A DNA stretch of 64,000 nt from Brooklawnia cerclae (GTDB lineage: Bacteria; Actinomycetota; Actinomycetes; Propionibacteriales; Propionibacteriaceae), in the NCBI RefSeq assembly GCF_011758645.1, contig NZ_JAAMOZ010000001.1, positions 930,001 through 994,000 on the forward strand, given 5' to 3'. Within the stretch, counting starts at the first letter, position 1; each line of letters begins with the position of its first letter. Positions 1 to 64,000 of the stretch are shown piece by piece. Under the pieces are notes generated by a model. The model saw only the letters and a list, made by a program, of their open reading frames with translations. It searched no databases and had not been told where the DNA came from. The position numbers were made by a program, and so were the translations under genes.

Positions 1-208
1 GTGCCCACCAGCCGACGACGCCGCCGGCGAGCTGAGCGGGGCGGGGCCGGTACAGGGCGTTCGACAGGTCGCCGTAGAAGCCGCCGCCGTAGTAGGAGGC
101 CAGATGTTCACGGTCACCGGCCCACCACACCGACCACTCGGCCATCTTGTCGTAGACGGGGACCAGGCGCTTGGGTGGCCAGTCGGCATTGATGCCGTAG
201 TCGATCAC
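1..208 (-). CDS. Phage portal protein, N-terminal part (cut by window edge)
   Basis: Reading leftward from a GTG at 208, 69 codons are visible before the window ends. The start overlaps the terminase stop in a GTGA arrangement, so the two are translationally coupled. The peptide begins VIDYGINADWPPKRLVP and contains the stretch WSVWWAGDREHLASYY, which resembles the N-terminus of actinophage portal proteins (the dodecameric ring through which DNA enters the capsid). Identity rests mainly on position directly after the large terminase gene. No portal core domain is visible, so the call is an inference. Confidence 0.6.
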   Translation of the reverse strand, partial: MIDYGINADWPPKRLVPVYDKMAEWSVWWAGDREHLASYYGGGFYGDLSNALYRPRPAQLAGGVVGWWA

Positions 209-1485
209 GCTGCCTCCTCCTCGTCTTGGTCGATGGTCAGCACGGGCAGGAACGGGCGCCACAGATAGCGGGTCGAATGCACGACGTAGCGGGCGGCATC
301 CATGGCGTGATCGTCACGTTTCACCGGGGCATCCAGGCCGCGCTCGGTTGCCTTGTCGTCCCACACGTAGCCGGGTATCTCCCGGATGAGGTTGCGGCAG
401 CGGTCGGACACCAGCAGGTTGCCGGTCGCCAGCAGCGCCGACATGGTGCGGATGCCGGACACGACGTCGTTGGTGGCGTCAGTGACGTTCGGCACGCGGT
501 CGGCGAACAGTTGCTCCTTGAACGCCGCGGCCGCCGGATCGACGTAGATCCATTCGGGGGCTCGAGTAGTGAGCCAGGACCGGAGGTCTTTCGAGTGGCC
601 AGCTGGGGACATTCGCCCGGGGGCCCACTCGTCGACCAGGTAGAGGCGGGGCTGGGGGGTGATCGACAGCCCCAGCATGATTCCCCGGGTGGCGTTGGTG
701 GTGCCGTAGTCGACGCCCAGACCGGGCGTGCGGATCATGGCGGGCAGGGATGCGTGAGGGACGATATGGGTGGCCTCGTCCCACATGTCGTAGATGGCGC
801 CCTCTGCCTGCACCCACAGCCCGAGGATGAACCGCTTGTACCACAGGCCTGTGTATTCGCGCTTCAGTGAGCTGACATAGGAGGTTGTCAGGCTGGGGTT
901 GTCCTCCAGGTTGAAGTGGAAGACCCGCCAGTCCGGCAGGGTGCTGGTGATGTTGCCGTTCCAGCCCGCCACACGGTCGAGGAAGTCGACCTTGAGCCAG
1001 TGACGGGGGCCGTCCGGGTTCGTGGTGCCGAACATTCGCGACCACGGCGTGGACATGCGGGCCAGCATCTGCTTGAAGAACTCCTCGGGCACCACGGTGA
1101 GCTCGTCACCGTAGGCTCCGAGGACGGTCATGCCGCGGATGACCTTCTCGGCTTTCGCGTCGGAGGCACCGAGGACATGGACGCGGCGGCCGAAGATACT
1201 GACCGTGGGCGCCCCGTAATTGCCGATGACCTGGGAGGCGACCCGGCCGAACAGCTCGGCGTCCTGCAAGGGACCGATGACGTTGCGCCACACGGCGTCG
1301 CGGGTGCGGCCGAACATGACGAGCTGGCCGGACCGGGCGAGGGTGGCGCGAACGAAGATCAGCCAGCGGACCAGCGAGCCGATGGTCTTGCCCGAGCGGA
1401 CCGCGCCCTCCCACAGGTTGACGCGGCGGTCGGCGTCACGGATCGACGCGACCTGCTTGGCCGACAGTCTCGGGCTCGCCGCCAT
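205..1485 (-). CDS. terL: Terminase large subunit
   Basis: This is the ATPase/nuclease motor that packages phage DNA into the procapsid. The 426-residue reading has a Walker A motif GAVRSGKT (about residues 27-34), a Walker B-like VLGAYGDE (121-128) and a TTNPDG coupling motif (154-159). RNase H-like nuclease acidic residues are in GVDYGTT (D259) and KRDDHAMDAARY near the C-terminus. I chose the ATG at 1485 because AGGAGG lies nine bases upstream; the frame stays open further back but overlaps the small subunit. The start lies 50 bases inside the preceding gene, which suggests coupled translation. Confidence 0.9.
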   Translation of the reverse strand: MAASPRLSAKQVASIRDADRRVNLWEGAVRSGKTIGSLVRWLIFVRATLARSGQLVMFGRTRDAVWRNVIGPLQDAELFGRVASQVIGNYGAPTVSIFGRRVHVLGASDAKAEKVIRGMTVLGAYGDELTVVPEEFFKQMLARMSTPWSRMFGTTNPDGPRHWLKVDFLDRVAGWNGNITSTLPDWRVFHFNLEDNPSLTTSYVSSLKREYTGLWYKRFILGLWVQAEGAIYDMWDEATHIVPHASLPAMIRTPGLGVDYGTTNATRGIMLGLSITPQPRLYLVDEWAPGRMSPAGHSKDLRSWLTTRAPEWIYVDPAAAAFKEQLFADRVPNVTDATNDVVSGIRTMSALLATGNLLVSDRCRNLIREIPGYVWDDKATERGLDAPVKRDDHAMDAARYVVHSTRYLWRPFLPVLTIDQDEEEAA

Positions 1486-2224
1486 CGTCACCGACCTCCT
1501 TGTTGTCGTCCAGGCCGAGTTGGGCGGCAATGCCATCGATGAGGCTGACGGCCTGCTCGTCGACACCGGACAGGTTGGCTGTCAGGCGGTCGATGGTCTG
1601 GGATGACGAGGAGCGGGCCCGGGCGGCCATGTCGGCGTCGCGGACGGGGACGAAGCCGAGCACTGTCGACTCCTCGACGCCCATCGCACCGCGCAGGATC
1701 GTCTTCCAGCCCTTCCGGCCGCGCTGGACGTCCAGGACGTCCTCCTGCATGATGCGCAGGAGCTGGAGTTCGGCGAGTGCGGCTTCGGCGCGAGCGGCCT
1801 TGGCGTCGGTGATGTGGGCTTCAGTGGCGACCGCTGTCTGTGCCCGATCCCAGTCGAGTTCGAGCTTTCGGGCGTGCAGGGAGACTGTCCCCTTGGATCG
1901 GCCCATCAGGTCGGCGATCTGGCCGAGCGTCTTCCCCTCGGCGTGGAGGGAGGTCAGGATCCGGGAGTCCTCGGTGGTCCACGGGTGGTTGCGGCCGGGG
2001 GGCCGGAGCTTGTCGAGGCGCTTGCGCAGTTCGGGCAGGCGATCGAGGTTCCCGGCCCATACGTCGGCGTGGACGAGGGCGGTCTCGGTGGCGTACTCCC
2101 AGTCGATGTCCTTGGGAGGGTCGGTGGTGAGCTGTTTCCACCAGTCGCGCGTCCGCTCGGGCCATGCGACCTCGGGCGGCAGTTCGGGGGGCGGGGTGGT
2201 GGAGGGGGTGACCAACTCGCTCAC
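1436..2224 (-). CDS. Terminase small subunit-like DNA-binding protein
   Basis: 262 residues, directly upstream of and overlapping the large terminase gene. A helix-turn-helix of the SANT/HTH type is visible in the first half, from WTTEDSRILTSL through TLGQIADLMGRSKGTVS (about residues 82-115), and suits recognition of the packaging site. The C-terminal half is acidic and helical, as in other small terminases that oligomerise. The GTG at 2224 is the furthest upstream start. Its spacing to the GGAGG is short, so a TTG four codons further in is an alternative. Function is inferred from the HTH and gene order. Confidence 0.7.
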   Translation of the reverse strand: MSELVTPSTTPPPELPPEVAWPERTRDWWKQLTTDPPKDIDWEYATETALVHADVWAGNLDRLPELRKRLDKLRPPGRNHPWTTEDSRILTSLHAEGKTLGQIADLMGRSKGTVSLHARKLELDWDRAQTAVATEAHITDAKAARAEAALAELQLLRIMQEDVLDVQRGRKGWKTILRGAMGVEESTVLGFVPVRDADMAARARSSSSQTIDRLTANLSGVDEQAVSLIDGIAAQLGLDDNKEVGDDGGEPETVGQAGRVDP

Positions 2225-2239
2225 CCCCTCCGGCTCGGG

Positions 2240-2353
2240 TTACCGGCTAGGCCGGCTAGCGGACCCCGACGTGCTGGAACCGGACGACGATCCAGCTCGG
2301 CGGCTGAATGCTCCGCGAATGCGGGAGACGACGTTTCCAAGTGCTCGGCGCAT
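2240..2353 (-). CDS. Small Arg/Ser-rich phage protein
   Basis: A 37-codon reading frame starts at an ATG preceded by GGGAGGTG at a good distance and ends in TAA just before the small terminase gene. The product is very basic and serine-rich (MRRALGNVVSRIRG at its start). It fills an otherwise empty gap in a tightly packed operon, which together with the ribosome site supports it being translated. No family is recognised. Confidence 0.45.
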   Translation of the reverse strand: MRRALGNVVSRIRGAFSRRAGSSSGSSTSGSASRPSR

Positions 2354-2374
2354 GTGACACCTCCCCTCGGGGTT

Positions 2375-2719
2375 TCAGGCATCGATGTCGATCCCGAGGA
2401 GCCGCGCGAGCGCGTGACCGTCGACGTATTTGTCGCCGAGCCTGGTGGCATTGATCGCAGCCAGGAATCTGTCCTTGGCCGCGCGGTCACGGAAGCACAC
2501 GGCGAACCAGTACTCGGAATCGGTGGCATTTCGGAACCGCTTCTCCTCCTGGTTCCGGCGGGAGCGGAATCCTTGGGCAAGGGCATCCAATTCGGTGGCC
2601 GAATCGGTCTCGACGTTGCCGGTGTATTCGATGTCGGAGAGCGGATCGGGGACCGATGCCGCCGGTCGCATGAATCCGGCCTGCTTTCCGGGCTTCGATT
2701 TCCCGAACTCAAAGCTCAT
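2375..2719 (-). CDS. Conserved-looking phage protein, unknown function
   Basis: 114 residues, beginning MSFEFGKSKPGKQ. It contains an aromatic stretch SEYWFAVCF followed by RDRAAKDRFLAAINA, and ends LARLLGIDIDA. The ATG at 2719 lies 11 bases inside the preceding PP-loop gene. Between terminase and a PP-loop ATPase, it probably belongs to the late or packaging-adjacent operon. I do not recognise a catalytic motif. Confidence 0.6.
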   Translation of the reverse strand: MSFEFGKSKPGKQAGFMRPAASVPDPLSDIEYTGNVETDSATELDALAQGFRSRRNQEEKRFRNATDSEYWFAVCFRDRAAKDRFLAAINATRLGDKYVDGHALARLLGIDIDA

Positions 2720-3407
2720 GGCGGATCAGCTCCAATTCGGCGAGCGGGAACCAATCGAGAACGCGGCGATAGTCGTCGGGCGCATGCCTGCTCAGCGGCT
2801 CCAGGAATCGGTAGTCGATGCCGTCGAAACTGCGGCCGAACCATTCGTAGTCGACGGGGAGCGGGATCTTGGCCGCCTCGATGCGGTCGTAGACCTCGCG
2901 TTTGCGCCAGTCCCAGATGACCGAGACCTTGTGACTCACAGGCTTCATGGGCCCGTGGCGCTTGATAGAGACGCGCCGGACGATCGAGTCAGCGGCACGG
3001 ACGCCGTCGGCCACCCAGGTGGAGGCGGGCAGGCCGAGGTCCTGCTCGATCAGGCGCAGGATATCGGCGTAGTCGGGCTCGGGCAGGTTGGCGGCTTCGA
3101 TGGTGGCGAGCCGCTCGGGTGGCTGGAAGACGAAGTTGTTGAGCATGCGGTAGAAGCTCACATGCGGGTAGCGGGCGATCGGGGTCTGGAAGCGCTGCTC
3201 GAAGTAGTCGAGTTCGTCGGCGACGAATTTGAGGCCGGGTACGCAGTACAGGTGGTAGGGAACGACCTGGATTCCTGAGTCGAGGAGAGCCAGCCAGCTG
3301 GCGATCGCGTCCTTGCCGCAGGAGAACGCGAGCAGGACCGGGCGGCCATCTGCGGCCAGCTCGGTCCTGATGCTCTCGGAGGTCCGGACCCCGGGGATGG
3401 AGATCAC
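2709..3407 (-). CDS. PP-loop ATPase of the PAPS-reductase superfamily
   Basis: 232 residues with an N-terminal adenylate-binding PP-loop LLAFSCGKDA (about 25-34), a variant of the SGGKDS signature with Cys for the first Gly and Ala for the last Ser. Proteins of this fold use ATP to activate a carbonyl or sulfate group; phage members are often called PAPS reductase-like without a proven substrate. There is no C-terminal Cys pair of true PAPS reductases (ECGIH), so sulfate assimilation is unlikely. The GTG start overlaps the upstream stop (GTGA). A role in nucleic acid modification is an inference. Confidence 0.7.
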   Translation of the reverse strand: MISIPGVRTSESIRTELAADGRPVLLAFSCGKDAIASWLALLDSGIQVVPYHLYCVPGLKFVADELDYFEQRFQTPIARYPHVSFYRMLNNFVFQPPERLATIEAANLPEPDYADILRLIEQDLGLPASTWVADGVRAADSIVRRVSIKRHGPMKPVSHKVSVIWDWRKREVYDRIEAAKIPLPVDYEWFGRSFDGIDYRFLEPLSRHAPDDYRRVLDWFPLAELELIRHEL

Positions 3408-3670
3408 GCGGTCACCTCTCTCGGCGATAGCACGATCTCGGACGGCTGGGCGACATAAACGCGGTGGCGCTTGGCGATCCTGCCGGTGATGGGGTCGCAG
3501 GTCGACACGACGGCGGACCCATCAGGGTGCCGCTCGGTCACCCGGACGCCGAGCCCGCTGGCCCCTCCCTCCAGCGGACCGCCCCACGACGGAGAGTAGA
3601 TCGCCACGCTGGGGTGGAGTTCGCTGGCCGCATACAGGCGGCCGCTCTTCCAGACGGTGATGGGGTCCAT
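3404..3670 (-). CDS. Hypothetical phage protein
   Basis: 88 residues from the ATG at 3670, which overlaps the upstream TGA as ATGA; the downstream gene is joined by GTGA. The sequence (MDPITVWKSGRLYAASELHP and later GLGVRVTERHPDGSAVV) looks like a small beta-rich protein. No family recognised. Tight coupling on both sides shows it is part of the promoter-proximal end of this leftward operon. Confidence 0.55.
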   Translation of the reverse strand: MDPITVWKSGRLYAASELHPSVAIYSPSWGGPLEGGASGLGVRVTERHPDGSAVVSTCDPITGRIAKRHRVYVAQPSEIVLSPREVTA

Positions 3671-3927
3671 CAGAGCTCGCCGGCTTCCCACGCATCGGCG
3701 AAGCGGTTGCCGAAGGTCTGGCGGCGGGTTGCCCCGGTGGCCACATAGCCGCCGATGCGCGGGGCCTGCTGGATGAGGCCCTGCTTGACGGCCTGGTCGA
3801 TGGCCTGGTCAAGGTTGCGCGCCTGCTTGAACTGCTGGACGAGCGCCGAGCGGGACTGGTGTCCGGCCCATGCGACATGATTGGCGATGTCGGTGGCGGT
3901 GACTTTGGAGCTACGAGTAATGTTCAT
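3670..3927 (-). CDS. Small phage protein with a leaderless start
   Basis: 85 residues from the ATG at 3927 (MNITRSSKVTATDIANHVAW). It appears to be the first gene of the late leftward operon. The helical segment HQSRSALVQQFKQARNLDQAI followed by LIQQAPRIGGYVA resembles a winged-helix DNA-binding fold, so a transcription regulator is possible. A TTGACA-17-TACCGT promoter places its transcription start on or one base before this ATG, and there is no Shine-Dalgarno, so the mRNA is probably leaderless. Confidence 0.6.
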   Translation of the reverse strand: MNITRSSKVTATDIANHVAWAGHQSRSALVQQFKQARNLDQAIDQAVKQGLIQQAPRIGGYVATGATRRQTFGNRFADAWEAGEL

Positions 3928-3928
3928 G

Positions 3929-3971
3929 TGAACTACGGTACATGACATAAGGCACTATGTCAAGTAGTTCA
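3929..3971. promoter_or_regulatory. Promoter and inverted-repeat operator between divergent genes
   Basis: On the minus strand, TTGACA (3958-3963) and TACCGT (3935-3940) are separated by exactly 17 bases, a near-ideal housekeeping promoter. The same DNA holds an inverted repeat: TGAACTAC (3929-3936) with TGACATA (3943-3949), mirrored by TATGTCA (3956-3962) and GTAGTTCA (3964-3971). The repeat covers both the -35 and -10 boxes, so a protein bound there would block the late promoter. A TAGACT box at 4023-4028 lies seven bases before the rightward gene at 4036. Confidence 0.7.
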
Positions 3972-4035
3972 TACCTAGAATGTTGTGCACATAGATGCAT
4001 GTCTCATGGTTCACTCCGCTGCTAGACTCGTCGTC

Positions 4036-4236
4036 ATGAACGACGACCCGCTCGACCGCGTCACCCGCGCCTACCAGGGAGTCACCGACGCCGCCCTCGA
4101 ACGCGACCAGGCGATCATCGCCGCCCACGACGCCGGGAACTCGTGGGAGGCTGTGGCACGCGCCGCCGGCGTCACCCTCCGCAGCGTCATGAAGATCGTC
4201 GAACGCATCAAACGAGGCGGTGTCCCGCGCGCGTGA
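4036..4236 (+). CDS. Small helix-turn-helix protein
   Basis: 66 residues, transcribed against its neighbours. The C-terminal half GNSWEAVARAAGVTLRSVMK reads as a helix-turn-helix of the kind found in small phage regulators. I take the ATG at 4036 because the protein-like sequence begins there and a TAGACT -10 box ends seven bases upstream, which would give a leaderless message. Placed opposite the late operon promoter, it is a good candidate for the protein that binds the inverted repeat between them (inference). Confidence 0.6.
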   Translation: MNDDPLDRVTRAYQGVTDAALERDQAIIAAHDAGNSWEAVARAAGVTLRSVMKIVERIKRGGVPRA

Positions 4237-4274
4237 CCTCGAACGTTCCAGCGCCACACACCTCGAACAGTTCG

Positions 4275-4348
4275 TTGCGGGAGCGGGAGTCGAACCCGCA
4301 ACCTCCAGGGTTATGAACCCGGCGTGCCCACCAGTGCACCGTCCCGCC
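4275..4348 (-). tRNA. tRNA-Met (CAT anticodon), phage-encoded
   Basis: A complete cloverleaf can be folded: acceptor GGCGGGA with TCCCGCA, D stem GTGC/GCAC, anticodon loop TTCATAA, and T arm GCGGG-TTCGACT-CCCGC. The CCA end is not encoded. The first acceptor position is a G-A mismatch, and three G-C pairs (GGG/CCC) flank the anticodon loop. Both are hallmarks of initiator tRNAs, although the D-stem pair 11-24 is of the elongator type. A CAT anticodon could also be an isoleucine tRNA after lysidine modification. Confidence 0.8.
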
Positions 4349-4499
4349 GAGCATCCGGCGCCAGGATCACCCACGACCCCCATGCCCTCACGAGGGTGGA
4401 TCGACCAGCGCCGGACACGGCAAAGCGCCCCGAACCTCACGGGTTCAAGGGCGCTGACATCTGGGCATGCTTCGCATCCAGACACGGCAATAGTAGCAC

Positions 4500-5387
4500 T
4501 CACGCCGTCCTGCGCCGTCTGATCCGCGACGCGGCACGCCGGACCATGCCCAGCTCGAACAGCGCCGCGTTGCCGCGCCTGGACTCCGCAGTGAGCACGC
4601 CGACGGTCGACCAGTAGCGCAGCGTGCGCACTGGGACACCGACGAGCCCTGACGCCTCGGTGAGCGTCACCAGGCGCAGATCAGCCCAGCGGCGGGCGAT
4701 CGCATGCCGGTCGACAGGATGGTTGTTTACACAGACGTCGGCCCACAGCCAGCCCTCCGGAGTCTCCCCGAGCGCGGGCACGGAACCCTGACAGCCATCG
4801 ACCAGGCACGGAACGCTCGGCGTCGGGCGCATACGGGTAGCACGTGCGAGTGTCATGCACACCTCGGCCACGTCCGACTCAATGCGCTCGATGTCAACCA
4901 GATCGAGCACCGCCTGGGCGTCGCTCCACACCCCGGCCAACCACGCGGACTCCGACTCGACGGTCGGCGTCACCAGCGGCTGGGGATGGGAGGCCTTCAG
5001 GCCGGAATCGAGGGCCTCCCAGACGATCCGCGAGCACCGGAACAGCACCTCGGCAGGATCGCCGTACGCCACTCTAGGAGTGTCGCCGGGCTCCAGGGCG
5101 CACAGAGCCGCGAGGTCGGCCGGAACGCGTCCTGAGCCGTCCTGGTAGCCACCAGGCGCACTCCTGTCGGTCGGGTTCGGATGCCCCGACGTGGCGCGCA
5201 CCTCCGCAGCGAGCATCGGCAGCCACGCCAGGCGCTGGGCGGTAGTCATGACCGCCGGATAGGTGGCGGGATGTTCATCCAGGCCATGCTCGATCGCTGC
5301 AGCACGCGCGTCCAGCGCGGCGCCCACCCGATCGCACAACGGGCATCCCCACCGGTCTAGGCGGGTGGCACCGGAAAACTTCTTCAC
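4500..5387 (-). CDS. Phage protein with C-terminal MerR-like helix-turn-helix
   Basis: 295 residues. Near the N-terminus WGCPLCDRVGAA is a CxxC motif that could bind zinc together with later His residues. The middle is helical. The C-terminal 60 residues include VTLTEASGLVGVPVRTLRYW, a clear MerR-type winged-helix DNA-binding motif, followed by a basic tail. I chose the GTG at 5387 because GAGGAG precedes it at good spacing. It lies two genes downstream of the primase-helicase and is probably part of the replication operon. Exact role unknown. Confidence 0.65.
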   Translation of the reverse strand: MKKFSGATRLDRWGCPLCDRVGAALDARAAAIEHGLDEHPATYPAVMTTAQRLAWLPMLAAEVRATSGHPNPTDRSAPGGYQDGSGRVPADLAALCALEPGDTPRVAYGDPAEVLFRCSRIVWEALDSGLKASHPQPLVTPTVESESAWLAGVWSDAQAVLDLVDIERIESDVAEVCMTLARATRMRPTPSVPCLVDGCQGSVPALGETPEGWLWADVCVNNHPVDRHAIARRWADLRLVTLTEASGLVGVPVRTLRYWSTVGVLTAESRRGNAALFELGMVRRAASRIRRRRTA

Positions 5388-5397
5388 GTGGATCTCC

Positions 5398-6102
5398 TCA
5401 GAACGGGGCGGGTGCGTCGGCGGGCAGGTCGCCGAATCCGGGGCGGTGCAGCAGCCGGGATCCGGCGGTCGGCAGGGGAGGGGCGCCACATCGGTGCTCG
5501 GGGATGATGTCCCACGCCTCCCACCAGCGGCGCGGCCTGGTGATTGCCTCGGCTGTCCTGCGGGTGAGGCGAGGGTTGCCGCTGGGCGACGGCTCGATCC
5601 GGAAGGTGGCGCGTCCCGCGAGGAGGGCGACGAGTTCGCCGGTGGCGTCGAGGGGCTGCCAGTCGACGGACACCTGGAACGCCATGCGGTCGTTGTCGAG
5701 CCCGGACAGGACGGGGGCTCGGCAGGTGCGGCAGCGATGTGCCCGGACGCCTCGGGGCGTCTTCCTGCCCGCCATGGTTTCGAGGTCCTTCAAGGTCAGG
5801 GTGACCGAAGGTGACCGAAAATCCCCTATGTACCCCTCTACATCGCGTTCTCCGGAGTCTTCCGGCCTTGCTACATGCGGTGTATAGGAAACTCGGTCAC
5901 CTTCGGTCACCCGTGACGCGTTTACCGAAGTCACGTCGAAGTTATCCGGGTGACCGAAGCCTGTTTTTTCGGTCACCCGTCGGTCACCCTCGGTCACCCG
6001 TCGGTTACCCGTCGAGGATGATTCGGGCCCGAACAACTGATCCTGGAGGGGCTCGGGTGACCGAACCGGGTGACCGAACGGGTTCACCTGGAGAGCGCTC
6101 AT
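5398..6102 (-). CDS. Phage protein encoded across the iteron cluster
   Basis: 234 residues, start coupled to the primase-helicase stop by ATGA. The N-terminal 110 residues are low in complexity because the DNA below them is a decamer repeat array: the protein reads RRVTEGDRRVTEK, ASRVTEGDRVSY and similar. The C-terminal half has a CRTCRAPV zinc-ribbon-like motif and FQVSVDWQPLD, and later CGAPPLPTAG. A DNA-binding or replication-accessory role is likely from the zinc ribbon and the position. The N-terminus may be shaped by DNA-level selection rather than protein function. Confidence 0.6.
   Translation of the reverse strand: MSALQVNPFGHPVRSPEPLQDQLFGPESSSTGNRRVTEGDRRVTEKTGFGHPDNFDVTSVNASRVTEGDRVSYTPHVARPEDSGERDVEGYIGDFRSPSVTLTLKDLETMAGRKTPRGVRAHRCRTCRAPVLSGLDNDRMAFQVSVDWQPLDATGELVALLAGRATFRIEPSPSGNPRLTRRTAEAITRPRRWWEAWDIIPEHRCGAPPLPTAGSRLLHRPGFGDLPADAPAPF
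5800..6078. repeat. Iteron-like decamer array, candidate phage replication origin
   Basis: Eleven copies of GGTGACCGAA or a one-base variant occur in about 280 bases, on both strands. Forward copies start at 5800, 5810, 5949, 6056 and 6069. Reverse copies (TTCGGTCACC type) start at 5892, 5902, 5968, 5979, 5989 and 6000. Several are directly adjacent, with 10- to 13-base periodicity. A locally AT-richer stretch with ATGTAC, TGTATAG and a T6 run lies between the groups. The array directly follows the primase-helicase gene, as origins often do. Confidence 0.65.
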
Positions 6103-8714
6103 CGCTGGTCCCACCTCTCCTCGGGCTCCTCTTCTTCCATCTCGTCGGCGAGCAGGGTCATGCCGGCGTAGAACCTGCTGCCGTGAGAGCGCACCGTCTG
6201 GATGCCCCAGCGGCTCCGCAGCTCACGGCCGAAGGTCTGGGGTGGGACCTCGGCCTCCCCGTTGTCGCGGCACCACTGCACGTAGGCGTGGCGGACTTCG
6301 GCGGTGTTGACTCTGACCATGTCCCCGCCACCCAGATGCACCCGGTCGGCGACGAACCGGCCGAGGGCGTCCTCCTCGGCCGCGTAGGCGCGGGTGGCGG
6401 CCATGACGGACTCGGGTTCGGCCAGCCCCCGGCGCTGCACCTCAATGGCTCCCTCGATGATCCAGGCGAGGATGCCGGGGGCCTCGTCGGCCACCAGCTG
6501 GCTGGCGAGGTCCTCGACGCGCTGGTCGACCGGGACGGTGCGCTCGAACGGCACCAGCCGGAGTCTTCGCCAGAACGATGTCCCGCCGGCCTCGACGCGT
6601 GGCTGGTGGTTGCCCATCAGCCATAGGTGGTGGGTGGGGGCGAAGGTGAAGTACTGGCCGTACAGGAACCGGGAGGTGATCCGGTCGCCACCTGTCAGCA
6701 ACTTCACCTTCGCCTCGTCGAATCTGGCCGACTGGGACACCTCGGAGCACACGACCAGCCGCATGCCCGACAGGCGGGCGATAGCCGACTCGTCGGCCCT
6801 TCCTGCCATCAGGAAGTCGCTGGGGGCTGTGGTGGCGTAGTCGCCGAGCACGTGGACGATGACGTCGAGCAGGACGCTCTTGCCATTCGCGCCGCCGCCG
6901 TGGAGGAACGGAAGGACGTGCTGGCGGACCTGCCCGATGATCGACATGCCCGCGAGCCGCTGCACGAACTGGACCATTTCGGTGTCGCCGCCGAACGTGT
7001 CGTCCAGGAAAGCGTCCCAGCGTGGTGTCGGGGCGCTTCTGTCAAGGTGGGATGCCGTCATCTTCGTGCACCAGTCATCCGGTCTGGGTGGGCGAGTCTG
7101 CCCGGTCCGCAGGTCGACCAGTCCACCCGGGGTGTTGAGTGCCCACGGGTCGGCGTCGAGCAGGTCGGCGTCGATGCGCATGGCCGGATGGGTGGAGGCC
7201 AGGGCGACCGCGGCCTCCAGGGATCGGCGGGACAGCGACTTGGCCTTGTGCTTGGCGACCTCCTTGTCCCCGCCCGGATCGATCGACATGATCGAGGCCT
7301 GGGCGGCCTGGATTGCCGGCGCGGTGTCGTCGGACAGTTTCCAGCGCAGCCCATCCCACGCGATCCAGGCCTTGCGGCTGGGGACGTAGTGGATGGCGGT
7401 GGCGTGTTCGGCGACCACGAGGTCGGCGTTGCCTTTGTCGGTGAGGCTGGCGAGGATGCCGACGGGGACCGTTCTAGGTCTGGTGGCGATCGCCTGGGCC
7501 TGCTGGGCTGTTGGTCCAGCGGACGATGACAGGCTCGTAGCGGGCGTTGTAGATCCGGCCGGAGTGGGCGCCGGGATGGCCGAGAGGCCGGGAACAGATG
7601 GGGTGCCGTAGGTGTCCGTCGACGACGGTGCCACTGCCGCTTCTGGCGCCGCAGGTGAGTCGCATGGTTCCTCCGATCGGATGAGTGTGAGGTGGCGCTC
7701 GAGTGGTGGTGGGTCGCCGTAGCCGTCCTTGGCGAGCGCGGAGGCCGCGGCCGAGTTGTCGCCGTTGTGGCGGGTGAGCGCGTAGTAGCGGAACTTGGTG
7801 ATGGGTTCTTCGGTGGGCAGGTCGACCGAGGAGCTGAACACGTAGAGGCAGTCCTCGGCGCCAGATCTTCTGCCGGTGGTGGCGGACATGCCGTCGCGCG
7901 GCTTCTTGCCGGGGCGGCACCAGGCCACCACGGTGCCGTGCTGGTGCATGCGAGTCCAGCCGTCGGGGACGAGCAACTCATCCCACGTTGTCTCGGCGTT
8001 GAACTGGTCTCCGGGACGCTGTCCTGTGCCTCCTGGGCGGTCCGTGGGGCCGACGCTGGGGATCGGCTGGGATTGAGGGACGGGCATGTCGTCGAGCAGA
8101 CAGCAGATGGCGTAGAGGGCATCGCGCTCTTCGACGGTGCATCCGGGGATCGTCTCTGGCGTGCCGGCGACGACGACCCAGGATCCGCCGGTGGGATGGG
8201 TGCGCCCACCCGAGGGGGAGACGACCGTGTAGCCGCCTTCCCCCCGGGTCTCGATGAGCACCTGTACCCGCTGGCCCGGATGATCAGCCAGCTCCTCGGG
8301 GGTGGACGGGCGCCGGGCCAGCTTGGTGTTGCCGAGTGCCACCCCGTCGGTGACGCGGAGGTGGAAGTGGACCCCGCCGGACGGCGACGCCTCCACATAT
8401 CCGGTATGCAGCCGCTGCCACAGCTCGGCCAGGCCGTTGTCGGCCATGGTTTGCCCGAGGCGCTGCAGCATCCCCTCCTTGACGGCGCGCGCCTCCAACT
8501 CCACCATCTCCAGGCCGCCCGAGGGTGTGCCGCAGATGATCGCGATGCCGTCGGTGTCGACGGTGCCAAACAGGGTGCGGACCTCGTCCTCGGTGGGGCC
8601 GTCGGGCACGAAGTCGCCCCAGTTGACGGCCGGTTTCTTGGTGCCCGACGTGGCCAGGGGGATGGGGGCGCATCCCGCCCGCCACCACGCCAGGGCGGAG
8701 TCGAGCATCGTCAT
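6099..8714 (-). CDS. Bifunctional primase-polymerase / SF3 helicase
   Basis: 871 residues, the phage replication enzyme. The N-terminal third is a prim-pol domain: WWRAGCAPIPLA, GIAIICGTPSGG and SGGVHFHLRV carry the metal- and nucleotide-binding motifs. A proline/serine-rich linker follows at about 375-440. The C-terminal part is a D5-type superfamily 3 helicase with Walker A GGGANGKS (about 605), Walker B-like MRLVVCSE, and sensor motif LWLMGNHQP. It primes and unwinds at the origin, probably the repeat array just downstream. The ATG at 8714 overlaps the upstream stop (ATGA). Confidence 0.85.
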   Translation of the reverse strand: MTMLDSALAWWRAGCAPIPLATSGTKKPAVNWGDFVPDGPTEDEVRTLFGTVDTDGIAIICGTPSGGLEMVELEARAVKEGMLQRLGQTMADNGLAELWQRLHTGYVEASPSGGVHFHLRVTDGVALGNTKLARRPSTPEELADHPGQRVQVLIETRGEGGYTVVSPSGGRTHPTGGSWVVVAGTPETIPGCTVEERDALYAICCLLDDMPVPQSQPIPSVGPTDRPGGTGQRPGDQFNAETTWDELLVPDGWTRMHQHGTVVAWCRPGKKPRDGMSATTGRRSGAEDCLYVFSSSVDLPTEEPITKFRYYALTRHNGDNSAAASALAKDGYGDPPPLERHLTLIRSEEPCDSPAAPEAAVAPSSTDTYGTPSVPGLSAIPAPTPAGSTTPATSLSSSAGPTAQQAQAIATRPRTVPVGILASLTDKGNADLVVAEHATAIHYVPSRKAWIAWDGLRWKLSDDTAPAIQAAQASIMSIDPGGDKEVAKHKAKSLSRRSLEAAVALASTHPAMRIDADLLDADPWALNTPGGLVDLRTGQTRPPRPDDWCTKMTASHLDRSAPTPRWDAFLDDTFGGDTEMVQFVQRLAGMSIIGQVRQHVLPFLHGGGANGKSVLLDVIVHVLGDYATTAPSDFLMAGRADESAIARLSGMRLVVCSEVSQSARFDEAKVKLLTGGDRITSRFLYGQYFTFAPTHHLWLMGNHQPRVEAGGTSFWRRLRLVPFERTVPVDQRVEDLASQLVADEAPGILAWIIEGAIEVQRRGLAEPESVMAATRAYAAEEDALGRFVADRVHLGGGDMVRVNTAEVRHAYVQWCRDNGEAEVPPQTFGRELRSRWGIQTVRSHGSRFYAGMTLLADEMEEEEPEERWDQR

Positions 8715-9064
8715 GCCGGTATCGCCTCCAGGGTGCCGTCGTCGCGGATGTGCTTGGGGAGCTCGCGGCGGTCGAGGATGGCCCGGACGAGGGGGGCGTG
8801 GCCGAGGGGGCGTAGGGCCGCCTCCAGGCTGTCCCACGATGTGTAGCCGAGGCGGCTGGCGATCGCCTCCGGACTGTCGGTCCCGGCGAGCCACATGGCG
8901 TCCTCGATCACGGCGAGGCGGCGCCTGCCGGGAGCGACGGGGGCTTTTGGCGGCAGCGGCGGCAGCTGGCCGGCGCGCTTGGCCCGCCTGTAGTGCATCT
9001 CGCACAGACCGCGGCTCCTGTGCGGGAGGCCGCAGCCCTCGACGTCGCAGACTCTCGCCATCAT
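8711..9064 (-). CDS. Small zinc-finger/HTH phage protein
   Basis: 117 residues. The first 25 residues, CDVEGCGLPHRSRGLCEMHY, give a C-C-C-H pattern typical of a small zinc knuckle found in many actinophage proteins. The rest includes a helix-turn-helix-like SPEAIASRLGYTSWDSLEAAL. ATGA overlaps join it to the genes on both sides, so it belongs to the replication operon. It may be a DNA-binding accessory of the primase-helicase (inference). Confidence 0.6.
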   Translation of the reverse strand: MMARVCDVEGCGLPHRSRGLCEMHYRRAKRAGQLPPLPPKAPVAPGRRRLAVIEDAMWLAGTDSPEAIASRLGYTSWDSLEAALRPLGHAPLVRAILDRRELPKHIRDDGTLEAIPA

Positions 9065-9435
9065 GACGCCTTTTCTTCGCTGGGCTGGCCCTCTTTGAAA
9101 TCGGTGCAGGCCGGGCGCCTGCCGGAGGGAAGGTTCGCCCGCTGGTGTGCGGTTTCGTTGGCTCCGCAGTTCCCGCACGTCGCCGGGGTCACCCAGCGGA
9201 CGATCTCCCTCGTGTCGACGTCGATGACGGCGGCCCTGATTCCGGCGTCGGTGACCAGCCAGACAGCCTCCTGGTTCCCGACCAGAAGGCCCACGTTCTC
9301 GCGCCGTTTCAGGCCCTTGGATTTCAGCCATTCCGGCTCGCCGCGCTCGTCTCTTTCCAGCGGCCTCAATCCGACGAATCCGGGGAAGAAAGCTGCTTCT
9401 TTCGCCCGTGCCGACGGGCTCAATTTCATGCTCAT
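9061..9435 (-). CDS. Hypothetical phage protein with CxxC motif
   Basis: 124 residues from the ATG at 9435, which overlaps the nuclease stop. Basic N-terminus (MSMKLSPSARAKEAAFFPGF), a middle segment AVWLVTDAGIRAAVIDVDT that looks like beta strands, and a TCGNCGANETAHQRA motif that could hold a zinc. No family recognised. Operon partner of the primase-helicase and a nuclease. Confidence 0.55.
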   Translation of the reverse strand: MSMKLSPSARAKEAAFFPGFVGLRPLERDERGEPEWLKSKGLKRRENVGLLVGNQEAVWLVTDAGIRAAVIDVDTREIVRWVTPATCGNCGANETAHQRANLPSGRRPACTDFKEGQPSEEKAS

Positions 9436-9806
9436 CTGTCCTCCAAATGGTCCCTGTTGCCATTCATCAATGCCACGAATTCGCCGAGCGTCATCGTGAT
9501 CCATTGATCCTCGGGGCGGCCTTTGCCGTGCCTCTTGTGCGCAATTACCGATACTCCGGCATCGTCATTCCCGCGTTCGATGTCGGATTCCTCGGCCCAT
9601 CCGGCGAGGTCGATACGGGTCGTGTTCTTGGCCTCGACGACGATGCGCTGGCCCATGTGCCGCAGTCCGGAGATATCGCCGCGATCCTTGTTGCCCGCCT
9701 TGGTGCGCCGCTCGATCCGGTCGTCGACGTGGGCGGCGAGATAGGCGGCGATAAGGGTCTCGAAGGCCGTCCCGGCCTTCTTCGCCGACGCCTTGTTCCT
9801 GGTCAT
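9432..9806 (-). CDS. PD-(D/E)XK nuclease, resolvase-like
   Basis: 124 residues. An N-terminal helix AKKAGTAFETLIAAYLA with a conserved Glu is followed by GDISGL and RIVVEAKN, spacing that matches the D-(x)n-ExK core of PD-(D/E)XK nucleases. The size and motif order fit Holliday-junction-resolvase-like phage nucleases that trim branched DNA before packaging. Coupled by ATGA to the methyltransferase upstream. Resolvase versus general endonuclease cannot be separated from sequence alone. Confidence 0.7.
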   Translation of the reverse strand: MTRNKASAKKAGTAFETLIAAYLAAHVDDRIERRTKAGNKDRGDISGLRHMGQRIVVEAKNTTRIDLAGWAEESDIERGNDDAGVSVIAHKRHGKGRPEDQWITMTLGEFVALMNGNRDHLEDR

Positions 9807-11158
9807 GCCGCGGCCCCCAGTGCCTCGGCGACCGCCCAGACGAGATCCCGTGCGGCCGGTGGGGTGACCGCGTTCCCGGTCATGCGTACCTGCTCGCGTT
9901 TAGTGCCGAGCATCGCGTAGGAGTCGGGGAACGCCATGCCACGTTTGAGTTCGGGTGGCTCCAGCATGCGGAACCGGCAGTCCTCGACTGCTGGGACGCC
10001 GACCTCGGCAAGTGCGTGGTGGGTGCCTGCCGCCGCGATCGTGTCCATGGGCATGAGGAGGCCGGTCTCGTTGCGGGCGGTCTGTGTCCTCAGCGGCTCA
10101 CCGGCGCTCATCGCTCTCTTGCCTGCTCGTCCCTCGACGGGGATGAGCAGTGCTTTGGTGGCGGATCCCGTCTGCGTTCTCAGCGGGTCGGAGTCTGGCC
10201 AGACGCGGTAGTAGCCGCCGGGCTGGCCATAACTCGGATGTTTGGGATTGGCCGCGTCGTAGGTATTGCCGAAGGCCTCGATGATCAGTCCGTCCGACCT
10301 GTACCGCTCGAGTCCTGCTCTGATGCGGGCCATTGTCTTGGGCGACAGGGGGCGGGCGCGGTCGCCGATACGCTCGGCGGGCAGATCCTGGTCGATGATC
10401 GTCGAGGCGGGCAGCCAACCCGGCTCGACCCGCTGGCCCTTGCAGGAGTGTTTGGGGCAGCGGTAGTAGTACTGGGCGCCGTAGCGCCCCCACGGCCGCT
10501 CGGGGTGCTTGAAGGTCTGCATCGCTTCGACGAACTCGCCGCACAAGGGGCACCAGGCGACGGGCCGCTGGATGCGGTCCAGGTCGGGGGCCCGGTCGCC
10601 CCGGCGCCAGAACACCACATACATGCGGTCCCTGGACTGGGGCGCCGGGGCGCCGTGGGCCTGGGCGTGCATGCTGTTCAGCCAGACGATGCGACGGTCG
10701 TAGCCGAGCAGATCCATGGCGTGCAGCCAGGCAGGGAACATGATCCACTTGGCGGCGTCGACGACGTTCTCGGTGATGATCGCCCGGTAATGGTGGTGTT
10801 CGGCGAACCGGGGGACGTCCCACATGGTGGCGCGGGATCGCTCGGCAGCATCGTCGGGCAGGGGCTTGTCGTCGCCGAACAAGGCCGCCTGGGTGGTAGC
10901 GCGCTTCCTGCCCTTGGCCACGGAATGATTGGTGCACTCGGGAGAGGCCCACAGCAGATCTGAGCCGGGCACGTATCGCGGGTCGATCTGGGAGATGTCG
11001 GCGAGGATGTGGCGGGCGTTCGGATGGTTGGTGTTGTGGGTCTCGATGGCGAGTTTCCAGTGGTTGAGGGCGCTGGCCACCTCGACGCCGGGCACTTCGA
11101 TGGCCCCCGTCGACGAGCCGCCGGCGCCGCAGAACATGTCGGTGAGGCTGAGCGTCAT
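9803..11158 (-). CDS. DNA (cytosine-5) methyltransferase
   Basis: 451 residues. Motif I is DMFCGAGGSSTGA at the N-terminus, and SAM-binding continues with NHWKLAIETHNTNHP. The catalytic-cysteine motif reads SPEC rather than the usual PCQ (LLWASPECTNHS), a pattern I recognise from actinophage enzymes. Motif VI ENV is present (ITENVVDAAKW), and GNAVTPPAARDL near the end is motif X. A C-rich insert (CPLCGEF...CPKHSC) looks like a zinc ribbon in the target-recognition region. It would methylate phage DNA, probably to evade host restriction. Confidence 0.85.
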   Translation of the reverse strand: MTLSLTDMFCGAGGSSTGAIEVPGVEVASALNHWKLAIETHNTNHPNARHILADISQIDPRYVPGSDLLWASPECTNHSVAKGRKRATTQAALFGDDKPLPDDAAERSRATMWDVPRFAEHHHYRAIITENVVDAAKWIMFPAWLHAMDLLGYDRRIVWLNSMHAQAHGAPAPQSRDRMYVVFWRRGDRAPDLDRIQRPVAWCPLCGEFVEAMQTFKHPERPWGRYGAQYYYRCPKHSCKGQRVEPGWLPASTIIDQDLPAERIGDRARPLSPKTMARIRAGLERYRSDGLIIEAFGNTYDAANPKHPSYGQPGGYYRVWPDSDPLRTQTGSATKALLIPVEGRAGKRAMSAGEPLRTQTARNETGLLMPMDTIAAAGTHHALAEVGVPAVEDCRFRMLEPPELKRGMAFPDSYAMLGTKREQVRMTGNAVTPPAARDLVWAVAEALGAAA

Positions 11159-11173
11159 ACGATCAACCCGGCG

Positions 11174-11347
11174 TCAGTGTCCATATCCCCATCTCCTGTC
11201 CGCCGCCTGTGGCTGGCAGTGTCGGCATCTGCCGTCGTCGTCTGGTGCGTGTGCGGGCCACTGGGTGCGGCCCTGGTCGTCGCGGCCCATGAGGCCGTCG
11301 AGCCGGTGCAGCGCCGGGCATGCCTGCGCGGGGTCGGGGGTGGGCAT
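11174..11347 (-). CDS. Small phage protein with CxxC motif
   Basis: 57 codons between two annotated genes. Its ATG overlaps the upstream stop as TGATG. The product begins MPTPDPAQACPALHRLDG and holds GRCRHCQPQ, a possible metal-binding pair. A nine-codon frame (ATG at 11184, ending in ATGA on the methyltransferase start) follows and may couple translation into that gene. No family recognised. Confidence 0.45.
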   Translation of the reverse strand: MPTPDPAQACPALHRLDGLMGRDDQGRTQWPAHAPDDDGRCRHCQPQAADRRWGYGH

Positions 11348-11652
11348 CAGTCGCCTTCCTGCTCAGTCGCGGGGCCCCGGGGCACGAGCCGTCCTTCGGC
11401 GTCCAGCCACTCGCAGAAGACTGGCTGGTCCAGCCAGGCCGCCCACCGATCCGGCAGGATTCCCGCGACGTCCAGGCTCCGGGAGTATCGGCACTCGGTC
11501 AGCGGACGGCGCATGAGCCGTGCCGCGCAGGTGTCGGGGTGCAGGATGTAGACGGTCTGCTCGGCGGATATGGCCCGGGCGATGTGCTTGGTCGGGTGCC
11601 GCTTGCAGCCCACGATCTCCTCGATACGAGCGGGATCAACGAGATTGCTCAT
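11347..11652 (-). CDS. Hypothetical phage protein
   Basis: 101 residues, MSNLVDPARIEEIVGCKRHP at the start. Four Cys residues are scattered (CKRHP, DTCAAR, TECRYS, VFCEW), but the spacing does not match the WhiB iron-sulfur family. The segment SAEQTVYILHPDTCAARL looks like a folded core. Coupled by ATGA to the gene upstream and TGATG to the gene downstream. Confidence 0.5.
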   Translation of the reverse strand: MSNLVDPARIEEIVGCKRHPTKHIARAISAEQTVYILHPDTCAARLMRRPLTECRYSRSLDVAGILPDRWAAWLDQPVFCEWLDAEGRLVPRGPATEQEGD

Positions 11653-11783
11653 CGGTGCTCACCTCGACCCCCGAGTGCTCTTCTAACCGTCTCGGGGTCG
11701 ATCTCGGCCCAGTCGGGTGAGCCGTCCGGGTTGTGCCATCCGGACAGCGCCAGGTCGATGACGCGGTAGACGAGCCGCGCCAT
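11649..11783 (-). CDS. Small phage protein, unknown
   Basis: 44 codons, starting MARLVYRVIDLALSGWHNPD, with AGGA nine bases before the ATG. The product is protein-like in composition (acidic middle, basic end), and its stop overlaps the next start. The frame stays protein-like upstream of the ATG (GETADYRAGLVE), so a longer form may once have started at the ATG at 11820, which now lies one base out of frame. Confidence 0.4.
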   Translation of the reverse strand: MARLVYRVIDLALSGWHNPDGSPDWAEIDPETVRRALGGRGEHR

Positions 11784-11820
11784 CTCGACAAGTCCTGCCC
11801 GGTAGTCGGCCGTCTCCCCA

Positions 11821-11968
11821 TTAACCGAGCGGCTCGTCCTGGGGGATCGGCTCGAAGACGTCGAGCAGAGTTTCGAGCGCGTCGATCAGACGCCGGATGT
11901 CGGTGTCGTCCTGCACGCCAGCCTCGATGCGGGGCCTCGATATCAGCGAGACGGTCAGCGGCGCTCAT
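11821..11968 (-). pseudogene. Small phage gene with an apparent frameshift
   Basis: The ATG at 11968 overlaps the repeat-protein stop and reads MSAADRLADIEA, but then runs into a composition unlike protein. One base over, the continuing frame reads RIEAGVQDDTDIRRLIDALE and ends PIPQDEPLG-stop at 11821. Joining the two requires removing one C from the CCCC run near 11930. The restored product would be a coherent 48-residue coiled-coil-like protein. This could be a mutation, a sequencing error or ribosomal slippage. Confidence 0.45.
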
Positions 11969-13035
11969 CGGATGATCTCGTTCCCGTTGATGTCGACCTC
12001 GCGGAGCACGTGCAGGAGCGGGACCTTGGCCTTCGACCAGTCGATGGGCCGCAGGTCGGCGACGGGGCAGGTGACCTCCAGGAAGCGGGTGGCGCCCCAG
12101 AAATGCTGGTGTGCCTGGGCGGGGGTTGGTGAGGCGTGCAGGCCGTAGCCGCACTGGTGGTTGTCGCGCCATTCGTCGGGAGTGACGTCGCCTCCGATCG
12201 GGTAGACGGTCGGCACGTAGTTGTGGCCGGCGGTCAGGTTGTCGTCGACGGCCTTGTAGAGGTGGACGAGGCCTTGCTCGTCGACGGTGACGCCGGTGTA
12301 GTCGAGCCAGTCCTGAATGTTGGTGGGATCGAGGTCGGTCGTGTCGATGACGACGCCGCCGGTGACGGTCGCGGTCTTGGACTGGCGATGGACTGCCACG
12401 TACTTCCCGGCCCGGACGGTGGCCGAGCCCGACGCCTCGACGGTGGCCGAGTCCGACGCCTCGACGGTGGCCGAGTCCCACGCCCGGACGGTGGCCGAGC
12501 CCGACGCCTCGACGGTGGCCGAGTCCGACGCCTCGACGGTGGCCGAGTCCCACGCCCGGACGGTGGCCGAGCCCGACGCCTCGACGGTGGCCGAGTCCGA
12601 CGCCTCGACGGTGGCCGAGTCCCACGCCCGGACGGTGGCCGAGCCCGACGCCTCGACGGTGGCCGAGTCCGACGCCTCGACGGTGGCCGAGTCCCACGCC
12701 CGGACGGTGGCCGAGCCCGACGCCTCGACGGTGGCCGAGTCCCACGCCCGGACGGTGGCCGAGCCCGACGCCTCGACGGTGGCCGAGTCCGACGCCTCGA
12801 CGGTGGCCGAGTCCCACGCCCGGACGGTGGCCGAGCCCGACGCCTCGACGGTGGCCGAGCCCGACGCCCGGACGGTGGCCGAGTCCGACGCCTCGACGGT
12901 GGCCGAGTGGTCCTGGCTCACCGTGAGCCAGGTTCCCGGGGGCGATTTGATGACGATGGTGGTGTCGATGTCGTCGCCGTGCTCGGCGAACGCCTTATCC
13001 AGCTCTTCCTGGGTGGTGACGGTGATGATGCTCAT
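11965..13035 (-). CDS. Octapeptide-repeat phage protein
   Basis: 356 residues. An N-terminal segment (MSIITVTTQEELDKAFAEHG, then IVIKSPPGTWLTVS) is followed by about 21 tandem eight-residue units of the form SATVEASD/SATVRAWD (residues 44-211). A conserved-looking C-terminal domain follows, with LVHLYKAVDDNL, CGYGLHASPTPAQA and FLEVTCPVADLR. Regular alternating Val/Ala and small polar residues suggest a beta-solenoid. RBS AAGGAGAT precedes the ATG. Similar repeat proteins occur in actinophages without known function. It sits between recombination and methyltransferase genes, so it is an early protein rather than a tail fibre. Confidence 0.7.
   Translation of the reverse strand: MSIITVTTQEELDKAFAEHGDDIDTTIVIKSPPGTWLTVSQDHSATVEASDSATVRASGSATVEASGSATVRAWDSATVEASDSATVEASGSATVRAWDSATVEASGSATVRAWDSATVEASDSATVEASGSATVRAWDSATVEASDSATVEASGSATVRAWDSATVEASDSATVEASGSATVRAWDSATVEASDSATVEASGSATVRAGKYVAVHRQSKTATVTGGVVIDTTDLDPTNIQDWLDYTGVTVDEQGLVHLYKAVDDNLTAGHNYVPTVYPIGGDVTPDEWRDNHQCGYGLHASPTPAQAHQHFWGATRFLEVTCPVADLRPIDWSKAKVPLLHVLREVDINGNEIIR
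12403..12906. repeat. 24-bp tandem repeats in 72-bp higher-order units
   Basis: About 21 units of 24 bases (GACGGTGGCCGAGTCCGACG is most of one unit) encode the octapeptides. Three unit types alternate, differing at GAGCCC/GAGTCC and GACGCCTC/CACGCCCG, and give a 72-base super-repeat that is nearly identical from copy to copy. Since 24 is a multiple of three, all six frames stay open. The near-identity at synonymous positions points to recent expansion by slippage or unequal crossing-over. Confidence 0.9.
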
Positions 13036-13184
13036 TGGGGATCTCCTTGGGTGCGAGGGTCGGTCGCCAGCAGGTGGCCGGTGACGGTGAGGGTGAGGGT
13101 TGCGACGGCGGCGTAGGTGAGGCCGTCGAGTCCGAGGAGCGCGGCCGCGACGGCGATGACCGAGGCGGCGATAGGGATGCGCAT
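13032..13184 (-). CDS. Small membrane protein
   Basis: 50 residues, MRIPIAASVIAVAAALLGLD followed by a second hydrophobic stretch TYAAVATLTLTVTGHLL, so two short membrane helices are possible. AGGAG lies at good distance before the ATG, and the stop overlaps the repeat-protein start. Found between an SSB-like gene and the repeat protein. Function unknown. Confidence 0.5.
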   Translation of the reverse strand: MRIPIAASVIAVAAALLGLDGLTYAAVATLTLTVTGHLLATDPRTQGDPQ

Positions 13185-13272
13185 GTCCGACTCCTTTGGT
13201 GAGGGCTTGATGGGTCGGCCCCGTGACTCCGTCCCCCGGGGAAGTTGGGGGCGGAGCCGCAGGGGCGGCCCA

Positions 13273-13959
13273 TCAGGCCTGGATCGCGCCGAGCTGGGCC
13301 TGGAGGAGTGCCAGGACTTCGGGGGTGATGCCGGGCGGCAGCTGCACGCCGGGCACCGCCGGAGCGGGAGCCTGCTGGACCGGTGTGGTGGCTTGCTGGG
13401 TCACTTCACCGGTCGCGTAGTTGATGTGCTCGGTCGGCGCCTGCTGTGCCGCGTTCTGGGCGAACTGCTGGAAGGTCTGTGTGGCGGGTGCCGCGACAGG
13501 CGGGGCGACGGACTGAGGCCCGGCCAGGTCGACGGTGGGCGGCTGATAGGTGGCCGCGTAAAGCTTGGGCGGGTTGAAGCCCCTGGTTTTCGCGACACCC
13601 TCGCCGATGTACTTCAGGGTGAGGGTGCCGCCGGTGGCGAGCGCGGTCGTCCCGGTCGCCGCCTTCACCGCCGCGAGCACGGCGGCCAGCGAGGATTGAG
13701 ACTCGGCCGCCCTTGACCCCTTGAGGAAGATCGAGCGCTTGCCGTCGTCGAACTGGTCTCCGGGTTCGCGGAGGCTGGTCTGGAGGTCGACGCGGTACAT
13801 CATCATTGGTTGTCCGTTGCTGAACGTCCGGGGTTCGCCGGTCTGGAGGTCGGTCTGCTGCTGCTCGACGAGGTCGACGACGGTGCCGGTCACCTGGTCG
13901 CCCACGGTGTCGAAGCGGAAGCTGTTACCGGCGTCTCCGCCGATGTCGAAACTGGTCAT
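13273..13959 (-). CDS. Phage ssDNA-binding/recombination partner protein (putative)
   Basis: 228 residues. The N-terminal 120 residues (DTVGDQVTGTVVDLVEQQQT, MMMYRVDLQTSL, GTLTLKYIGEG) look like a single beta-barrel domain. A proline/glutamine-rich linker follows, then a short tail PEVLALLQAQLGAIQA. Globular OB-like domain plus flexible tail is the architecture of single-strand DNA-binding proteins. It lies directly downstream of the Cas4-type nuclease. The SSB role is an inference; I do not see a textbook SSB motif. Confidence 0.5.
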   Translation of the reverse strand: MTSFDIGGDAGNSFRFDTVGDQVTGTVVDLVEQQQTDLQTGEPRTFSNGQPMMMYRVDLQTSLREPGDQFDDGKRSIFLKGSRAAESQSSLAAVLAAVKAATGTTALATGGTLTLKYIGEGVAKTRGFNPPKLYAATYQPPTVDLAGPQSVAPPVAAPATQTFQQFAQNAAQQAPTEHINYATGEVTQQATTPVQQAPAPAVPGVQLPPGITPEVLALLQAQLGAIQA

Positions 13960-13970
13960 GGCAATGCCTT

Positions 13971-15824
13971 TCACTTGGTGAGGGTTAGGTGGGGTTGCGG
14001 TGCCGCGTTGGCGACGGACCCGGGATGTCCCGGGCATCCGGTCGCGAGATCGGCCGATCCGCGCCGGAAGAATGGGCAGAAGGCGCACCAGCTGTCGTGT
14101 GTGCCGAGCAGGGCGAGGGATGCCGGGCCGAGCAGCGAGGTGACCTGGGCGATGCCCGCCAGCCGGGCGATCGCGTCGAGGGCGACCTGCTCGGTGTAGG
14201 GCTCGGACCACAGGTAGGCCTCGGACAGCTCGCCGTTGCGGGGAAGGAACGCGATCATGACGGTGCGGACGGGAAAGCCGGACAGCACCCACGCGTAGCC
14301 GTAGAGGTTGGCCTGCACCCGGTACTGCTGGCTCGGTCCGTCGGAGCGGTAGTGCTTGAGCTGGGAGGGCCCGACGCAGTTATGCACGGGGATCATGTCC
14401 CTGCCCGCCAGATACAGATGACTGGATGAGTTGACGTCGATGCATCGTGTCGGCACGGAGCCGGCAGGTTCGATGGACTCGACCAGCCGGTATTGCGACC
14501 TTGTCGTTCCCTCGGTGTGGACCAGGTCGGCCTTGCGGGGGAGCCTGAACGGGTTCGCTCCGAACGGCACGAACGCCACCTGGTAGGCGGTCACGGTCTT
14601 GCCGAACCCGTGCGCGAGCTGTGGGTAGATCCGGGCCCTCCATCCGAGGGTCGCGACAAGCTCGCGGACGCCCTCAGCGAGGACTTCCGATGTCGTGGTG
14701 AACACGGCCTGATTGCGGCGCCTGTTCCACGTGCCGTCGGTATCCATGAGGCCCTGCAGCAGGTCGAGCCGCTGATGGTAGCTGGCGCGTAGGTAGCTGG
14801 CCGGAATTTCCTTCTTCCCGGCGATGACCTGTCGCTGTTTCTCGCCGGGTCGTCCGCGATGCCCGTCGACCCACTGGAGACCGAGTTCCCGCAGCTGGGT
14901 CTGCAGGCCGTGAACCGTGCGCGTGATTCCCCGCTTGTCGGCCGGGCCGACGTCGTAGCCGCATTCCCGGATGTTGTCGAACAGAGCCTCATCTGGTTTG
15001 CCGATCGTCCCGTGGACCGTTCCACCGTCGCCGAGCCACGCACCCAGCACGTACGGGTGGACAGGCAGCTCAGCCTCGGGAAGTAGGAGCGGGCTGGCGT
15101 TGTAGAGGCGGAGCTGGCGTTGACGGTGCCCGCCCGGCTCGCGGACTATGGCTCTCAGGTCGGCGACGGAAGCGGTCACCGTCTTCTTGCCGCCGACGCT
15201 GACGGTCAGCTGCTGCACGTCGTCGGTCACGATGGACGTGCCGTCGGTGAACGAGACGCGGAAGCAGGGTCGCTGCTGAACTGGATACGTCTTCACGACT
15301 TGGCAGGTCAGGCCGTGCGGGCTGAAGACCGTGTCCCCGGCCTTCAGGTCAGCCTGAGTCGTCCATCCGTCGGGGGTGGGGATCGGGGTGTCGAGCGGGA
15401 GTCCTTTCCAATCGACGACCGTGGCGGTCACCCGGTCATACAGGTCGCAGTTGCCTTCCAGCTGATAGTCGAGGTGGGGGACCACACCTGCCGAGACCCT
15501 GTTCTCGATCAGGTACCGCTCTTGGCCGCCGAACTCCGGGTGCGCGAGGTTGTAGGCGTCGAAGACCTCCTCCATCCAGGCGTGGACAGCGGTGCCGACG
15601 GTCGCCTTCCAGTTGTCGCGCTCGGGCTCGGGGAACTTGAGGAGCTTGTAGGCGAGGCGCCGGTCGCACTCGATCCCGACCTCGGACGGGCCGATCTCGG
15701 TCTGCTGGGATCGGGGGTGGTCGGTGATCGCGGTGTGGATAGCCGCCAGGATGTCGGCGGTGGCGCGCTCCACGTTGCCGAGGTCGAGGACCCCGGGCGG
15801 GAGCGGATCGACGATGTCGGGCAT
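13971..15824 (-). CDS. Cas4/RecB-type exonuclease interrupted by an intein
   Basis: 617 residues. The exteins form a Cas4-like nuclease: GIECDRRLAY carries the first iron-sulfur Cys, GTAVHAWMEE the motif-I His, GNCDLYD the metal Asp, and TVVDWK the catalytic D-x-K. C-terminal WCAFCPFFRRGSADLATGC supplies the other three Cys. An intein lies immediately after the catalytic Lys and before CVGPSQLKHY. The ATG at 15824 is preferred over the longer frame. Mature enzyme (about 275 residues) would resect DNA ends for phage recombination with the SSB-like partner. Without splicing the active site is split. Confidence 0.8.
   Translation of the reverse strand: MPDIVDPLPPGVLDLGNVERATADILAAIHTAITDHPRSQQTEIGPSEVGIECDRRLAYKLLKFPEPERDNWKATVGTAVHAWMEEVFDAYNLAHPEFGGQERYLIENRVSAGVVPHLDYQLEGNCDLYDRVTATVVDWKGLPLDTPIPTPDGWTTQADLKAGDTVFSPHGLTCQVVKTYPVQQRPCFRVSFTDGTSIVTDDVQQLTVSVGGKKTVTASVADLRAIVREPGGHRQRQLRLYNASPLLLPEAELPVHPYVLGAWLGDGGTVHGTIGKPDEALFDNIRECGYDVGPADKRGITRTVHGLQTQLRELGLQWVDGHRGRPGEKQRQVIAGKKEIPASYLRASYHQRLDLLQGLMDTDGTWNRRRNQAVFTTTSEVLAEGVRELVATLGWRARIYPQLAHGFGKTVTAYQVAFVPFGANPFRLPRKADLVHTEGTTRSQYRLVESIEPAGSVPTRCIDVNSSSHLYLAGRDMIPVHNCVGPSQLKHYRSDGPSQQYRVQANLYGYAWVLSGFPVRTVMIAFLPRNGELSEAYLWSEPYTEQVALDAIARLAGIAQVTSLLGPASLALLGTHDSWCAFCPFFRRGSADLATGCPGHPGSVANAAPQPHLTLTK
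14379..15404 (-). other. Intein with LAGLIDADG homing endonuclease, class 3-like
   Basis: 342 residues, beginning GLPLDTPIPTPDGW and ending DMIPVHN before the extein Cys. The first residue is Gly instead of the nucleophilic Cys/Ser. The F block RCIDVNSSSHLYLAG carries the Cys diagnostic of class 3 inteins. In class 3 the Cys works with a Trp in block B and a Thr in block G; here block B reads DDVQQLTVS (expected HLW) and block G ends PVHN (expected PTHN), so His, Trp and Thr are all changed. Two LAGLIDADG motifs, YVLGAWLGDGG and LLQGLMDTDGTW, flag a homing endonuclease. Confidence 0.8.
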
Positions 15825-15831
15825 GCCGGGC

Positions 15832-16176
15832 CTACTTGACCGAGACGCGGGGTTCGCCGTAGGCGACCGACAGCGACGCATACACGGCCGGAGGCAGGAT
15901 CTCCTTGGCCTTGGCGCGGGAGATGACGGTCTCCTGGATGGCGGGCAGGAGCTGCGGGGCGTTCGCGGTGACCCAGTCGAGGGCCAGCTCGGAGCTGAAC
16001 CGCTTCTGCGGGGTGACCGACACCGGGCCGTATTTGCCGGGTGCGAGCACCCGCCACTTGGCCTTGATGGCCTCCATCTCGGCGGTGATCTGCTCGGCCA
16101 TGGCCGCGAGTTCGCGGTAGCGGCTGACGTCGGCGGGATCGACCTTCCAGTCGGCCTGGGGGATGGTGGTGGTCAT
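15832..16176 (-). CDS. Partner protein of the phage Cas4-like nuclease, unknown
   Basis: 114 residues from an ATG with AGGA upstream. Starts MTTTIPQADWKVDPADVSRY and has a helical segment MAEQITAEMEAIKAKW followed by APGKYGPVSVTPQKRF, then a second helical part. It directly precedes the nuclease gene. The coiled-coil segment suggests a protein-protein or DNA-binding role. No family recognised. Confidence 0.55.
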   Translation of the reverse strand: MTTTIPQADWKVDPADVSRYRELAAMAEQITAEMEAIKAKWRVLAPGKYGPVSVTPQKRFSSELALDWVTANAPQLLPAIQETVISRAKAKEILPPAVYASLSVAYGEPRVSVK

Positions 16177-16307
16177 GCCTGATTCCTTTCTGATCGGGTG
16201 TTGTCGAGGGCAGCGAGGCGCTCGGCCTCGGCGAGGACGCGGGCTTCGAGTTGCGGGTCGTAGTCGCCCTGGTCGCCGAGCCACCAGGGGCAGTAGGTGC
16301 CGCTCAC
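16173..16307 (-). CDS. Small phage protein
   Basis: 44 codons from a GTG overlapping the upstream stop (GTGA) and ending in ATGA on the next gene. It begins VSGTYCPWWLGDQGDYDPQL and continues with a helical ARVLAEAERLAALD. Exact overlaps on both sides support it as a real, coupled gene. No family recognised. Confidence 0.5.
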   Translation of the reverse strand: MSGTYCPWWLGDQGDYDPQLEARVLAEAERLAALDNTRSERNQA

Positions 16308-16735
16308 AGGTCGGCCTCCTGCCCATCGGCCAGGTCGCAGATCTCGGCCCAGCGGGCGTCCTGCTCGCGGTCGTCGGCGTTGTAGGGGTCGGTGCCCCGT
16401 GGGGTGAGGGTGGCGGCTGCGAGGTCACCGAACAGGTCGGCGAGGCGTTCGCATCGCGCGGCGGTCTTGCGGAATGCGAGGCGGTCGAGCGGGGACCCGG
16501 CGACTTCGGCGTCACGCTCGAACTCGGCGGCCCGCTCGTCGAGGGCGTGCCAGATCTGGTATGTGTCGTCCCCGCTGAGCTCGATGCCAGCTGGTGCCGA
16601 TGGCGGGTTCTCGCCGAGGGGGGCGATGAGCGCGGCCAGGACGGACCGGACGGCCTGCCGCGTCAGCTCGTGAGGGTCGGTCTGGGCGGCGATCTTCCAC
16701 ACCAGGTCTTCGCTGACCAGGTCCTCGGTGTTCAT
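16304..16735 (-). CDS. Hypothetical phage protein, helical
   Basis: 143 residues, acidic and strongly helical (LTRQAVRSVLAALIAPLGEN, ALDERAAEFERDAEVAG, RCERLADLFGDLAAATL). Start overlaps the upstream stop. Part of the early leftward operon between the control genes and the recombination genes. No motif recognised. Confidence 0.5.
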   Translation of the reverse strand: MNTEDLVSEDLVWKIAAQTDPHELTRQAVRSVLAALIAPLGENPPSAPAGIELSGDDTYQIWHALDERAAEFERDAEVAGSPLDRLAFRKTAARCERLADLFGDLAAATLTPRGTDPYNADDREQDARWAEICDLADGQEADL

Positions 16736-17103
16736 CGCCCGGTCCCCTCGGCCTCGGCGCGGTGGGCGGGGACTCGGGTGGCGCGCATGTCGCAGGCGAG
16801 GTCGTCGAGCTGCTGCGCGGCTGGCCCCATGGCGCGCCTGGGGGCGGGGGAGGGGTCCTCGATGACGATGCCCTCGATGCGGCTGAATGCGATCAGGGCG
16901 GCGTCGACCGGGTCGATGCGATCCGGGTTGCGGCGGGCGAGAGCGATCTCGTGGGCGACGCGGGTGAGCTGGTCGGCGAGCTGGTCACGCTCGGCCATCA
17001 GCTGGTCGGCGCGCTCGGCCATGGAGTGCAACCGGGCCTGACTCGCGGTCGCGGCGACGGCGCCGGCGAACAGGGCTTCGGGGTTGACGATGGTAGTGGG
17101 CAT
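16732..17103 (-). CDS. Hypothetical phage protein, coiled-coil
   Basis: 123 residues with an extended coiled coil (SMAERADQLMAERDQLADQL) and a basic C-terminus. RBS AAAGGAAAGACC precedes the ATG. Early-operon gene without a recognised family. Confidence 0.5.
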   Translation of the reverse strand: MPTTIVNPEALFAGAVAATASQARLHSMAERADQLMAERDQLADQLTRVAHEIALARRNPDRIDPVDAALIAFSRIEGIVIEDPSPAPRRAMGPAAQQLDDLACDMRATRVPAHRAEAEGTGR

Positions 17104-17121
17104 GGGGGTCTTTCCTTTCGG

Positions 17122-17355
17122 TCAGCGGGGGGTCTTGGAGGTGAGGAACGCGCGGATGGTCGAGCGCGGGATCTTGTAGCGCTTCTGCTTGAGCCCGCCG
17201 AGTTCGAGCACCGGCTTGAGCTGCTGGGAGGCGCACATGTCGCGGATGGTCTTCTCGCTGTAGGGGATGTAGTTGGCGGCCTCCTTGGGGGTGAGGTGGC
17301 CTGTCTTGTCCCCCGCGAACTCCAGGAGGGGGACGGGGGTCGCTGTGGCGGTCAT
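17122..17355 (-). CDS. Excisionase-like HTH protein
   Basis: 77 residues. GHLTPKEAANYIPYSEKTIR is a MerR/excisionase-type helix-turn-helix, and KQKRYKIPRSTIRAFL completes the wing and second helix as in HTH_17 proteins. Small size and position next to the early promoter fit an excisionase or an early activator. It is coupled by ATGA to the XRE gene upstream. Excision function is an inference. Confidence 0.65.
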   Translation of the reverse strand: MTATATPVPLLEFAGDKTGHLTPKEAANYIPYSEKTIRDMCASQQLKPVLELGGLKQKRYKIPRSTIRAFLTSKTPR

Positions 17356-17603
17356 CGGACGGCCTCCAGGCGTCCAACCTCGCGCTGGACGTTAGACGTT
17401 CGGGCCACGAACAAAGACTCGACGGGGCAGTCCAGGGCACTAGCGATCGCGGTCGCGATCTCGGGCCCGCAGGTCCGGCGAGTCCCCTTGGCCAGGAATC
17501 CGATGAGGCTGTGCGAGCAGCCGACGCGAGCGGCCAGGCCCCGGATGGTGTAGTGCCGGAACTTCATGTACTGCCGCAGGGCATCAGGGCTGATGAGTCG
17601 CAC
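17352..17603 (-). CDS. Cro-like XRE-family regulator
   Basis: 83 residues from the GTG at 17603. AAAGGAGG six bases upstream decides this start over the ATG at 17630. The helix-turn-helix is YTIRGLAARVGCSHSLIGFL, followed by helices GPEIATAIASALDCPVE. It is the first gene of the leftward early operon and faces the repressor gene across a shared operator region, the usual position of a Cro-type antirepressor. Confidence 0.7.
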   Translation of the reverse strand: MRLISPDALRQYMKFRHYTIRGLAARVGCSHSLIGFLAKGTRRTCGPEIATAIASALDCPVESLFVARTSNVQREVGRLEAVR

Positions 17604-17642
17604 CTCGAACCTCCTTTCGATGACGATCATGTTTGTTCCTTC

Positions 17643-17815
17643 ACTGTAGACGACTGACTAACGATGCGCAAGACATTAGACGATTGAGACAGATTTGTCT
17701 ACCCCCAGTCCACAATTTTCGGGCTCATGTCGGGCTTACAGCCCTGTAATTCGTAGACACTTTGTCTACAGTGACGTTAGACAACCGTCCTTGCCGAGTC
17801 TGAGAGTTGGTAGAC
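17643..17815. promoter_or_regulatory. Immunity control region with repeated GTAGAC operators
   Basis: Seven copies of GTAGAC or TTAGAC, or their complement, lie at 17646, 17676, 17697 (reverse), 17753, 17764 (reverse), 17777 and 17810. The pair at 17753/17764 forms GTAGACACTTTGTCTAC, a clean palindrome. A leftward promoter TTGCGC (17666-17671), 17 bases, TACAGT (17643-17648) overlaps the first operator. The last operator abuts the repressor GTG, so the repressor could control its own message. This is a typical lysogeny switch layout. Confidence 0.7.
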
Positions 17816-18304
17816 GTGAACGACATACCGGAGCCGTGGGCGAAGGCGATGAGGGATAAGGGCCTCACCGACCGTCGCGGCGGTGACCGCCCGTCATGGA
17901 GGGCGCTGGGGGAGCTGATCGAGGTGCATCCCAGCACGCTGTCGGCCATGGCGAGCGGAGCGCGCGAGACGAGTAACGACATCGTCGGGAAAGTGGCCGA
18001 CGCGCTCGGGGTCGACGTTCGCATCGTCAATGGATGGGTGGGGAGGGCTCGCGCCATGCGGGCTCCGTACCAGCCGCCATCCGACGCTGACTTACTGGAC
18101 GAGGACGAGCGCGAAGCGGTTGACCGCATGATCACGTTGCTCGCCCGTGGCAAGAAACGAGGTCGGGATGCTGGCGACGCTGAGGCTCAGAAGACGCCGG
18201 GTGCCGGGGACACCGGCGATGACGTGATCCGGTTCCCGCGACGCAAGCCCATACCGAAGGTGCAGGACGTCGCGGCAAGAGAGGTTGACGACGATGACCG
18301 CTAG
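17816..18304 (+). CDS. XRE-family phage repressor (putative)
   Basis: 162 residues. An HTH lies near residues 28-50 (SWRALGELIEVHPSTLSAMA), followed by helices NDIVGKVADALGVDVRIVNG. The C-terminal half is charged and probably flexible (GKKRGRDAGDAEAQKTPG). The GTG at 17816 directly follows an operator; a TTG three codons upstream is an alternative. It is divergent from the Cro-like gene and followed by an ImmA-type protease, the arrangement seen in ImmR/ImmA-controlled elements. I take it as the lysogeny repressor. Confidence 0.7.
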   Translation: MNDIPEPWAKAMRDKGLTDRRGGDRPSWRALGELIEVHPSTLSAMASGARETSNDIVGKVADALGVDVRIVNGWVGRARAMRAPYQPPSDADLLDEDEREAVDRMITLLARGKKRGRDAGDAEAQKTPGAGDTGDDVIRFPRRKPIPKVQDVAAREVDDDDR

Positions 18305-18334
18305 CTAGCGGTTTTGTCATACCTCGATTGCAGC

Positions 18335-18742
18335 ATGGATTACATGCTGCAAGTGCCGGACGGCTGGACGCTGGAATGGCGTCCGCTTGCCGGCCACCGC
18401 ACAGGGGAGATCAGCTGGCCCAACCGGACGATCGTGATCGACCCGACACGATCACCGGAGAGTCAGCGCTGCACGCTCACCCATGAGGTGATCCACGCCG
18501 AACGCGGTCCCGTGCTCGGCGACCCCGTGCTGATCGCACGCGAGGAACACGCGGTGGAAGAGGAAACCGCGCGCCGTCTCATCGGCATCGATGAGCTGGC
18601 CGACACGCTCGCGTGGACACACAACCTCCCCGAGGCGGCCGACGAGCTCGGCGTGGACACCCACACCCTGAGAGCCCGTCTGGATCGGTTGCGCCCGGGG
18701 GAGCGCGCATGGCTGACGAGGAGGCTCGATGGCGATCGATGA
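18335..18742 (+). CDS. ImmA/IrrE-family metallopeptidase
   Basis: 135 residues. LTHEVIHAERG is the zinc HExxH motif, with a downstream Glu region REEHAVEEETARRL as third ligand, followed by a helix-turn-helix-like LPEAADELGVDTHTLRARL. Family members cleave or inactivate the neighbouring repressor to trigger induction or excision. The start is uncertain: a TTG at 18314 is in frame, but the ATG at 18335 begins the protein-like sequence. It overlaps the integrase gene by 14 bases. Confidence 0.8.
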   Translation: MDYMLQVPDGWTLEWRPLAGHRTGEISWPNRTIVIDPTRSPESQRCTLTHEVIHAERGPVLGDPVLIAREEHAVEEETARRLIGIDELADTLAWTHNLPEAADELGVDTHTLRARLDRLRPGERAWLTRRLDGDR

Positions 18743-19811
18743 TCTGTGGTACCTCAAGGACAGGGTGACGCCATCGAAGCGGCACGGCCGTGGCAAGCGA
18801 TACCGCGTGCGCGTCGAGGGCTATCCGAGCACGCTGCACCGGACGAAGGCCGAGGCCGAGGCGGTCAACGCCAGGCGCATCGTCGCCGGGCCGCCGAAGC
18901 CGGAGTCGACGATCACTGTCGGAGAACTGCTCGATCGCTGGGTCGCGGGCAAGCGGCACTTGTCGCCGAAGGGCCTCGAAGCGTGCGAGCTCGCGGCGAG
19001 GATGGCGCGGGCACGCTGGGGGACGACGCTGGCGTGCGACGTCAGGACGGCGGACGTGCAGGAGTGGGTCGCCAACCTCGCATCGATCGACAACGCCGCG
19101 TCGGCTCACGCGTCGAAGGCTGCGGGACAGCGTGTCGTCGTCACCGTCCCGGCCGCCGGGTCGACGCGGCACAAGGCGTTGCAGGCACTGTCGGGTGCCA
19201 TGCGGATCGCAGTCGGGGAGAAGGCTGTCAGCTCGAATCCGTGCCAGGGGGTGAGGGCCGGTCGGCAGCGGAGCGTCGATCCGAGCTTCCTGACGGTCGC
19301 GGAGCTGGAGCGCCTCGCGTCAGAGTCGGGGGAGTGGTCGGCGCTCGTCTGGTTCCTCGGCACGACCGGCCTGCGGATCTCGGAGGCCGCGGCCCTGACC
19401 GTCGGGGATGCCGATGCGAAGCGGGGGCGCGTTCGTGTACGGCGCTCGAAGAACGGGGAAGCGCGCGACGTCCCTGTGGCGGCGTCGGTCCTGGCGATGC
19501 TCGACCTCTCCCGTGGTGCTGCCGACCCGCTCTTCCCGGCTTCGCGCGGAGGACGCCTGGATGTCCATAACTGGCGGATGCGAGCGTTTCGTCCGGCGGC
19601 TTCGAGGGCGGGCCTGGACGGCCTGCGCATCCATGACCTGCGTCACACGGCGGCGAGTCTGGCCATCGCCTCGGGCGCGGACGTCAAGGCCGTGCAGCGT
19701 ATGCTCGGCCACAAGAGCGCGGCCATGACCCTCGACCTGTACGGGCATCTGTTCGACAAGGGCCTCGATGACGTCGCGGCCCGCCTCGACGCGATGATCC
19801 CCGGATCGTAG
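18729..19811 (+). CDS. int: Tyrosine-type site-specific integrase
   Basis: 360 residues. An N-terminal arm-binding domain (GKRYRVRVEGYPSTLHRTKA) and a core-binding SAM-like domain (ITVGELLDRWVAGKRHL) precede the catalytic domain. The catalytic residues are visible: Arg in TTGLRISEA, Lys in RRSKNGEAR, HDLRH, HKSAAMT and the nucleophile Tyr in LDLYGHLF. The gene ends about 45 bases before the tRNA fragment used as attachment site. It would integrate and, with the excisionase-like protein, excise the prophage. Confidence 0.9.
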   Translation: MAIDDLWYLKDRVTPSKRHGRGKRYRVRVEGYPSTLHRTKAEAEAVNARRIVAGPPKPESTITVGELLDRWVAGKRHLSPKGLEACELAARMARARWGTTLACDVRTADVQEWVANLASIDNAASAHASKAAGQRVVVTVPAAGSTRHKALQALSGAMRIAVGEKAVSSNPCQGVRAGRQRSVDPSFLTVAELERLASESGEWSALVWFLGTTGLRISEAAALTVGDADAKRGRVRVRRSKNGEARDVPVAASVLAMLDLSRGAADPLFPASRGGRLDVHNWRMRAFRPAASRAGLDGLRIHDLRHTAASLAIASGADVKAVQRMLGHKSAAMTLDLYGHLFDKGLDDVAARLDAMIPGS

Positions 19812-19854
19812 TGATGTGCCCAGGGTGGTCCCGCCAGCTGTGACTAGCGGTCAT

Positions 19855-19905
19855 CCTTGCCTTACAAGCAGGGGGTCGTTGGTTCGAGTCCGACTGCGCC
19901 CACCA
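19855..19905 (+). other. attR: 3' part of a tRNA-Val(TAC) gene
   Basis: The sequence holds an anticodon arm CTTGC-CTTACAA-GCAGG, a T arm GTTGG-TTCGAGT-CCGAC and an acceptor 3' strand TGCGCCC followed by ACCA. No matching 5' acceptor (GGGCGCA) or D arm is present upstream, so it is not a working tRNA. A tRNA 3' end next to an integrase gene is the classic right attachment site. The intact tRNA-Val should lie at the left prophage end, outside this window. Confidence 0.8.
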
Positions 19906-20572
19906 GAAGGTCGTTGTTCAAACCGGCGACGGTTCCGGGTCAGTTCCTCCTTTCGCTCTCTTGGCCTGCACGGGCCAGGGCCTGGACTTCGGGGTTGAAC
20001 AGCACGTTGAGGGGCCTCCCTGGTTCGGGTGCGTCAGATTAACGATGGATCTGGCCTGGCGCATTTCAGTTGATTCGGCCTTCGAAGGTGATTGTGAAGG
20101 CGTTGAGTGCGGGCTTCCACCTGCTCGCCCAGCGTGTCTGACCTCGGCCCGTGGAGAAAGCGACCGCGTTACGACAACAGGCACTGCTGATCGATGATCT
20201 TTCCCCTCACAGGATCAATCATCTCGATGGTCTTCATCGCCCTTCCTTCCCGCGATCGGGACTTGAATCTGACGCTGCGTGAGGTGAAAGCCTGATGGAC
20301 ATGATGGAGAGAACCGCCCTCCGAGTCCGCGCGGAACGGTCGGGCTCGGAGTCAGAAAGCGGGTTCCGTGACTGTAACGCGGTGAAGCGCAGATGGCTTT
20401 CATGGCCAGCATCTCAACCGCTGGAAACGGTGCAGGTTAGGGACATGCCGGTAAGAGTTGTTCCCTCCCATCTTATCTCTCCCCCGAAGACGGACGGTTG
20501 CGGCCAAGTTCGTCGGGCGACGCGAAGTCTTGGATGGCGTCGCGGAGCGGCCGCAAGTAGAGGAGTTGTGTG
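19906..20572. other. Non-coding stretch right of the prophage
   Basis: No convincing gene in 667 bases. At 20263-20293, TTGAAT is followed by CTGACGCTGCGTGAGGTGA, which resembles the elongated 19-base spacer promoters with internal dyad bound by MerR-family regulators. The reading frame after it does not look like a protein, so it may be an orphan promoter left by deletion. The last 12 bases carry AGGAG for the glycosyltransferase. Confidence 0.4.
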
Positions 20573-21814
20573 ATGCGAGTGCTGTTGTCAACTATCGGTT
20601 CGCGAGGAGAAACCCAGCCGATCATTGCGGTCGCTGTCGAGATGGGAAAACTAGGGCACGAAGCCGTGGTGTGTGCGCCGCCAGACTTTCAGGGGTGGGC
20701 GGAATCGCTTGGCGTGCGCTATATACCGGTCGGCCCCGAACTGCACGGGACAGCAAAACGACCGCCATCCGGACCAGTGATGGCGGAGCAACGGCAGCAG
20801 ATGATCGACGGGACGGTCGCTGTGCAGTTCGAGGCGGTCGGGAAGGCGGCCGAAGGGTGTGACGTGATCGTTGGCGGAGGTGGGCTCGCGATTGCAGCGC
20901 ATTCGATTGCAGAGCATTTGTCTGTGCCATACGTCTATGCGGCGTTCGCGCCGATCACGTTGCCGTCACCGTTTCATGCCCCGCCGGCGTTCGGGCTGCT
21001 CGGTGAGCAGAACACGGATGACCCAGCAGAGTTCGCGCCTCGTTGGGAGGCCGAACGCTCGCGTTGGAACACGATGTGGCGTCGCCCGCTGAATGCGCAG
21101 CGTGAACTGCTCGGCCTCCCACAGATCGAGGATGTGCGATCGCATCTGTTCACCGATCGCCCGTGGTTGGCTGCGGACCCGGTTCTCGCCCCATGGCCGG
21201 GATCATCCGACATGGAGGTCTTTCAGACTGGGGCATGGTTGCTTGAGGACCCGCGGCCGCTGGAGCCGGAGCTTGAGGCATTCCTGACCTCCGGGGAACC
21301 ACCGATCTATTTCGGACTCGGCAGCGCACACGTTCCGCCAGCTCTCGCCCGGGCTGTCCTTGATGCCACTCGCGCAGCCGGCCGTCGTGCGGTGGTTTCG
21401 CGTGGCTGGGCCGATCTTGACATTTCCGAGGGATCGGGCGACGTCATCGCGGTGGGAGATGTCAACCAGCGGCTGCTGTTCCCTCGCGTTGCGGCGATTG
21501 CACACCACGGCGGAGCGGGTACTACCACCGTCGCAACGGCGTCCGGCACGCCACAGATCGTGATTCCGCAAAACTTCAACCAATTCTACTTTGCGGCACG
21601 CGTGGAAGCGCTCGGGGCCGGAGTGGCGATCCGGGAGGAACCTACCGGGGACGTGCTCCGAACCGCGTTGGCAAGGGTCCTCGGCGATCCCTTCCCCGCT
21701 GTGGCAACGACCCGAGGCGAGCAGATCGCGACGGACGGAGCAGGGGTGGCTGCGCGCACGCTTCTTGACGTCTGCGCGGGTCGATGGCCTGCGTCGTCAG
21801 AACCTGCCGTATAG
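20573..21814 (+). CDS. GT1-family glycosyltransferase (UGT/MGT-like)
   Basis: 413 residues, GT-B fold. The N-terminal domain starts MRVLLSTIGSRGETQPIIAV, the acceptor-binding Rossmann motif of antibiotic and sterol glycosyltransferases. The C-terminal donor domain has PPIYFGLGSA and the sugar-nucleotide motif AIAHHGGAGTTTVATASGTP with PQNFNQFYFAARV. Such enzymes glycosylate natural products, including macrolides as self-protection. AGGAG lies seven bases before the ATG. No biosynthetic genes surround it; only a MerR/TipA-type regulator follows, so drug or xenobiotic inactivation is plausible but unproven. Confidence 0.85.
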   Translation: MRVLLSTIGSRGETQPIIAVAVEMGKLGHEAVVCAPPDFQGWAESLGVRYIPVGPELHGTAKRPPSGPVMAEQRQQMIDGTVAVQFEAVGKAAEGCDVIVGGGGLAIAAHSIAEHLSVPYVYAAFAPITLPSPFHAPPAFGLLGEQNTDDPAEFAPRWEAERSRWNTMWRRPLNAQRELLGLPQIEDVRSHLFTDRPWLAADPVLAPWPGSSDMEVFQTGAWLLEDPRPLEPELEAFLTSGEPPIYFGLGSAHVPPALARAVLDATRAAGRRAVVSRGWADLDISEGSGDVIAVGDVNQRLLFPRVAAIAHHGGAGTTTVATASGTPQIVIPQNFNQFYFAARVEALGAGVAIREEPTGDVLRTALARVLGDPFPAVATTRGEQIATDGAGVAARTLLDVCAGRWPASSEPAV

Positions 21815-22098
21815 GAGGCGCCTCGAAACGTCGGCGGAATGGGCGGCAGCGTTGTGGTCTGGTCGTCGCCCATCCCGCTTCGCTCAGCACGTCGTGTCGC
21901 TGTGAGACGCTACGTCAGTGACCAGAACCTAACGCAGAATGAGGTTTTGAGGGTGACAGTGACGCTCGTACGGCCCCGCTTACACGCATCGGAAGGTGGT
22001 CGGGCTGACAGCGGGTACGACCGACTCAGGTCCTCTCGGTCGGCGACTGCTGATCTGTCGCCAGGCAGATTGTGTCACGAGGGAAGGACCGGTCCTCC

Positions 22099-22890
22099 AT
22101 GCCAACTCCAGTCCGACTGCCGGCACCGGACTCAGATGGAACCTGGCGAGTCGGAGACCTTGCCCGTGCGGCGGGGCTGTCAGTGCGCACACTGCACCAC
22201 TGGGAACAGATCGGGCTACTCAGACCCACCGACCGTTCTACTGGTGGCCACCGTCTCTACCACCAGGCAGATGTCGAACGGATTTACCAGGTCTGTGCGC
22301 TGCGGGAACTGGGGCTGCCTCTCGCGCAGATCGCCGGCGTCCTTGACGGCGCCGACCTCGCGAGCGTTGTTCGCCAGCACCTCGTCTATATCGAGGGTGA
22401 GGTCGCCCGGCTGGATAGGTTGCAGCATCGCTTGCGCCGACTGGCGAGTGACTTGGCCGAAGAACCGTCCCCGGAGCAAGCTATTTCGCTCATTGAAGCC
22501 CTCAACCTCATGGATCGGTACTTCACGAACGATCAACTCATGCAAATGGATCGTCGTCGTTCCGGGCGCGGCCGACGTCGCAAGCGTGAAGTCGAGGCCG
22601 CGTGGGCGGAAATCGCCGTAGCTCTCCGCACCATGAGGGACGCCGACAACGATCCGAGTTCGCCACAGGTTCAGTCTGTCGTGGAACGAGCCCGTGCGCT
22701 GATCGACACCTTCACCGGAGGGGACATGTCGATGTACGCCGCCCTTAGACACCTCGGAACCCAGGAACCTCCCGCTGACCTCTTTGGCTGGGACAGTGAC
22801 CTTCTCCAATACCTGTATCAAGCGCTGGACCGCTCCACGTCTGCATCTACTGTCGACGGTGAGGGCGACACCGCGACCACCAGCGCGTGA
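22099..22890 (+). CDS. MerR-family regulator with TipA-like ligand domain
   Basis: 263 residues. The winged helix is TWRVGDLARAAGLSVRTLHH with WEQIGLLRP, then the wing and dimer helix (QADVERIYQVCALRELGLPL). The C-terminal 120 residues match the helical TipAS-type drug-recognition domain in size and position. GGAAGGA precedes the ATG; an in-frame GTG at 22072 is an alternative. A dyad CCTAACGCAGAATGAGG about 150 bases upstream may be its operator. It probably senses a small molecule and controls the glycosyltransferase. Confidence 0.8.
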   Translation: MPTPVRLPAPDSDGTWRVGDLARAAGLSVRTLHHWEQIGLLRPTDRSTGGHRLYHQADVERIYQVCALRELGLPLAQIAGVLDGADLASVVRQHLVYIEGEVARLDRLQHRLRRLASDLAEEPSPEQAISLIEALNLMDRYFTNDQLMQMDRRRSGRGRRRKREVEAAWAEIAVALRTMRDADNDPSSPQVQSVVERARALIDTFTGGDMSMYAALRHLGTQEPPADLFGWDSDLLQYLYQALDRSTSASTVDGEGDTATTSA

Positions 22891-22904
22891 CCGTTAGCGT
22901 TGAC

Positions 22905-23760
22905 GCTTGGCTCGCCTGCGGAGGCCGATTCCTCATCAGGGAAGCGAATAGCGGCAAGGGTTTGACGAGGCATGACCTCGTTGCCGAGCGCGGCAGATTA
23001 CTGGACGTAGGTGAGCCCGAATTGGGTGCCGGTAACCCATTCTTCGTCGAAGCTCATCAGCCGTTCCGCGAATGCTGGCGCCGGTCGCGGGTCGGCGCTC
23101 TCGTTCGGGATCGCGGGGGCTGGGGCGGCCCGTCCGGTGATGCGTTCCCATCGGGCGATGGCTCCGGCGTAGCATCCCCAGCATCGAAGAACTCCTCGAT
23201 CGGCGCGAACGTCTCCTCCGAGGGTCGGCGCCCGCGCTGGGCCACGAGGGCGATCACCTGTGGCTCAGCGCGATCGTGCCGCGCTTGGCCTTCATCTGGT
23301 TCGGTGTCTCCCCGCCGCGTGCCGAGTCCGAGGCCAACAGGGTCCTGGACAGTGCGGTGGGCGAGGATGAAGGCGCGGAACCGGGGGTGCGGTGTGCCGG
23401 TGGCGGAAGCGGGTAGGCCGATCCATCGTGCGTCGTACCGGAGGTCGGCCAGGTCTCCGAGTACGGCGCCAAGCGCCCGTAGAGGTCGGGCTGGCTGGTC
23501 TCCCAGACCCCACGGATCGGGTTCCACACCGCGAAGGGTTGCACCTGCGGGGGTTGCGGGTTCGGGGTTGCGTCGCTCATCGTCGTCTCCTTCCGAACTC
23601 GCGCGGATCGCGGGAGCCGAGAGCAGCCCGCGGACGTTCTCGATGACGACCCACTCGGGTCTCAGCGCGTCGATCACGGTGGTCATGTCTGCCCACAGGC
23701 CGGAGCGGGTGCCGGGTACGAGGCCGGCCATCTTCCCGACCGTGGAGACCTCCTGACCCT
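22905..23760 (-). pseudogene. Broken phage-type C5 DNA methyltransferase
   Basis: The leftward frame from 23760 reads QEVSTVGKMAGLVPGTRSGL then VVIENVRGLLS (motif VI) and LGAVLGDLADLRYDARWIGL, the middle of a cytosine-5 methyltransferase. Motif I and the catalytic PC are missing at the front. Near 23060 the frame ends, while another frame continues with AERLMSFDEEWVTG. After an in-frame TAA it reads AALGNEVMPRQTLAAIRF, the usual enzyme C-terminus. So the gene is 5'-truncated, frameshifted and has a stop. A second frame at 23254-23580 also looks protein-like. Confidence 0.7.
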
Positions 23761-23825
23761 GAGCGGTGAGTCGAGCCTGACCTGGTGTGCATAGCCACTA
23801 CGACCGGCAGACGGACCGGTGGGTG

Positions 23826-24332
23826 CTACTCGCTAGCCGACGCGTTGTCTTCGAGGACGCTGTCGAGTCGTTCGAAGTTTTCGTCCATTCCAGCGTCCAT
23901 GCCGCTTTTCAGCATCGCGTCGCAGGACTCCTTCGATGTGTAGATCGATGTCACTTCGAGAGCGGAGCGCCCATCATCGAGGTCGACGAAGCGGAGAACC
24001 TCGAGCGTCGCGCCGGGAGCATCCTCGTACTCCCACGTGTGCGCAATCAGCCCCCGGCTCACCTCGTGGTACGAACCGCGAAATGCCCACGAGCCCCCTG
24101 ACGGTGCGTGAACGACGTACCGGAATGCTCCACCTGTAACTGCGTCGAGCCGGTCGATCTGCAGTGTCGTTCCTCGCGGCCCCATCCACCGGGCAAACAA
24201 GCCAGCATCCGTATGCGCCTGTTGAACGCGTTCGGCGGATGCCGCAAACTCGCGACGATGACGGATGCTCTGCTCCCCGACGCGGGTGTGTTCGGTGAGC
24301 CCGGGGCGGCGGATGTCGTGCTGCTCGGTCAT
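23826..24332 (-). CDS. SRPBCC (AHSA1-like) domain protein
   Basis: 168 residues. FAASAERVQQAHTDAGLFAR, WMGPRG, and GGAFRYVVHAPSGG with YHEVSRGLIAHTWEYEDAP are the typical strands of the START/AHSA1 fold, a hydrophobic-ligand-binding domain. Genes of this kind are commonly paired with an ArsR regulator, as here: its ATG overlaps the stop of the damaged ArsR gene. Ligand unknown. With its regulator truncated, its expression may be altered. Confidence 0.75.
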   Translation of the reverse strand: MTEQHDIRRPGLTEHTRVGEQSIRHRREFAASAERVQQAHTDAGLFARWMGPRGTTLQIDRLDAVTGGAFRYVVHAPSGGSWAFRGSYHEVSRGLIAHTWEYEDAPGATLEVLRFVDLDDGRSALEVTSIYTSKESCDAMLKSGMDAGMDENFERLDSVLEDNASASE

Positions 24333-24547
24333 GACGTCTCTTTCTGTTCAGGTCTTGGCGTGTCGTCCATGGCGGACAGCAGATCGTCGAGCCTTGCGTA
24401 ACGCTCTTCCAGGCGGCGCCGGCGGGCATCCAGCCATTCGACGGCCTCCGAGATGGGGCCAGCTTGTAGCTGCACGCGTCGAGTGCGACCTTCGCGGTGC
24501 CGCGAGATCAAGCCCGCATGCGCACTGGGTTGATCACCATGCGTCAA
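24329..24547 (-). pseudogene. ArsR-family regulator, N-terminal deletion
   Basis: Only the C-terminal half survives: GLISRHREGRTRRVQLQAGP and ISEAVEWLDARRRRLEERYA are the wing and final dimerisation helix of AHSA1-associated ArsR repressors. The preceding helix-turn-helix (normally about 55 residues) is absent, and the short N-terminus MTHGDQPSAHA does not replace it. The remaining product could not bind DNA in the usual way. Confidence 0.65.
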
Positions 24548-24548
24548 T

Positions 24549-24568
24549 ATTCAAGTAATTGCTTGAAT
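24549..24568. promoter_or_regulatory. ArsR-type palindromic operator
   Basis: ATTCAAG-TAATTG-CTTGAAT is an inverted repeat of the form bound by ArsR/SmtB repressors. It lies just upstream of the truncated ArsR gene, so the original operator has survived while the DNA-binding domain was lost. In the following 255 bases up to the next promoter I see no gene. Confidence 0.6.
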
Positions 24569-24824
24569 GTTGCAAGAAGTGATCGATGCCGCACTGGTGC
24601 ATCATGCGCGACGAAGTGGATCGGTTTCGGACGATGCACCTATGACGCTGATCGCGAGCGACGACCATGCGGTCGAATCTGTCCGCCCGAGCTGGCTACC
24701 GCTTGGCGCACCGCGCCCGCATCGACCCCAGTGCCTGGTGTGGCGGAGCTCTCGTCGGTCGCCGAGGCGCCTCGCCTCAGATGGCAAGCCCGGGCGAAGG
24801 CTTCATGTGGATCGACTCACACTG

Positions 24825-24880
24825 TTGACCGCGTGCGCGACGTTCCAATATAGTTACGTTATGTGGAACAAAAGTTCCAC
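24825..24880 (+). promoter_or_regulatory. Promoter and IclR-type operator of the glyoxylate operon
   Basis: TTGACC (24825-24830), an 18-base spacer and TATAGT (24849-24854) form a strong promoter. Immediately downstream, GTGGAAC-AAAA-GTTCCAC (24863-24880) is a perfect seven-base inverted repeat, the size and shape of IclR-family sites. Its position just after the transcription start suits repression by blocking RNA polymerase. The IclR gene at 29509-30276 is the obvious candidate to bind it. Confidence 0.75.
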
Positions 24881-24898
24881 GATACGAAAGAAGAACAT

Positions 24899-25696
24899 AT
24901 GAACGTTCGTGATCTCTCGGTGAACTGTTCGATCCTTCTGACACATCTGCCACTCTTGGCTCGCCCCGCCGCAGCACGTGAGGCCGGGTTCGAGGCAATC
25001 GAGTTGTGGTGGCCTTTCGCCTCTGCAACGCCGTCGGACGACGAGATCGACGCATTGGTCCGTGCCCTACGTGACGCCGGGGTCCAGCTGGCCGGTCTCA
25101 ACTTCGCTGCCGGAGACATGGCCGCCGGAGATCGTGGATTGATGTCCTGGCCAGGTCGCGAGGCCGAGTTACGCGCAAACCTCGATGCAGTGACCATGAT
25201 CGGCGAACAGACGGGATGCCGCCTTTTCAACGCCCTCTACGGACTGCGCCGTCCCGATTCCACGCCTGAGATCCAGGACGCGTTGGCGGCGAAAAACCTG
25301 GCTTTGGCGGCCCAGGCGGTCGGGCGGATCGGTGGAACCGTCCTGGTCGAACCCGTCAGCGGAGCGCCAGAGTATCCGTTGCGTACAGCCGATGACGTCG
25401 TCGCCGTGCTCGATCGCGTGACCGCCCAGTATGGGGCGAAGAGGCTCGGGCTGCTGTTCGACGTCTACCATCTCGCCGCCAACGGTGACGATGTCGACGC
25501 CGCGATCGCCTCCCACGCGAATCGCATCGCGCATGTCCAGATCGCCGACCTGCCCGGCCGGGGGGCTCCCGGAACCGGCAGGCTGCCGATCGCGCGGTGG
25601 CTCGACGATCTGCGTCAGCGCGGGTACACGGGCCGGATAGCCCTGGAGTACGTCGCAAACAACAGCGATCCCTTCGCATGGCTGGCCCAGTTCTGA
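24899..25696 (+). CDS. hyi: Hydroxypyruvate isomerase
   Basis: 265 residues, TIM-barrel AP-endonuclease-2 family. NCSILLTHLPLLARPAAARE, FEAIELWWPF, ILVEP-type strand GTVLVEPVSG, LLFDVYHLAANGDD and HVQIADLPGRGAPGTG carry the metal-binding Glu, Asp and His. It interconverts hydroxypyruvate and tartronate semialdehyde. GAAAGAAG precedes the ATG, which is preferred to the GTG at 24863 because that one lies inside the operator. First gene of the operon with glxR and gcl. Confidence 0.85.
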   Translation: MNVRDLSVNCSILLTHLPLLARPAAAREAGFEAIELWWPFASATPSDDEIDALVRALRDAGVQLAGLNFAAGDMAAGDRGLMSWPGREAELRANLDAVTMIGEQTGCRLFNALYGLRRPDSTPEIQDALAAKNLALAAQAVGRIGGTVLVEPVSGAPEYPLRTADDVVAVLDRVTAQYGAKRLGLLFDVYHLAANGDDVDAAIASHANRIAHVQIADLPGRGAPGTGRLPIARWLDDLRQRGYTGRIALEYVANNSDPFAWLAQF

Positions 25697-25748
25697 CCCG
25701 TATCCACATTCCTGATTCGCATCCACCCGTCCTGGAAGGACATACGTT

Positions 25749-26648
25749 ATGACCCACTTGGCATTCATCGGCCTCGGCATCATGGGCTCGCCGATGGCAG
25801 TCCACCTGCAGAAGGCCGGCTACGACGTCTCCGGCTACGACCTGGCGCCAGCGGCTGCCGACGCGTTGGTGGCCGTCGGGGGCACCCGTGCCACTTCGAT
25901 CGCTGAGGCTGTCACCGGTGCTGAGATCGTCACCATCATGGTTCCCGACTCTCCCCAGGTGGAAGAGGTGCTCACCGCGGAGGGTGGCGTCCTGGCGAAC
26001 GCTTCGCCGGGGACCCTCGTGATCGACTTCTCCAGCATCCGTCCTGATGTCACCGCAAACCTCGCCGCCCGCACCAAGGCCGCCGGGTTCCGCATCATCG
26101 ATGCCCCCGTCTCTGGGGGCGAGCCGGGTGCGCGGGCCGCGACATTGTCGATCATGGTCGGAGGAGAACCTTCCGACATCGAGGCGGCATGGCCGGTGCT
26201 CGAGGCCGTGGGGCAGACGATCGTCCGGGTGGGGCCGAATGGTGCCGGGCAGACGGTCAAGGCCGCCAACCAGCTGATCGTTGCGGCGAACATCGAGGCT
26301 CTCTCAGAAGCGGTGGCCTTCCTGGAGGCCTACGGCGTTGACCTGGAGGCCGCGATCACCGTGCTCGGTGGCGGTTTGGCCGGTTCCGCTGTGCTCGACC
26401 AGAAGATCCGAAAGATCCTCGACCGCGAGTTCGCGCCCGGTTTCAGAATCGATCTGCATCACAAGGACATGGGCATCGTCACATCGGCCGCGCGCGAGAA
26501 AGGCGTGGTCATTCCGCTGGGCGCACTTGTCGCGCAGCTCGTGGCCTCGGCCCGCGCCTGCGGCGACGGCAGCCTGGACCATTCCGCACTGTTCCGCGGA
26601 GTGGAGCGGCTGTCGGGACGCAGCCTCGATCAGTCCCGATCATCGTAA
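25749..26648 (+). CDS. glxR: Tartronate semialdehyde reductase (2-hydroxy-3-oxopropionate reductase)
   Basis: 299 residues, beta-hydroxyacid dehydrogenase family. The N-terminal Rossmann motif is [40 protein letters not shown] is the substrate-binding signature, and the catalytic Lys is in [28 protein letters not shown] follows in the helical C-terminal domain. It reduces the semialdehyde formed by Gcl to D-glycerate with NAD(P)H. GGAAGGA lies before the ATG, and it is 52 bases after hyi. Confidence 0.9.
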
Positions 26649-26676
26649 ACACTCACAAAGAAAAGGAAAGAACGCT

Positions 26677-28416
26677 ATGCCACGAATGCGAGTAGTCGAC
26701 GCTATCGTCGCGATCCTCGAAATCGAGGGCGCAACTCAGGCATTTGGTGTACCAGGAGCTGCCATCAATCCGCTGTACTCGGCGATGCGTGCCCACGGCG
26801 GAATCCACCATGTCCTCGCGCGGCATGTCGAGGGCGCATCACACATGGCCGATGGATATTCGCGTGCCCGCGCAGGCAACATCGGTGTGTGTCTTGGCAC
26901 CTCCGGGCCCGGAGGAACCGACATGGTCACCGGCCTTTATGCCGCCTGGGCAGACTCAGTGCCTATCCTGTGCATGACCGGGCAAGTACCGCGCGCTGTC
27001 CTCGACAAGGAGGATTTCCAAGGAGTGGACATCGCGTCGATCGCGGCACCGGTCACCAAGATGGCGCGGACCATCCTCGAGCCCGGGCAGGCCCCCTCCA
27101 TCCTGCAGCAGGCTTTTCATCTCATGCGCTCCGGTCGGCCCGGCCCAGTGCTGATCGACCTGCCGCTCGACGTGCAGCTCGCGGAGATCGACTTCGAACC
27201 CGGCAACTACCGCTCCCTGCCGCCGTACCGGCCGGCTGCCACCGTTGAGCAGGCCGACGCCGTACTCGACATGATCGTCGCCTCCGAGCGGCCGTTGCTG
27301 CTCGCCGGTGGTGGGGTGATCAGTGCGGACGCGGAGGATCTGCTGGTTCGGTTGGCCGAGATCCTCGGCATTCCTGTTGCCTCGACACTGATGGGTTGGG
27401 GAGTGATCCCCGACGACCACCGCTTGGCGGTCGGGCTGGTGGGAATCCAGACGGTCCAGCGCTACGCCAATGCGACGTTCCTCGACTCGGACCTCGTGGT
27501 CGGGTTCGGCAACCGGTGGGCGAACCGGCACACCGGCGGACTGGAGACCTACCGCAGCGGGCGCCGCTTCGTGCACATCGATATCGAGCCGACTCAGATC
27601 GGCCGGATCTTCGCTCCCGACCTCGGTATCGTCTCCGACGCCGGAGCTGCCCTCGAACTCCTCGTGGCCCAGGCCGAGGCACGTCGAGCCAGAGGCGAAC
27701 TGCCGGACTACAGCGAGTGGGTCGAGCGGACTCTGGAGTATCGGCGCACCCTGCTTCGCAGGGACGACTTCGACGACGTTCCGATCAAGTACATGCGGGT
27801 CTGGGGCGAGATGAACAAGGCGTTCGGCGGTCGCTGCCGCTACGTCACGACCATCGGACTGTCGCAGATCTCCGCCGGACAATACCTGCACGTCTACGGA
27901 CATCGCGGCTGGATCAACGCTGCGCAAGCAGGCCCACTGGGATGGACAGGGCCGGCGGCCATCGGAGTGGCCACGGCGCTCCCGGACGAGCTCGTCGTCG
28001 GCGTGAGTGGCGACTACGACTTCCAGTTCTTGATCGAGGAATTGGCAGTCGGCGCGCAGCACAATGTGCCGTACGTGCACGTCCTGGTCAACAACGCCTA
28101 CCTCGGTCTCATCAGGCAGGCCCAGAACGCCGTGTTCAACATGGACTACCAGGTGCAACTCTCCTTCGAGAACATCAATGCACCCGAGACCGGCGGCTAC
28201 GGGGTCGATCATGTGCGGGTCGTCGAGGGCCTCGGCTGTCTGGCAAGGAGGGTGCAGCGTCCCGAAGATCTCGCTTCGGCTTTCGCATGGGCGGAAGAGC
28301 AGGCGAAGACCCACCGGGTGCCGGTTGTGGTGGAAGTGATCCTCGAGCGCGTCACCAACGTCTCCATGGGCCCGGACCTGGACAAGATCAAAGAGTTCGA
28401 ACCACTGCCCGAGTAG
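26677..28416 (+). CDS. gcl: Glyoxylate carboligase
   Basis: 579 residues, thiamine-diphosphate enzyme joining two glyoxylates into tartronate semialdehyde and CO2. The usual catalytic Glu51 of this superfamily is replaced by Val in ARHVEGASH (V51), the defining feature of Gcl. The [20 protein letters not shown] segment with NNAYLGLI is the ThDP/Mg motif, and the FAD-binding middle domain reads GILGIPVAS-type ([15 protein letters not shown]). AAAGGAAAG precedes the ATG. Central enzyme of this operon, feeding the reductase and the glycerate kinase. Confidence 0.93.
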
Positions 28417-28527
28417 CTCAACCACCGGACGCGGTTGGGGCTGGGCTCAGTACCACGAGGGAGTGGACTGAGCGGCATCACAAAGAAGTGAATGGCAACG
28501 ACCCAGAAACAAGAGGAGAAATTTCCC

Positions 28528-29484
28528 ATGAAAATCGTCGTGCTGGAAGGGCTAGCAGTTCCGGAGGAAAAACTGAGGGAAATCGCGAAGCCCATCACTG
28601 ATCAAGGTCATGAGCTGGTCTTGTTCGAGAAGACAGACGATCTCGATCTGCAGAAGGCTCATGTCAAGGACTGCGAGATCCTGGTGATCGGCAACATGCC
28701 TCTGGCGAGTGAGGTCATACGAGCCGCAGAGAAACTGCGTTACATTGCGGTGGCGTTCACCGGCTATGATCACGTCGATCTGGAGGCATGCAAAGAGAAG
28801 AACATCCAGGTCTCGAATGCGGCCGGATATGCCACCGTTGCCGTCCCGGAACTGACGTTCGGACTGATTCTCGCACTTCTGCGGAACATCGTGGCGACAG
28901 ATAGCGCCACCAGAAAGGGGCGGACCAAGGCAGGGTACCGGCAGCAGGAAATCTATGGAAAGACCTTCGGGGTGCTAGGCACCGGGGCCATCGGAGCAAG
29001 GGTGGCGAGGATCGCGCTTGCGTTCGAGGCCCGGGTGATCGCTCACGACCTCTACGAGAAGGATGATCTCAAGGCGTTGGGCGTCGAGTATGTGCCACTC
29101 GATGAATTGCTGGCACAGAGTGACATCGTGACAATCCACAGTCCGCTGTTGCCGAGCACGAAGGGGCTGATCAGCAAGGAAAAGCTGGCGCTGATGAAGC
29201 CTACGGCGATATTGGTGAATGCCGCGAGGGGTCCGATCGTGGACATCCAGGCTCTGACTGATTCGTTGCAGGCAGGCACGATATTCGGTGCAGCCTTCGA
29301 TGTGTTCGACACCGAGCCGCCCCTTGCGCCGGACTATCCCTTCTTGAGTGCTCCTCGCACGGTGGTGACACCTCACATCGGCTTCGCGACGGAAGAAGCC
29401 ATGGTGAGAAGGGCCCACCTCACTTTCGACGAGAACATCGCGAACTGGCTCAAGGGAGATCTGAAGAATCCGGTGCTGAAGTAG
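28528..29484 (+). CDS. D-isomer-specific 2-hydroxyacid dehydrogenase
   Basis: 318 residues. NAD-binding motif GVLGTGAIGARVARIAL, catalytic Arg in NAARGPIVD, Glu in FDVFDTEPPL and His in VVTPHIGFAT. The family includes hydroxypyruvate and glyoxylate reductases, which fits this operon, although lactate- or phosphoglycerate-dehydrogenase-like substrates are possible. GAGGAG nine bases upstream fixes the ATG at 28528. The codon use is less GC-rich than in the neighbours, and the 111-base gap to gcl is the largest in the operon, so it may be a later addition. Confidence 0.85.
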   Translation: MKIVVLEGLAVPEEKLREIAKPITDQGHELVLFEKTDDLDLQKAHVKDCEILVIGNMPLASEVIRAAEKLRYIAVAFTGYDHVDLEACKEKNIQVSNAAGYATVAVPELTFGLILALLRNIVATDSATRKGRTKAGYRQQEIYGKTFGVLGTGAIGARVARIALAFEARVIAHDLYEKDDLKALGVEYVPLDELLAQSDIVTIHSPLLPSTKGLISKEKLALMKPTAILVNAARGPIVDIQALTDSLQAGTIFGAAFDVFDTEPPLAPDYPFLSAPRTVVTPHIGFATEEAMVRRAHLTFDENIANWLKGDLKNPVLK

Positions 29485-29508
29485 GTGAGGCAGAGGCCGG
29501 GGCGATCG

Positions 29509-30276
29509 TCAATCGCTCTCCGGCACCGCCAACTCTGCGGCGAGTCGTTCCGCTGCCGCCTGCAGTAGCGGAACGGCTTTGTCGCCCAGTGCCGGGTCCA
29601 CCCGGATTCCCGGGCCGGAGATGGAGATCGCGGTGTGCACCGAGGCATTCGGCACCACTACGGCGTAGCAGCGCACACCGAGTTCCTGCTCACCGTCGTC
29701 CACAGCGAAGCCGCGCTCGCGGATCGCGGAGAGTTCGGAGAGCAGAGCATCGACATCAGTGATAGTGCGGCCGGTCTGGGCCGGCAGGCCGGTTCGCCCG
29801 ACGATCGTCCTGACCTGGGCCTCGGGCAGGCTTGCCAGGATCGCCTTGCCGACTCCGGTGCTATGGGCGAAAACCCGACGGCCCACCTCGGTGAACATGC
29901 GCATGGGGTGGGGAGAGGGAACTTGAGCAACGTAGGCCACCATGTCGCCGTCCAGCGTTGCCATGTTCGCTGTCTCGCCGAGTTTGGCCACGAGCTCGGC
30001 GAGGAGGGGGCGTGCCCAGTTGCCGGTGAGTTGGGACGCAACCTCTCCGAGCCGGATCAGCCGCGTTCCAAGCGCATATTTACGTGACGGGAGCTGGCGA
30101 ACGTAGCCGCGGGCAACAAGCGTACGTATCAGTCGATGCAGTGTCGGAGTCGGCAGGTCGAGCTGCTCGGCAAGCTCGCTCAGCCCCATCACCCCACCGG
30201 CTTCGGCCATCCGCTCGAGGATGCCGAATGCTCGGTCAACCGACTGTACAAAAGGCGGATGCTCAGCTGTGGCCAC
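29509..30276 (-). CDS. IclR-family transcriptional regulator
   Basis: 255 residues. The winged helix is in FGILERMAEAGGVMGLSELA and LPTPTLHRLIRTLVARGYVR. The effector domain contains GWRRVFAHSTGVGKAILASLP-like residues (AHSTGVGKAILASLPEA) and ends with the GPGIRVDP sheet. I chose the GTG at 30276, which has GAGGAG at ideal spacing. It lies between the operon and the glycerate kinase gene on the other strand. It probably senses glyoxylate or a related acid and binds the palindrome at 24863. Confidence 0.88.
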   Translation of the reverse strand: MATAEHPPFVQSVDRAFGILERMAEAGGVMGLSELAEQLDLPTPTLHRLIRTLVARGYVRQLPSRKYALGTRLIRLGEVASQLTGNWARPLLAELVAKLGETANMATLDGDMVAYVAQVPSPHPMRMFTEVGRRVFAHSTGVGKAILASLPEAQVRTIVGRTGLPAQTGRTITDVDALLSELSAIRERGFAVDDGEQELGVRCYAVVVPNASVHTAISISGPGIRVDPALGDKAVPLLQAAAERLAAELAVPESD

Positions 30277-30585
30277 TTGTCTCCTCGCGAAGACGAGTAC
30301 CCGAGACCGGCTACCGGTCTCGGAGGATAGCCACTCGCGCTGCGTTCTCCGCATGTCGAAAGGTTGTGCAATTTTTATGAGGATATCAGGGGCGATGGGT
30401 TTCTCAAGCCAGGCGCTCAGCGGTCGGGACCGCGGGGGAAACGCGGAGAGCCGTTATCGCGCCGTCGCGCTGCGGTGGACCGTTCGTGGCGAACGTCCCG
30501 GCGTTGTCGGGGCAGGGGACGCCGCATCTGTCGCTCACGTTGTGCCGTGGGTGTTGTGACGGTATTGGTGTGGATCGGAGTGGAA
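30277..30585. other. Divergent control region of iclR and glycerate kinase
   Basis: 309 bases without a gene. CCGAGACCGG-CTA-CCGGTCTCGG (30301-30323) is a perfect ten-base inverted repeat lying just upstream of the iclR ribosome site. It could be an operator or a hairpin in the iclR leader. No second copy of the GTGGAAC palindrome is present, so glycerate kinase may be controlled differently from the main operon. AT-rich GTGCAATTTTTATGAGG near 30368 is the likeliest promoter area. Confidence 0.45.
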
Positions 30586-31683
30586 ATGGTACGAGTTACG
30601 GTGGCTCCCGATTCTTTCAAGGGCAGCGCATCGGCTGTGGAGGCAGCCAAGGCGATGGCGGACGGTTGGCTCGCGGTACGCGGTGCCGACCTCGTCGAGC
30701 AGTATCCGATGGCTGACGGCGGGGAAGGCACGCTCGAGGCTTTGGCGGCCGCCCATCCCGAAGCCCAGTGGCGTCGGCTGGGCGTCACCGGACCGGACGG
30801 GCGAGAGGTGACCGCCCGGTGGCTATGGCTCCCGGACGGAACCGCTGCTGTCGAGTTGGCCGAGAGCTCAGGCATCACCTACATGGGACGCCTCGATCCG
30901 CTGTATTCGACGAGTCGCGGCCTGGGGGAGGTACTGCGGGCTGTCGCTGAGGAACAGCCGACCCAGATCCTGGTGGGGATCGGCGGTTCCGCGTCCACTG
31001 ATGGCGGTTGGGGAGCCTTGGCTGCTCTGGGACTTCGAGCTTTCGATGCACAGGGGAGGATGCTCGGCCCTGGCGGCGCGAGCCTGGCGGGTGCGGTGCG
31101 GGTGGACACGACCGAGTTGGTGCCGCTGCCTCCCGTCACGCTGCTGGCCGACGTCGACAACCCGCTTCTGGGCGAGCGGGGCGCCGCTACGGTGTTCGGC
31201 CCGCAGAAGGGTGCCGGCCCGGAGGACGTGGCCGTGTTGGACAACTGTCTGAGCTGTTGGAGCCGAGTACTCGGTGGGGATCCCGATATGCCCGGTGCTG
31301 GGGCGGCAGGCGGCGTCGGGTATGGGTTGATGACTGTCTATGGCGCAACACGAGCCCCCGGAGCCGACGTCATCGCCCAGGTCAGCGGGTTGAGCGCGGC
31401 TATCGCCGGAACGAACGTGGTGATCACAGGGGAAGGGCGTTTCGACGCCAGTTCGTTGCACGGCAAGGTGGTGGGACACGTGCTGGACATGGTGCGCCGA
31501 TCGGCGGATCCGGCTCAACTGATCGTGATCGCCGGCCAGATCGACAGCCCGGTGGAGAGAGGATACGCACTCACTGCCGTGGCCGGGAGCGTGGAGTCGG
31601 CAATTGCGGACCCGCTCCACTGGATCAGGCGGGCGGCTGCCGACGCCGCTCGGGACTACACGTCGACCGCCGCCGTGCGCTGA
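30586..31683 (+). CDS. glxK: Glycerate kinase
   Basis: 365 residues, GlxK/GarK family that phosphorylates D-glycerate. VAPDSFKGSASAVEAAKAMA at the N-terminus, YPMADGGEGTLEAL, VGIGGSASTDGGWGALAALG and the late VITGEGRFDASSLHGK are all family signatures. GGAG precedes the ATG at 30586; the upstream in-frame sequence is not protein-like. It completes the route glyoxylate, tartronate semialdehyde, glycerate, phosphoglycerate, linking the operon to glycolysis. Confidence 0.9.
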   Translation: MVRVTVAPDSFKGSASAVEAAKAMADGWLAVRGADLVEQYPMADGGEGTLEALAAAHPEAQWRRLGVTGPDGREVTARWLWLPDGTAAVELAESSGITYMGRLDPLYSTSRGLGEVLRAVAEEQPTQILVGIGGSASTDGGWGALAALGLRAFDAQGRMLGPGGASLAGAVRVDTTELVPLPPVTLLADVDNPLLGERGAATVFGPQKGAGPEDVAVLDNCLSCWSRVLGGDPDMPGAGAAGGVGYGLMTVYGATRAPGADVIAQVSGLSAAIAGTNVVITGEGRFDASSLHGKVVGHVLDMVRRSADPAQLIVIAGQIDSPVERGYALTAVAGSVESAIADPLHWIRRAAADAARDYTSTAAVR

Positions 31684-31761
31684 GCACGACGGGGTCGGAT
31701 GCTCGAAGCCGTACTGGCAGTGAGTCGTCGTTCAAACCGACGTCTCGTCCGGTTCCGACGA

Positions 31762-32316
31762 TCACAGCCCCGGATGCTCGTCCCCCGCGTCGTCGTCCGA
31801 CGGGCTGGCAGGGCTGAAGCCGGTGTTCGCGAAGAGGGCTGCGATGCCGGTGATCTGTTTGAGGCGCAGCAATTCGTCGGTGTCCAAGCCGATGTGGGCG
31901 ATGATCCACGCGTCGCTCATGCCCGCCTCGACGAGTTCGGCGACCACCTCGGTCATGAGCTCCACGCTGTGGGTGCCGCGGGCGCGGTTGTGGCGGATGG
32001 TGGAGGCCATGCGGTGGGGGAGGTCTTCGTCGATGGTGACCACGGGCAGCAGCCCGTGCTCGCGTTCGCGGATGCGCTGCGAGGTGAGCATGACCCTGTA
32101 GCGGTGATAGCCATCGACGATCTCGTAGACGTCCTTCCCGGGGAGGTAGGAGCACACGATGGGTTGGGTGTAGCCGTCTTCCCAGATGCTGCGTTCGAGC
32201 AGCTTCATCTCGGGTGGGGCGACGATGTTGGGGTTGTAGGCGTTGGCGCGGATCTTCTCCACGGGCACGCCTCTCACGCGGTAGACGGGGGACAGGAAGT
32301 CGTCCTCCTCGGTCAC
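31762..32316 (-). CDS. ParB-like protein, IbrB family
   Basis: 184 residues from a GTG overlapping the upstream stop (GTGA), with AGGAGG at good distance. VPVEKIRANAYNPNIVAPPE and YEIVDGYHRYRVML form a ParB/Srx nuclease-like domain in which the nucleotide-binding His-Arg is present. A helical C-terminal half (MSDAWIIAHIGLDTDELLRL) resembles the ParB helix-turn-helix linker. Paired with the PAPS-reductase-like gene, it matches IbrB, which with IbrA activates prophage-encoded genes in E. coli. The molecular role of the pair is not settled. Confidence 0.75.
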   Translation of the reverse strand: MTEEDDFLSPVYRVRGVPVEKIRANAYNPNIVAPPEMKLLERSIWEDGYTQPIVCSYLPGKDVYEIVDGYHRYRVMLTSQRIREREHGLLPVVTIDEDLPHRMASTIRHNRARGTHSVELMTEVVAELVEAGMSDAWIIAHIGLDTDELLRLKQITGIAALFANTGFSPASPSDDDAGDEHPGL

Positions 32317-33677
32317 GTCAGCACCTCCTGGTACTTCTCCATGGCCGAGCGGCGCCTGTCCTCGTCCTGTTTGGTGGGGCCGAAGCCCATGTACCGGCAG
32401 GTGTAGTCGTTGCGCAGGATGGTGATGCACATGCGCTTGTAGGTGGGCAGGGAGGCGAAAGCCCGGATGCCGGGCAGATCGTCGGGGTAGGTGGGGAAGC
32501 GGACGATCTCGTGCGGGCGCGTGTAGACGCGCCCGGTGTGCGGGGGGCCGAGATACTCGGCCTGGATGCCGGCAGCCTCAAGCTCACGGACGGTGTCGGT
32601 GGGCAGTGCGCCGCCCTTCTCCGTCCAGTAGCGCACCGAGGTGGCGAACTTGGTCAGATAATGCTGCCGGGCCGCGACGGGCAGCGTGTCGAGAAGGAAC
32701 TTCAGGTACGTCTTCCAGGTGTGCCCCGTCGGCAGAGTGACATTCCTGGCGGCCATGGCCTGGGTGTCGCCGTAGATCGCGGCGAAGTTGGCTCCGTTGA
32801 CCCGCCCGACCAGCCGTGCCCACAGCTCCGGTTCGATCACCCGGTACAGCTGGAGCTGGCGGATGCCCTGACTGATGAACGGCGAGGCGACCCGCATCAG
32901 GTGCGGGGACACGCCCGCCGTGTACATGAGGTCGTACAGATGGTTGTAGGACCACCCGAACAGGGCATGGGCATGCCACACGTCCTCGAGCAACCAGTCG
33001 TGGATCGGGTAGACCTTCACCACTCCCGGCGCCATCACAGAGGTCCAGCGCAGCCCGGCGTACATGGCATGCTTGTCCTCGCGGTTGATCGCCGCGTAGC
33101 GGTGCAGGGACTCCTGCTGGCGGATGCCGATCAGCACCGCTGTGCGCCGTGCGCCTGTCGTCTCGTGCAGCCAGCGCTCGAAGGCCTCCTGGAAGACGTA
33201 GTCCCACACGCCGTCGAAGCGTGGGAAGCCCCTCGGCACGTTCCCGGTGTGGATGACGCCCGAATGGGTGGGCAGCTCGCGCACCCACAGGGCACGCGAC
33301 TCGGGATCCCAGGGCTTCCAGTGGTCGGCGTACATCGTCGCCGCGCATCCGGCGGCGAACGGCAGGCACACCCGCCACGGCACGGTCAGGTCTCGGTCGG
33401 AGGTCATGATCCGGTCCACGTATCGCGTGGTCGCGGTGTACTGGCCCTCGTAGTCCATGTGAAAGACGTGCACCGGGCGGGTGATGGCGTGGGTGCGCAT
33501 GTAGTCCAGGACCAGATGCAGCATCGCCCCGGAGTCCTTGCCGCCGGAGAATGCCACGATCACGTTGTCGAAGTCGGCGAACACTCGTCCCAGGCGCTCC
33601 TGCGCAGCGTCGTACACCGTGCGCCCGCCCGAGGAGATCGACGATGCCCCGCTCCGAACTCTGTCGTCCTGGCTCAC
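32313..33677 (-). CDS. PAPS-reductase family protein, IbrA-like (DUF3440)
   Basis: 454 residues from the GTG at 33677, after GGAGGGGG. PP-loop FSGGKDSGAM (about 43-52) is intact, followed by VHVFHMDYEGQYTATTRYVD and WRVCLPFAAGCAA. The middle part (TAVLIGIRQQESLHRYAAIN, YPIHDWLLEDVWHAHAL) and C-terminal Cys (YTCRYMGFGP) are typical of the IbrA/DUF3440 group. An ATP-dependent activation chemistry is expected, but substrate and product are unknown. It is coupled to the ParB-like gene, so they probably act as one complex or pathway. Confidence 0.8.
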   Translation of the reverse strand: MSQDDRVRSGASSISSGGRTVYDAAQERLGRVFADFDNVIVAFSGGKDSGAMLHLVLDYMRTHAITRPVHVFHMDYEGQYTATTRYVDRIMTSDRDLTVPWRVCLPFAAGCAATMYADHWKPWDPESRALWVRELPTHSGVIHTGNVPRGFPRFDGVWDYVFQEAFERWLHETTGARRTAVLIGIRQQESLHRYAAINREDKHAMYAGLRWTSVMAPGVVKVYPIHDWLLEDVWHAHALFGWSYNHLYDLMYTAGVSPHLMRVASPFISQGIRQLQLYRVIEPELWARLVGRVNGANFAAIYGDTQAMAARNVTLPTGHTWKTYLKFLLDTLPVAARQHYLTKFATSVRYWTEKGGALPTDTVRELEAAGIQAEYLGPPHTGRVYTRPHEIVRFPTYPDDLPGIRAFASLPTYKRMCITILRNDYTCRYMGFGPTKQDEDRRRSAMEKYQEVLT

Positions 33678-34340
33678 GCGAACCCCCTCCAACCAGAGCC
33701 GGACGACCGTTCCCGTGGACCGCTTACCCGATGCCCTCATCACTACGCACAGGGCTTCACCTGTGTCCCTCAGCGGACACGACGACGGCCGACAATCCTG
33801 TTCCGCACCATACGCCCATCTGACAGTCACCCTCTAGACCTCAGTCGCGCTGGTGTGACGTCGGGGCCGACCCGCTCACGACTGCTCCTGTAGCAGTCGC
33901 TCAGGTCTCCTCACGTCTACCGTGGTCTCGTCTCGATTGCTCGCCGTAGCGTGCACGAGGGACCGGCAGCGGATCTTCGGCCTATCTCGTCACCGGACCG
34001 GTGACGGAGTGATGGCTGCCGCTCTCACTCGATGAGAGTGGGGCCGGTCGGCTCCCACGGGAGCAGCTCACGGGTGCGCTCACTGGAACCGGTGAGGGTC
34101 TGGCCGCACCGCCCTGCTCGTCGGGCCGGTGTTCTTCTGGATCCTCAGCGGAAGGGAGCCGCGAGACCTCGATCCTCGCGACCTGGTGGGGGAGTTCCTC
34201 CGCGTCGCGGCGCCTTCATCGAGTTGGACGTAGGGCTCGGTGCGCTTGACCGGGGAACGGAACCCTGGTGCCCCGCAGTTCCCGGGGAGGACGCGTTCAC
34301 TTCCCCGGGAACTGGTGAGAGTGCTTGTCTCCGCGGTTTT
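33678..34340. other. Non-coding segment with seven consecutive hairpins
   Basis: No gene is convincing here. Inverted repeats lie at 33879-33899 (CGACTGCT/AGCAGTCG), 33988-34006 (CGTCACCGG/CCGGTGACG), 34022-34038 (CTCTCA/TGAGAG), 34051-34064 (GCTCCC/GGGAGC), 34079-34096 (CTCACTGG/CCGGTGAG), 34160-34180 (CGCGAG/CTCGCG) and 34276-34314 (CAGTTCCCGGGG/CCCCGGGAACTG). The last, with a 12-base stem, may end transcription of the monooxygenase gene. The others have no obvious job; a structured RNA or protein-binding array upstream of the IbrA-like gene is possible. Confidence 0.55.
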
Positions 34341-34634
34341 TCACTCAGCGGGGAAGTAGCGCTTGACCACGGTCTCGCGCTCCAGCATCTCCTTGTTCTG
34401 CTTGCGGAACTCGATGAAGTGCGCCGAGACGTTGTGAACCTCTTCGATGGCGGCGACGTCGACCCACTCCTCGACGAAGACGAAGCTGCTCGGGGCTTCG
34501 ATGTTCTCGTACAGGGTGTAGCTGATGTTGCCTTCTTCCGCCCTGCTCTTCTCGATCATCGTCCTGGCCAGAGCGAGATACGACTCGCGGAACTCCGGCT
34601 TCACGGTGATGAGTGCGTTCAGCGTCACAGACAT
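34341..34634 (-). CDS. Antibiotic biosynthesis monooxygenase (ABM) domain protein
   Basis: 97 residues, one complete ABM/YgiN dimeric ferredoxin-like domain: LNALITVKPEFRESYLALAR, EEGNISYTLYENIEAP and FVFVEEWVDVAAIEEVH with the His-containing helix after it. Members are quinol monooxygenases, heme oxygenases or enzymes of polyketide tailoring; as a stand-alone gene it is probably a quinol or stress-related monooxygenase. GAGGAG precedes the ATG. It stands alone, with a strong hairpin just past its end. Confidence 0.8.
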   Translation of the reverse strand: MSVTLNALITVKPEFRESYLALARTMIEKSRAEEGNISYTLYENIEAPSSFVFVEEWVDVAAIEEVHNVSAHFIEFRKQNKEMLERETVVKRYFPAE

Positions 34635-34806
34635 TTTCCGGTCTCCTCTTTCGGGGCTGGCGGGCGGCGGGGTGGAACGCGGAGGCGCCAATGCACGCGA
34701 GTGTCTCGTCCTGCTCGGAGGTGTCATCTGCGACGCCGATCGTTCCGAGAAGCATACTGGCGCACGGCCTGCGACTCCGCGCCGCCCGGCCGTCGTCGGC
34801 GCGCGG

Positions 34807-35754
34807 TCACGGCACGAGGCTCGCGGACATCACGTCCAGGCGGTCGTCCTCGTCCTGTGTGTCGGGAACAGTCGTCGGTGTGACGGCGAGGACGACCAGG
34901 GCGCCGGCGATGACGGCAAGCCCCGCCCAGCCCACGGCGGAGAGGCGTTCCCCGACGACGATGATCGCGAGGATCGCGGCGACGGCGGGCTCCAGCAGCG
35001 TGACCGTCGTGGCGGTGCTCGCCGGCACCCGTGTGAGGCCGAGGCCGAACAGGAGGTAGCCGACGAACATCGGGACCAACGCCATGTACCCCGCGACGAG
35101 GAAAGCCCGGGTGGAGGCCAGGAGTGGTGCCCCGGTGACGAGCAGGACGGGCATCAGCAGCGTCCCACCGCCGCCGAACACCGCCCCCATGGAGGCCGAA
35201 CGGCTGATCCCTTGGGACATCAGGCGACGGACGGTCCACGAATAGGTGGCATAGGTCGCTCCCGCGATCAGGCCGAGGCCGATGCCGACGGCGGCGTGAC
35301 CGGCCGACGAGGCGAGTCCGTTCATCCTGGACACGCCCAACAAGACGCTGCCGACGACTCCGAGGACCGCCGCGAGCGTCCACCATGCACTCAGGATCCG
35401 GCGCTCGACGAGGCGCTCCAGAAGCCCGGACGCGAGCGGCGCCGATGCCAGCGACACCACGGTTCCCACTGCGACCCCGGCGTAGCGCATCGAGCTGTAG
35501 AAGGCGAGCGGGTAGATGGCGACGGCGAGCATCCCCACCAGGGCCGTCCGGCCGTTGGTCCGCAGCATGGCCGACTCCGCCCGCAGGGCCGGGACGGCGA
35601 CCACGGCCTGCAACAGCCCGCCGATGCCGAGCGCAGCCGCGCCGATCGCCAGCGGCCCCACGGTGGGCGCGAACGTCGCAGCCGTCCCGGTGGTGCCCCA
35701 CAGCAGTGACGCGGCGCTGATGACGGCGATGCCGGTCAGGCGTGCCCGGTTCAC
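34807..35754 (-). CDS. EamA/DMT-family exporter
   Basis: 315 residues with ten hydrophobic segments arranged as two EamA repeats: ISAASLLWGTTGTAATFAP begins the first and AVGIGLGLIAGATYATYSWT the second, and LLEPAVAAILAIIVVGE is the conserved end signature. Drug/metabolite transporter superfamily, inner membrane, probably exporting a small metabolite. The GTG start overlaps the TetR stop (GTGA), so both are one message under TetR control. Confidence 0.85.
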   Translation of the reverse strand: MNRARLTGIAVISAASLLWGTTGTAATFAPTVGPLAIGAAALGIGGLLQAVVAVPALRAESAMLRTNGRTALVGMLAVAIYPLAFYSSMRYAGVAVGTVVSLASAPLASGLLERLVERRILSAWWTLAAVLGVVGSVLLGVSRMNGLASSAGHAAVGIGLGLIAGATYATYSWTVRRLMSQGISRSASMGAVFGGGGTLLMPVLLVTGAPLLASTRAFLVAGYMALVPMFVGYLLFGLGLTRVPASTATTVTLLEPAVAAILAIIVVGERLSAVGWAGLAVIAGALVVLAVTPTTVPDTQDEDDRLDVMSASLVP

Positions 35755-36332
35755 AGCGCGCCCAGCAGCGTCGAGGCGATCCGGCGTGCGTGCAGGAGCC
35801 GATCGGATCGGCCTTCCAGCCCGGCGCGGCTCATGGCTCCCTCCAACAGGAACGACAGGTGCTCCGCCGTGTCGGTGGCGACGTCCTCCGAGGTCATCGC
35901 GCGAAGGTGCTCGACCAGGATGGATTCGACGCACTCCTTGTGCTGCCGCACCGCGTCACGGCCGGGTGATCCGACGGGCAACTCGGCCGCCGCATTGAGC
36001 AGGCCACACCCCCGGAAACCGTGCTCATACGCGGCCTCCGCGTGGTCGACGTAGGCGTCGAACACCGCGAGCACCTTCTCCGCGGGCGATGCGGCGTGTT
36101 GGACGCGCGCACGGTACAGCCCCAGCCATTCCTGATGACGGGCCTCGATGTAGGCCAGCATCAGTTCCTGCTTCGAGGAGAAGTTGTTGTAGAGGCTCAT
36201 CTTCGCGACCCCCGCCTCGGCGGTGATCGTGTCGATCCCTGTCGCCACCATGCCGTCGGCATAGAACAACCGGGACGCCGCGTCCAGCAGGCGTTCCCGG
36301 GCGGAACCCGCCCCACGCTGTGCAGAGTTCAT
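35751..36332 (-). CDS. TetR-family regulator of the EamA exporter
   Basis: 193 residues. HTH: RERLLDAASRLFYADGMVAT and IDTITAEAGVAKMSLYNNFS with KQELMLAYIE, the standard TetR DNA-binding domain. The C-terminal helical domain contains a Cys in HGFRGCGLLNAAAEL, as in regulators that sense electrophiles or oxidants. I take the ATG at 36332. Translationally coupled to the exporter and preceded by a palindrome. Confidence 0.85.
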   Translation of the reverse strand: MNSAQRGAGSARERLLDAASRLFYADGMVATGIDTITAEAGVAKMSLYNNFSSKQELMLAYIEARHQEWLGLYRARVQHAASPAEKVLAVFDAYVDHAEAAYEHGFRGCGLLNAAAELPVGSPGRDAVRQHKECVESILVEHLRAMTSEDVATDTAEHLSFLLEGAMSRAGLEGRSDRLLHARRIASTLLGAL

Positions 36333-36347
36333 GTGTGACCCCCTCGT

Positions 36348-36367
36348 TAGGTAGGTCAGTCTACCTA
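36348..36367. promoter_or_regulatory. TetR operator palindrome
   Basis: TAGGTAG-GTCAGT-CTACCTA is a perfect seven-base inverted repeat 15 bases before the TetR ATG. The sequence TAGGTAG/CTACCTA is a familiar operator of TetR-family regulators, and its position fits autoregulation of the regulator-exporter message. Confidence 0.75.
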
Positions 36368-36393
36368 GCAAAGGAGTAGGGGCGCCACCTGGA

Positions 36394-36768
36394 TCAACGT
36401 GTGAGCCACAACCCGAGCATCACCATCGCCAGGCTCAACACCAGCATGAGCAGGCAGTGGGATGCGGTGATCAGCCAGGGACGCTGAGCCGACCCTCCGG
36501 TGAGCAGGTTCGCCCCCTCGACACTGGCCGTGCTGAACGTGGTGTAGCCGCCGGCGAGCCCCGTCCCCAGGATGAGCCTCCATTGGTCCCAGCCCAGGTG
36601 GGTGGCTGCGAAACCGGTCACCAGGCCGAGGAACAGAGAGCCTGTGACGTTGATCAGGAACGTCCCGACCGGCAGGGGAAGCTTGTTCACGCGGCCGATG
36701 AGGCCGTCGAGGACGAAGCGCAGGACGGCTCCCAGACCGCCGGCGATGGCGACTCCGAGCACGATCAT
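36394..36768 (-). CDS. crcB: Fluoride channel subunit CrcB/Fluc
   Basis: 124 residues, four membrane helices. IAGGLGAVLRFVLDGLIG, FLINVTGSLFLGLVTGF and GLAGGYTTFSTASVEG are the family's polar track, with the conserved Asn and the Phe-box region. Actinobacteria usually have two such genes that pair as a heterodimer exporting fluoride. The start overlaps the preceding crcB stop by ATGA. Confidence 0.92.
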   Translation of the reverse strand: MIVLGVAIAGGLGAVLRFVLDGLIGRVNKLPLPVGTFLINVTGSLFLGLVTGFAATHLGWDQWRLILGTGLAGGYTTFSTASVEGANLLTGGSAQRPWLITASHCLLMLVLSLAMVMLGLWLTR

Positions 36769-37274
36769 TCGGCATCCCCCTCGTCTGTTGCCGGCTGGAC
36801 GATGTGCTGTGCGAGCGTCGCGCCGACCCATGCACAGGCGATGCCCAGCACGACGCTGGTTAGTGCGTAGGCGGTCCCGATGGCGATCTGGTCAGCGCGA
36901 ATGAGCTGGGTCGCTTCCAACGCGAACGCACTGTAGGTCGTATACCCGCCGATGACGCCGGTGCCGCCGCCGATCCGGGCGAGCTGGCGCCACCCCGCGT
37001 CCGGGCCACTGAGTGCCAGCGCGCGATAGCCGAACCCGAGGACCAGTGACCCACTGAGGTTGATGAGAAAGGTCGGCCACGGCCACGCGACGTCAGGATT
37101 CGCGAAGGCGTCCTCGAGAAGGTAGCGCACCGTGGCGCCGATGGCTCCGCCGACGAACACGGCGAGCAGATACCGCGCCTGGGCGAACGGCGGGCGCGTC
37201 ACCCTCGCGCCCGCCGTCGTCGCGGCGTCGTCCGCCTCCGTGTTGTCGTCCGATCGTGTCGTCGCGGGTGTCAT
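36765..37274 (-). CDS. crcB: Fluoride channel subunit CrcB/Fluc (second copy)
   Basis: 169 residues. A charged 35-residue N-terminal extension precedes LLAVFVGGAIGATVRYLLED, FLINLSGSLVLGFG and GVIGGYTTYSAFALEA, the CrcB signatures. It has Tyr in place of a Phe in the GGYTT box compared with its partner, typical of paired subunits. ATG at 37274 overlaps the universal stress protein stop. Confidence 0.9.
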   Translation of the reverse strand: MTPATTRSDDNTEADDAATTAGARVTRPPFAQARYLLAVFVGGAIGATVRYLLEDAFANPDVAWPWPTFLINLSGSLVLGFGYRALALSGPDAGWRQLARIGGGTGVIGGYTTYSAFALEATQLIRADQIAIGTAYALTSVVLGIACAWVGATLAQHIVQPATDEGDAE

Positions 37275-37813
37275 GCGATCCTGTTGCTCCAATCGGTGAC
37301 CGCCAGAGGGACGATCAACACGGGCCGGTGCTGGTGATGCGCGAGCCTGGCCGCGACGGATCCCTCGATGAACTCACGGGTCGTCGCGGCAACGCCGGGG
37401 GCGCGTGTGCCGACCACGATCGCGGACGCGTCCACCGCCCTCGCAAGATGGGTGAGCGCACGGTCGGGCGCCCCGGCAAGATACCGGAACTCCCAGTCGG
37501 TGCCGATGGGATCGAGCAGCGCGTGCAGTCCCGATTCCAGCGCGTCCCGGCGTCGCAGCCACTCGTCGTCGCCGCTGTCCGGGTCGAGTGCGGCGTGCCG
37601 CACCGAGCCGTCCGTGTGCTCCTCGATGGTGATCCGCGAGGTGTCCACGAAGGCGAAGTACAACTTGCCCACGGGCAGGTCGGCGGCCCAACGGGCGGCC
37701 GTCAGCGCGACCAGGCTCGCCTGGTCGGGCACCACGCCGACCACGAACGGGTGCCCACCCGGTGGGGTGATCCTGTCCAGGCTCGGCTGGGGAACCGTGT
37801 GTGCATCCCTCAT
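37271..37813 (-). CDS. Universal stress protein domain protein
   Basis: 180 residues, one Usp domain: FVVGVVPDQASLVALTAARW, LYFAFVDT and the nucleotide-binding end ASAIVVGTRAPGVAAT with RPVLIVPLAV. The G-2x-G-9x-G(S/T) pattern is only partly kept. Located between enolase and crcB in a message led by a fluoride riboswitch, so it may help cells tolerate fluoride-linked energy stress (inference). ATG at 37813 is the first start with protein-like sequence. Confidence 0.8.
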   Translation of the reverse strand: MRDAHTVPQPSLDRITPPGGHPFVVGVVPDQASLVALTAARWAADLPVGKLYFAFVDTSRITIEEHTDGSVRHAALDPDSGDDEWLRRRDALESGLHALLDPIGTDWEFRYLAGAPDRALTHLARAVDASAIVVGTRAPGVAATTREFIEGSVAARLAHHQHRPVLIVPLAVTDWSNRIA

Positions 37814-37850
37814 CGAACTTCTCCTCGTCTGGTGAGCACGTGGCCTCCTG

Positions 37851-39128
37851 TTACCGGCGATGCCCGGCCAGACCGTACGGCAGCCGCGGATCGGCCGCGG
37901 CGATCTCGAGCAGGCGGTTGTACTTCGCCACTCGTTCGCCACGTGCCGGGGCACCGCTTTTCAACTCCCCGGCGCCGGTTGCGACGACGAGATCCGCGAT
38001 GAACGTGTCAGGGGTCTCGCCGGAACGGTGCGACACCATCTGGTCGTACCCGGCTGAACGGCACAAGGCCTGCGCATCGAGGGTCTCGGTGACCGTCCCG
38101 ATCTGGTTGGGCTTGATCAGTGCGGCGTTGCCGACCTCACGGTCGATCGCCTGCTGGATGATCGCCGGATTGGTCACGAAGATGTCGTCGCCCACCAGCT
38201 GTACGGTGCCGCCGAGCCGCCGGGTGAGGCGCTCCCACCCGTCCCAGTCGTCCTCGGCGAGCCCGTCCTCCAGAGACCAGACGGGGAAGTCGCGCGCGAT
38301 CTGTTCATAGCGGGCGATCATGTCGTCCGATGTCAGCGCCTCGCCCGCGACCTGGTAGAAACCGTCCCTGTAGAACTCGCTGGACGCCGGGTCGAGCGCG
38401 ATCGCCACGCCGTCCATGCCGGCCGGGTAGCCGGCGGCCTCGATCGCTTCGACCAGCAGGCGCAGCACATCCTCGGGCTGGGTGATGTCGGGCGCGAACC
38501 CGCCCTCGTCGCCCAGGCCGGTCGAATCGCCCCGTGCGCGCAGGATGCCTCGGAGCGAGCTGTACACCGCCGCCCCGGCCCGCAGCGCCTCGGGAAACGA
38601 CGGTGCCCCGAGCGGAGCGATCATGAACTCCTGGAAGTCGAGGTCGTTGGCCGCGTGGACGCCGCCGTTGAGCACGTTGAAGTGGGGGACGGGCAGCCTC
38701 GCCGTGACGCCGGCCGGGGTCAGGTACTCCCACAGCGGGGTGTCCGCGGCGAACGCGCGGGCGACTGCCATCGAGACGCCGAGGATCGCGTTCGCACCGA
38801 GCCGCGCCTTGTTCGGCGTGCCGTCCAGCTCGATCATCGCGTGGTCGGCCTCGGCGAGCGAGCCCCACGAGCGCGACAGCAGAAGCTCCCGCAGGGGGCC
38901 TTGCACGTTGGCGACGGCGTGCAGCACACCTTTGCCCGAGTACCGGTCGGTGTCCCCGTCCCGTAGCTCGACGGCCTCGCGGGTGCCCGTCGAGGCCCCG
39001 GACGGTACCGCGGCGCTGTACTGGTGATCGTCAAGGGTCGTCACCGTGACCTTGATGGTCGGGTTGCCGCGCGAGTCGAGGATCTCCAGTGCCGAAACCT
39101 GCGAGAACCCCACGTTGCTGCGAGTCAT
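37851..39128 (-). CDS. eno: Enolase, in a fluoride-resistance operon
   Basis: 425 residues, complete. DSRGNPTIKVTV at the start, VPSGASTGTREAVELRD, NVLNGGVHAANDLDFQEFMI, DEGGFAPDI, and the Mg ligands and catalytic Lys in SLEDGLAEDDW, VGDDIFVTN and ALIKPNQIGT. SHRSGETPDTFIADL has Pro where Glu is usual. Enolase is the classic target of fluoride inhibition, so an extra copy behind a fluoride riboswitch would replace or outcompete the inhibited enzyme. It may not be the housekeeping enolase. Confidence 0.9.
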   Translation of the reverse strand: MTRSNVGFSQVSALEILDSRGNPTIKVTVTTLDDHQYSAAVPSGASTGTREAVELRDGDTDRYSGKGVLHAVANVQGPLRELLLSRSWGSLAEADHAMIELDGTPNKARLGANAILGVSMAVARAFAADTPLWEYLTPAGVTARLPVPHFNVLNGGVHAANDLDFQEFMIAPLGAPSFPEALRAGAAVYSSLRGILRARGDSTGLGDEGGFAPDITQPEDVLRLLVEAIEAAGYPAGMDGVAIALDPASSEFYRDGFYQVAGEALTSDDMIARYEQIARDFPVWSLEDGLAEDDWDGWERLTRRLGGTVQLVGDDIFVTNPAIIQQAIDREVGNAALIKPNQIGTVTETLDAQALCRSAGYDQMVSHRSGETPDTFIADLVVATGAGELKSGAPARGERVAKYNRLLEIAAADPRLPYGLAGHRR

Positions 39129-39219
39129 GATCTGCGTCCCTTCATCTCGTGTGAGCAAGCACCGGATGAGCGGCCGAGCCGTGGGGCAGACGTCACGGCG
39201 CGACCCTCACCGGGTCGAA

Positions 39220-39275
39220 CACAGGGACCGTTGGCAGCGTCTCCGCTGCGGTTATGGCGAGCCCCACCGCCGTGA
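39220..39275 (-). ncRNA. Fluoride riboswitch (crcB motif)
   Basis: Read leftward: P1 GGCG/CGCC enclosing GTGGGGCT, then ATAACCGC, a hairpin GCAGCG-GAGA-CGCTGC, then CAACGGTCCCTG. This follows the crcB consensus order, including the TAACCGC block. The loop GGGGCT can pair with downstream GGTCCC, allowing for two G-U pairs, giving the pseudoknot that encloses fluoride. A -10 box TATACT at 39283-39288 starts the transcript a few bases upstream. Enolase follows about 90 bases later. Confidence 0.82.
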
Positions 39276-39294
39276 CGGGTCGAGTATATAGCTC

Positions 39295-39903
39295 ATGGCC
39301 CGAGTCCAGCATCGGATGACCATGGTCGTGTTCGACGCCATGGGCGTCCTCTACGAGGCCGGTGACGATGTCGCCGACCTGCTCGTCCCGTTCCTCCGCG
39401 AGTCAGGCTGCGCGCTGGATGATGCCGACATCGGGCGTCTCTATCACCAGGCCAGTCTGGGGCGGCTGACTTCGGCGGAGTTCTGGGCATCATGCGGGGT
39501 CGGTGCCGATGATCGGACGTACTGTGCTCGCCACACGATGGTTCCCGGGATCGAGGCATTGCTGGGCGACCTTGCTCGTGCCGGTGTGCCGACGGCCTGC
39601 CTGAGCAACGACGTCACCGAATGGTCCGCGCTGGTGAGACAGCGATTCGGGCTCGACCGGCGGATCGGCACGTGGGTGATCAGCAGCGACATCGGCGCGC
39701 GTAAACCTGATCCCGCCGCGTTCCGGGCGCTGGGCGACGCAACGGGGGTCCCACCGGCCCGCATGATGTTCTTCGACGACCGAAAGGCGAACGTGGACGC
39801 GGCCCGGGCTGCAGGCCTCGAAGCGGTCGTGTTCAGCGGGGCATCCCACGCCCGGGATGTGCTGTGTGAGCGTGGGATCCTGCCGGTGCGGGGACAGCTC
39901 TGA
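39295..39903 (+). CDS. HAD-superfamily hydrolase
   Basis: 202 residues. Motif I FDAMGVLYEAG (Asp nucleophile; the usual second Asp is replaced by Met-Gly), motif II LSNDVTEW, motif III ARKPDPAAF and motif IV FFDDRKANVDAA. Motif order matches a haloacid dehalogenase-type phosphatase of the epoxide hydrolase/YihX kind. It is divergent from the fluoride operon and shares its 20-base promoter zone: TATATA lies four bases before the ATG, so the true start may be the ATG at 39316. Confidence 0.75.
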   Translation: MARVQHRMTMVVFDAMGVLYEAGDDVADLLVPFLRESGCALDDADIGRLYHQASLGRLTSAEFWASCGVGADDRTYCARHTMVPGIEALLGDLARAGVPTACLSNDVTEWSALVRQRFGLDRRIGTWVISSDIGARKPDPAAFRALGDATGVPPARMMFFDDRKANVDAARAAGLEAVVFSGASHARDVLCERGILPVRGQL

Positions 39904-40176
39904 GGCGTGTCGTCGGCCCTTTCGACAGGCTCAAGGGGCGGGTTGGTGGTCGCCCAGGCCTTTTGACAGGCTCAGGGGGTGGGGTTGGTGGTCGTCCAGG
40001 CCCTTTCGACAGGCTCAAGGGCCGTTTCCGCAGACGGCCCTTGAGTCAACGTTCCGGGTGCGAGCCCGCCGATCAAGTTGGGCGTTTCCGCAGACGGCCC
40101 TTGAGCCTGTCGAAAGGGCCTGAACACCCCCCGAGAATGCCGTGGAAGACCGCCGAAGCGACCGCGATCGCGCCGC
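39904..40176. repeat. Cluster of TTCGACAGGCTCA interspersed repeats
   Basis: No gene. Copies of CCCTTTCGACAGGCTCAAGG or close variants begin at 39916, 39958 (TTTTGACAGG) and 40000, with an inverted copy at 40097-40120. A second element, CGTTTCCGCAGACGGCCC, occurs at 40023 and 40083. The forward copy at 40000 and the inverted copy at 40097 could form a long stem. The same core is found near smpB, so this is a genome-wide repeat of the REP type that may act in transcription termination between two genes. Confidence 0.8.
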
Positions 40177-40644
40177 TCAGCCCAGCCGGGCCCTCACCTG
40201 AGTGGCGACGGTCTTGCCGTCCGCGCGTCCGGCCACCCTCGCGTTGACAGCCTTCACGAGGCCGCCCATCTGCTTCATCGTCGGCTTCGATCCGAGTTCG
40301 GCCTCGACCTTGGCCACCTCTTCGTCCACGATCGCCGTCAACTCGTCGTCGGTCAGGGGCTGAGGCAGGTAGCGCGCCAGCAGGGTGGCTTCCCCGGATT
40401 CCTTCTCGGCGAGCTCCGGCCGTCCGGCTGCGGCATACGTCTCGGCGGACTCGATGCGCGTGCGCTGCTCCTTGGTCAGGACCGCAATCTCCTCGGCGTC
40501 CGTGAGTTCCTTGGCCTGTTCGCCCGCGACCTCCGCGTACTGGATCGCGCCGATGGCCATGCGGAGGGTCGACTTGGCGAAATCATCCCGCGCCTTCATG
40601 GCGGCCGTGAGATCGGCCCTGAGCCTCTCCTTGATTGCGCCCAC
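40177..40644 (-). CDS. GatB/YqeY domain protein
   Basis: 155 residues. [47 protein letters not shown] and [18 protein letters not shown] are YqeY signatures, a tRNA-binding helical domain related to the tail of the GatB amidotransferase subunit. Stand-alone YqeY function is not firmly known. I chose the GTG at 40644 since AGGAGG lies eight bases upstream. It is divergent from prfB. Confidence 0.88.
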
Positions 40645-40832
40645 GATCTGTTCCTCCTGGATCGATCCCTCACGGTGCGCCCTCATGCCGGCGGCGTCGC
40701 CTGTCGGACGCGAACGCGCCCCGAACGTCCATTCTGGCACGGCGGCCTTGCGGGCGACGTCCGGCCGCCAGGCCATCCGTGGTGATCCCGCTTCCCACAG
40801 GCCGTACCGTGCCCGCTGTAGAATGGTTCGCT

Positions 40833-41942
40833 GTGGCAGTTGCAGACCTTCCCGAGCGCATCAGCGAACTCGATCGCTCATTGACGTCCATCGAGGTTGT
40901 CGTCGATCCGGAGACCAAGAAAGCGCAGATCGCCGAGCTCGAGCAGGAGGCCGCGGCCCCCGACCTGTGGAACGACCAGGAGAACGCTCAGCGCGTCACC
41001 AGTCGGCTCTCGCGGCTCCAGGCCGAGGTGGAGCGGGTGGAGGGCCTGCGTCGCCGGTTGGACGATGTGCAGGTGCTGCTGGAGCTCGCCACCGAGGAGG
41101 GTGACCAGGCGAGCCTCGCCGAGGCCGAGCGTGAGGTCGCCGGTCTGGGCGGCGAGATCGAGGCGCTCGAGGTACGTACCCTGCTGTCGGGGGAGTACGA
41201 CGAGCGGGACGCCCTGGTGACGATCCGGTCGGAGGCCGGGGGAGTGGACGCGGCGGACTTCGCGTCCATGCTCCTGCGCATGTATGAGCGTTGGGCCGAG
41301 CGTCATGGCTACCCGATCGAGGTGTACGACGTCAGCTACGCCGAGGAGGCGGGCATCAAGTCGGCCACCTTCACGGTGAAGATCCCCTACGCCTACGGCA
41401 CGCTGTCCGTTGAGCAGGGGACGCACCGTCTCGTCCGTATCAGCCCCTTCGACAACCAGGGACGACGCCAGACCAGTTTCGCGGGCGTCGAGGTGTTGCC
41501 CGTCGTGGAGGAGACCGACCACATCGACATCCCCGAGCAGGACATCCGCGTGGACGTGTTCCGCAGCTCCGGCCCGGGTGGCCAGTCGGTGAACACCACC
41601 GACTCCGCGGTGCGCATCACCCACCTGCCGACCGGTCTGGTGGTGAGCTGTCAGAACGAGAAGAGCCAGATCCAGAACAAGGCGGCGGCGTTGCGTGTCC
41701 TGCAGGCGCGGCTGCTCGAGAAGGCCCGCAAGGATCGCGAGGCCGAGATGAACGCGTTGAAGTCCGACGGGAACTCCTGGGGCTCACAGATGCGCAGCTA
41801 TGTGCTGCATCCCTATCAGATGGTCAAGGATCTCCGGACCAACTACGAGACCGGTAACACCGACGCTGTGTTCGACGGCGACATCGACCCGTTCATCGAC
41901 GCGGGTATCCGTTGGCGCCGCCGCGACGAGGCGAACGCGTAG
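40833..41942 (+). CDS. prfB: Peptide chain release factor 2
   Basis: 369 residues, recognises UGA/UAA stop codons. [19 protein letters not shown] carries the SPF tripeptide anticodon, and [19 protein letters not shown] holds the GGQ peptidyl-hydrolysis motif. It is read in one continuous frame, without the programmed +1 shift of E. coli prfB. A TAGAAT box at 40819-40824 ends eight bases before the GTG, and no Shine-Dalgarno is present, so a leaderless transcript is likely. It begins the conserved prfB-ftsE-ftsX-peptidase-smpB order. Confidence 0.95.
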
Positions 41943-42189
41943 GCGCGAGCCGTATGTGAGGCATGGCCGGGTGCGGTCAGCCGGGGTCGGCCCCGCGTGG
42001 CGGACTCGATCGTCATAGGTGCGTCGTTTAGACTCAACATCGCGGACTGAGATTTTCTCAGGAAACTTCCCCACTTCCGCGGCGGGCTCGGGTGCACGCG
42101 GTGATCGCGACGATCGCCGCTCGGTGGCGTCCGTGTTCTCCGTGGCACGTGAGGACGCCCAACACGGTGCAAGGCTAAAGGACTGTCAC

Positions 42190-42876
42190 GTGATCACATT
42201 CGAGGACGTGTCGAAGATATACCCGGGCCAGTCGAAGCCCGCTCTCCGGCACATCAACCTCCAGGTCGACAAGGGAGAGTTCGTCTTCCTTGTAGGTACG
42301 TCGGGGTCGGGCAAGTCGACCTTCTTGCGGCTGATCCTGCGCGAGTACCGCGCGTCGTCCGGGCGGATCTTCGTCCTCGGCAAGGAACTGGGACGACTCC
42401 ACCAATGGAAAGTGCCCGCATTGCGGCGCCAGATCGGCACGGTGTTCCAGGACTTCCGCCTGTTGCCCGGCAAGACGGTGCACGAGAACGTCGCCTTCGG
42501 CCTGCAGGTGCTCGGCCGGCCCAGCGCCGAGATCAAGCGCACGGTGCCGGAGATCATCGACCTCGTCGGCTTGTCCGGCAAGGAGGATCGTCAACCCGAA
42601 GAGCTGTCGGGCGGCGAGCAGCAGCGTGTCGCCATCGCGCGGGCTATCGCCAACCGTCCCAAGATCCTCATCGCCGACGAGCCCACCGGCAACCTCGACC
42701 CACAGACGAGCGTCGGCATCATGAAGCTGCTCGACCGCATCAACAAGCGGGACACGACGGTCATCATGGCCACCCACGACCAGACGATCGTCGACCAGAT
42801 GCGCAAGCGGGTCATCGAACTCGACCAGGGCAACCTCGTACGCGACCAGGTTCGCGGCGTCTACGGCACCGCCTAG
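42190..42876 (+). CDS. ftsE: Cell division ATP-binding protein FtsE
   Basis: 228 residues. Walker [16 protein letters not shown]-loop [18 protein letters not shown], signature [15 protein letters not shown], Walker [13 protein letters not shown] and switch His in MATHDQT. Starts with MITFEDVSK-type sequence ([19 protein letters not shown]) at a GTG preceded by AAAGGA. The FtsEX ABC complex transmits ATP hydrolysis across the membrane to activate a wall hydrolase, here probably the M23 protein encoded two genes on. Confidence 0.95.
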
Positions 42877-42909
42877 TCCGTCCACACCAGATCAGGAGAA
42901 CGAAGACCA

Positions 42910-43824
42910 ATGCGGCACACCTTTCGGGAGACGTGGTCGGGGCTGAAGCGCAACGCTTCGATGACGATCGCCGTCATCGTGACGATGACCGTCTCGTTGA
43001 CCCTCTTCGGGCTGTCGGTCATGACCTTCCAGGAGGTCGATCGGGTCAAGGGCCGGTGGTACGACAGGATCGAGATCTCGGTCTTCCTGTGCACCGAGGA
43101 TTCGGCCGGGACGAGCCAGAGCGGCACCTGCGAACCGGGGGAGGGCACCTCCGACGTACAGCGCGAGAACATCCAGACCCGGCTCGAGCAGAACGTCGAT
43201 GTGCAGGAGGTCTTCTACGAGTCCAAGCAGGAGGCCTACGACGACTATCGGCGCACCTACGCCGACTCGCCCCTCCTCGACTCCCTGACCGTCGACCAGA
43301 TGCAGGACTCGTTCCGGGTCAAACTCAAGGATCCCGAGAACTATCAGGGAGTGGTGGCCGAGGCACAGAGCCTGCCCGGCGTCCAGAACGTGCTCGACCT
43401 CCACGAGGTGCTCGACCCGATCTTCTCGGTGCTCAACGGCCTTCAGTGGGGGACGATGGGTATGTCCGTGCTGCTGCTCGTCGCCGCCATGCTGCAGATC
43501 GGGAACACCATCCGCATGTCCGCGTTCACGCGCCGGCGCGAGATAGGCATCATGCGTCTGGTCGGTGCGTCCAACGTCTACATCATGTTGCCGTTCCTGC
43601 TGGAATCGCTGTTCGCGGGCCTCATCAGTGCCGCGTTGTCCGGGGCCGCACTCCTGGGCACGTACTTCTTCCTGATCGACCGCAACGCTAAAGTCTCAAT
43701 CCAGGCTTTACCCTGGATTACCTGGTCAAACGCGTGGTTGGCCGTCGGAGCGGTTGCCATAGTGGCGGTTGTGCTGTCTATCGTGCCCACATTGATCACC
43801 ACGCGCAGGTATCTGCGCGTCTGA
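42910..43824 (+). CDS. ftsX: Cell division membrane protein FtsX
   Basis: 304 residues. N-terminal basic segment and first membrane helix (MTIAVIVTMTVSLTLFGLSV), a large extracytoplasmic domain with two Cys (FLCTED, GTCEPGEG), then three C-terminal helices starting MGMSVLLLVAAMLQIGNTIR with FTRRREIGIMRLVGASNVYI, the cytoplasmic coupling loop. The extracellular loop binds and activates a peptidoglycan hydrolase. It lies 33 bases after ftsE. Confidence 0.93.
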   Translation: MRHTFRETWSGLKRNASMTIAVIVTMTVSLTLFGLSVMTFQEVDRVKGRWYDRIEISVFLCTEDSAGTSQSGTCEPGEGTSDVQRENIQTRLEQNVDVQEVFYESKQEAYDDYRRTYADSPLLDSLTVDQMQDSFRVKLKDPENYQGVVAEAQSLPGVQNVLDLHEVLDPIFSVLNGLQWGTMGMSVLLLVAAMLQIGNTIRMSAFTRRREIGIMRLVGASNVYIMLPFLLESLFAGLISAALSGAALLGTYFFLIDRNAKVSIQALPWITWSNAWLAVGAVAIVAVVLSIVPTLITTRRYLRV

Positions 43825-43844
43825 ACCTATGTGGGGGTGTAGAC

Positions 43845-45245
43845 GTGACTCGAGGACTTTCCCGGGCCGCCGGCGGCCACTCGAGGTACACGGCTAAGCG
43901 GCGTGCGCCCTGGCTCGGCCGGGCGCTCGCCGGCATCATCGTCATCGGGGCGGTCGTGGGCATCGCGGTCCCGGCCCATGCCGACGACCTGGACGATCAG
44001 CAGGCGGCTCTGCAAAGCGAGTTGGACGCCAGCAGCCAGTCGGTCGACGAGGGCTACTCGCAGCTGTCGCAGGCGACCGACGCGGTGTCGGCATCCCGTC
44101 AGGCACTCGCCGACGCGCAGGCCGTCCTGGCCAAGGCGCAGAGCGACCGGGACGCGGCCCAGGCCGAGGACGCCAAGAAGGCCGAGGAACTCGATTCTGC
44201 GAACCAGGCGCTCGACGATGCCAAGGCCCGCGTCGCCGAAGGACAGGCGGCGGTGACGGCGCAGCAGAAGAAGGCGGCGTCCGATCTGGCCGTCAGCCAC
44301 CAGCAGAACACCGCGATGATGGCGGTCGGCATGCTCTTCACCGACAGCGAGGACCCCACCAACGTCAGCTCACGCATCCAGTGGGCGTCCACCCTCTACC
44401 AGGCGAATGCCTCCGAACTGAACCGGCTCACCGAACTGCAGCTGCAGCTGCAGAACGAGCAGGCGTCCCTGGCCCAGCTCGAGGACCAGGCACGCGTCGC
44501 TCGCGAGGCCGCGGCCGACCAGCTCTCGGCGACGCAGGCCGCGGAACAGGCCGCGGATGACGCCGCAGCCGCGGTGTCCGATCTGGTCGCCCAGAACGAG
44601 ACCGCCGAGGCAACCGCCGCGGACGCGTTGTCGGCGCGACAGGCGGCCTATGCGGACATGCAGGCCCAGATGGATGACGTCACCGCCCAGATCAACGCGC
44701 GCAACGCGCAGCGTGTGGCGGCTGCCGCAGCTGCTCAGCAGAGCAGCTCCAGTGGCTCGTCGAGCAACTCCGGGTCGTCGGGAAGTGGTTCGTCGAACAG
44801 CGGCGGTTCGTCCAGTAGCGGCGGGTCGTCGTCCGGATCGGGCTTCCCGCTCTATATGCCGGCCAACGGCCCCTACACCTCGCCCTTCGGCTACCGGTAC
44901 AACCCGGTGTACGGCTACTCCGAACTGCACGACGGCCTCGACATCGGCGCCTCCTGCGGGACGAACGTCTACGCGGCCGCGTCCGGCGTGGTCACCCAGG
45001 CGATCCCCGCGGCCTCCAGCGGTGGCTGGGGCAACCGGGTGGTCATCGACAACGGCTGGATCAGCGGCGTGCAGGTCAGCACCGGCTACAACCACATGAC
45101 GAACTACATCGTCAGCGTCGGTCAGTCCGTCAGCCGCGGACAGGTCATCGGGTACGTCGGGACGACCGGTCTGTCGACCGGCTGCCACCTGCACTTCCAC
45201 GTGTGGATCAACGGCAGCGTGACCGACCCGGCTCCCTACCTGTGA
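43845..45245 (+). CDS. FtsEX-associated M23 peptidoglycan endopeptidase
   Basis: 466 residues. A membrane/signal segment LAGIIVIGAVVGIAVPAHAD (about 29-48) leads to a long coiled coil rich in Ala, Gln and Glu (to about 300), as in EnvC/RipC regulators. A Ser/Gly linker comes next (about 305-340). The C-terminal LytM domain has the zinc ligands in SELHDGLDIGA and HLHFHVW. The first LytM His-x3-Asp and HxH are present, so it should be catalytically active. It follows ftsX by 20 bases, and its coiled coil is the likely FtsX-binding part. Confidence 0.9.
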   Translation: MTRGLSRAAGGHSRYTAKRRAPWLGRALAGIIVIGAVVGIAVPAHADDLDDQQAALQSELDASSQSVDEGYSQLSQATDAVSASRQALADAQAVLAKAQSDRDAAQAEDAKKAEELDSANQALDDAKARVAEGQAAVTAQQKKAASDLAVSHQQNTAMMAVGMLFTDSEDPTNVSSRIQWASTLYQANASELNRLTELQLQLQNEQASLAQLEDQARVAREAAADQLSATQAAEQAADDAAAAVSDLVAQNETAEATAADALSARQAAYADMQAQMDDVTAQINARNAQRVAAAAAAQQSSSSGSSSNSGSSGSGSSNSGGSSSSGGSSSGSGFPLYMPANGPYTSPFGYRYNPVYGYSELHDGLDIGASCGTNVYAAASGVVTQAIPAASSGGWGNRVVIDNGWISGVQVSTGYNHMTNYIVSVGQSVSRGQVIGYVGTTGLSTGCHLHFHVWINGSVTDPAPYL

Positions 45246-45271
45246 TGCGACCGGTGTGACACGGCCAGGGG

Positions 45272-47308
45272 TCAGATGCTGGTGCTTCTGAGCCGTTCCC
45301 TGGTGATGTCGGCCATCGACTCGGAGAACTCCCTGGTCAGGTGATTGTCGTCGAGATAGACGTTGACGCCGCCGATGACTCCCGGGCACACGTTGCCGGT
45401 GCAGATCACGTCGGACAGGTCGAGCGACATGTAGCCCTCGATCTCGCTCAGGTCGGCGTCCGGCATGGTCTCGGAGTAGATCATCGATCTCGACACCATG
45501 CACCCGGTCACAGGGTTGGTGGTGGTCACGCCGAGCGAGCACTCGTACATGTCGAAGGGGAAGCGTGGGTTGTCGCGTACGCCGATGAGCCTCGTGACAC
45601 CCGCATCGGCCAGGACGCGCACGTACTCCTCGATGCCGGCGACCGCGACGTCAGGTGTGTCCGCGGACGCGGCCGTCGCGTAGAACAGGACCGTGTCGGG
45701 GGCTTCGGCGGCCACCGTCGCCAGCACGTCCTGATTCCAGGCGACGCAGGTCTCGACCTGGTCGTCGGTGGGGGGACGGAACTGGCAGCCGCCGAGCAGA
45801 AGCGTGACGACGCGGGCCCCGTCGGCGAGATAGCCGGGTGTGATGGCCGGCAGCAATTGCTCCATGTGGGAGTCACCGATGGCCACGACCGTCGAGGTGT
45901 AGACCCCGTCGTCCGGGAGCTGTTGGGCGCACGTGGCTTTCTCGCGTCGATCGATGGCTGCGTACGCACCGTCACAGGCATCGGGCAGGCCGGCCCAGCT
46001 CTCGCCCCTGGCCTCGGGGATCGGCACGGTGTCGACCCCGAACTGACGAGCCGGGTCGTCCAACTCACCCGCGGAGAAGACGCGGGCCCCCGGATGATCA
46101 CCGACGGGTGACTCGCTCGCCCGGACGTCCTGCCGGTGCTCGAGGAACGCGATCGGTGCGACGCCGACCGCCAGCGAGGTCGCCACGACGGCCGCTTTGT
46201 GCCACAGCGAGGAGTTCGTCCAGGGAAGACGGCGCAGGGGAGCGTCGACCCACTTGGTGAGCAGCGTAGCGGTGCCGATAGAGACCATGATCAGCACCAC
46301 ACCCTCGGCCGGCGAGAGCTGGTCCTGTTCGCGGGCGCCGAGGTACACCGCGATGATAGGCCAGTGCACCAGGTACAGCGCGTAGGAGATGTCGCCCAGG
46401 GCCACCAGTGGCCTCAGCGACAGGAATCGGGCGAGGCCGCCGGGGGCGTCCGCGGTGCCGACGGTGAGGACGGTGGCGGCGGCGAGCATCGGGATTGTGG
46501 CCATCGGGCCGGGGTAGGTGCCGATGGAGACCAGGGAGAACAGGACGATCGTGCCCAGCCCTCCCCATCCGATGACCGCCTTCCATCGATCGGGGACGCG
46601 CACCAGGGGAGCGACGACGGCCACCATCGATCCCAGGGCGAATTCCCAGATGCGTGAGCGGGTGTCGAAATACAGACCCTGGTACTCCGTCGCCCGGGCC
46701 ACGAGCAGCCAGATCATGCTCGCGACCGCGAGTGTGCCGAAACCGGCCATCGCGATCACACGGATCCGTTTGCCCAGACGGCGCGCGATGAGCACGCACG
46801 CGGCCATCAGCAACGGCCAGATGAGGAAGACCTGCCCCTGCATCGACATCGACCACAGGTGCATGAGCGGGCTGGACAGCGAATGCTCGGCGGCGTAGTA
46901 GTCGGTCTGGTTGCCGAGGAGTCGCCAGTTCTGGAAGTAGAACAGGGACGCGATCGCCTGCTCGAGGATCTCCGGGCGCCTCGTGCGCGGGAGGAACATG
47001 TAGGTGAGGGTCACGGCGAACCAGATCGCGAGTACGAGCGGAGGCAGCAGGCGCTTGAACAGGCGCAGCCACTGGTCGGGCAGGCTCGGCATCGTCCCGC
47101 TCTCACTGCGGCGGATGAACGAGCCCGCAAGCAGGTACGCGCTGATCATCAAGAACACGTCCACGCCGATCGGGGAGCCGACCTGCCAGGCGTGGAAGCC
47201 CATGACCTGGAGCATGCAGATGGCGCGCAACCCCTGGATCTCTGGCCGGAATGTTGATGCGGCCGGTCGTACGTCGATCGCGGGAGCCGCCGAACTGCTC
47301 GGTTTCAC
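45272..47308 (-). CDS. OatA-like membrane O-acyltransferase with SGNH domain
   Basis: 678 residues. N-terminal acyltransferase-3 domain: EIQGLRAICMLQVMGFHAW with the catalytic His, GVDVFLMISAYLLAGSF and ten or so membrane helices. The C-terminal SGNH domain has VVAIGDSHMEQLLPA (Ser) and the late DDNHLTREF (Asp-His). It would acetylate a cell-surface polymer such as peptidoglycan or a glycan. It is convergent with the M23 gene, lies inside the otherwise conserved block, and its GTG follows a TACTCT box by six bases, so it may be leaderless. Confidence 0.88.
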   Translation of the reverse strand: MKPSSSAAPAIDVRPAASTFRPEIQGLRAICMLQVMGFHAWQVGSPIGVDVFLMISAYLLAGSFIRRSESGTMPSLPDQWLRLFKRLLPPLVLAIWFAVTLTYMFLPRTRRPEILEQAIASLFYFQNWRLLGNQTDYYAAEHSLSSPLMHLWSMSMQGQVFLIWPLLMAACVLIARRLGKRIRVIAMAGFGTLAVASMIWLLVARATEYQGLYFDTRSRIWEFALGSMVAVVAPLVRVPDRWKAVIGWGGLGTIVLFSLVSIGTYPGPMATIPMLAAATVLTVGTADAPGGLARFLSLRPLVALGDISYALYLVHWPIIAVYLGAREQDQLSPAEGVVLIMVSIGTATLLTKWVDAPLRRLPWTNSSLWHKAAVVATSLAVGVAPIAFLEHRQDVRASESPVGDHPGARVFSAGELDDPARQFGVDTVPIPEARGESWAGLPDACDGAYAAIDRREKATCAQQLPDDGVYTSTVVAIGDSHMEQLLPAITPGYLADGARVVTLLLGGCQFRPPTDDQVETCVAWNQDVLATVAAEAPDTVLFYATAASADTPDVAVAGIEEYVRVLADAGVTRLIGVRDNPRFPFDMYECSLGVTTTNPVTGCMVSRSMIYSETMPDADLSEIEGYMSLDLSDVICTGNVCPGVIGGVNVYLDDNHLTREFSESMADITRERLRSTSI

Positions 47309-47391
47309 TCACGCAGAGTAGCCGGACGAGCGCCGGGAACCGAAGCCCGACTCACATCGTGTCACTCTCACTCCGCGTGTGGCCTGTACAG

Positions 47392-47552
47392 GGTCGTTCC
47401 CTGAGCCTGTCGAAGGGTCGTTGTGGAATGAGGCAGCCGCACAGGTCGAGGTGTCGCCCACCGGGTCGTTCCCTGAGCCTGTCGAAGGGTCTTGTATCGC
47501 CATGGGACCCAAGCGATTCTAGGAGGTCGTTCCCCGAGCCTGTCGAAGGGTC
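47392..47552. repeat. Three direct copies of the GAGCCTGTCGAAGGG repeat
   Basis: GGTCGTTCCCTGAGCCTGTC and the following GAAGGGTC recur at 47392-47419, 47464-47491 and 47525-47552, one with a single base change. It is the reverse complement of the TTCGACAGGCTCA core at 39.9 kb. The array is flanked by two copies of CTCCGCGTG(T/G)GGCCTGTAC (47371 and 47567), as if the repeats entered a duplicated sequence. No gene lies here; the second flanking copy ends in TACTAG, a possible smpB -10 box. Confidence 0.85.
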
Positions 47553-47620
47553 GTTGCGGATGCCCTCCGCGTGGGGCCTGTACTAGGCTGGGGTGTCCGA
47601 CACGGATGAGGGGAGGAACC

Positions 47621-48097
47621 ATGCCCAGGGAAAAGGGTCGCACGGTGGTGGCGCAGAACAAGAAAGCGCTGCACGACTATGCCATCGGCGATCGCGTGGA
47701 GGCCGGGCTGGTCCTCACCGGCACGGAGGTCAAGTCGTTGCGGGCGGGGCGGGTCAGTCTGCTGGACGCGTTCGCGACCATCGACGACGGCGAAGCATGG
47801 CTCCGCAACGTGAACATCCCCGAATACACATTCGGGACGTTCCACAACCATGCGGCCAAACGGAACCGCAAGCTCCTGCTGCACCGCAAGGAGCTCACCC
47901 GGCTCGAACGCCAGGTGGAGGATTCGGGCCGTACCCTCATCCCCTTGTCGATCTACTTCTCCGACGGCTATGCGAAAGTCGAACTGGCCGTCGCGACCGG
48001 CAAACGCGACTGGGACAAGCGGCAGTCCATCGCCGCTCGCGACGCGCAACGCGACACCGATCGAGAGCTCGCCGAGCACCGTCGCCGACGTCGCTGA
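47621..48097 (+). CDS. smpB: SsrA-binding protein SmpB
   Basis: 158 residues. [59 protein letters not shown] and [18 protein letters not shown] are the tmRNA-binding OB fold and the basic C-terminal tail. GGGGAGGAA precedes the ATG. SmpB carries tmRNA to stalled ribosomes; the ssrA gene follows 0.9 kb downstream. Confidence 0.95.
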
Positions 48098-48204
48098 TCG
48101 GCGCCGGTTCGCCGGAGCCGATCCGGGTTCTCAGGGACGCGTCCGGGGGCTTTCGGGGGCTCTCGCCCATGGTCTTCCACCGTCGGTGCGGTGACCATGG
48201 GAAC

Positions 48205-48870
48205 ATGACTTCCACTCCGCAATGGCCTTTGATCAACAGCGGCGACCCGTCGTCCAGTCGGCCGTCGACCGCCAACCCCGATGCGCCCGTGGACGAGCCC
48301 CAGCGCGACCGCGCCGAGCGCTTCCTCCATGACGCCTTCCGCGATGGCCGTCTGACCACCGCGGAGTTCGAGCGCCGATTCACCTCGGTCATGAACGCTT
48401 CCCGGCGCGACCAACTCGCCCAGGCCGTGGAGGGGATCCCTGCCAGGGCGTCCAGCGCTCTCACCGTGATGAACGACCGGTTCAACGCCAACAGCCGAGG
48501 CCGTCAGGCGCCACCTCTGCCGGCCGCGATGCCGTCGCCGGGCACGACCGGTGCCACCCTCGCCCACCTGTCCGGCCTGATCAGCAGTATCTTCGGGCCG
48601 CTCGTCGCCTATTCGATCGCCCGGCCCGGCACCTACATGCGCCGCGAGGCGGCCAAGGCGTTCAACTTCCAACTGGTGGCTGGCATCAGTTTCGTCGCTG
48701 TCGCCGTCATAGCCGGGATCATCGACTTCGGCGGGCTTGTGCCGCTGGCCTGGCTGGCATGGTTCGGGTTCACGATCTACGGCGGCGTGAAGGCGGCGTC
48801 CGGCCAGGACTGGGCCAATCCCGTCAATCGGCTCACGCACCTGTCGCCTCTCCCGACCGACGGGCGGTGA
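48205..48870 (+). CDS. DUF1707 and DUF4870-type membrane protein
   Basis: 221 residues. RDRAERFLHDAFRDGRLTTA and EFERRFTSVMNASRRDQLAQ form the DUF1707 SHOCT-like domain common in Actinobacteria. LSGLISSIFGPLVAYSIARP with YMRREAAKAFNFQLVAGISF is a DUF4870 domain with three membrane helices. Probably a membrane-associated envelope protein. No close ribosome site is seen. Located between smpB and ssrA. Confidence 0.8.
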   Translation: MTSTPQWPLINSGDPSSSRPSTANPDAPVDEPQRDRAERFLHDAFRDGRLTTAEFERRFTSVMNASRRDQLAQAVEGIPARASSALTVMNDRFNANSRGRQAPPLPAAMPSPGTTGATLAHLSGLISSIFGPLVAYSIARPGTYMRREAAKAFNFQLVAGISFVAVAVIAGIIDFGGLVPLAWLAWFGFTIYGGVKAASGQDWANPVNRLTHLSPLPTDGR

Positions 48871-49000
48871 GCGCGGACGACGGCATCCCGGGTACGGGAA
48901 TGGCCGGTGAGCGGGTATCGTTGTACGAACAGCGGCCGGGACCAGCGTCTCGCGCCCGCACGGAGTGGTCAGCACTCAGGTATCGCTGACAACTGAACAT

Positions 49001-49369
49001 GGGGGTGATCGGTTTCGACTGGAGATGGTAGTTCCAGGAGAAGCGGGTCGAGAATCCAAGGTCAACTCGTTAATGTCCCTTGGAAACCAATAAGTGCCAA
49101 CGCAAAGCGCACTGACTTCGCTCTCGCTGCCTGAGCAGTGAACGAAGGGTCAGCCCGGATGTAGCCTTCCGTCCGGATACTGGCCTAATTTAGGAGGCTT
49201 GCTCATCAGCTCCAGTCCGGAGGGCTGATGGGGACTTAAACCGGGCTGGGCCTGTCTGCGACATGCTGACGTGAGCGCAGGGGCCGAGCAGAACGATTTG
49301 TCAGCTGCACCCGGAGAATGTCTGGTCCGCCTCGTCAGGACGCGGGTTCGATTCCCGCCACCTCCACCA
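49001..49369 (+). ncRNA. ssrA: Transfer-messenger RNA (tmRNA)
   Basis: The tRNA-like ends pair: 5' GGGGGTG with 3' CACCTCC, followed by ACCA, and the T arm is CGGGTTCGATTCCCG. The tag reading frame at 49096-49134 encodes ANAKRTDFALAA-stop, the actinobacterial form of the proteolysis tag. The GATCGGTTTCGAC near the 5' end is the conserved D-like region. tmRNA with SmpB frees stalled ribosomes and marks the peptide for ClpXP-type proteases. Confidence 0.96.
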
Positions 49370-49436
49370 TAGAGGGCTTAGTAGAACCCGGGACCGCCGA
49401 AAGGCGGCCCAGGCACGAAGCCCACGATGTTGTCAC

Positions 49437-49471
49437 GGAAGAGGGGCAGTCCATCTGGACCGCCCCTTCTT
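49437..49471 (+). terminator. Likely terminator after ssrA
   Basis: GAAGAGGGGC-AGTCC-ATCT-GGAC-CGCCCCTTCTTC forms a long hairpin with one bulge about 70 bases past tmRNA, followed by TTCTTCGTT. The rest of 49370-49722 contains no gene that I can support. Confidence 0.6.
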
Positions 49472-49722
49472 CGTTGTGTGCATGGTTGGCATTGAGCGAC
49501 CGCGTGAGCGCGCCCTGCATCTCCGCGACTACCTCTGAGGGGCGTTCCGAAGCCTGGCTCAGCGCGTCGGGCGGGTCGGGAGCATGGTTGCTCGTTCTTC
49601 GTCGATGGGCGGATTTACTACGAGGTGACCTCAACCCTGCTCTGGCTAGGTGATTCGCCTGGAAGAACATCCGGGTGGCGACAGGATCGATTTGTAGAGT
49701 TGCTGCTGTCGTGCCCGGGGCG

Positions 49723-50313
49723 TCAGTGCGCCTTCATTCCGCCGAGGACGGTGTCGACGGTCTGGGCGATGAAGGCGTGGTCTATCGGTGCGTGGCCGAG
49801 CAGTAGTCGGAAGTAGAGGGGGCCGTAGAGCGCGTCGACCAGGGCGCCGGAGTCGATGTCGCCGCGGAGTTCCCCGGCCTCGTGGGCATCGGCGTACATC
49901 GCGGCGGCTACGGCCCGCCGAGGGGCCAGCCAGCGCTCGCGGATGGCGTCGGCGAGCGCGGTATCGGTCTGGGCTTCGGCGATCAGTCCGCGGAGCGTGC
50001 GTCCGCCCGGGGTGGTCTGGAGGAAGTCGGTCAGGGCGGTCATCTGGGCGATGATCGTGTCGCGGAACGGCAGGCCGGTGACCGGCTGGATGAGCGGTTC
50101 AGCCTCGGCGAGGAAGGCGTCCATGATGATCGCGGCCTTCTTGGGCCAGCGCCGGTAGATCGCGGTCTTGCTGGTGCAGGCTTGCTCGGCGATGGCGTCG
50201 AGGGTCACCGCGGTGTACCCGCGCTCGTCGACGAGGTGGAGGGCGGCAGCCATGATCGCGGCGTCGAGGGTGTCGTCGCGGGGTCGGCCCACGGCGCGGG
50301 TCCCGGCGTTCAT
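49723..50313 (-). CDS. TetR-family regulator
   Basis: 196 residues. GRPRDDTLDAAIMAAALHLV, then VTLDAIAEQACTSKTAIYRR with WPKKAAIIMDAF is the TetR helix-turn-helix; the C-terminal region resembles the TetR_C domain with LLLGHAPIDHAF. Its ATG overlaps the stop of an aldo/keto reductase gene, making a two-gene message. It probably binds the GCTACTG-N5-CTCGTAATA motif found before this message and before two neighbours. Confidence 0.85.
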   Translation of the reverse strand: MNAGTRAVGRPRDDTLDAAIMAAALHLVDERGYTAVTLDAIAEQACTSKTAIYRRWPKKAAIIMDAFLAEAEPLIQPVTGLPFRDTIIAQMTALTDFLQTTPGGRTLRGLIAEAQTDTALADAIRERWLAPRRAVAAAMYADAHEAGELRGDIDSGALVDALYGPLYFRLLLGHAPIDHAFIAQTVDTVLGGMKAH

Positions 50314-51275
50314 CGCACCCCGTAGCGCTCGCCCTGCACGAGGTCGCCGAGCGGCGCGAGTGCGGCCAGCGCCTCAGCCGGAAGGGTCAGGGCCGAGGCG
50401 GCTAGGTTCTCGTCCACTCGCTCCGGGCGGGTCGTGCCGGGGATGGTGACGATCGGGATGCCGAGCCGCTCGCTCTGGGCGTAGACCCAGGCCAGCGCCA
50501 CGGCGGCCGGGCGCAGGCCGAGGTCGTCGGCGAAGCGCCGGACGCCGGCGACGATGGCTTCGTTCGCGTCGCCAGCCTCGCCGACGAAGCGGGTGTTGTG
50601 GGCGCGGAAGTCGCTCGGCGACAGTGCGGAGCGGTCGACGGTGCCGGTCAGGAAGCCGCGGCCGAGGGGGGAGAAGGCGACCAGGCCCACGCCGAGCTCC
50701 GCCATGACGGGGGCGAGCGCTTCGGGGTCGCGGGTCCACAGCGAGTACTCGCTCTCCATCACCGCGATCGGGTGCACGGCGCAGGCTCGGCGCAGCTGGT
50801 CTGCGTCGAACTCCGAGACGCCAAGGTGCCGCACTTTGCCGGTCGCGACGAGCTCGGACATCGCGCCGACGGTCTCCTCAATGGACGCGTCCTCGGGCGG
50901 GCGGTGGCAGTAGAGGATGTCGATCTCGTCCACGCCCAGGCGTACCAGCGACGCATCGCAGCTCGCCTTCACGTACCCGGCCTGTCCGCGGAACGCTTGC
51001 TGGTAGTGACCCATGCTACGGTCGATGCCGAACTTCGTCGCGATCGTCGCCTGCTCACGCCGGTCGTGGACGGCGCGGCCGACCAGGACCTCGTTGTGGC
51101 CCAGGCCGTAGACGGCGGCGGTGTCCAGGAGGCTCACTCCGAGGTCGAGCGCGCGGTGGATGGTCGCCACCGAGCGATCCCAGTCTGCAGCGCCGTAGGT
51201 GCCGCTCATCCCCATGCACCCCAGCCCCAGTCGGCTGAGTTCCAAGCCGTCGCCCACGCTCACCGTCGATGCCAT
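50310..51275 (-). CDS. Aldo/keto reductase
   Basis: 321 residues, (beta/alpha)8 barrel. The catalytic tetrad is visible: Asp and Tyr in SLLDTAAVYGLGHNEVLVG, Lys in ATIATKFGID and His in ILYCHRPPED. NADPH site IVTIPGTTRPERVDENLAA. Similar to YakC/IolS-type reductases acting on aldehydes or quinones. First gene before the TetR gene, with the operator motif upstream. ATG at 51275 chosen over an upstream in-frame ATG at 51308, which lies next to the operator. Confidence 0.88.
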   Translation of the reverse strand: MASTVSVGDGLELSRLGLGCMGMSGTYGAADWDRSVATIHRALDLGVSLLDTAAVYGLGHNEVLVGRAVHDRREQATIATKFGIDRSMGHYQQAFRGQAGYVKASCDASLVRLGVDEIDILYCHRPPEDASIEETVGAMSELVATGKVRHLGVSEFDADQLRRACAVHPIAVMESEYSLWTRDPEALAPVMAELGVGLVAFSPLGRGFLTGTVDRSALSPSDFRAHNTRFVGEAGDANEAIVAGVRRFADDLGLRPAAVALAWVYAQSERLGIPIVTIPGTTRPERVDENLAASALTLPAEALAALAPLGDLVQGERYGVR

Positions 51276-51328
51276 CGCGGCTCCTTTCCTCGTCACGAGT
51301 CGGTCCACATCGAAAATAGCACGGTTTC

Positions 51329-51349
51329 GCTACTGAATGACTCGTAATA
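51329..51349. promoter_or_regulatory. Putative TetR operator, copy 1
   Basis: GCTACTG-AATGA-CTCGTAATA. The same 16 fixed positions occur at 52667-52687 and 54063-54083, each upstream of a leftward gene of this cluster. A partial dyad TAGCAC...GCTA lies across its left edge. Confidence 0.65.
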
Positions 51350-51377
51350 TCAGGGTTCGTGTCCGCCGCGCAACGGT

Positions 51378-52613
51378 TCAGCGGCGGAGCATCCGCGAGC
51401 CGGAGACCACGACGAGGGCAGCGACCAGGATCGTGAGGCTGACGAGAACGGGTACCTCGGGCCAGGCGATGAGGGCGCCCGCGGCCAGCAGCGGCGGGAT
51501 CATCATGCCCGCGTAGCCGAACAGGAAGACGCCGGCCAGTGCCTCGCCGCGCCGTGCCGGGTCGGCGAGACTGCCCACGACGCCGAGGGCGCTGCGGTAG
51601 AGAATGCCGACGCCGGCGCCGGCGAGCCCACCGCCGACGAGGAACAGCCCGAGCGAGGCGAAGACGGCACCGCAGCCGAGCGCCGCGCAGCCGAGCATCG
51701 CGACGATGATCGCAATGAGGATCTGGGTGCGCAATGCGATTCGCGCGGTGAAGACCTGGGCCACAGCTGCGGCCATGAACGCGATGAAGGGTGCGAGCCC
51801 CGCGAGCAGGTGTGAGTGCTGGCCGAGGATGCCGACCAGGAAGGTCGGGGCGAGGCCGGTGAACGTGCCGAACACCGCGGAGGCACCGAAGGCCGCCGCG
51901 CCCGCCGCGACATAGGCGCCGCGGGACGCCGTCGGCACCGCGATCCGCTGCGGCCGGTATGCCGGCCGGGGCTCGCACCGCTCGACGGTCTCCGGGACAA
52001 ACGACACGAGGACGCCCTCGATGACGAACAGGACCGCGAACACGACGTACGGCACGACGAGCGGCCGCGCGGTGTAGCTGGCGATGACGCCCCCGAAGAG
52101 CGCGCCGAGGGCGATGCCGCCGAGGTTCGCGAAGATGGCGACGATGTTCGAGACGACAGGGGCGCGCCTTACCGCGGTGCCGAGCTCCGACAGGTGCGCG
52201 GTCGCGGTGGCGGTGAAGACGCCGACGCTGAGACCGCAGATGAGCCGGTCGACGATGAGCCCCGCGACATCATTCCAGACCACGAACAGGACCGCCGAGA
52301 TCAGGTCCAACAGCAGCGCGGCCAGGATGACGCGACGCCGGCCGAACCAGTCGGACAGGTGACCGGCGAGATACAGGCTCAGCATCACGCCGACCGCATA
52401 CGCCGCGAAGATCACGGTCAGGACGAGCGTCGGGAAACCATCACGCTTCTGATAGATCGCATACAACGGCGTCGGCACCGCGCAGAACGCCATCTCCGTG
52501 AGGAAGGCGAGCGCGATGATCCAGAAGCCGCCGCGATGCGGGATCGCGCCACGGCGCACGACCGAACCGGGCCGAGGCGTCAGAGCGTCGTCAATATGCA
52601 CCGTCGAGGCCAT
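51378..52613 (-). CDS. MFS transporter
   Basis: 411 residues, twelve membrane helices. AGHLSDWFGRRRVILAALLL is the inter-helix 2-3 motif A of the major facilitator superfamily. IICGLSVGVFTATATAHLSE-type helix 4 (RLICGLSVGVFTATATAHLS) follows. Resembles drug or metabolite exporters. It is controlled by a palindromic double operator just upstream and probably exports the compound that the TetR protein senses. Confidence 0.85.
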   Translation of the reverse strand: MASTVHIDDALTPRPGSVVRRGAIPHRGGFWIIALAFLTEMAFCAVPTPLYAIYQKRDGFPTLVLTVIFAAYAVGVMLSLYLAGHLSDWFGRRRVILAALLLDLISAVLFVVWNDVAGLIVDRLICGLSVGVFTATATAHLSELGTAVRRAPVVSNIVAIFANLGGIALGALFGGVIASYTARPLVVPYVVFAVLFVIEGVLVSFVPETVERCEPRPAYRPQRIAVPTASRGAYVAAGAAAFGASAVFGTFTGLAPTFLVGILGQHSHLLAGLAPFIAFMAAAVAQVFTARIALRTQILIAIIVAMLGCAALGCGAVFASLGLFLVGGGLAGAGVGILYRSALGVVGSLADPARRGEALAGVFLFGYAGMMIPPLLAAGALIAWPEVPVLVSLTILVAALVVVSGSRMLRR

Positions 52614-52628
52614 CGCAGATCCCTTCGC

Positions 52629-52687
52629 TATTACGAGACCGTCAGTGGCGAAACTACCACTGTTTCGCTACTGACGGTCTCGTAATA
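52629..52687. promoter_or_regulatory. Double inverted TetR operator, copy 2
   Basis: The motif GCTACTG-ACGGT-CTCGTAATA (52667-52687) is mirrored by TATTACGAG-ACCGT-CAGTGGC (52629-52649), so the whole 59 bases are a near-perfect long inverted repeat with a 17-base centre. It lies directly before the MFS start at 52613. A dimer of TetR dimers or DNA looping is possible. Confidence 0.7.
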
Positions 52688-52805
52688 GGTGTCTCCGCAC
52701 ACCGGGCGCTGGACCTCAGCCCGTTACGGCGCCGCGATACGGCCCAGGGACTCAGGCCTCGGCAAGGGTTTCGCGCAGGGGCCGCCTCTCGCTGAGCTCT
52801 GCCTA
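52688..52805 (-). pseudogene. Gene-end fragment, duplicated near 54.1 kb
   Basis: Reads leftward ...RRPLRETLAEA-stop. The DNA from here through the operator closely resembles 54063-54200 (shared CACCGGGCGCTGG, CGTTACGGCG/GCTACGGCGTT and GCGCAGGGG blocks). Only the last residues of a gene survive, so it is a remnant left by deletion or segmental duplication. Confidence 0.5.
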
Positions 52806-52882
52806 GTGCTGCAGGGTGGTCTGATGGATCGTGATGCCGATCCTGGCGGCCGGTCGCGCAGCTGTACTCCAGCGTCCCTCGT

Positions 52883-53899
52883 TCACCTGGCGTCCTGCAC
52901 GGGTTCGGCCCGCGTGACGAGATGGCGCATGTCCGAGTAGCGGTCTCCGACGGGACGCGGGAGTGCGTCGAGGCTGCGCAGCTGGTCGCCGGTGAGCCGG
53001 ACGGACGCTGCGGCCAGATTCTCTTCCAACCGGGTGACGCGCCGGGTGCCGGGGATGGGGACGATGTCGTGCCGGTCGCCGCCCTTGGCCAGCAGCCACG
53101 CGATGGCCACCTGGGCTGGGGTGGCGTCGAGTTCGGTGGCGATCGCCTCGATGCGCTCCACGATGCGCAGGTTGGCCGTAAGCGCGGTGTCGGCGAAACG
53201 CGGATGGTTGCGCCGGGTGTCGCCGGCATCGAACTGGTCGCTGCTGTGGATCTGGCCGGTGAGGAACCCGCGCCCCAGCGGCGAGTACGGGACCAGGGGA
53301 ATGCCGAGTTCGCGCAGCGTGGGCAGCACCTCGTCCTCGACGTCCCGCGACCACAGCGAGTACTCGGTCTCGACCGCGGCGACCGGATGCACGGCGTGAG
53401 CGCGGCGGATCGTGGACGCATCGGCCTCCGAGAGTCCGTAGGCGAGGATCTTCCCCTCCTGGATCAGCTCGGCCAGGGCGCCCACGGTGTCCTCGATGGG
53501 CGTGGACGGGTCGGGGCGGTGCTGGTAGTAGAGGTCGATGCGATCGGTGCCCAGCCGCGTCAGCGACCCCTCGACGGCGAGGCGCACGTTCTCCGGCCGC
53601 CCGTCGTTGCCCTGGCGGTCGCCGTCCAGGTACGAGATGGTGCCGAATTTCGTGGCGATCACCGCCTGGTCGCGGATGCCGTGTAGCGCCCGGCCGACCA
53701 ACTCCTCGTTCGTGTACGGCCCGTAGAGCTCGGCGGTATCAATCAATGTCGCCCCGAGCTCGACGGCCCGGCGGACGGTGCGAATCGACTCATCCTCGCC
53801 CTGCCCGGCGCCCGTGTAGAACGCGGACATCCCCATGCAGCCCAGTCCGATGATTCCCACTTCGGGACCGCCTGCCCCGAGCCGTGTCTGCTGAAGCAT
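52883..53899 (-). CDS. Aldo/keto reductase
   Basis: 338 residues. Tetrad in TLIDTAELYGPYTNEELVG (Asp, Tyr), VIATKFGTIS (Lys) and LYYQHRPDPS (His); cofactor end IVPIPGTRRVTRLEENLAA. It is related to the other reductase at 50.3 kb (EYSLWSRD and SPLGRGFLTG shared), so the two are paralogues. ATG at 53899 has GAGAGGGG upstream. Carries the third operator copy in front. Confidence 0.88.
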   Translation of the reverse strand: MLQQTRLGAGGPEVGIIGLGCMGMSAFYTGAGQGEDESIRTVRRAVELGATLIDTAELYGPYTNEELVGRALHGIRDQAVIATKFGTISYLDGDRQGNDGRPENVRLAVEGSLTRLGTDRIDLYYQHRPDPSTPIEDTVGALAELIQEGKILAYGLSEADASTIRRAHAVHPVAAVETEYSLWSRDVEDEVLPTLRELGIPLVPYSPLGRGFLTGQIHSSDQFDAGDTRRNHPRFADTALTANLRIVERIEAIATELDATPAQVAIAWLLAKGGDRHDIVPIPGTRRVTRLEENLAAASVRLTGDQLRSLDALPRPVGDRYSDMRHLVTRAEPVQDAR

Positions 53900-54062
53900 G
53901 AAAGCCCCTCTCACCTGTTCGAACAATGCGATCTTGCGGGTCAGTGGCGCGGTGGCCGTGCTCGAGGCGCTCGATGCGTGCCTGCACGTCCCGGCGGCGC
54001 TGGCGGAGCCGGGCGCCGCACTCAGTGACCGTTCATCGTCGAAGTCAATCTAGCACCATTAC

Positions 54063-54083
54063 GCTACTGTACGACTCGTAATA
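54063..54083. promoter_or_regulatory. Putative TetR operator, copy 3
   Basis: GCTACTG-TACGA-CTCGTAATA, matching copies 1 and 2 at all fixed positions. It lies upstream of the aldo/keto reductase at 53899, separated by a 164-base leader. Confidence 0.65.
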
Positions 54084-54200
54084 AGCGTCTCGGTGCACCG
54101 GGCGCTGGGCTTCCGCACGCTACGGCGTTGCGATGCGGCGCGGGGAGCCCAGCGCGTCGTCGAGGAGCTCGCGCAGGGGTCGCTTCTCGCCAGGCTCCCT
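54084..54200 (-). pseudogene. Gene-end fragment ending RIATP
   Basis: Leftward reading gives MRRWREPGEKRPLRELLDDA then LGSPRRIATP-stop at about 54107, a plausible C-terminus of an oxidoreductase with no body upstream. It is the counterpart of the fragment at 52.7 kb, and both are followed by the same operator motif. Confidence 0.5.
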
Positions 54201-54274
54201 CCAGCGCCGCATGATGGGCCTGATGGACGACGACCTCCTCGTCGAGGTCGACTATTCCGCCATGACCGTGAAGG

Positions 54275-54568
54275 GTGTCATCCGTGGCGTTCCACCCCGG
54301 CAACGTCGCGACGAACTTCGCCTCGGACGCTGACAGCTACTTTCAGCGCGTTTACCACGGCGTATTCAAACGATTTCTCATCTCCCCGAGCAAGGGCGGC
54401 GCGAGACTTCGGTACTTCGTCGACGGCAGACCGGGAGAGGCATGGAGGTCGGGCGAATATTACGGAACACCGGGATGGATCGGGCGCACGAACCGCCAGG
54501 CCTACAGCCCCGAAACCGTGCGCGACCACTGGCAACGCAGCGCCGACATGCTCGGCATCCACTGGTGA
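54275..54568 (+). pseudogene. Short-chain dehydrogenase, C-terminal fragment
   Basis: VAFHPGNVATNFASDADSYF is the PG motif region after the catalytic Tyr-x3-Lys of an SDR enzyme, and GGARLRYFVDGRPGEAWRSG to RDHWQRSADMLGIHW is a normal SDR end. The Rossmann fold and the active site are missing; the preceding 60 bases do not continue the fold. A remnant of a larger gene. Confidence 0.65.
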
Positions 54569-54626
54569 GAGTCTCGTGCTCACGCTGCCTCCAACCCATG
54601 CATCAGGGAGGCAGAGACGCTGGTTT

Positions 54627-55835
54627 TCAGTCCGCGTTGGACGCCTCCCACGCGGCGAGTGCCGACGGCGTGGTGATTTCGTCGATGGCGAGTGCGATGG
54701 CGCCGCGGACGGGCCCGTCGGCTTGGTGCACGCTGTCGCGGATGGGCGGGGGTAGCCGCCGGTGGAAGGCCATCAACCCCCGTTCGTAGGCGTCGTCGAA
54801 GGCGGCGGGTGCCGCTGCGCGGATGCCGGTTGCCAGTCCGCCGATGGTGACGATCTCAGGGTCGTGTATGTTGACCAGGCCGGCGATACCGGCTCCAAGT
54901 GCGCGTGCGACGGCGTCGACGGCGCGCTTGTCGCGAGGGCTGGTCGATGTGCCGGATCGGACGGCGTCGAGCAGATGCTGAGCGTAAGCGATGGGGTCGC
55001 TCGGGGGTTCGTCGCCACGGTTCCGGGCCAGGGCGCGGCCGTCGATCATGAGATCCCAGCAGCCGTAGGCACCACACGGGCACGGGACGGTGGGGTCGCC
55101 GAAAGGCAGGTGTCCGAACTCGCCCGCCGCGCCGTGGGCGCCGGTGACAGGCTGTCCGTCGACCAGGATCGTACCGCCCAGTCCGACGGCGATCAGGATG
55201 TGGAGCGCGACCCGCGCTGAGCGGGCGGCGCCGGTCCGTGCCTCGGCCAGGCCACTCAGGGTGGCGTCGTTGCCCACGATGAGCTGAACGTGTGATGGGT
55301 CCGGTATACGGCTGGTGAGAATTCCGAGGTCGACGTCGTTCCAGCCACGGATCGTGAACTGCAGCAATTCGGTCCCGCTTACTAGCCCGGCCACCACCGC
55401 GACGACAGCGCGCACTCGCCGAGGAGCGCCTGCCTGTGTCGTGGCCACGATGTCGGCGATCTCGGACAGGAACGCCGCGGGTTCGCGATCGCCGTAGTCG
55501 CCCGCCCCGACCACCTTCTGGTTGCCGGTGAGGTCGGCGATCAGGACTCGCCATCGCGGGGTGTTCAGATCGACGACGACCACCAGCGGACCTTGCGGGT
55601 TTGCCGCGAGGAGGGTGGTGGGGCGACCCCGGCCGCTGGCCTCGGCGCGTTCTTCGGAGAGCAGACGGGCGTCTCGTAGGCGCTCGATGAGTTCGGTTGA
55701 TGCCCCACTCGAGAGTCGCAGCCGATCGGACGCCTGGGTGCGCGTGATCCCGGGCTCGGCATGGACGAGGCGCAGCAACTCCGAGGCTGTCGACCAGCGT
55801 TGTCGGGCAGCGCGAGGGCTCGGCGTATGCGTCAT
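54627..55835 (-). CDS. ROK-family transcriptional regulator
   Basis: 402 residues. Winged helix LLRLVHAEPGITRTQASDRL with SGASTELIERLRDARLL, then a ROK sugar-kinase-like domain: VVVVDLNTPRWRVLIADLTG, LIAVGLGGTILVDGQPVTGA, HGAAGEFGHLPF and the zinc site CPCGAYGCWDLMI. Probably senses a sugar or its phosphate. It is divergent from an MFS transporter gene. Between them are repeated CGAGT/ACTCG elements (for example TACTCGCGCTACGAGTA), likely operators. Confidence 0.88.
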   Translation of the reverse strand: MTHTPSPRAARQRWSTASELLRLVHAEPGITRTQASDRLRLSSGASTELIERLRDARLLSEERAEASGRGRPTTLLAANPQGPLVVVVDLNTPRWRVLIADLTGNQKVVGAGDYGDREPAAFLSEIADIVATTQAGAPRRVRAVVAVVAGLVSGTELLQFTIRGWNDVDLGILTSRIPDPSHVQLIVGNDATLSGLAEARTGAARSARVALHILIAVGLGGTILVDGQPVTGAHGAAGEFGHLPFGDPTVPCPCGAYGCWDLMIDGRALARNRGDEPPSDPIAYAQHLLDAVRSGTSTSPRDKRAVDAVARALGAGIAGLVNIHDPEIVTIGGLATGIRAAAPAAFDDAYERGLMAFHRRLPPPIRDSVHQADGPVRGAIALAIDEITTPSALAAWEASNAD

Positions 55836-55903
55836 TGCCCACGAGTATTCCACTCGCTTAATATACTCGTAGCGCGAGTAAAAACTGGAGAGATGGGCTG
55901 AGC

Positions 55904-57076
55904 GTGGTTGAGGCTGTGGTGGGCGGTAGGTCTGGCGTCGGGTCGGCGCGGGCGCGTCCCGGGATCTTGGTGTTGGCGGCTGCGGTCTTCGCCGGGGTGA
56001 CCACAGAGATGCTGCCCGTCGGTCTGCTTCCCGCGATTGCCGACAGTCTCCAGGTGTCGGAGTCCACCACAGGCCTGCTGGTGAGCTTCTATGCGGTGAT
56101 GGTGGCGTTGGGTGCGGTCCCGCTGGCGGTCCTGACGCGTCGGTTCCGGCGCAAGCGGCTTCTGCTGGCGGTGATGGGCTGCTACACGCTGAGCAATGTC
56201 GTCGCGGCGGCCGCGCCCACCTTCGCCGTGCTGGCGGTGGGCCGCGCGATCGGAGGCCTCTCGCATGCGCTGTTCTTCTCGGTCGTCATCGGGTACGCCG
56301 TGCGCTTGGTGCCGCCGGCCATGACGGGCAGGGCGCTGGCGCTCGTCTCATCCGGGGCCTCGGTCGGCTTCGTCCTGGGTGTTCCTCTCGCCACGGCGCT
56401 CGGGAACGCGGTCGGATGGCACGTTGCATTCTGGTTGCTGGCGGCACTGATGCTCCTGGTGCTGGCGCTGATCGCCGTTGTCCTGCCCGATGTCGACGCC
56501 CCGGCGACCACGGCCTCGGCGATCCCCGGGCAGCGGGGTCGGATGGCCCTCGTCGTCACGTCCAACGCGCTCGCGTTCGTCGGCCACTTCACGCTCTACA
56601 CCTATGTGAGCGTGTTGCTGCTCCGATCCGGAGCTACGCAAGCTGCCGTCGCGCCGATCCTGCTGGTCTTCGGTGTGTTCGGGCTTCTTGGCGTCTGGTT
56701 CGGCGGCCCGTGGCTCGACCGCAGTCCCCGCACCAGCGCACTGTTGATCCTCGGGATGGTCGGTGTGGGCATCCTTGCGGCAGCGATCGGCTACCCACAT
56801 CTCGCCGGGGTCGTCGTGGCAGGCGCGGTGTGGAACGGCGCGTGGGGACCCGTGTCGTCGGTCTACCAGGTGGCCGCCGTCCGAACTCGAGCTACCTCGC
56901 CCGAACTCGCCGGGGCCTGGATCAACGCCACATCCAATGTCGGCATTGCTGTCGGGGCTGCAATCGGCGGGCGCGTGCTCGCTGCAGCCGGAATCCGCGA
57001 GGATGCCTTCCTCGCCTTCGGCGCCGTGATCGCCGCAATGGCCGTGTTCGTGTTGGCGCAGGTGTGCAGGCACTGA
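55904..57076 (+). CDS. MFS transporter (AraJ/sugar-efflux type)
   Basis: 390 residues, twelve helices. FAGVTTEMLPVGLLPAIADS and VSESTTGLLVSFYAVMVALG begin the transporter; LTRRFRRKRLLLAVMGCYTL is motif A, and RAIGGLSHALFFSVVIGYAV helix 4. Such proteins export sugars, arabinose or drugs. GTG start 68 bases from the ROK gene on the other strand, which probably controls it. Confidence 0.85.
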   Translation: MVEAVVGGRSGVGSARARPGILVLAAAVFAGVTTEMLPVGLLPAIADSLQVSESTTGLLVSFYAVMVALGAVPLAVLTRRFRRKRLLLAVMGCYTLSNVVAAAAPTFAVLAVGRAIGGLSHALFFSVVIGYAVRLVPPAMTGRALALVSSGASVGFVLGVPLATALGNAVGWHVAFWLLAALMLLVLALIAVVLPDVDAPATTASAIPGQRGRMALVVTSNALAFVGHFTLYTYVSVLLLRSGATQAAVAPILLVFGVFGLLGVWFGGPWLDRSPRTSALLILGMVGVGILAAAIGYPHLAGVVVAGAVWNGAWGPVSSVYQVAAVRTRATSPELAGAWINATSNVGIAVGAAIGGRVLAAAGIREDAFLAFGAVIAAMAVFVLAQVCRH

Positions 57077-57201
57077 TCTTCGACTGGGACGGCGCTCTCG
57101 CCGACAGCACGACCGCCAACTATCTCAGCCCGCGTGAGGGAGTGCTCCCGATCCGGGTAATGACAGGGACTGCCTCACAGGCCTCGGGGAGACTTGGCTG
57201 A
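57064..57201 (+). pseudogene. HAD-family phosphatase, N-terminal fragment
   Basis: VQALIFDWDGALADSTTANY is motif I of a HAD hydrolase (DxDGxLxDS), after which the sequence loses protein character and stops at 57201. About 45 of an expected 200 or more residues remain. It overlaps the MFS gene end and the start zone of the next gene, so the rest was probably lost by deletion. Confidence 0.6.
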
Positions 57202-57205
57202 GGCC

Positions 57206-57958
57206 ATGAAGATTCTCAGTGTCGGCGCGACGGGCAGCATAGGACGTCATGTCGTGGCAGAAGCCTCGCGACGAGGTCATACGGTGCGCGCGCTCACGCG
57301 CGACCAGAGCCGTGGCCGCGGGTTCGGTTCCTTCGCGGAAGTTGTGGTGGGGGATCTGACTCGTCCCGAGACGCTTACTGCCGCGGTCGCGGGCGTCGAG
57401 GCCGTGGTGTTCACCCACGGCGCGGCGTATGGAAGTGACGGCCTGGAGGCGATCGATTACGGCGGTGTGCGCAACGTCCTGGCGGCGATCGGTGATCGTC
57501 CGGTGCGGATCGCGCTCATGACGGCGATCGGTGTGACGGGCCTGGGGGCCCTGCACGACTGGAAGCGGCGCTCGGAGCGGCTGGTACGTGCCAGTGGCCA
57601 CGACTACACGATCGTGCGTCCGGGATGGTTCGACTGCAACGACGCCGATCAGGAGCATCTGCACTTCCTGCAGGGTGACACACGACATGCCGGGAGCCCG
57701 GCGGATGGTGTCGTTGCACGCAGCCAGATCGCACAGGTGCTCGTGGCGTCGGTGACCAGCGCGGCGGCGGCACGGAAGACGTTCGAACTGGTCGCTGAAC
57801 GCGGCCCGGCCCAGACCGATCTGGAACCGTTGTTCACCGCGCTCAGCGCGGATGCCGTCGGAAGCCTTGACGGGGTCCGGGACGCGGCGAACCTGCCGTT
57901 GGGCGACGAACCGGCGCGGGTACGTGTGGACCTGGACGCGGTGCGCTCGCGGTCGTGA
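57206..57958 (+). CDS. NAD(P)-binding protein, NmrA/atypical SDR
   Basis: 250 residues. KILSVGATGSIGRHVVAEAS is the GxxGxxG nucleotide-binding motif of atypical SDRs; VVVGDLTRPETLTAAVAGVE and ALMTAIGVTG follow, and HDYTIVRPGWFDC is the conserved late strand. It may be an NADPH-dependent reductase or a redox-sensing regulator. It is in frame from a TTG at 57194, but the ATG at 57206 is preferred. Confidence 0.82.
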   Translation: MKILSVGATGSIGRHVVAEASRRGHTVRALTRDQSRGRGFGSFAEVVVGDLTRPETLTAAVAGVEAVVFTHGAAYGSDGLEAIDYGGVRNVLAAIGDRPVRIALMTAIGVTGLGALHDWKRRSERLVRASGHDYTIVRPGWFDCNDADQEHLHFLQGDTRHAGSPADGVVARSQIAQVLVASVTSAAAARKTFELVAERGPAQTDLEPLFTALSADAVGSLDGVRDAANLPLGDEPARVRVDLDAVRSRS

Positions 57959-58016
57959 CCCACATAGCCACCGAGACCTCAGCGGGGTCCCGCGCAGAAT
58001 CCCGTCCAGAATGAGG

Positions 58017-58064
58017 CGATGGGTATCCGCTCCCAGGCCGTGCCGGGGAAGCGGATACCCATCG
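58017..58064. terminator. Bidirectional terminator hairpin
   Basis: CGATGGGTATCCGCT and AGCGGATACCCATCG form a perfect 15-base stem with an 18-base loop between two convergent genes. On the plus strand it is followed by TCTGTTGTTC. It probably ends transcription from both sides. Confidence 0.75.
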
Positions 58065-58072
58065 TCTGTTGT

Positions 58073-59089
58073 TCAGCGCCGGCGAGCTTCCGGAAGGAGT
58101 TCGTGGGCTCCGTAGCTGTTGTCATCGGGGTTGACCGTCACGCCGGGGGCGACGATGGCGTCGATGCGGTCCAGCACGTCGGCCGGCAGCGTGATGTCGG
58201 CGGCCGGCAGGTAGGACTCCAGGTGCTGCATCGTCCGGGGCCCGACGATGGCGGCGGTGACACCGGGATGGTTGATGACGAACGCGATCGCCATCTGCAA
58301 CAGCGGGATACCGGCCTGCTCGGCCACGGTGGCGAGTTCCTCGACGAGGTCGAGCTTGCGCTGGTTCGCCGCGGTCGACATGTCGAATCGGGCTCCTGGC
58401 CGCGCGGCCGATGTGGGGGTGGAAGCGGCGTTCTTGCGCCAGCGACCCGACAGCCACCCACCGTCCAACGGCGAATAGGTGAGGGTGCCCATGCCGTACC
58501 GTTGCACGGTCGGCAGAACGTCCTCCTCGATTCCGCGCACCAGGATCGAGTACGGCGGCTGTTCGGTCACGAATCGCTCCAGGTTTCGCTCACGGGAGAT
58601 CCACTGGGCCTCCACGATCTGCGAGCCGGAGAACGACGAGGAGCCGACATAGCGCACCTTGCCCTGATGCACGAGATCCGACAACGCGCCGAGAGTCTCG
58701 GTGATATCCGTGTCGGGGGTGGGCCGGTGCACCTGGTACAGGTCGATGTGGTCGGTGCCCAGCCGGCGCAGCGAATTCTCGACCTCCTGGACGATCCATC
58801 GGCGTGATCCACCACGATGGTTCGGGTCGTCGTCCATCGGCATGAAGAACTTCGTCGCAAGGAACACGTCCTCGCGTCGGCCCCGTAGGGCCTCGCCGAC
58901 GATCTCCTCCGATGCTCCGCCGGAGTACACATCGGCGGTGTCGACGAAATTGATGCCTGCGTCCAGAGCGGTGTGGATGATGCGAATGGCATCGGCTTTG
59001 TCGTTGTTGCCCCACGGGCCGAACATCATGGTCCCCAAGCAGAGGGGGCTGACCTGCACGCCGGTGCGGCCGAGCGGACGGTACCTCAT
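58073..59089 (-). CDS. Aldo/keto reductase
   Basis: 338 residues. Tetrad: NFVDTADVYSGGASEEIVG (Asp, Tyr), FLATKFFMPM (Lys), LYQVHRPTPD (His). IVGPRTMQHLESYLPAADI is the NADPH end. Closest in features to the YajO/Tas-like reductases. AAAGGAG is at good distance from the ATG at 59089. Separate from the TetR-marked reductases; no operator motif seen before it. Confidence 0.88.
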   Translation of the reverse strand: MRYRPLGRTGVQVSPLCLGTMMFGPWGNNDKADAIRIIHTALDAGINFVDTADVYSGGASEEIVGEALRGRREDVFLATKFFMPMDDDPNHRGGSRRWIVQEVENSLRRLGTDHIDLYQVHRPTPDTDITETLGALSDLVHQGKVRYVGSSSFSGSQIVEAQWISRERNLERFVTEQPPYSILVRGIEEDVLPTVQRYGMGTLTYSPLDGGWLSGRWRKNAASTPTSAARPGARFDMSTAANQRKLDLVEELATVAEQAGIPLLQMAIAFVINHPGVTAAIVGPRTMQHLESYLPAADITLPADVLDRIDAIVAPGVTVNPDDNSYGAHELLPEARRR

Positions 59090-59205
59090 CGATTGCTCCT
59101 TTCCATGGTGACGGCGCATATGACCGCCGAACACCTCGTGCGAGGCTATGCCGCTGCGCACTGGCCGGGGAGGGCCTGTTCTTACCTGCCTCGGGGCAGG
59201 GCGGA

Positions 59206-60270
59206 TCAGGCCGCGTCCTCGCCGGACCCTGTGAGAGTGGCGATGTCGATGACGAACCTGTAGCGCACGTCCGAGGCCAGGACGCGGGCATAGGCATCAT
59301 TGATCTGGGAGGCCGCGATCAGCTCGGTCTCCGGGGCGATGCCGTGTTCCGCGCAGAAGTCCAGCATCTCCTGGGTCTCGGCGATCGACCCGATCCCAGA
59401 GCCTGCGAAGGAACGGCGGTTGCCGAACAGGGTGAACACGTGCAGAGGCAGCGCCTCCGCGGGGGCGCCCACGTTGACCATCGTGCCGTCCAGCCGTAGC
59501 AGACCCAGGTAGGCGTCCAGTTCGAGCGGGGCACTGACAGTATTGACGATCAGATCGAAGTGGTTCGCGAGTCGCTCGAAGGTGCCCGGATCACCGGTCG
59601 CGTAGTACTGATCGGCGCCGAGCGCGAGGCCGTCGTCCTTCTTCCGCAGCGACCGCGACAGCACCGTGACCTCCGCGCCCATCGCGTGGGCGATCTTCAC
59701 GGCCATGTGGCCGAGCCCGCCCAGGCCCACGACAGCGACACGCTTGCCTGGCCCGGCATGCCAGTGCGCCAGCGGTGAATAGGTCGTGATTCCGGCACAC
59801 AGCAGTGGTGCCGCCTTCTCGTACGGGATGGACTCCGGCACCCGCAGCACGAAGTCCTGATCGACCACCACATGAGTGGAGTAACCGCCCTGGGTGATCG
59901 TGCCATCACGATCGACGGAGGCGTAGGTGCCGACGTTGCCCTTGAGGCAGTACTGTTCCATGCCTGCCCGGCAGTTGTCGCACTCGCGGCACGAGTTGAC
60001 CATGCAGCCGACTCCGACCCTGTCGCCCACCTTGTGCCGGGTGACCTCGGGGCCGATCTCGACGACCTCGCCGACGATCTCGTGCCCGACCACCTGCGGA
60101 TAGGTGATCGGCCCCCAGTCGCCGTGAACGGTGTGGATGTCGGAATGACAGATGCCCGCGTAGCGGATCGCGATCAGCACATCGGTGGGGCCGACGTCCC
60201 TGCGCTCGATGGTGGTGGGCACGAGGGGATCGGTGGCGGACGGCGCGGCATAGGCATTGACGGTGAGCAA
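59206..60270 (-). CDS. Zinc-dependent alcohol dehydrogenase (AdhC/YahK type)
   Basis: 354 residues. Catalytic zinc Cys in [16 protein letters not shown] and [12 protein letters not shown]; structural zinc [15 protein letters not shown]; cofactor motif [20 protein letters not shown] with SRS next to the fold, indicating NADPH preference. It reduces a range of aldehydes. The start is a TTG at 60270: AAGGAG sits six bases upstream and the protein-like sequence [11 protein letters not shown] begins there. Confidence 0.88.
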
Positions 60271-60299
60271 GGCTTTCTCCTTATGTTGCGGTAGGCGAT

Positions 60300-60450
60300 T
60301 CAGGAAGTCACAGGTATATCGGTCGAGGCATTCGCGGGGACGATCACCGCTCGGCGCACGGTGAAGGCGGCGGGCACGATGAGGGCAAGAGTGCTGAGCA
60401 GATTTGCGACGAGGAAGAGGAAGCTTGGCTCGGCCACCGGTGTGTGGCAA
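60300..60450 (-). pseudogene. C-terminal fragment of a membrane protein
   Basis: Leftward frame reads [20 protein letters not shown] then [16 protein letters not shown] and stops at 60300. One membrane helix followed by a short tail, with no body upstream. It lies between two alcohol dehydrogenase genes and is probably a remnant of a transporter. Confidence 0.35.
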
Positions 60451-60484
60451 CAACACCGACGGCCGAGCGGGAGGACGCGCGCGA

Positions 60485-61537
60485 TCAGGCGAGTTTGACC
60501 ATGACCTTGAGTGCTTCGCGGGTGTTCATCGCGGCATAGCCGGCGGGCACTTCGTCGAGGGTTACGGTGCGGTCGAACACCTTGCCGGGGTTGATCGTGC
60601 CATCGAGGACCTGCTCGATGGCGGGTTCGAGATATGCGCGCACCGGGGCGGGGCCACCGGCCAGGCGAGCGTTCTTGCCGAACAGCGATCCAAAGCCGAT
60701 GGGCGCTTCCTCGTACTGGGGCACTCCGACCCGGGAGATGATGCCGCCGGGTCGGACGATGCCGTAGGCCTGCTCGTAGGCGGGCAGATGGCCGACGGCC
60801 TCCAGCACCGCGTGAGCGCCCTCGCCGTTGGTGAGGTCCAGAACCCTCTGTATTCCCTCGGCGCCTCGCTCGGCCACCACGTCGGTGGCGCCGAACTGCA
60901 CGCCCAGGCTGGTGCGATCCTGATGACGGCCCATCAGGATGATCCGCTCCGCGCCGAGTTGCTTCGCGGCCAACACGGCGGAGAGCCCGACCGCACCGTC
61001 ACCGATCACGGCCACGGTCTGCCCGGGCTTGAGCTGTGCCATGTGAGCGGCGTGGTATCCGGTCAGATACACGTCCGAGAGGGTCAGCAGCGATGCCAGC
61101 AGGCTTTCGTCGGCAGTGTCGGGGTCGACGCCGGCGACTCGCACGAGAGAACCGTTGGCCTGCGGGATGCGGGCCAGTTCGGCCTGCAGACCGCCGGTCT
61201 CAGGGGTGCCATACCACCCGCCGTGGATGCACGCGGTGTTGAGGCCCTCACGACAGAACACGCAGGTGTTGTCGCTGAACGCGAACGGGGCGATCACGAA
61301 GTCGCCCTTCGCTACGGCGGTCACCTGCGAACCGACCTCCTCGACGACTCCGATGAGCTCGTGGCCCATCGGAGTGCCGATGCCGGAGGCCGGCAGAGAG
61401 TGGTAGGGGTGAAGATCGGAACCGCAGATGCACGCGCGCACGGTGCGCACGATCGCGTCCGTCGGTTCCTGGATGATCGGGTCGGGAACGGTCTCGATGC
61501 GCACGTCGCCGGCACCGTACATGAACGTCGCCTTCAT
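60485..61537 (-). CDS. Zinc-dependent alcohol dehydrogenase family protein
   Basis: 350 residues. [12 protein letters not shown] and [12 protein letters not shown] form the catalytic zinc site; [12 protein letters not shown] is a reduced structural-zinc lobe; [20 protein letters not shown] is the Rossmann motif followed by MGRHQDR, suggesting NADP. Resembles threonine-dehydrogenase-like and IMP-dehydrogenase-neighbour reductases of unknown substrate. Faces the XRE/MmyB regulator across 237 bases. Confidence 0.85.
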
Positions 61538-61774
61538 AAAGTCAGCCGCGTCTTTCTGTCAGAGTCAATAGATAGCCCCTGTCGGGCCACTACCAAGGAA
61601 ACGCCAGCCCACGGCGGTGCGGGAGTCTTTGTTCTTCCGGGTACTGGCAGAACCTCCATGAGGACGCGGGCCGGACGCTCTCGGCCTCTCGTCCGGGGCA
61701 CCACAGACGGGTCGTCGGCTACAGGTAACACCAGAGCCTCCTTGTCGGTGAATGCTGTGCGTAGCGTTGACGGC

Positions 61775-62671
61775 ATGGACGAGAAAGCCGAGGTCCGCGA
61801 GTTCCTGATCACTCGCCGGGCACGCCTCAGCCCCGAAGATGCCGGTCTGCCCGCGTACGGCGGAAAGCGACGGGTCTCCGGATTGCGTCGCGAGGAGGTC
61901 GCCATGCTCGCCGGCGTGAGCGTCGACTACTACATCCGCTTGGAACGAGGGAATCTGGCCGGCGCTTCGGAGAGTGTGCTGGCGAACATCGCCCGGGCCC
62001 TGCACCTGGACGAGGCCGAGCACGAGCACCTGTTCGATCTCGCTCGGCGTGCCAACGCGGGCCCGATTCCTCGGCGTAGGCCGGCCGAGCCACGTGTGCG
62101 ATCCTCGATCCGGCAGGTGCTCGACACGATCAGCGAAGCCCCGGCCTGGGTACGCAACGCACGCCACGACATGCTCGCCGCGAACCGACTCGCCCTCGCC
62201 CTTCACGCGCCGATGCTCACCGACCCGAAGCGTCCCGCCAACAGCGCGCGGTTCATGTTCCTCGACCCCGCAGCGAAACAGTTCTGGTGTGACTGGGAAC
62301 GAGCTGCCGATGACACCGCGGCGTTCCTGCGCGCCGAAGCCGCCCAGAACCCCTACGACAAGTCACTCAGCGACCTGATCGGGGAGTTGTCGACCCGCAG
62401 CGAGGACTTCCGGCAGCGCTGGGCCAAACACAACGTCCGTTTCCACCGAACCGGTACCAAGAAAATCCATCACCCGGTGGTCGGCGATCTCGACATGGGC
62501 TTTCAGGCGATGGAGTTCCCGTCCGACCCGGGCCTCGTCCTGCTCGTCTACACCGCTGAACCTGGCACTCCGACGGCCGATGCCCTCAAGGTGCTCGCAT
62601 CCTGGGCTGCCACCCAGGACCAGCTGAGTGCCGAGCTGTCCAGCACGAACGCCGCGACCAAAGCGGAATAG
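61775..62671 (+). CDS. XRE-family regulator with MmyB-like ligand domain
   Basis: 298 residues. LITRRARLSPEDAGLPAYGG, RRVSGLRREEVAMLAGVSVD and YYIRLERGNLAGASESVLAN form the typical helix-turn-helix; the C-terminal half (VRNARHDMLAANRLALALHA, RFMFLDPAAKQFWCDWERAA) is the MmyB PAS-like domain that may bind fatty acids. It usually controls a divergent oxidoreductase, here the gene at 60485. TAGCGT ends seven bases before the ATG, so the mRNA may be leaderless. Confidence 0.88.
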   Translation: MDEKAEVREFLITRRARLSPEDAGLPAYGGKRRVSGLRREEVAMLAGVSVDYYIRLERGNLAGASESVLANIARALHLDEAEHEHLFDLARRANAGPIPRRRPAEPRVRSSIRQVLDTISEAPAWVRNARHDMLAANRLALALHAPMLTDPKRPANSARFMFLDPAAKQFWCDWERAADDTAAFLRAEAAQNPYDKSLSDLIGELSTRSEDFRQRWAKHNVRFHRTGTKKIHHPVVGDLDMGFQAMEFPSDPGLVLLVYTAEPGTPTADALKVLASWAATQDQLSAELSSTNAATKAE

Positions 62672-62727
62672 CCAGGGGCCACAGGTCGTCCCGCCCGGTG
62701 TGGCTCCGGGCGGGACGACCACGGGCA

Positions 62728-63636
<909 letters not shown>

Positions 63637-63639
63637 TCA

Positions 63640-64000
63640 GTGGATATCCGGCAGATGGAGTACGTGATCGCCCTCGCGGAAGAGCGCAACTTCACACGCG
63701 CCGCGGACCTGACCGGGATATCCCAGTCGGGGCTGTCGTCGGCGATCCGAAGCCTTGAGGAGGAACTGGGGACGCAACTGTTCGAGCGCACCACACGGCG
63801 GGTGGAACCGACAGCCGCCGGCCTCGCGCTGGTTCCGCACGCGCGCTCGATCCTCGACGAGGTGGCGCGCGCGAGGGACGCCGTCGTGCGGGCCAGCCGC
63901 GCGGCGACCGGATCGCTCCGTGTAGGTGCCGAGCAGTGCCTCGGCCTCGTCGATGTCGCGGCGCTGCTGGAGCGCTTCCATCGCCGGTATGCGGGTGTGA
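63640..64000 (+). CDS. LysR-family regulator, N-terminal part (cut by window edge)
   Basis: 120 codons visible from a GTG. VDIRQMEYVIALAEERNFTR, AADLTGISQSGLSSAIRSLE and EELGTQLFERTTRRVEPTAA form a complete LysR winged helix and linker; GSLRVGAEQCLGLVDVAALL begins the effector domain. It is divergent from the aldo/keto reductase, the usual arrangement of a LysR activator and its target. Confidence 0.9.
   Translation, partial: MDIRQMEYVIALAEERNFTRAADLTGISQSGLSSAIRSLEEELGTQLFERTTRRVEPTAAGLALVPHARSILDEVARARDAVVRASRAATGSLRVGAEQCLGLVDVAALLERFHRRYAGV

What the first reader, a model, noticed from the sequence alone, without database searches (positions are those of the whole stretch)
14379..15404. 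Intein at the nuclease active site with most splicing residues altered
The Cas4-type nuclease is interrupted right after the catalytic Lys of TVVDWK by a 342-residue intein. It begins with Gly and keeps the class 3 Cys (RCIDV), penultimate His, terminal Asn and +1 Cys. But the block B His and Trp (expected HLW) read QLT, and the block G Thr (expected PTHN) reads PVHN. Either it no longer splices and has inactivated a phage recombination enzyme, or it splices by a route not covered by classes 1-3. Both LAGLIDADG motifs look intact.
Basis: partly seen in the sequence, partly recalled or inferred. Interest (0 to 1): 0.78.

Follow-up and report, generated by a model that had tools for sequence, protein, structure and literature searches.

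The report
Divergent class 3 intein in prophage nuclease
A self-removing protein insert sits in the active site of a prophage DNA nuclease; it clearly belongs to a known family but lacks three helper residues that nearly all relatives keep, so whether it can still cut itself out is an open and easily tested question.

Summary
The observation largely holds. ORF 13971-15881(-) is a Cas4-like phage nuclease carrying a 342-residue intein (14379-15404) right after its catalytic Lys; ten intein-less homologues lack exactly this stretch. By sequence it belongs among class 3 inteins, and 22 aligned relatives sit at the same kind of site. One correction: the altered block B residues are Q-Q-L (His to Gln, Trp to Leu), not QLT. 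With Val for the block G Thr, it lacks two of three WCT residues and the block B His. Among 272 other distinct relatives His is kept in 271, Trp in 272, Cys in 271, Thr in 270; the only other His-less one is visibly wrecked. The window is not: 0 of 30 conserved endonuclease positions and 0 of the other 15 conserved splicing-domain positions are lost, the exteins keep their nuclease motifs and the prophage looks complete. Against this, its splicing domain is unusually diverged. I rate continued, probably slow excision through Cys480 (0.5) somewhat above a dead intein (0.35). No result here shows splicing. New variant of a known kind.

The parts
15405..15881 (-). N-extein: first part of the Cas4-like PD-(D/E)XK nuclease, ending in TVVDWK (Lys159 is the -1 residue); start codon probably at 15824
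   Evidence: PHROG 1674 exonuclease E 2e-60; alignment with intein-less homologues; Pfam PDDEXK_1 stays under its cut-off, 17.4 of 22 bits
14379..15404 (-). Intein, 342 residues (37.6 kDa), class 3 type with LAGLIDADG endonuclease
15093..15404 (-). N-terminal half of the splicing (HINT) domain, intein residues 1-104 (boundary chosen by me)
   Evidence: alignment A1
15207..15215 (-). Block B Q-Q-L (intein 64-66; protein 223-225) where relatives have H-x-W
14505..15092 (-). Homing endonuclease domain, intein residues 105-300 (boundaries chosen by me)
   Evidence: Pfam LAGLIDADG_3 E 8e-8; 0 of 30 conserved positions lost
15024..15056 (-). First LAGLIDADG motif (PYVLGAWLGDG)
14733..14765 (-). Second LAGLIDADG motif (DLLQGLMDTDG region)
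14379..14504 (-). C-terminal half of the splicing domain, intein residues 301-342
14442..14444 (-). Block F Cys (intein 321, protein 480), the class 3 nucleophile
   Evidence: Cys in 271 of 272 other distinct relatives
14379..14387 (-). Block G V-H-N (intein 340-342) where relatives have T-H-N
   Evidence: Thr in 270 of 272 other distinct relatives
13971..14378 (-). C-extein of the nuclease, starting with Cys502 (+1) and ending with the Cys-rich tail and stop
   Evidence: 45-55% identity to the closer intein-less homologues
18729..19811 (+). Prophage integrase
   Evidence: PHROG integrase E 4e-59
19858..19903 (.). Right prophage attachment site: 46 bp identical to a stretch at genome position 909625; looks like a tRNA 3' end (not tested)

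Best explanation
A class 3-type intein with an intact-looking homing endonuclease, inserted after the catalytic Lys of a prophage Cas4-like exonuclease. Its splicing domain has lost residues that usually activate the N-terminal junction (block B His and its partner Thr) and the core Trp, but has kept the nucleophile and the C-terminal chemistry. Most likely it still excises, probably slowly or only under some conditions: Cys480 attacks the Lys159-Gly160 bond, strained by the bulky -1 Lys instead of being held by His; Cys502, a better nucleophile than the Ser or Thr of most relatives, takes over the N-extein; Asn501 cyclises next to His500; the exteins join to a nuclease of about 32 kDa. Shown: anatomy, ancestry, insertion site, what is lost and kept. 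Inferred: that it splices at all, and which residues help.
For: Of positions conserved at 90% or more it lost 3 of 18 in the splicing domain and 0 of 30 in the endonuclease; the three are exactly His, Trp and Thr, and Cys480, His500 and Asn501 are kept. If three losses fell at random among those 18, all would lie in the set His/Trp/Cys/Thr with probability 0.005 (a guide only). Its rare residues in the splicing domain (13; median 8) are matched or exceeded by 30 of 121 relatives. The exteins keep the visible nuclease motifs and their end branches are like those of the nearest intein-less relatives (N 0.47 against 0.39-0.52; C 0.35 against 0.33-0.60). The prophage has matching 46-bp ends and genes for head, tail, lysis and integration. 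Precedents, seen in passages: Met for Trp occurs naturally, and Leu there is about sevenfold slower but active; Thr to Ala is about tenfold slower but active (PMC7891396); large -1 residues replace the block B His in the Ssp DnaB M86 intein (PMC6333167, sections 7 and 11); Tko CDC21-1 splices without it (PMC4031507). +1 Cys is found in 2 of 262 non-redundant relatives.
Against: [quoted passage not shown] its loss abolished splicing in the class 3 AceL NrdHF intein (PMC7891396), and the one class 3 intein studied without it (Arsp-FB24, which also lacks the Cys) is a pseudogene (PMC3196547). The window's splicing domain is far more diverged than its endonuclease: mean identity 0.378 against 0.552 for other pairs of like endonuclease identity, lowest of 55 members; lowest, level with the canonical L040, of 121 in a regression over all pairs; end branch 1.08 against a median of 0.5. 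At an 80% cut it lost two more splicing-domain positions and one endonuclease position. GC3 of the last 42 intein codons is 0.74 against 0.82-0.90 elsewhere. Losing three conserved splicing-domain positions is not unique: 4 of 120 relatives lost three or more, one of them decayed. The N-extein end branch is above its tree's median (0.47 against 0.30). The intein may have arrived recently, so extein constraint may predate it. The strain idea was shown for a class 1, not a class 3, intein.
Confidence: 0.5

Rival explanations
1. The intein no longer splices. The nuclease stays an inactive precursor, and the endonuclease is intact because the loss is recent or because homing alone keeps it under selection.
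For: Loss of the block B His together with two class 3 signature residues; H68A dead in AceL NrdHF (PMC7891396, passages); Arsp-FB24 precedent (PMC3196547, parts 1 and 2 of 3 read); splicing domain diverged out of step with the endonuclease; lower GC3 at the C-terminal end; the only other His-less relative, L144, is plainly decayed.
Against: Compared with the commonest codons of relatives, the Trp and Thr changes need at least two base changes each and the His change one (codons), yet the other conserved positions were not hit; Cys480, His500, Asn501 and Cys502, which a dead intein would be free to lose, are kept; exteins intact, unlike Arsp-FB24, whose exteins total 66 residues.
Confidence: 0.35
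2. The intein is active in part: it cleaves at one junction (C-terminal cleavage by Asn501 is the likelier) but seldom ligates.
For: The C-terminal residues (His at 329, His500, Asn501) are kept while the N-junction helpers are gone. In engineered gp41-1 with a grafted WCT motif, C-cleavage dominated (PMC7664689, passages).
Against: In AceL NrdHF, blocking the Cys also blocked C-cleavage (PMC7891396, passages). Such processing would not yield a working nuclease, and the exteins look constrained.
Confidence: 0.12
3. About ancestry, compatible with either fate: the intein is a chimera, with a splicing domain from one lineage and an endonuclease from the Cas4-site lineage.
For: The splicing-domain tree puts the window with L059/L094/L052/L085 (95/87); the endonuclease tree puts it with L002, the M. 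algericus-type Cas4-site intein (97/81), and the endonuclease data reject the first grouping (p 0.0002).
Against: The splicing-domain data do not reject the window with L002 (p 0.25) or with all 22 Gly1/Ser1 rows (p 0.17); the long branch may mislead. The +1 Cys is shared with the M. algericus type.
Confidence: 0.2

Closest known systems
Cas4-site intein of Mycolicibacter algericus (L016; near-identical in L001, L002, L175)
   Same: Same insertion site, Gly1, Cys+1; sister of the window in the endonuclease tree (97/81); about 48-50% identity over the intein
   Different: Keeps H-x-W and PTHN; its exteins are distant (about 34-35% identity)
Class 3 inteins in Cas4/RecB-like exonucleases of mycobacteriophages (Bixzunavirus L023, L024; Fromanvirus L021, L022, L025, L026). 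The first kind is described in PMC5050341; that MP-Catera Gp206 is of this kind is recalled
   Same: Same site after [DE]-x-K, block F Cys, LAGLIDADG endonuclease
   Different: Full H-x-W and THN; Thr+1; Ser1 in the Bixzunavirus ones
Solved class 3 DnaB inteins (6rix, 6riy, 6bs8)
   Same: Best matches of the window intein alone among solved structures (E 8e-23 to 1e-21)
   Different: Mini-inteins of 139-146 residues with Ala1 and the Cys-His-Thr arrangement (PMC7664689, passages); the window has Cys-Gln-Val there
AceL NrdHF intein (PMC7891396, passages)
   Same: Class 3 Cys with a departure at the Trp position (Met there, Leu here)
   Different: Split intein; keeps block B His and Thr
Arsp-FB24 Arth_1007 intein (PMC3196547, parts 1 and 2 of 3)
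   Same: Class 3 relative without the block B His, prophage-derived
   Different: Also lacks the block F Cys, exteins of only 66 residues, shown inactive
Tko CDC21-1 intein (PMC4031507, passages)
   Same: Natural intein without the block B His
   Different: Splices with help of Lys58; not class 3; no counterpart identified here

Membership tests
Inteins | In-frame insert with splicing motifs, absent from homologues of the host protein at an exact junction | tested here: met
   10 intein-less homologues; 22 relatives with the insert
Inteins | Removes itself and ligates the exteins | not testable with these tools
   needs an expression test
Class 3 inteins | No Ser/Thr/Cys as first residue | tested here: met
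   Gly160
Class 3 inteins | Cys at block F position 4 | tested here: met
   Cys480; Cys in 271 of 272 other distinct relatives
Class 3 inteins | Trp at block B position 12 | tested here: not met
   Leu225; Trp in 272 of 272 others; published departures 6.1% of 1701 (PMC7891396, passage)
Class 3 inteins | Thr at block G position 5 | tested here: not met
   Val499; Thr in 270 of 272 others; published departures 4.6% (PMC7891396, passage)
Class 3 inteins | Kinship with class 3 inteins | tested here: met
   37-50% identity to 18 relatives with the pattern; best solved matches are class 3
Class 3 inteins | Block F branched intermediate | not testable with these tools
   biochemistry
Class 2 inteins | KlbA-type kin with Ala1, block B His, block F Asp and Cys+1 | tested here: not met
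   Cys+1 is present, but Gly1, no block B His and Cys at block F; definition from PMC4031507 passages
Active LAGLIDADG homing endonuclease | Both motifs with their acidic residues | tested here: met
   0 of 30 conserved positions lost. Activity itself not testable here
Cas4-like PD-(D/E)XK exonuclease (exteins) | Nuclease motifs (PRSxQ..GPSE, His, D...DxK, QxxLYG) and C-terminal Cys | tested here: met
   PHROG 1674 E 2e-60; alignment; Pfam PDDEXK_1 below its cut-off

The most novel reading that the evidence does not exclude
A natural class 3 intein that splices with its Cys nucleophile alone: the Cys-His-Thr triad is reduced to Cys, and the N-junction is activated by strain from the host enzyme's own catalytic Lys at -1, with Cys+1 drawing the reaction forward, so that the nuclease's active-site residue helps to free the nuclease.
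Probability: 0.35. Interest if true: 0.75.

Novelty: new variant of a known kind. Interest (0 to 1): 0.5.

Why it matters
If it splices, class 3 chemistry does not need the His and Thr of its proposed protease-like triad, and there is a natural case for the idea that a bulky residue before the intein can stand in for the block B His. If it is dead, it is a fresher class 3 pseudogene than Arsp-FB24: whole exteins and a whole endonuclease, with the splicing site hit first, the reverse of the course usually described for inteins, in which the endonuclease decays first (recalled). One expression test separates these.

Tried and rejected
Other boundaries with a normal first nucleophile: rejected, because intein-less homologues fix both junctions. 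Sequencing error: not tested; three separate in-frame codons in a 2.9-Mb contig make it unlikely. A clade of such inteins: none found; no second case with Cys but without His or Trp among 272 distinct relatives. 366 ORFs from 402 loci gave both halves of the splicing domain; other ORFs were dropped before the count; 273 were distinct, window included. In one search two rows (L138, L142) seemed to lack His and Trp; reading them showed a fault in my joining of partial hits; avoids it, and repeats the conserved-position count without them (same result for the window). Those two rows stayed but not in the trees. Trees used the 60 nearest of 122 relatives after an exclusion list of 8 names (decayed or split hits). 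Pfam Intein_splicing does not match this genome, though it rang in 6 of 14 control genomes. A compensating residue: 13 rare residues were listed, none interpretable without a structure. dN/dS: not attempted, relatives too distant. A viral scan with the C-extein alone confirmed no relative. Class 2 membership: rejected (see test).

Full report
What is there. The ORF 13971-15881 on the minus strand (636 codons) is a Cas4-like phage exonuclease (PHROG 1674, E 2e-60) with an in-frame insert of 342 residues at window 14379-15404. Its start is probably at codon 20 (window 15824), because the upstream gene ends inside the first 17 codons. Ten intein-less homologues, from phages (Constance, Madraxi, Tarzan, TM4, TPA4) and bacterial genomes (L018, L163-L166), run from the nuclease's DWK (DHK in one, DLK in one) directly into the segment that follows the insert.

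What family. Twenty-two aligned relatives carry the same kind of insert, and in all 22 it follows a [DE]-x-K; a set of 18 is 37-50% identical to the window intein. They include two kinds of mycobacteriophages, a Streptomyces phage and a Mycolicibacter algericus genome. Twenty begin with Gly and two (Bixzunavirus) with Ser; all 22 have block B H-x-W, a block F Cys and a THN end. That is the published class 3 pattern (PMC3196547, parts 1 and 2 of 3 read; PMC5050341, PMC7664689, PMC7891396 and PMC4031507, passages read). Among solved structures the window intein alone best matches the class 3 DnaB inteins 6rix, 6riy and 6bs8. PMC5050341 already describes inteins at the Cas4/RecB site in cluster C1 mycobacteriophages.

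What is odd. Aligned to relatives, the window reads Q-Q-L where they read H-x-W, and V where they read the block G Thr. By published structure (PMC7664689, passages) His and Thr form a triad with the Cys; Trp is thought structural (PMC7891396, passages). I read these positions in every fetched relative with both halves of the splicing domain: 272 distinct others. His 271 of 272, Trp 272 of 272, Cys 271 of 272, Thr 270 of 272, terminal Asn 271 of 272. The one other His-less relative, L144, has also lost the Cys and the THN end and is plainly decayed; L081 has PVHN but keeps His and Trp. The window is the only one that lost His, Trp and Thr and kept the Cys. The sample leans towards well-conserved relatives.

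Is it decay? For. The splicing domain is more diverged than its endonuclease predicts. Among pairs with 50-66% endonuclease identity, other pairs have a mean splicing-domain identity of 0.552 (207 pairs, sd 0.097), the window 0.378 (15 pairs), the lowest of 55 members with at least three such pairs; in a regression over all pairs it is lowest of 121, level with L040. In trees of 61 rows the window's end branch is 1.08 for the splicing domain without the three sites (median 0.5) and 0.39 for the endonuclease (median 0.62). In the quick version of the splicing-domain tree it ranked third longest, behind L040 and L074, which keep the catalytic residues. GC3 of the last 42 intein codons is 0.74 against 0.82-0.90 in the other parts of the ORF. 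At an 80% conservation cut, two further splicing-domain positions (M17, T80) and one endonuclease position (H199) are lost.

Is it decay? Against. Of positions at least 90% conserved in 122 relatives the window lost 3 of 18 in the splicing domain and 0 of 30 in the endonuclease, and the three are exactly His, Trp and Thr. Losing three is not itself unique: 4 of 120 relatives lost three or more, L144 among them, but the other three keep His, Trp, Cys and Thr; and 54 of 120 lost none in the endonuclease. If three losses fell at random, all would lie in the set His/Trp/Cys/Thr with probability 0.005 within the splicing domain (positions are not equally mutable, so this is a guide only). The window has 13 rare residues in the splicing domain, median 8, and 30 of 121 relatives have as many or more. 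The exteins keep the visible nuclease motifs. In separate trees their end branches (N 0.47, C 0.35) are like those of the nearest intein-less relatives L163-L165 (0.39-0.52 and 0.33-0.60), though the N value is above its tree's median of 0.30. An open frame is weak evidence: 50 random changes in this intein would leave no stop in 22% of trials.

Transfer. The exteins are closest to intein-less genes (51-56% identity for L163-L165), while the endonuclease groups with the M. algericus type (97/81), whose exteins are only 34-35% identical. So the intein came by transfer at an unknown time, and extein constraint may partly predate it. Cys+1 occurs in 2 of 262 non-redundant relatives, one of them the M. 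algericus type, which fits such a transfer.

Context. The gene lies in a prophage of about 40 kb bounded by an exact 46-bp repeat (window 19858 and genome 909625), with integrase, primase/polymerase, DNA methyltransferase and terminase and portal, major head, major tail, tape measure, tail fibre and endolysin-like genes, so it does not look like a remnant. No second C-extein homologue was found in this genome, and 0 of 7 other genomes of the genus searched carry the gene.

Mechanism I think most likely (0.5). Class 3 chemistry with reduced help: Cys480 attacks the Lys159-Gly160 bond, the N-extein moves to Cys502, Asn501 cyclises next to His500. The first step would rely on strain from the bulky Lys at -1. 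PMC6333167 (sections 7 and 11 read) showed large -1 side chains replacing the block B His in the Ssp DnaB intein, with splicing restored in its M86 form, and discusses Lys and Leu at -1 in natural inteins. Loss of the Thr is understandable once the His it holds is gone. The strongest rival (0.35) is an intein that no longer splices.

Novelty. I found no report of a class 3 intein that keeps the block F Cys but lacks block B His, Trp and Thr in the searches. That library lacks most subscription papers, and the two class 3 papers I tried to open were not held. Single departures at Trp and Thr are known (PMC7891396). So: a new variant of a known kind, of moderate interest, whose value depends on one expression test.

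Noticed in passing
window 11965-13035 (-): Prophage ORF made of a short repeat (SATVEASDSATVRAWD-like); Pfam gives a phage trimerisation beta-solenoid (Gp5_trimer_C) and DUF7666.
   Followed up: no
L144 (genome G301, contig 10, 14768-15745): A decayed class 3-type intein: Gln for block B His, Arg for block F Cys, no THN end.
   Followed up: partly
L081: A class 3-type intein with PVHN like the window but with H-x-W and Cys kept.
   Followed up: no
L172, L173, L176: C-extein homologues in other genomes were flagged with 1, 1 and 2 stop codons inside the open-frame reading.
   Followed up: no
window 2709-3407 (-): Prophage gene resembling phosphoadenosine phosphosulfate reductase, next to other phage genes.
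   Followed up: no
window 4274-4348 (-): A tRNA-Met (CAT) gene lies inside the prophage.
   Followed up: no
window 19858-19903 and genome 909625: 46-bp exact repeat marking the prophage ends; the sequence looks like a tRNA 3' end.
   Followed up: partly
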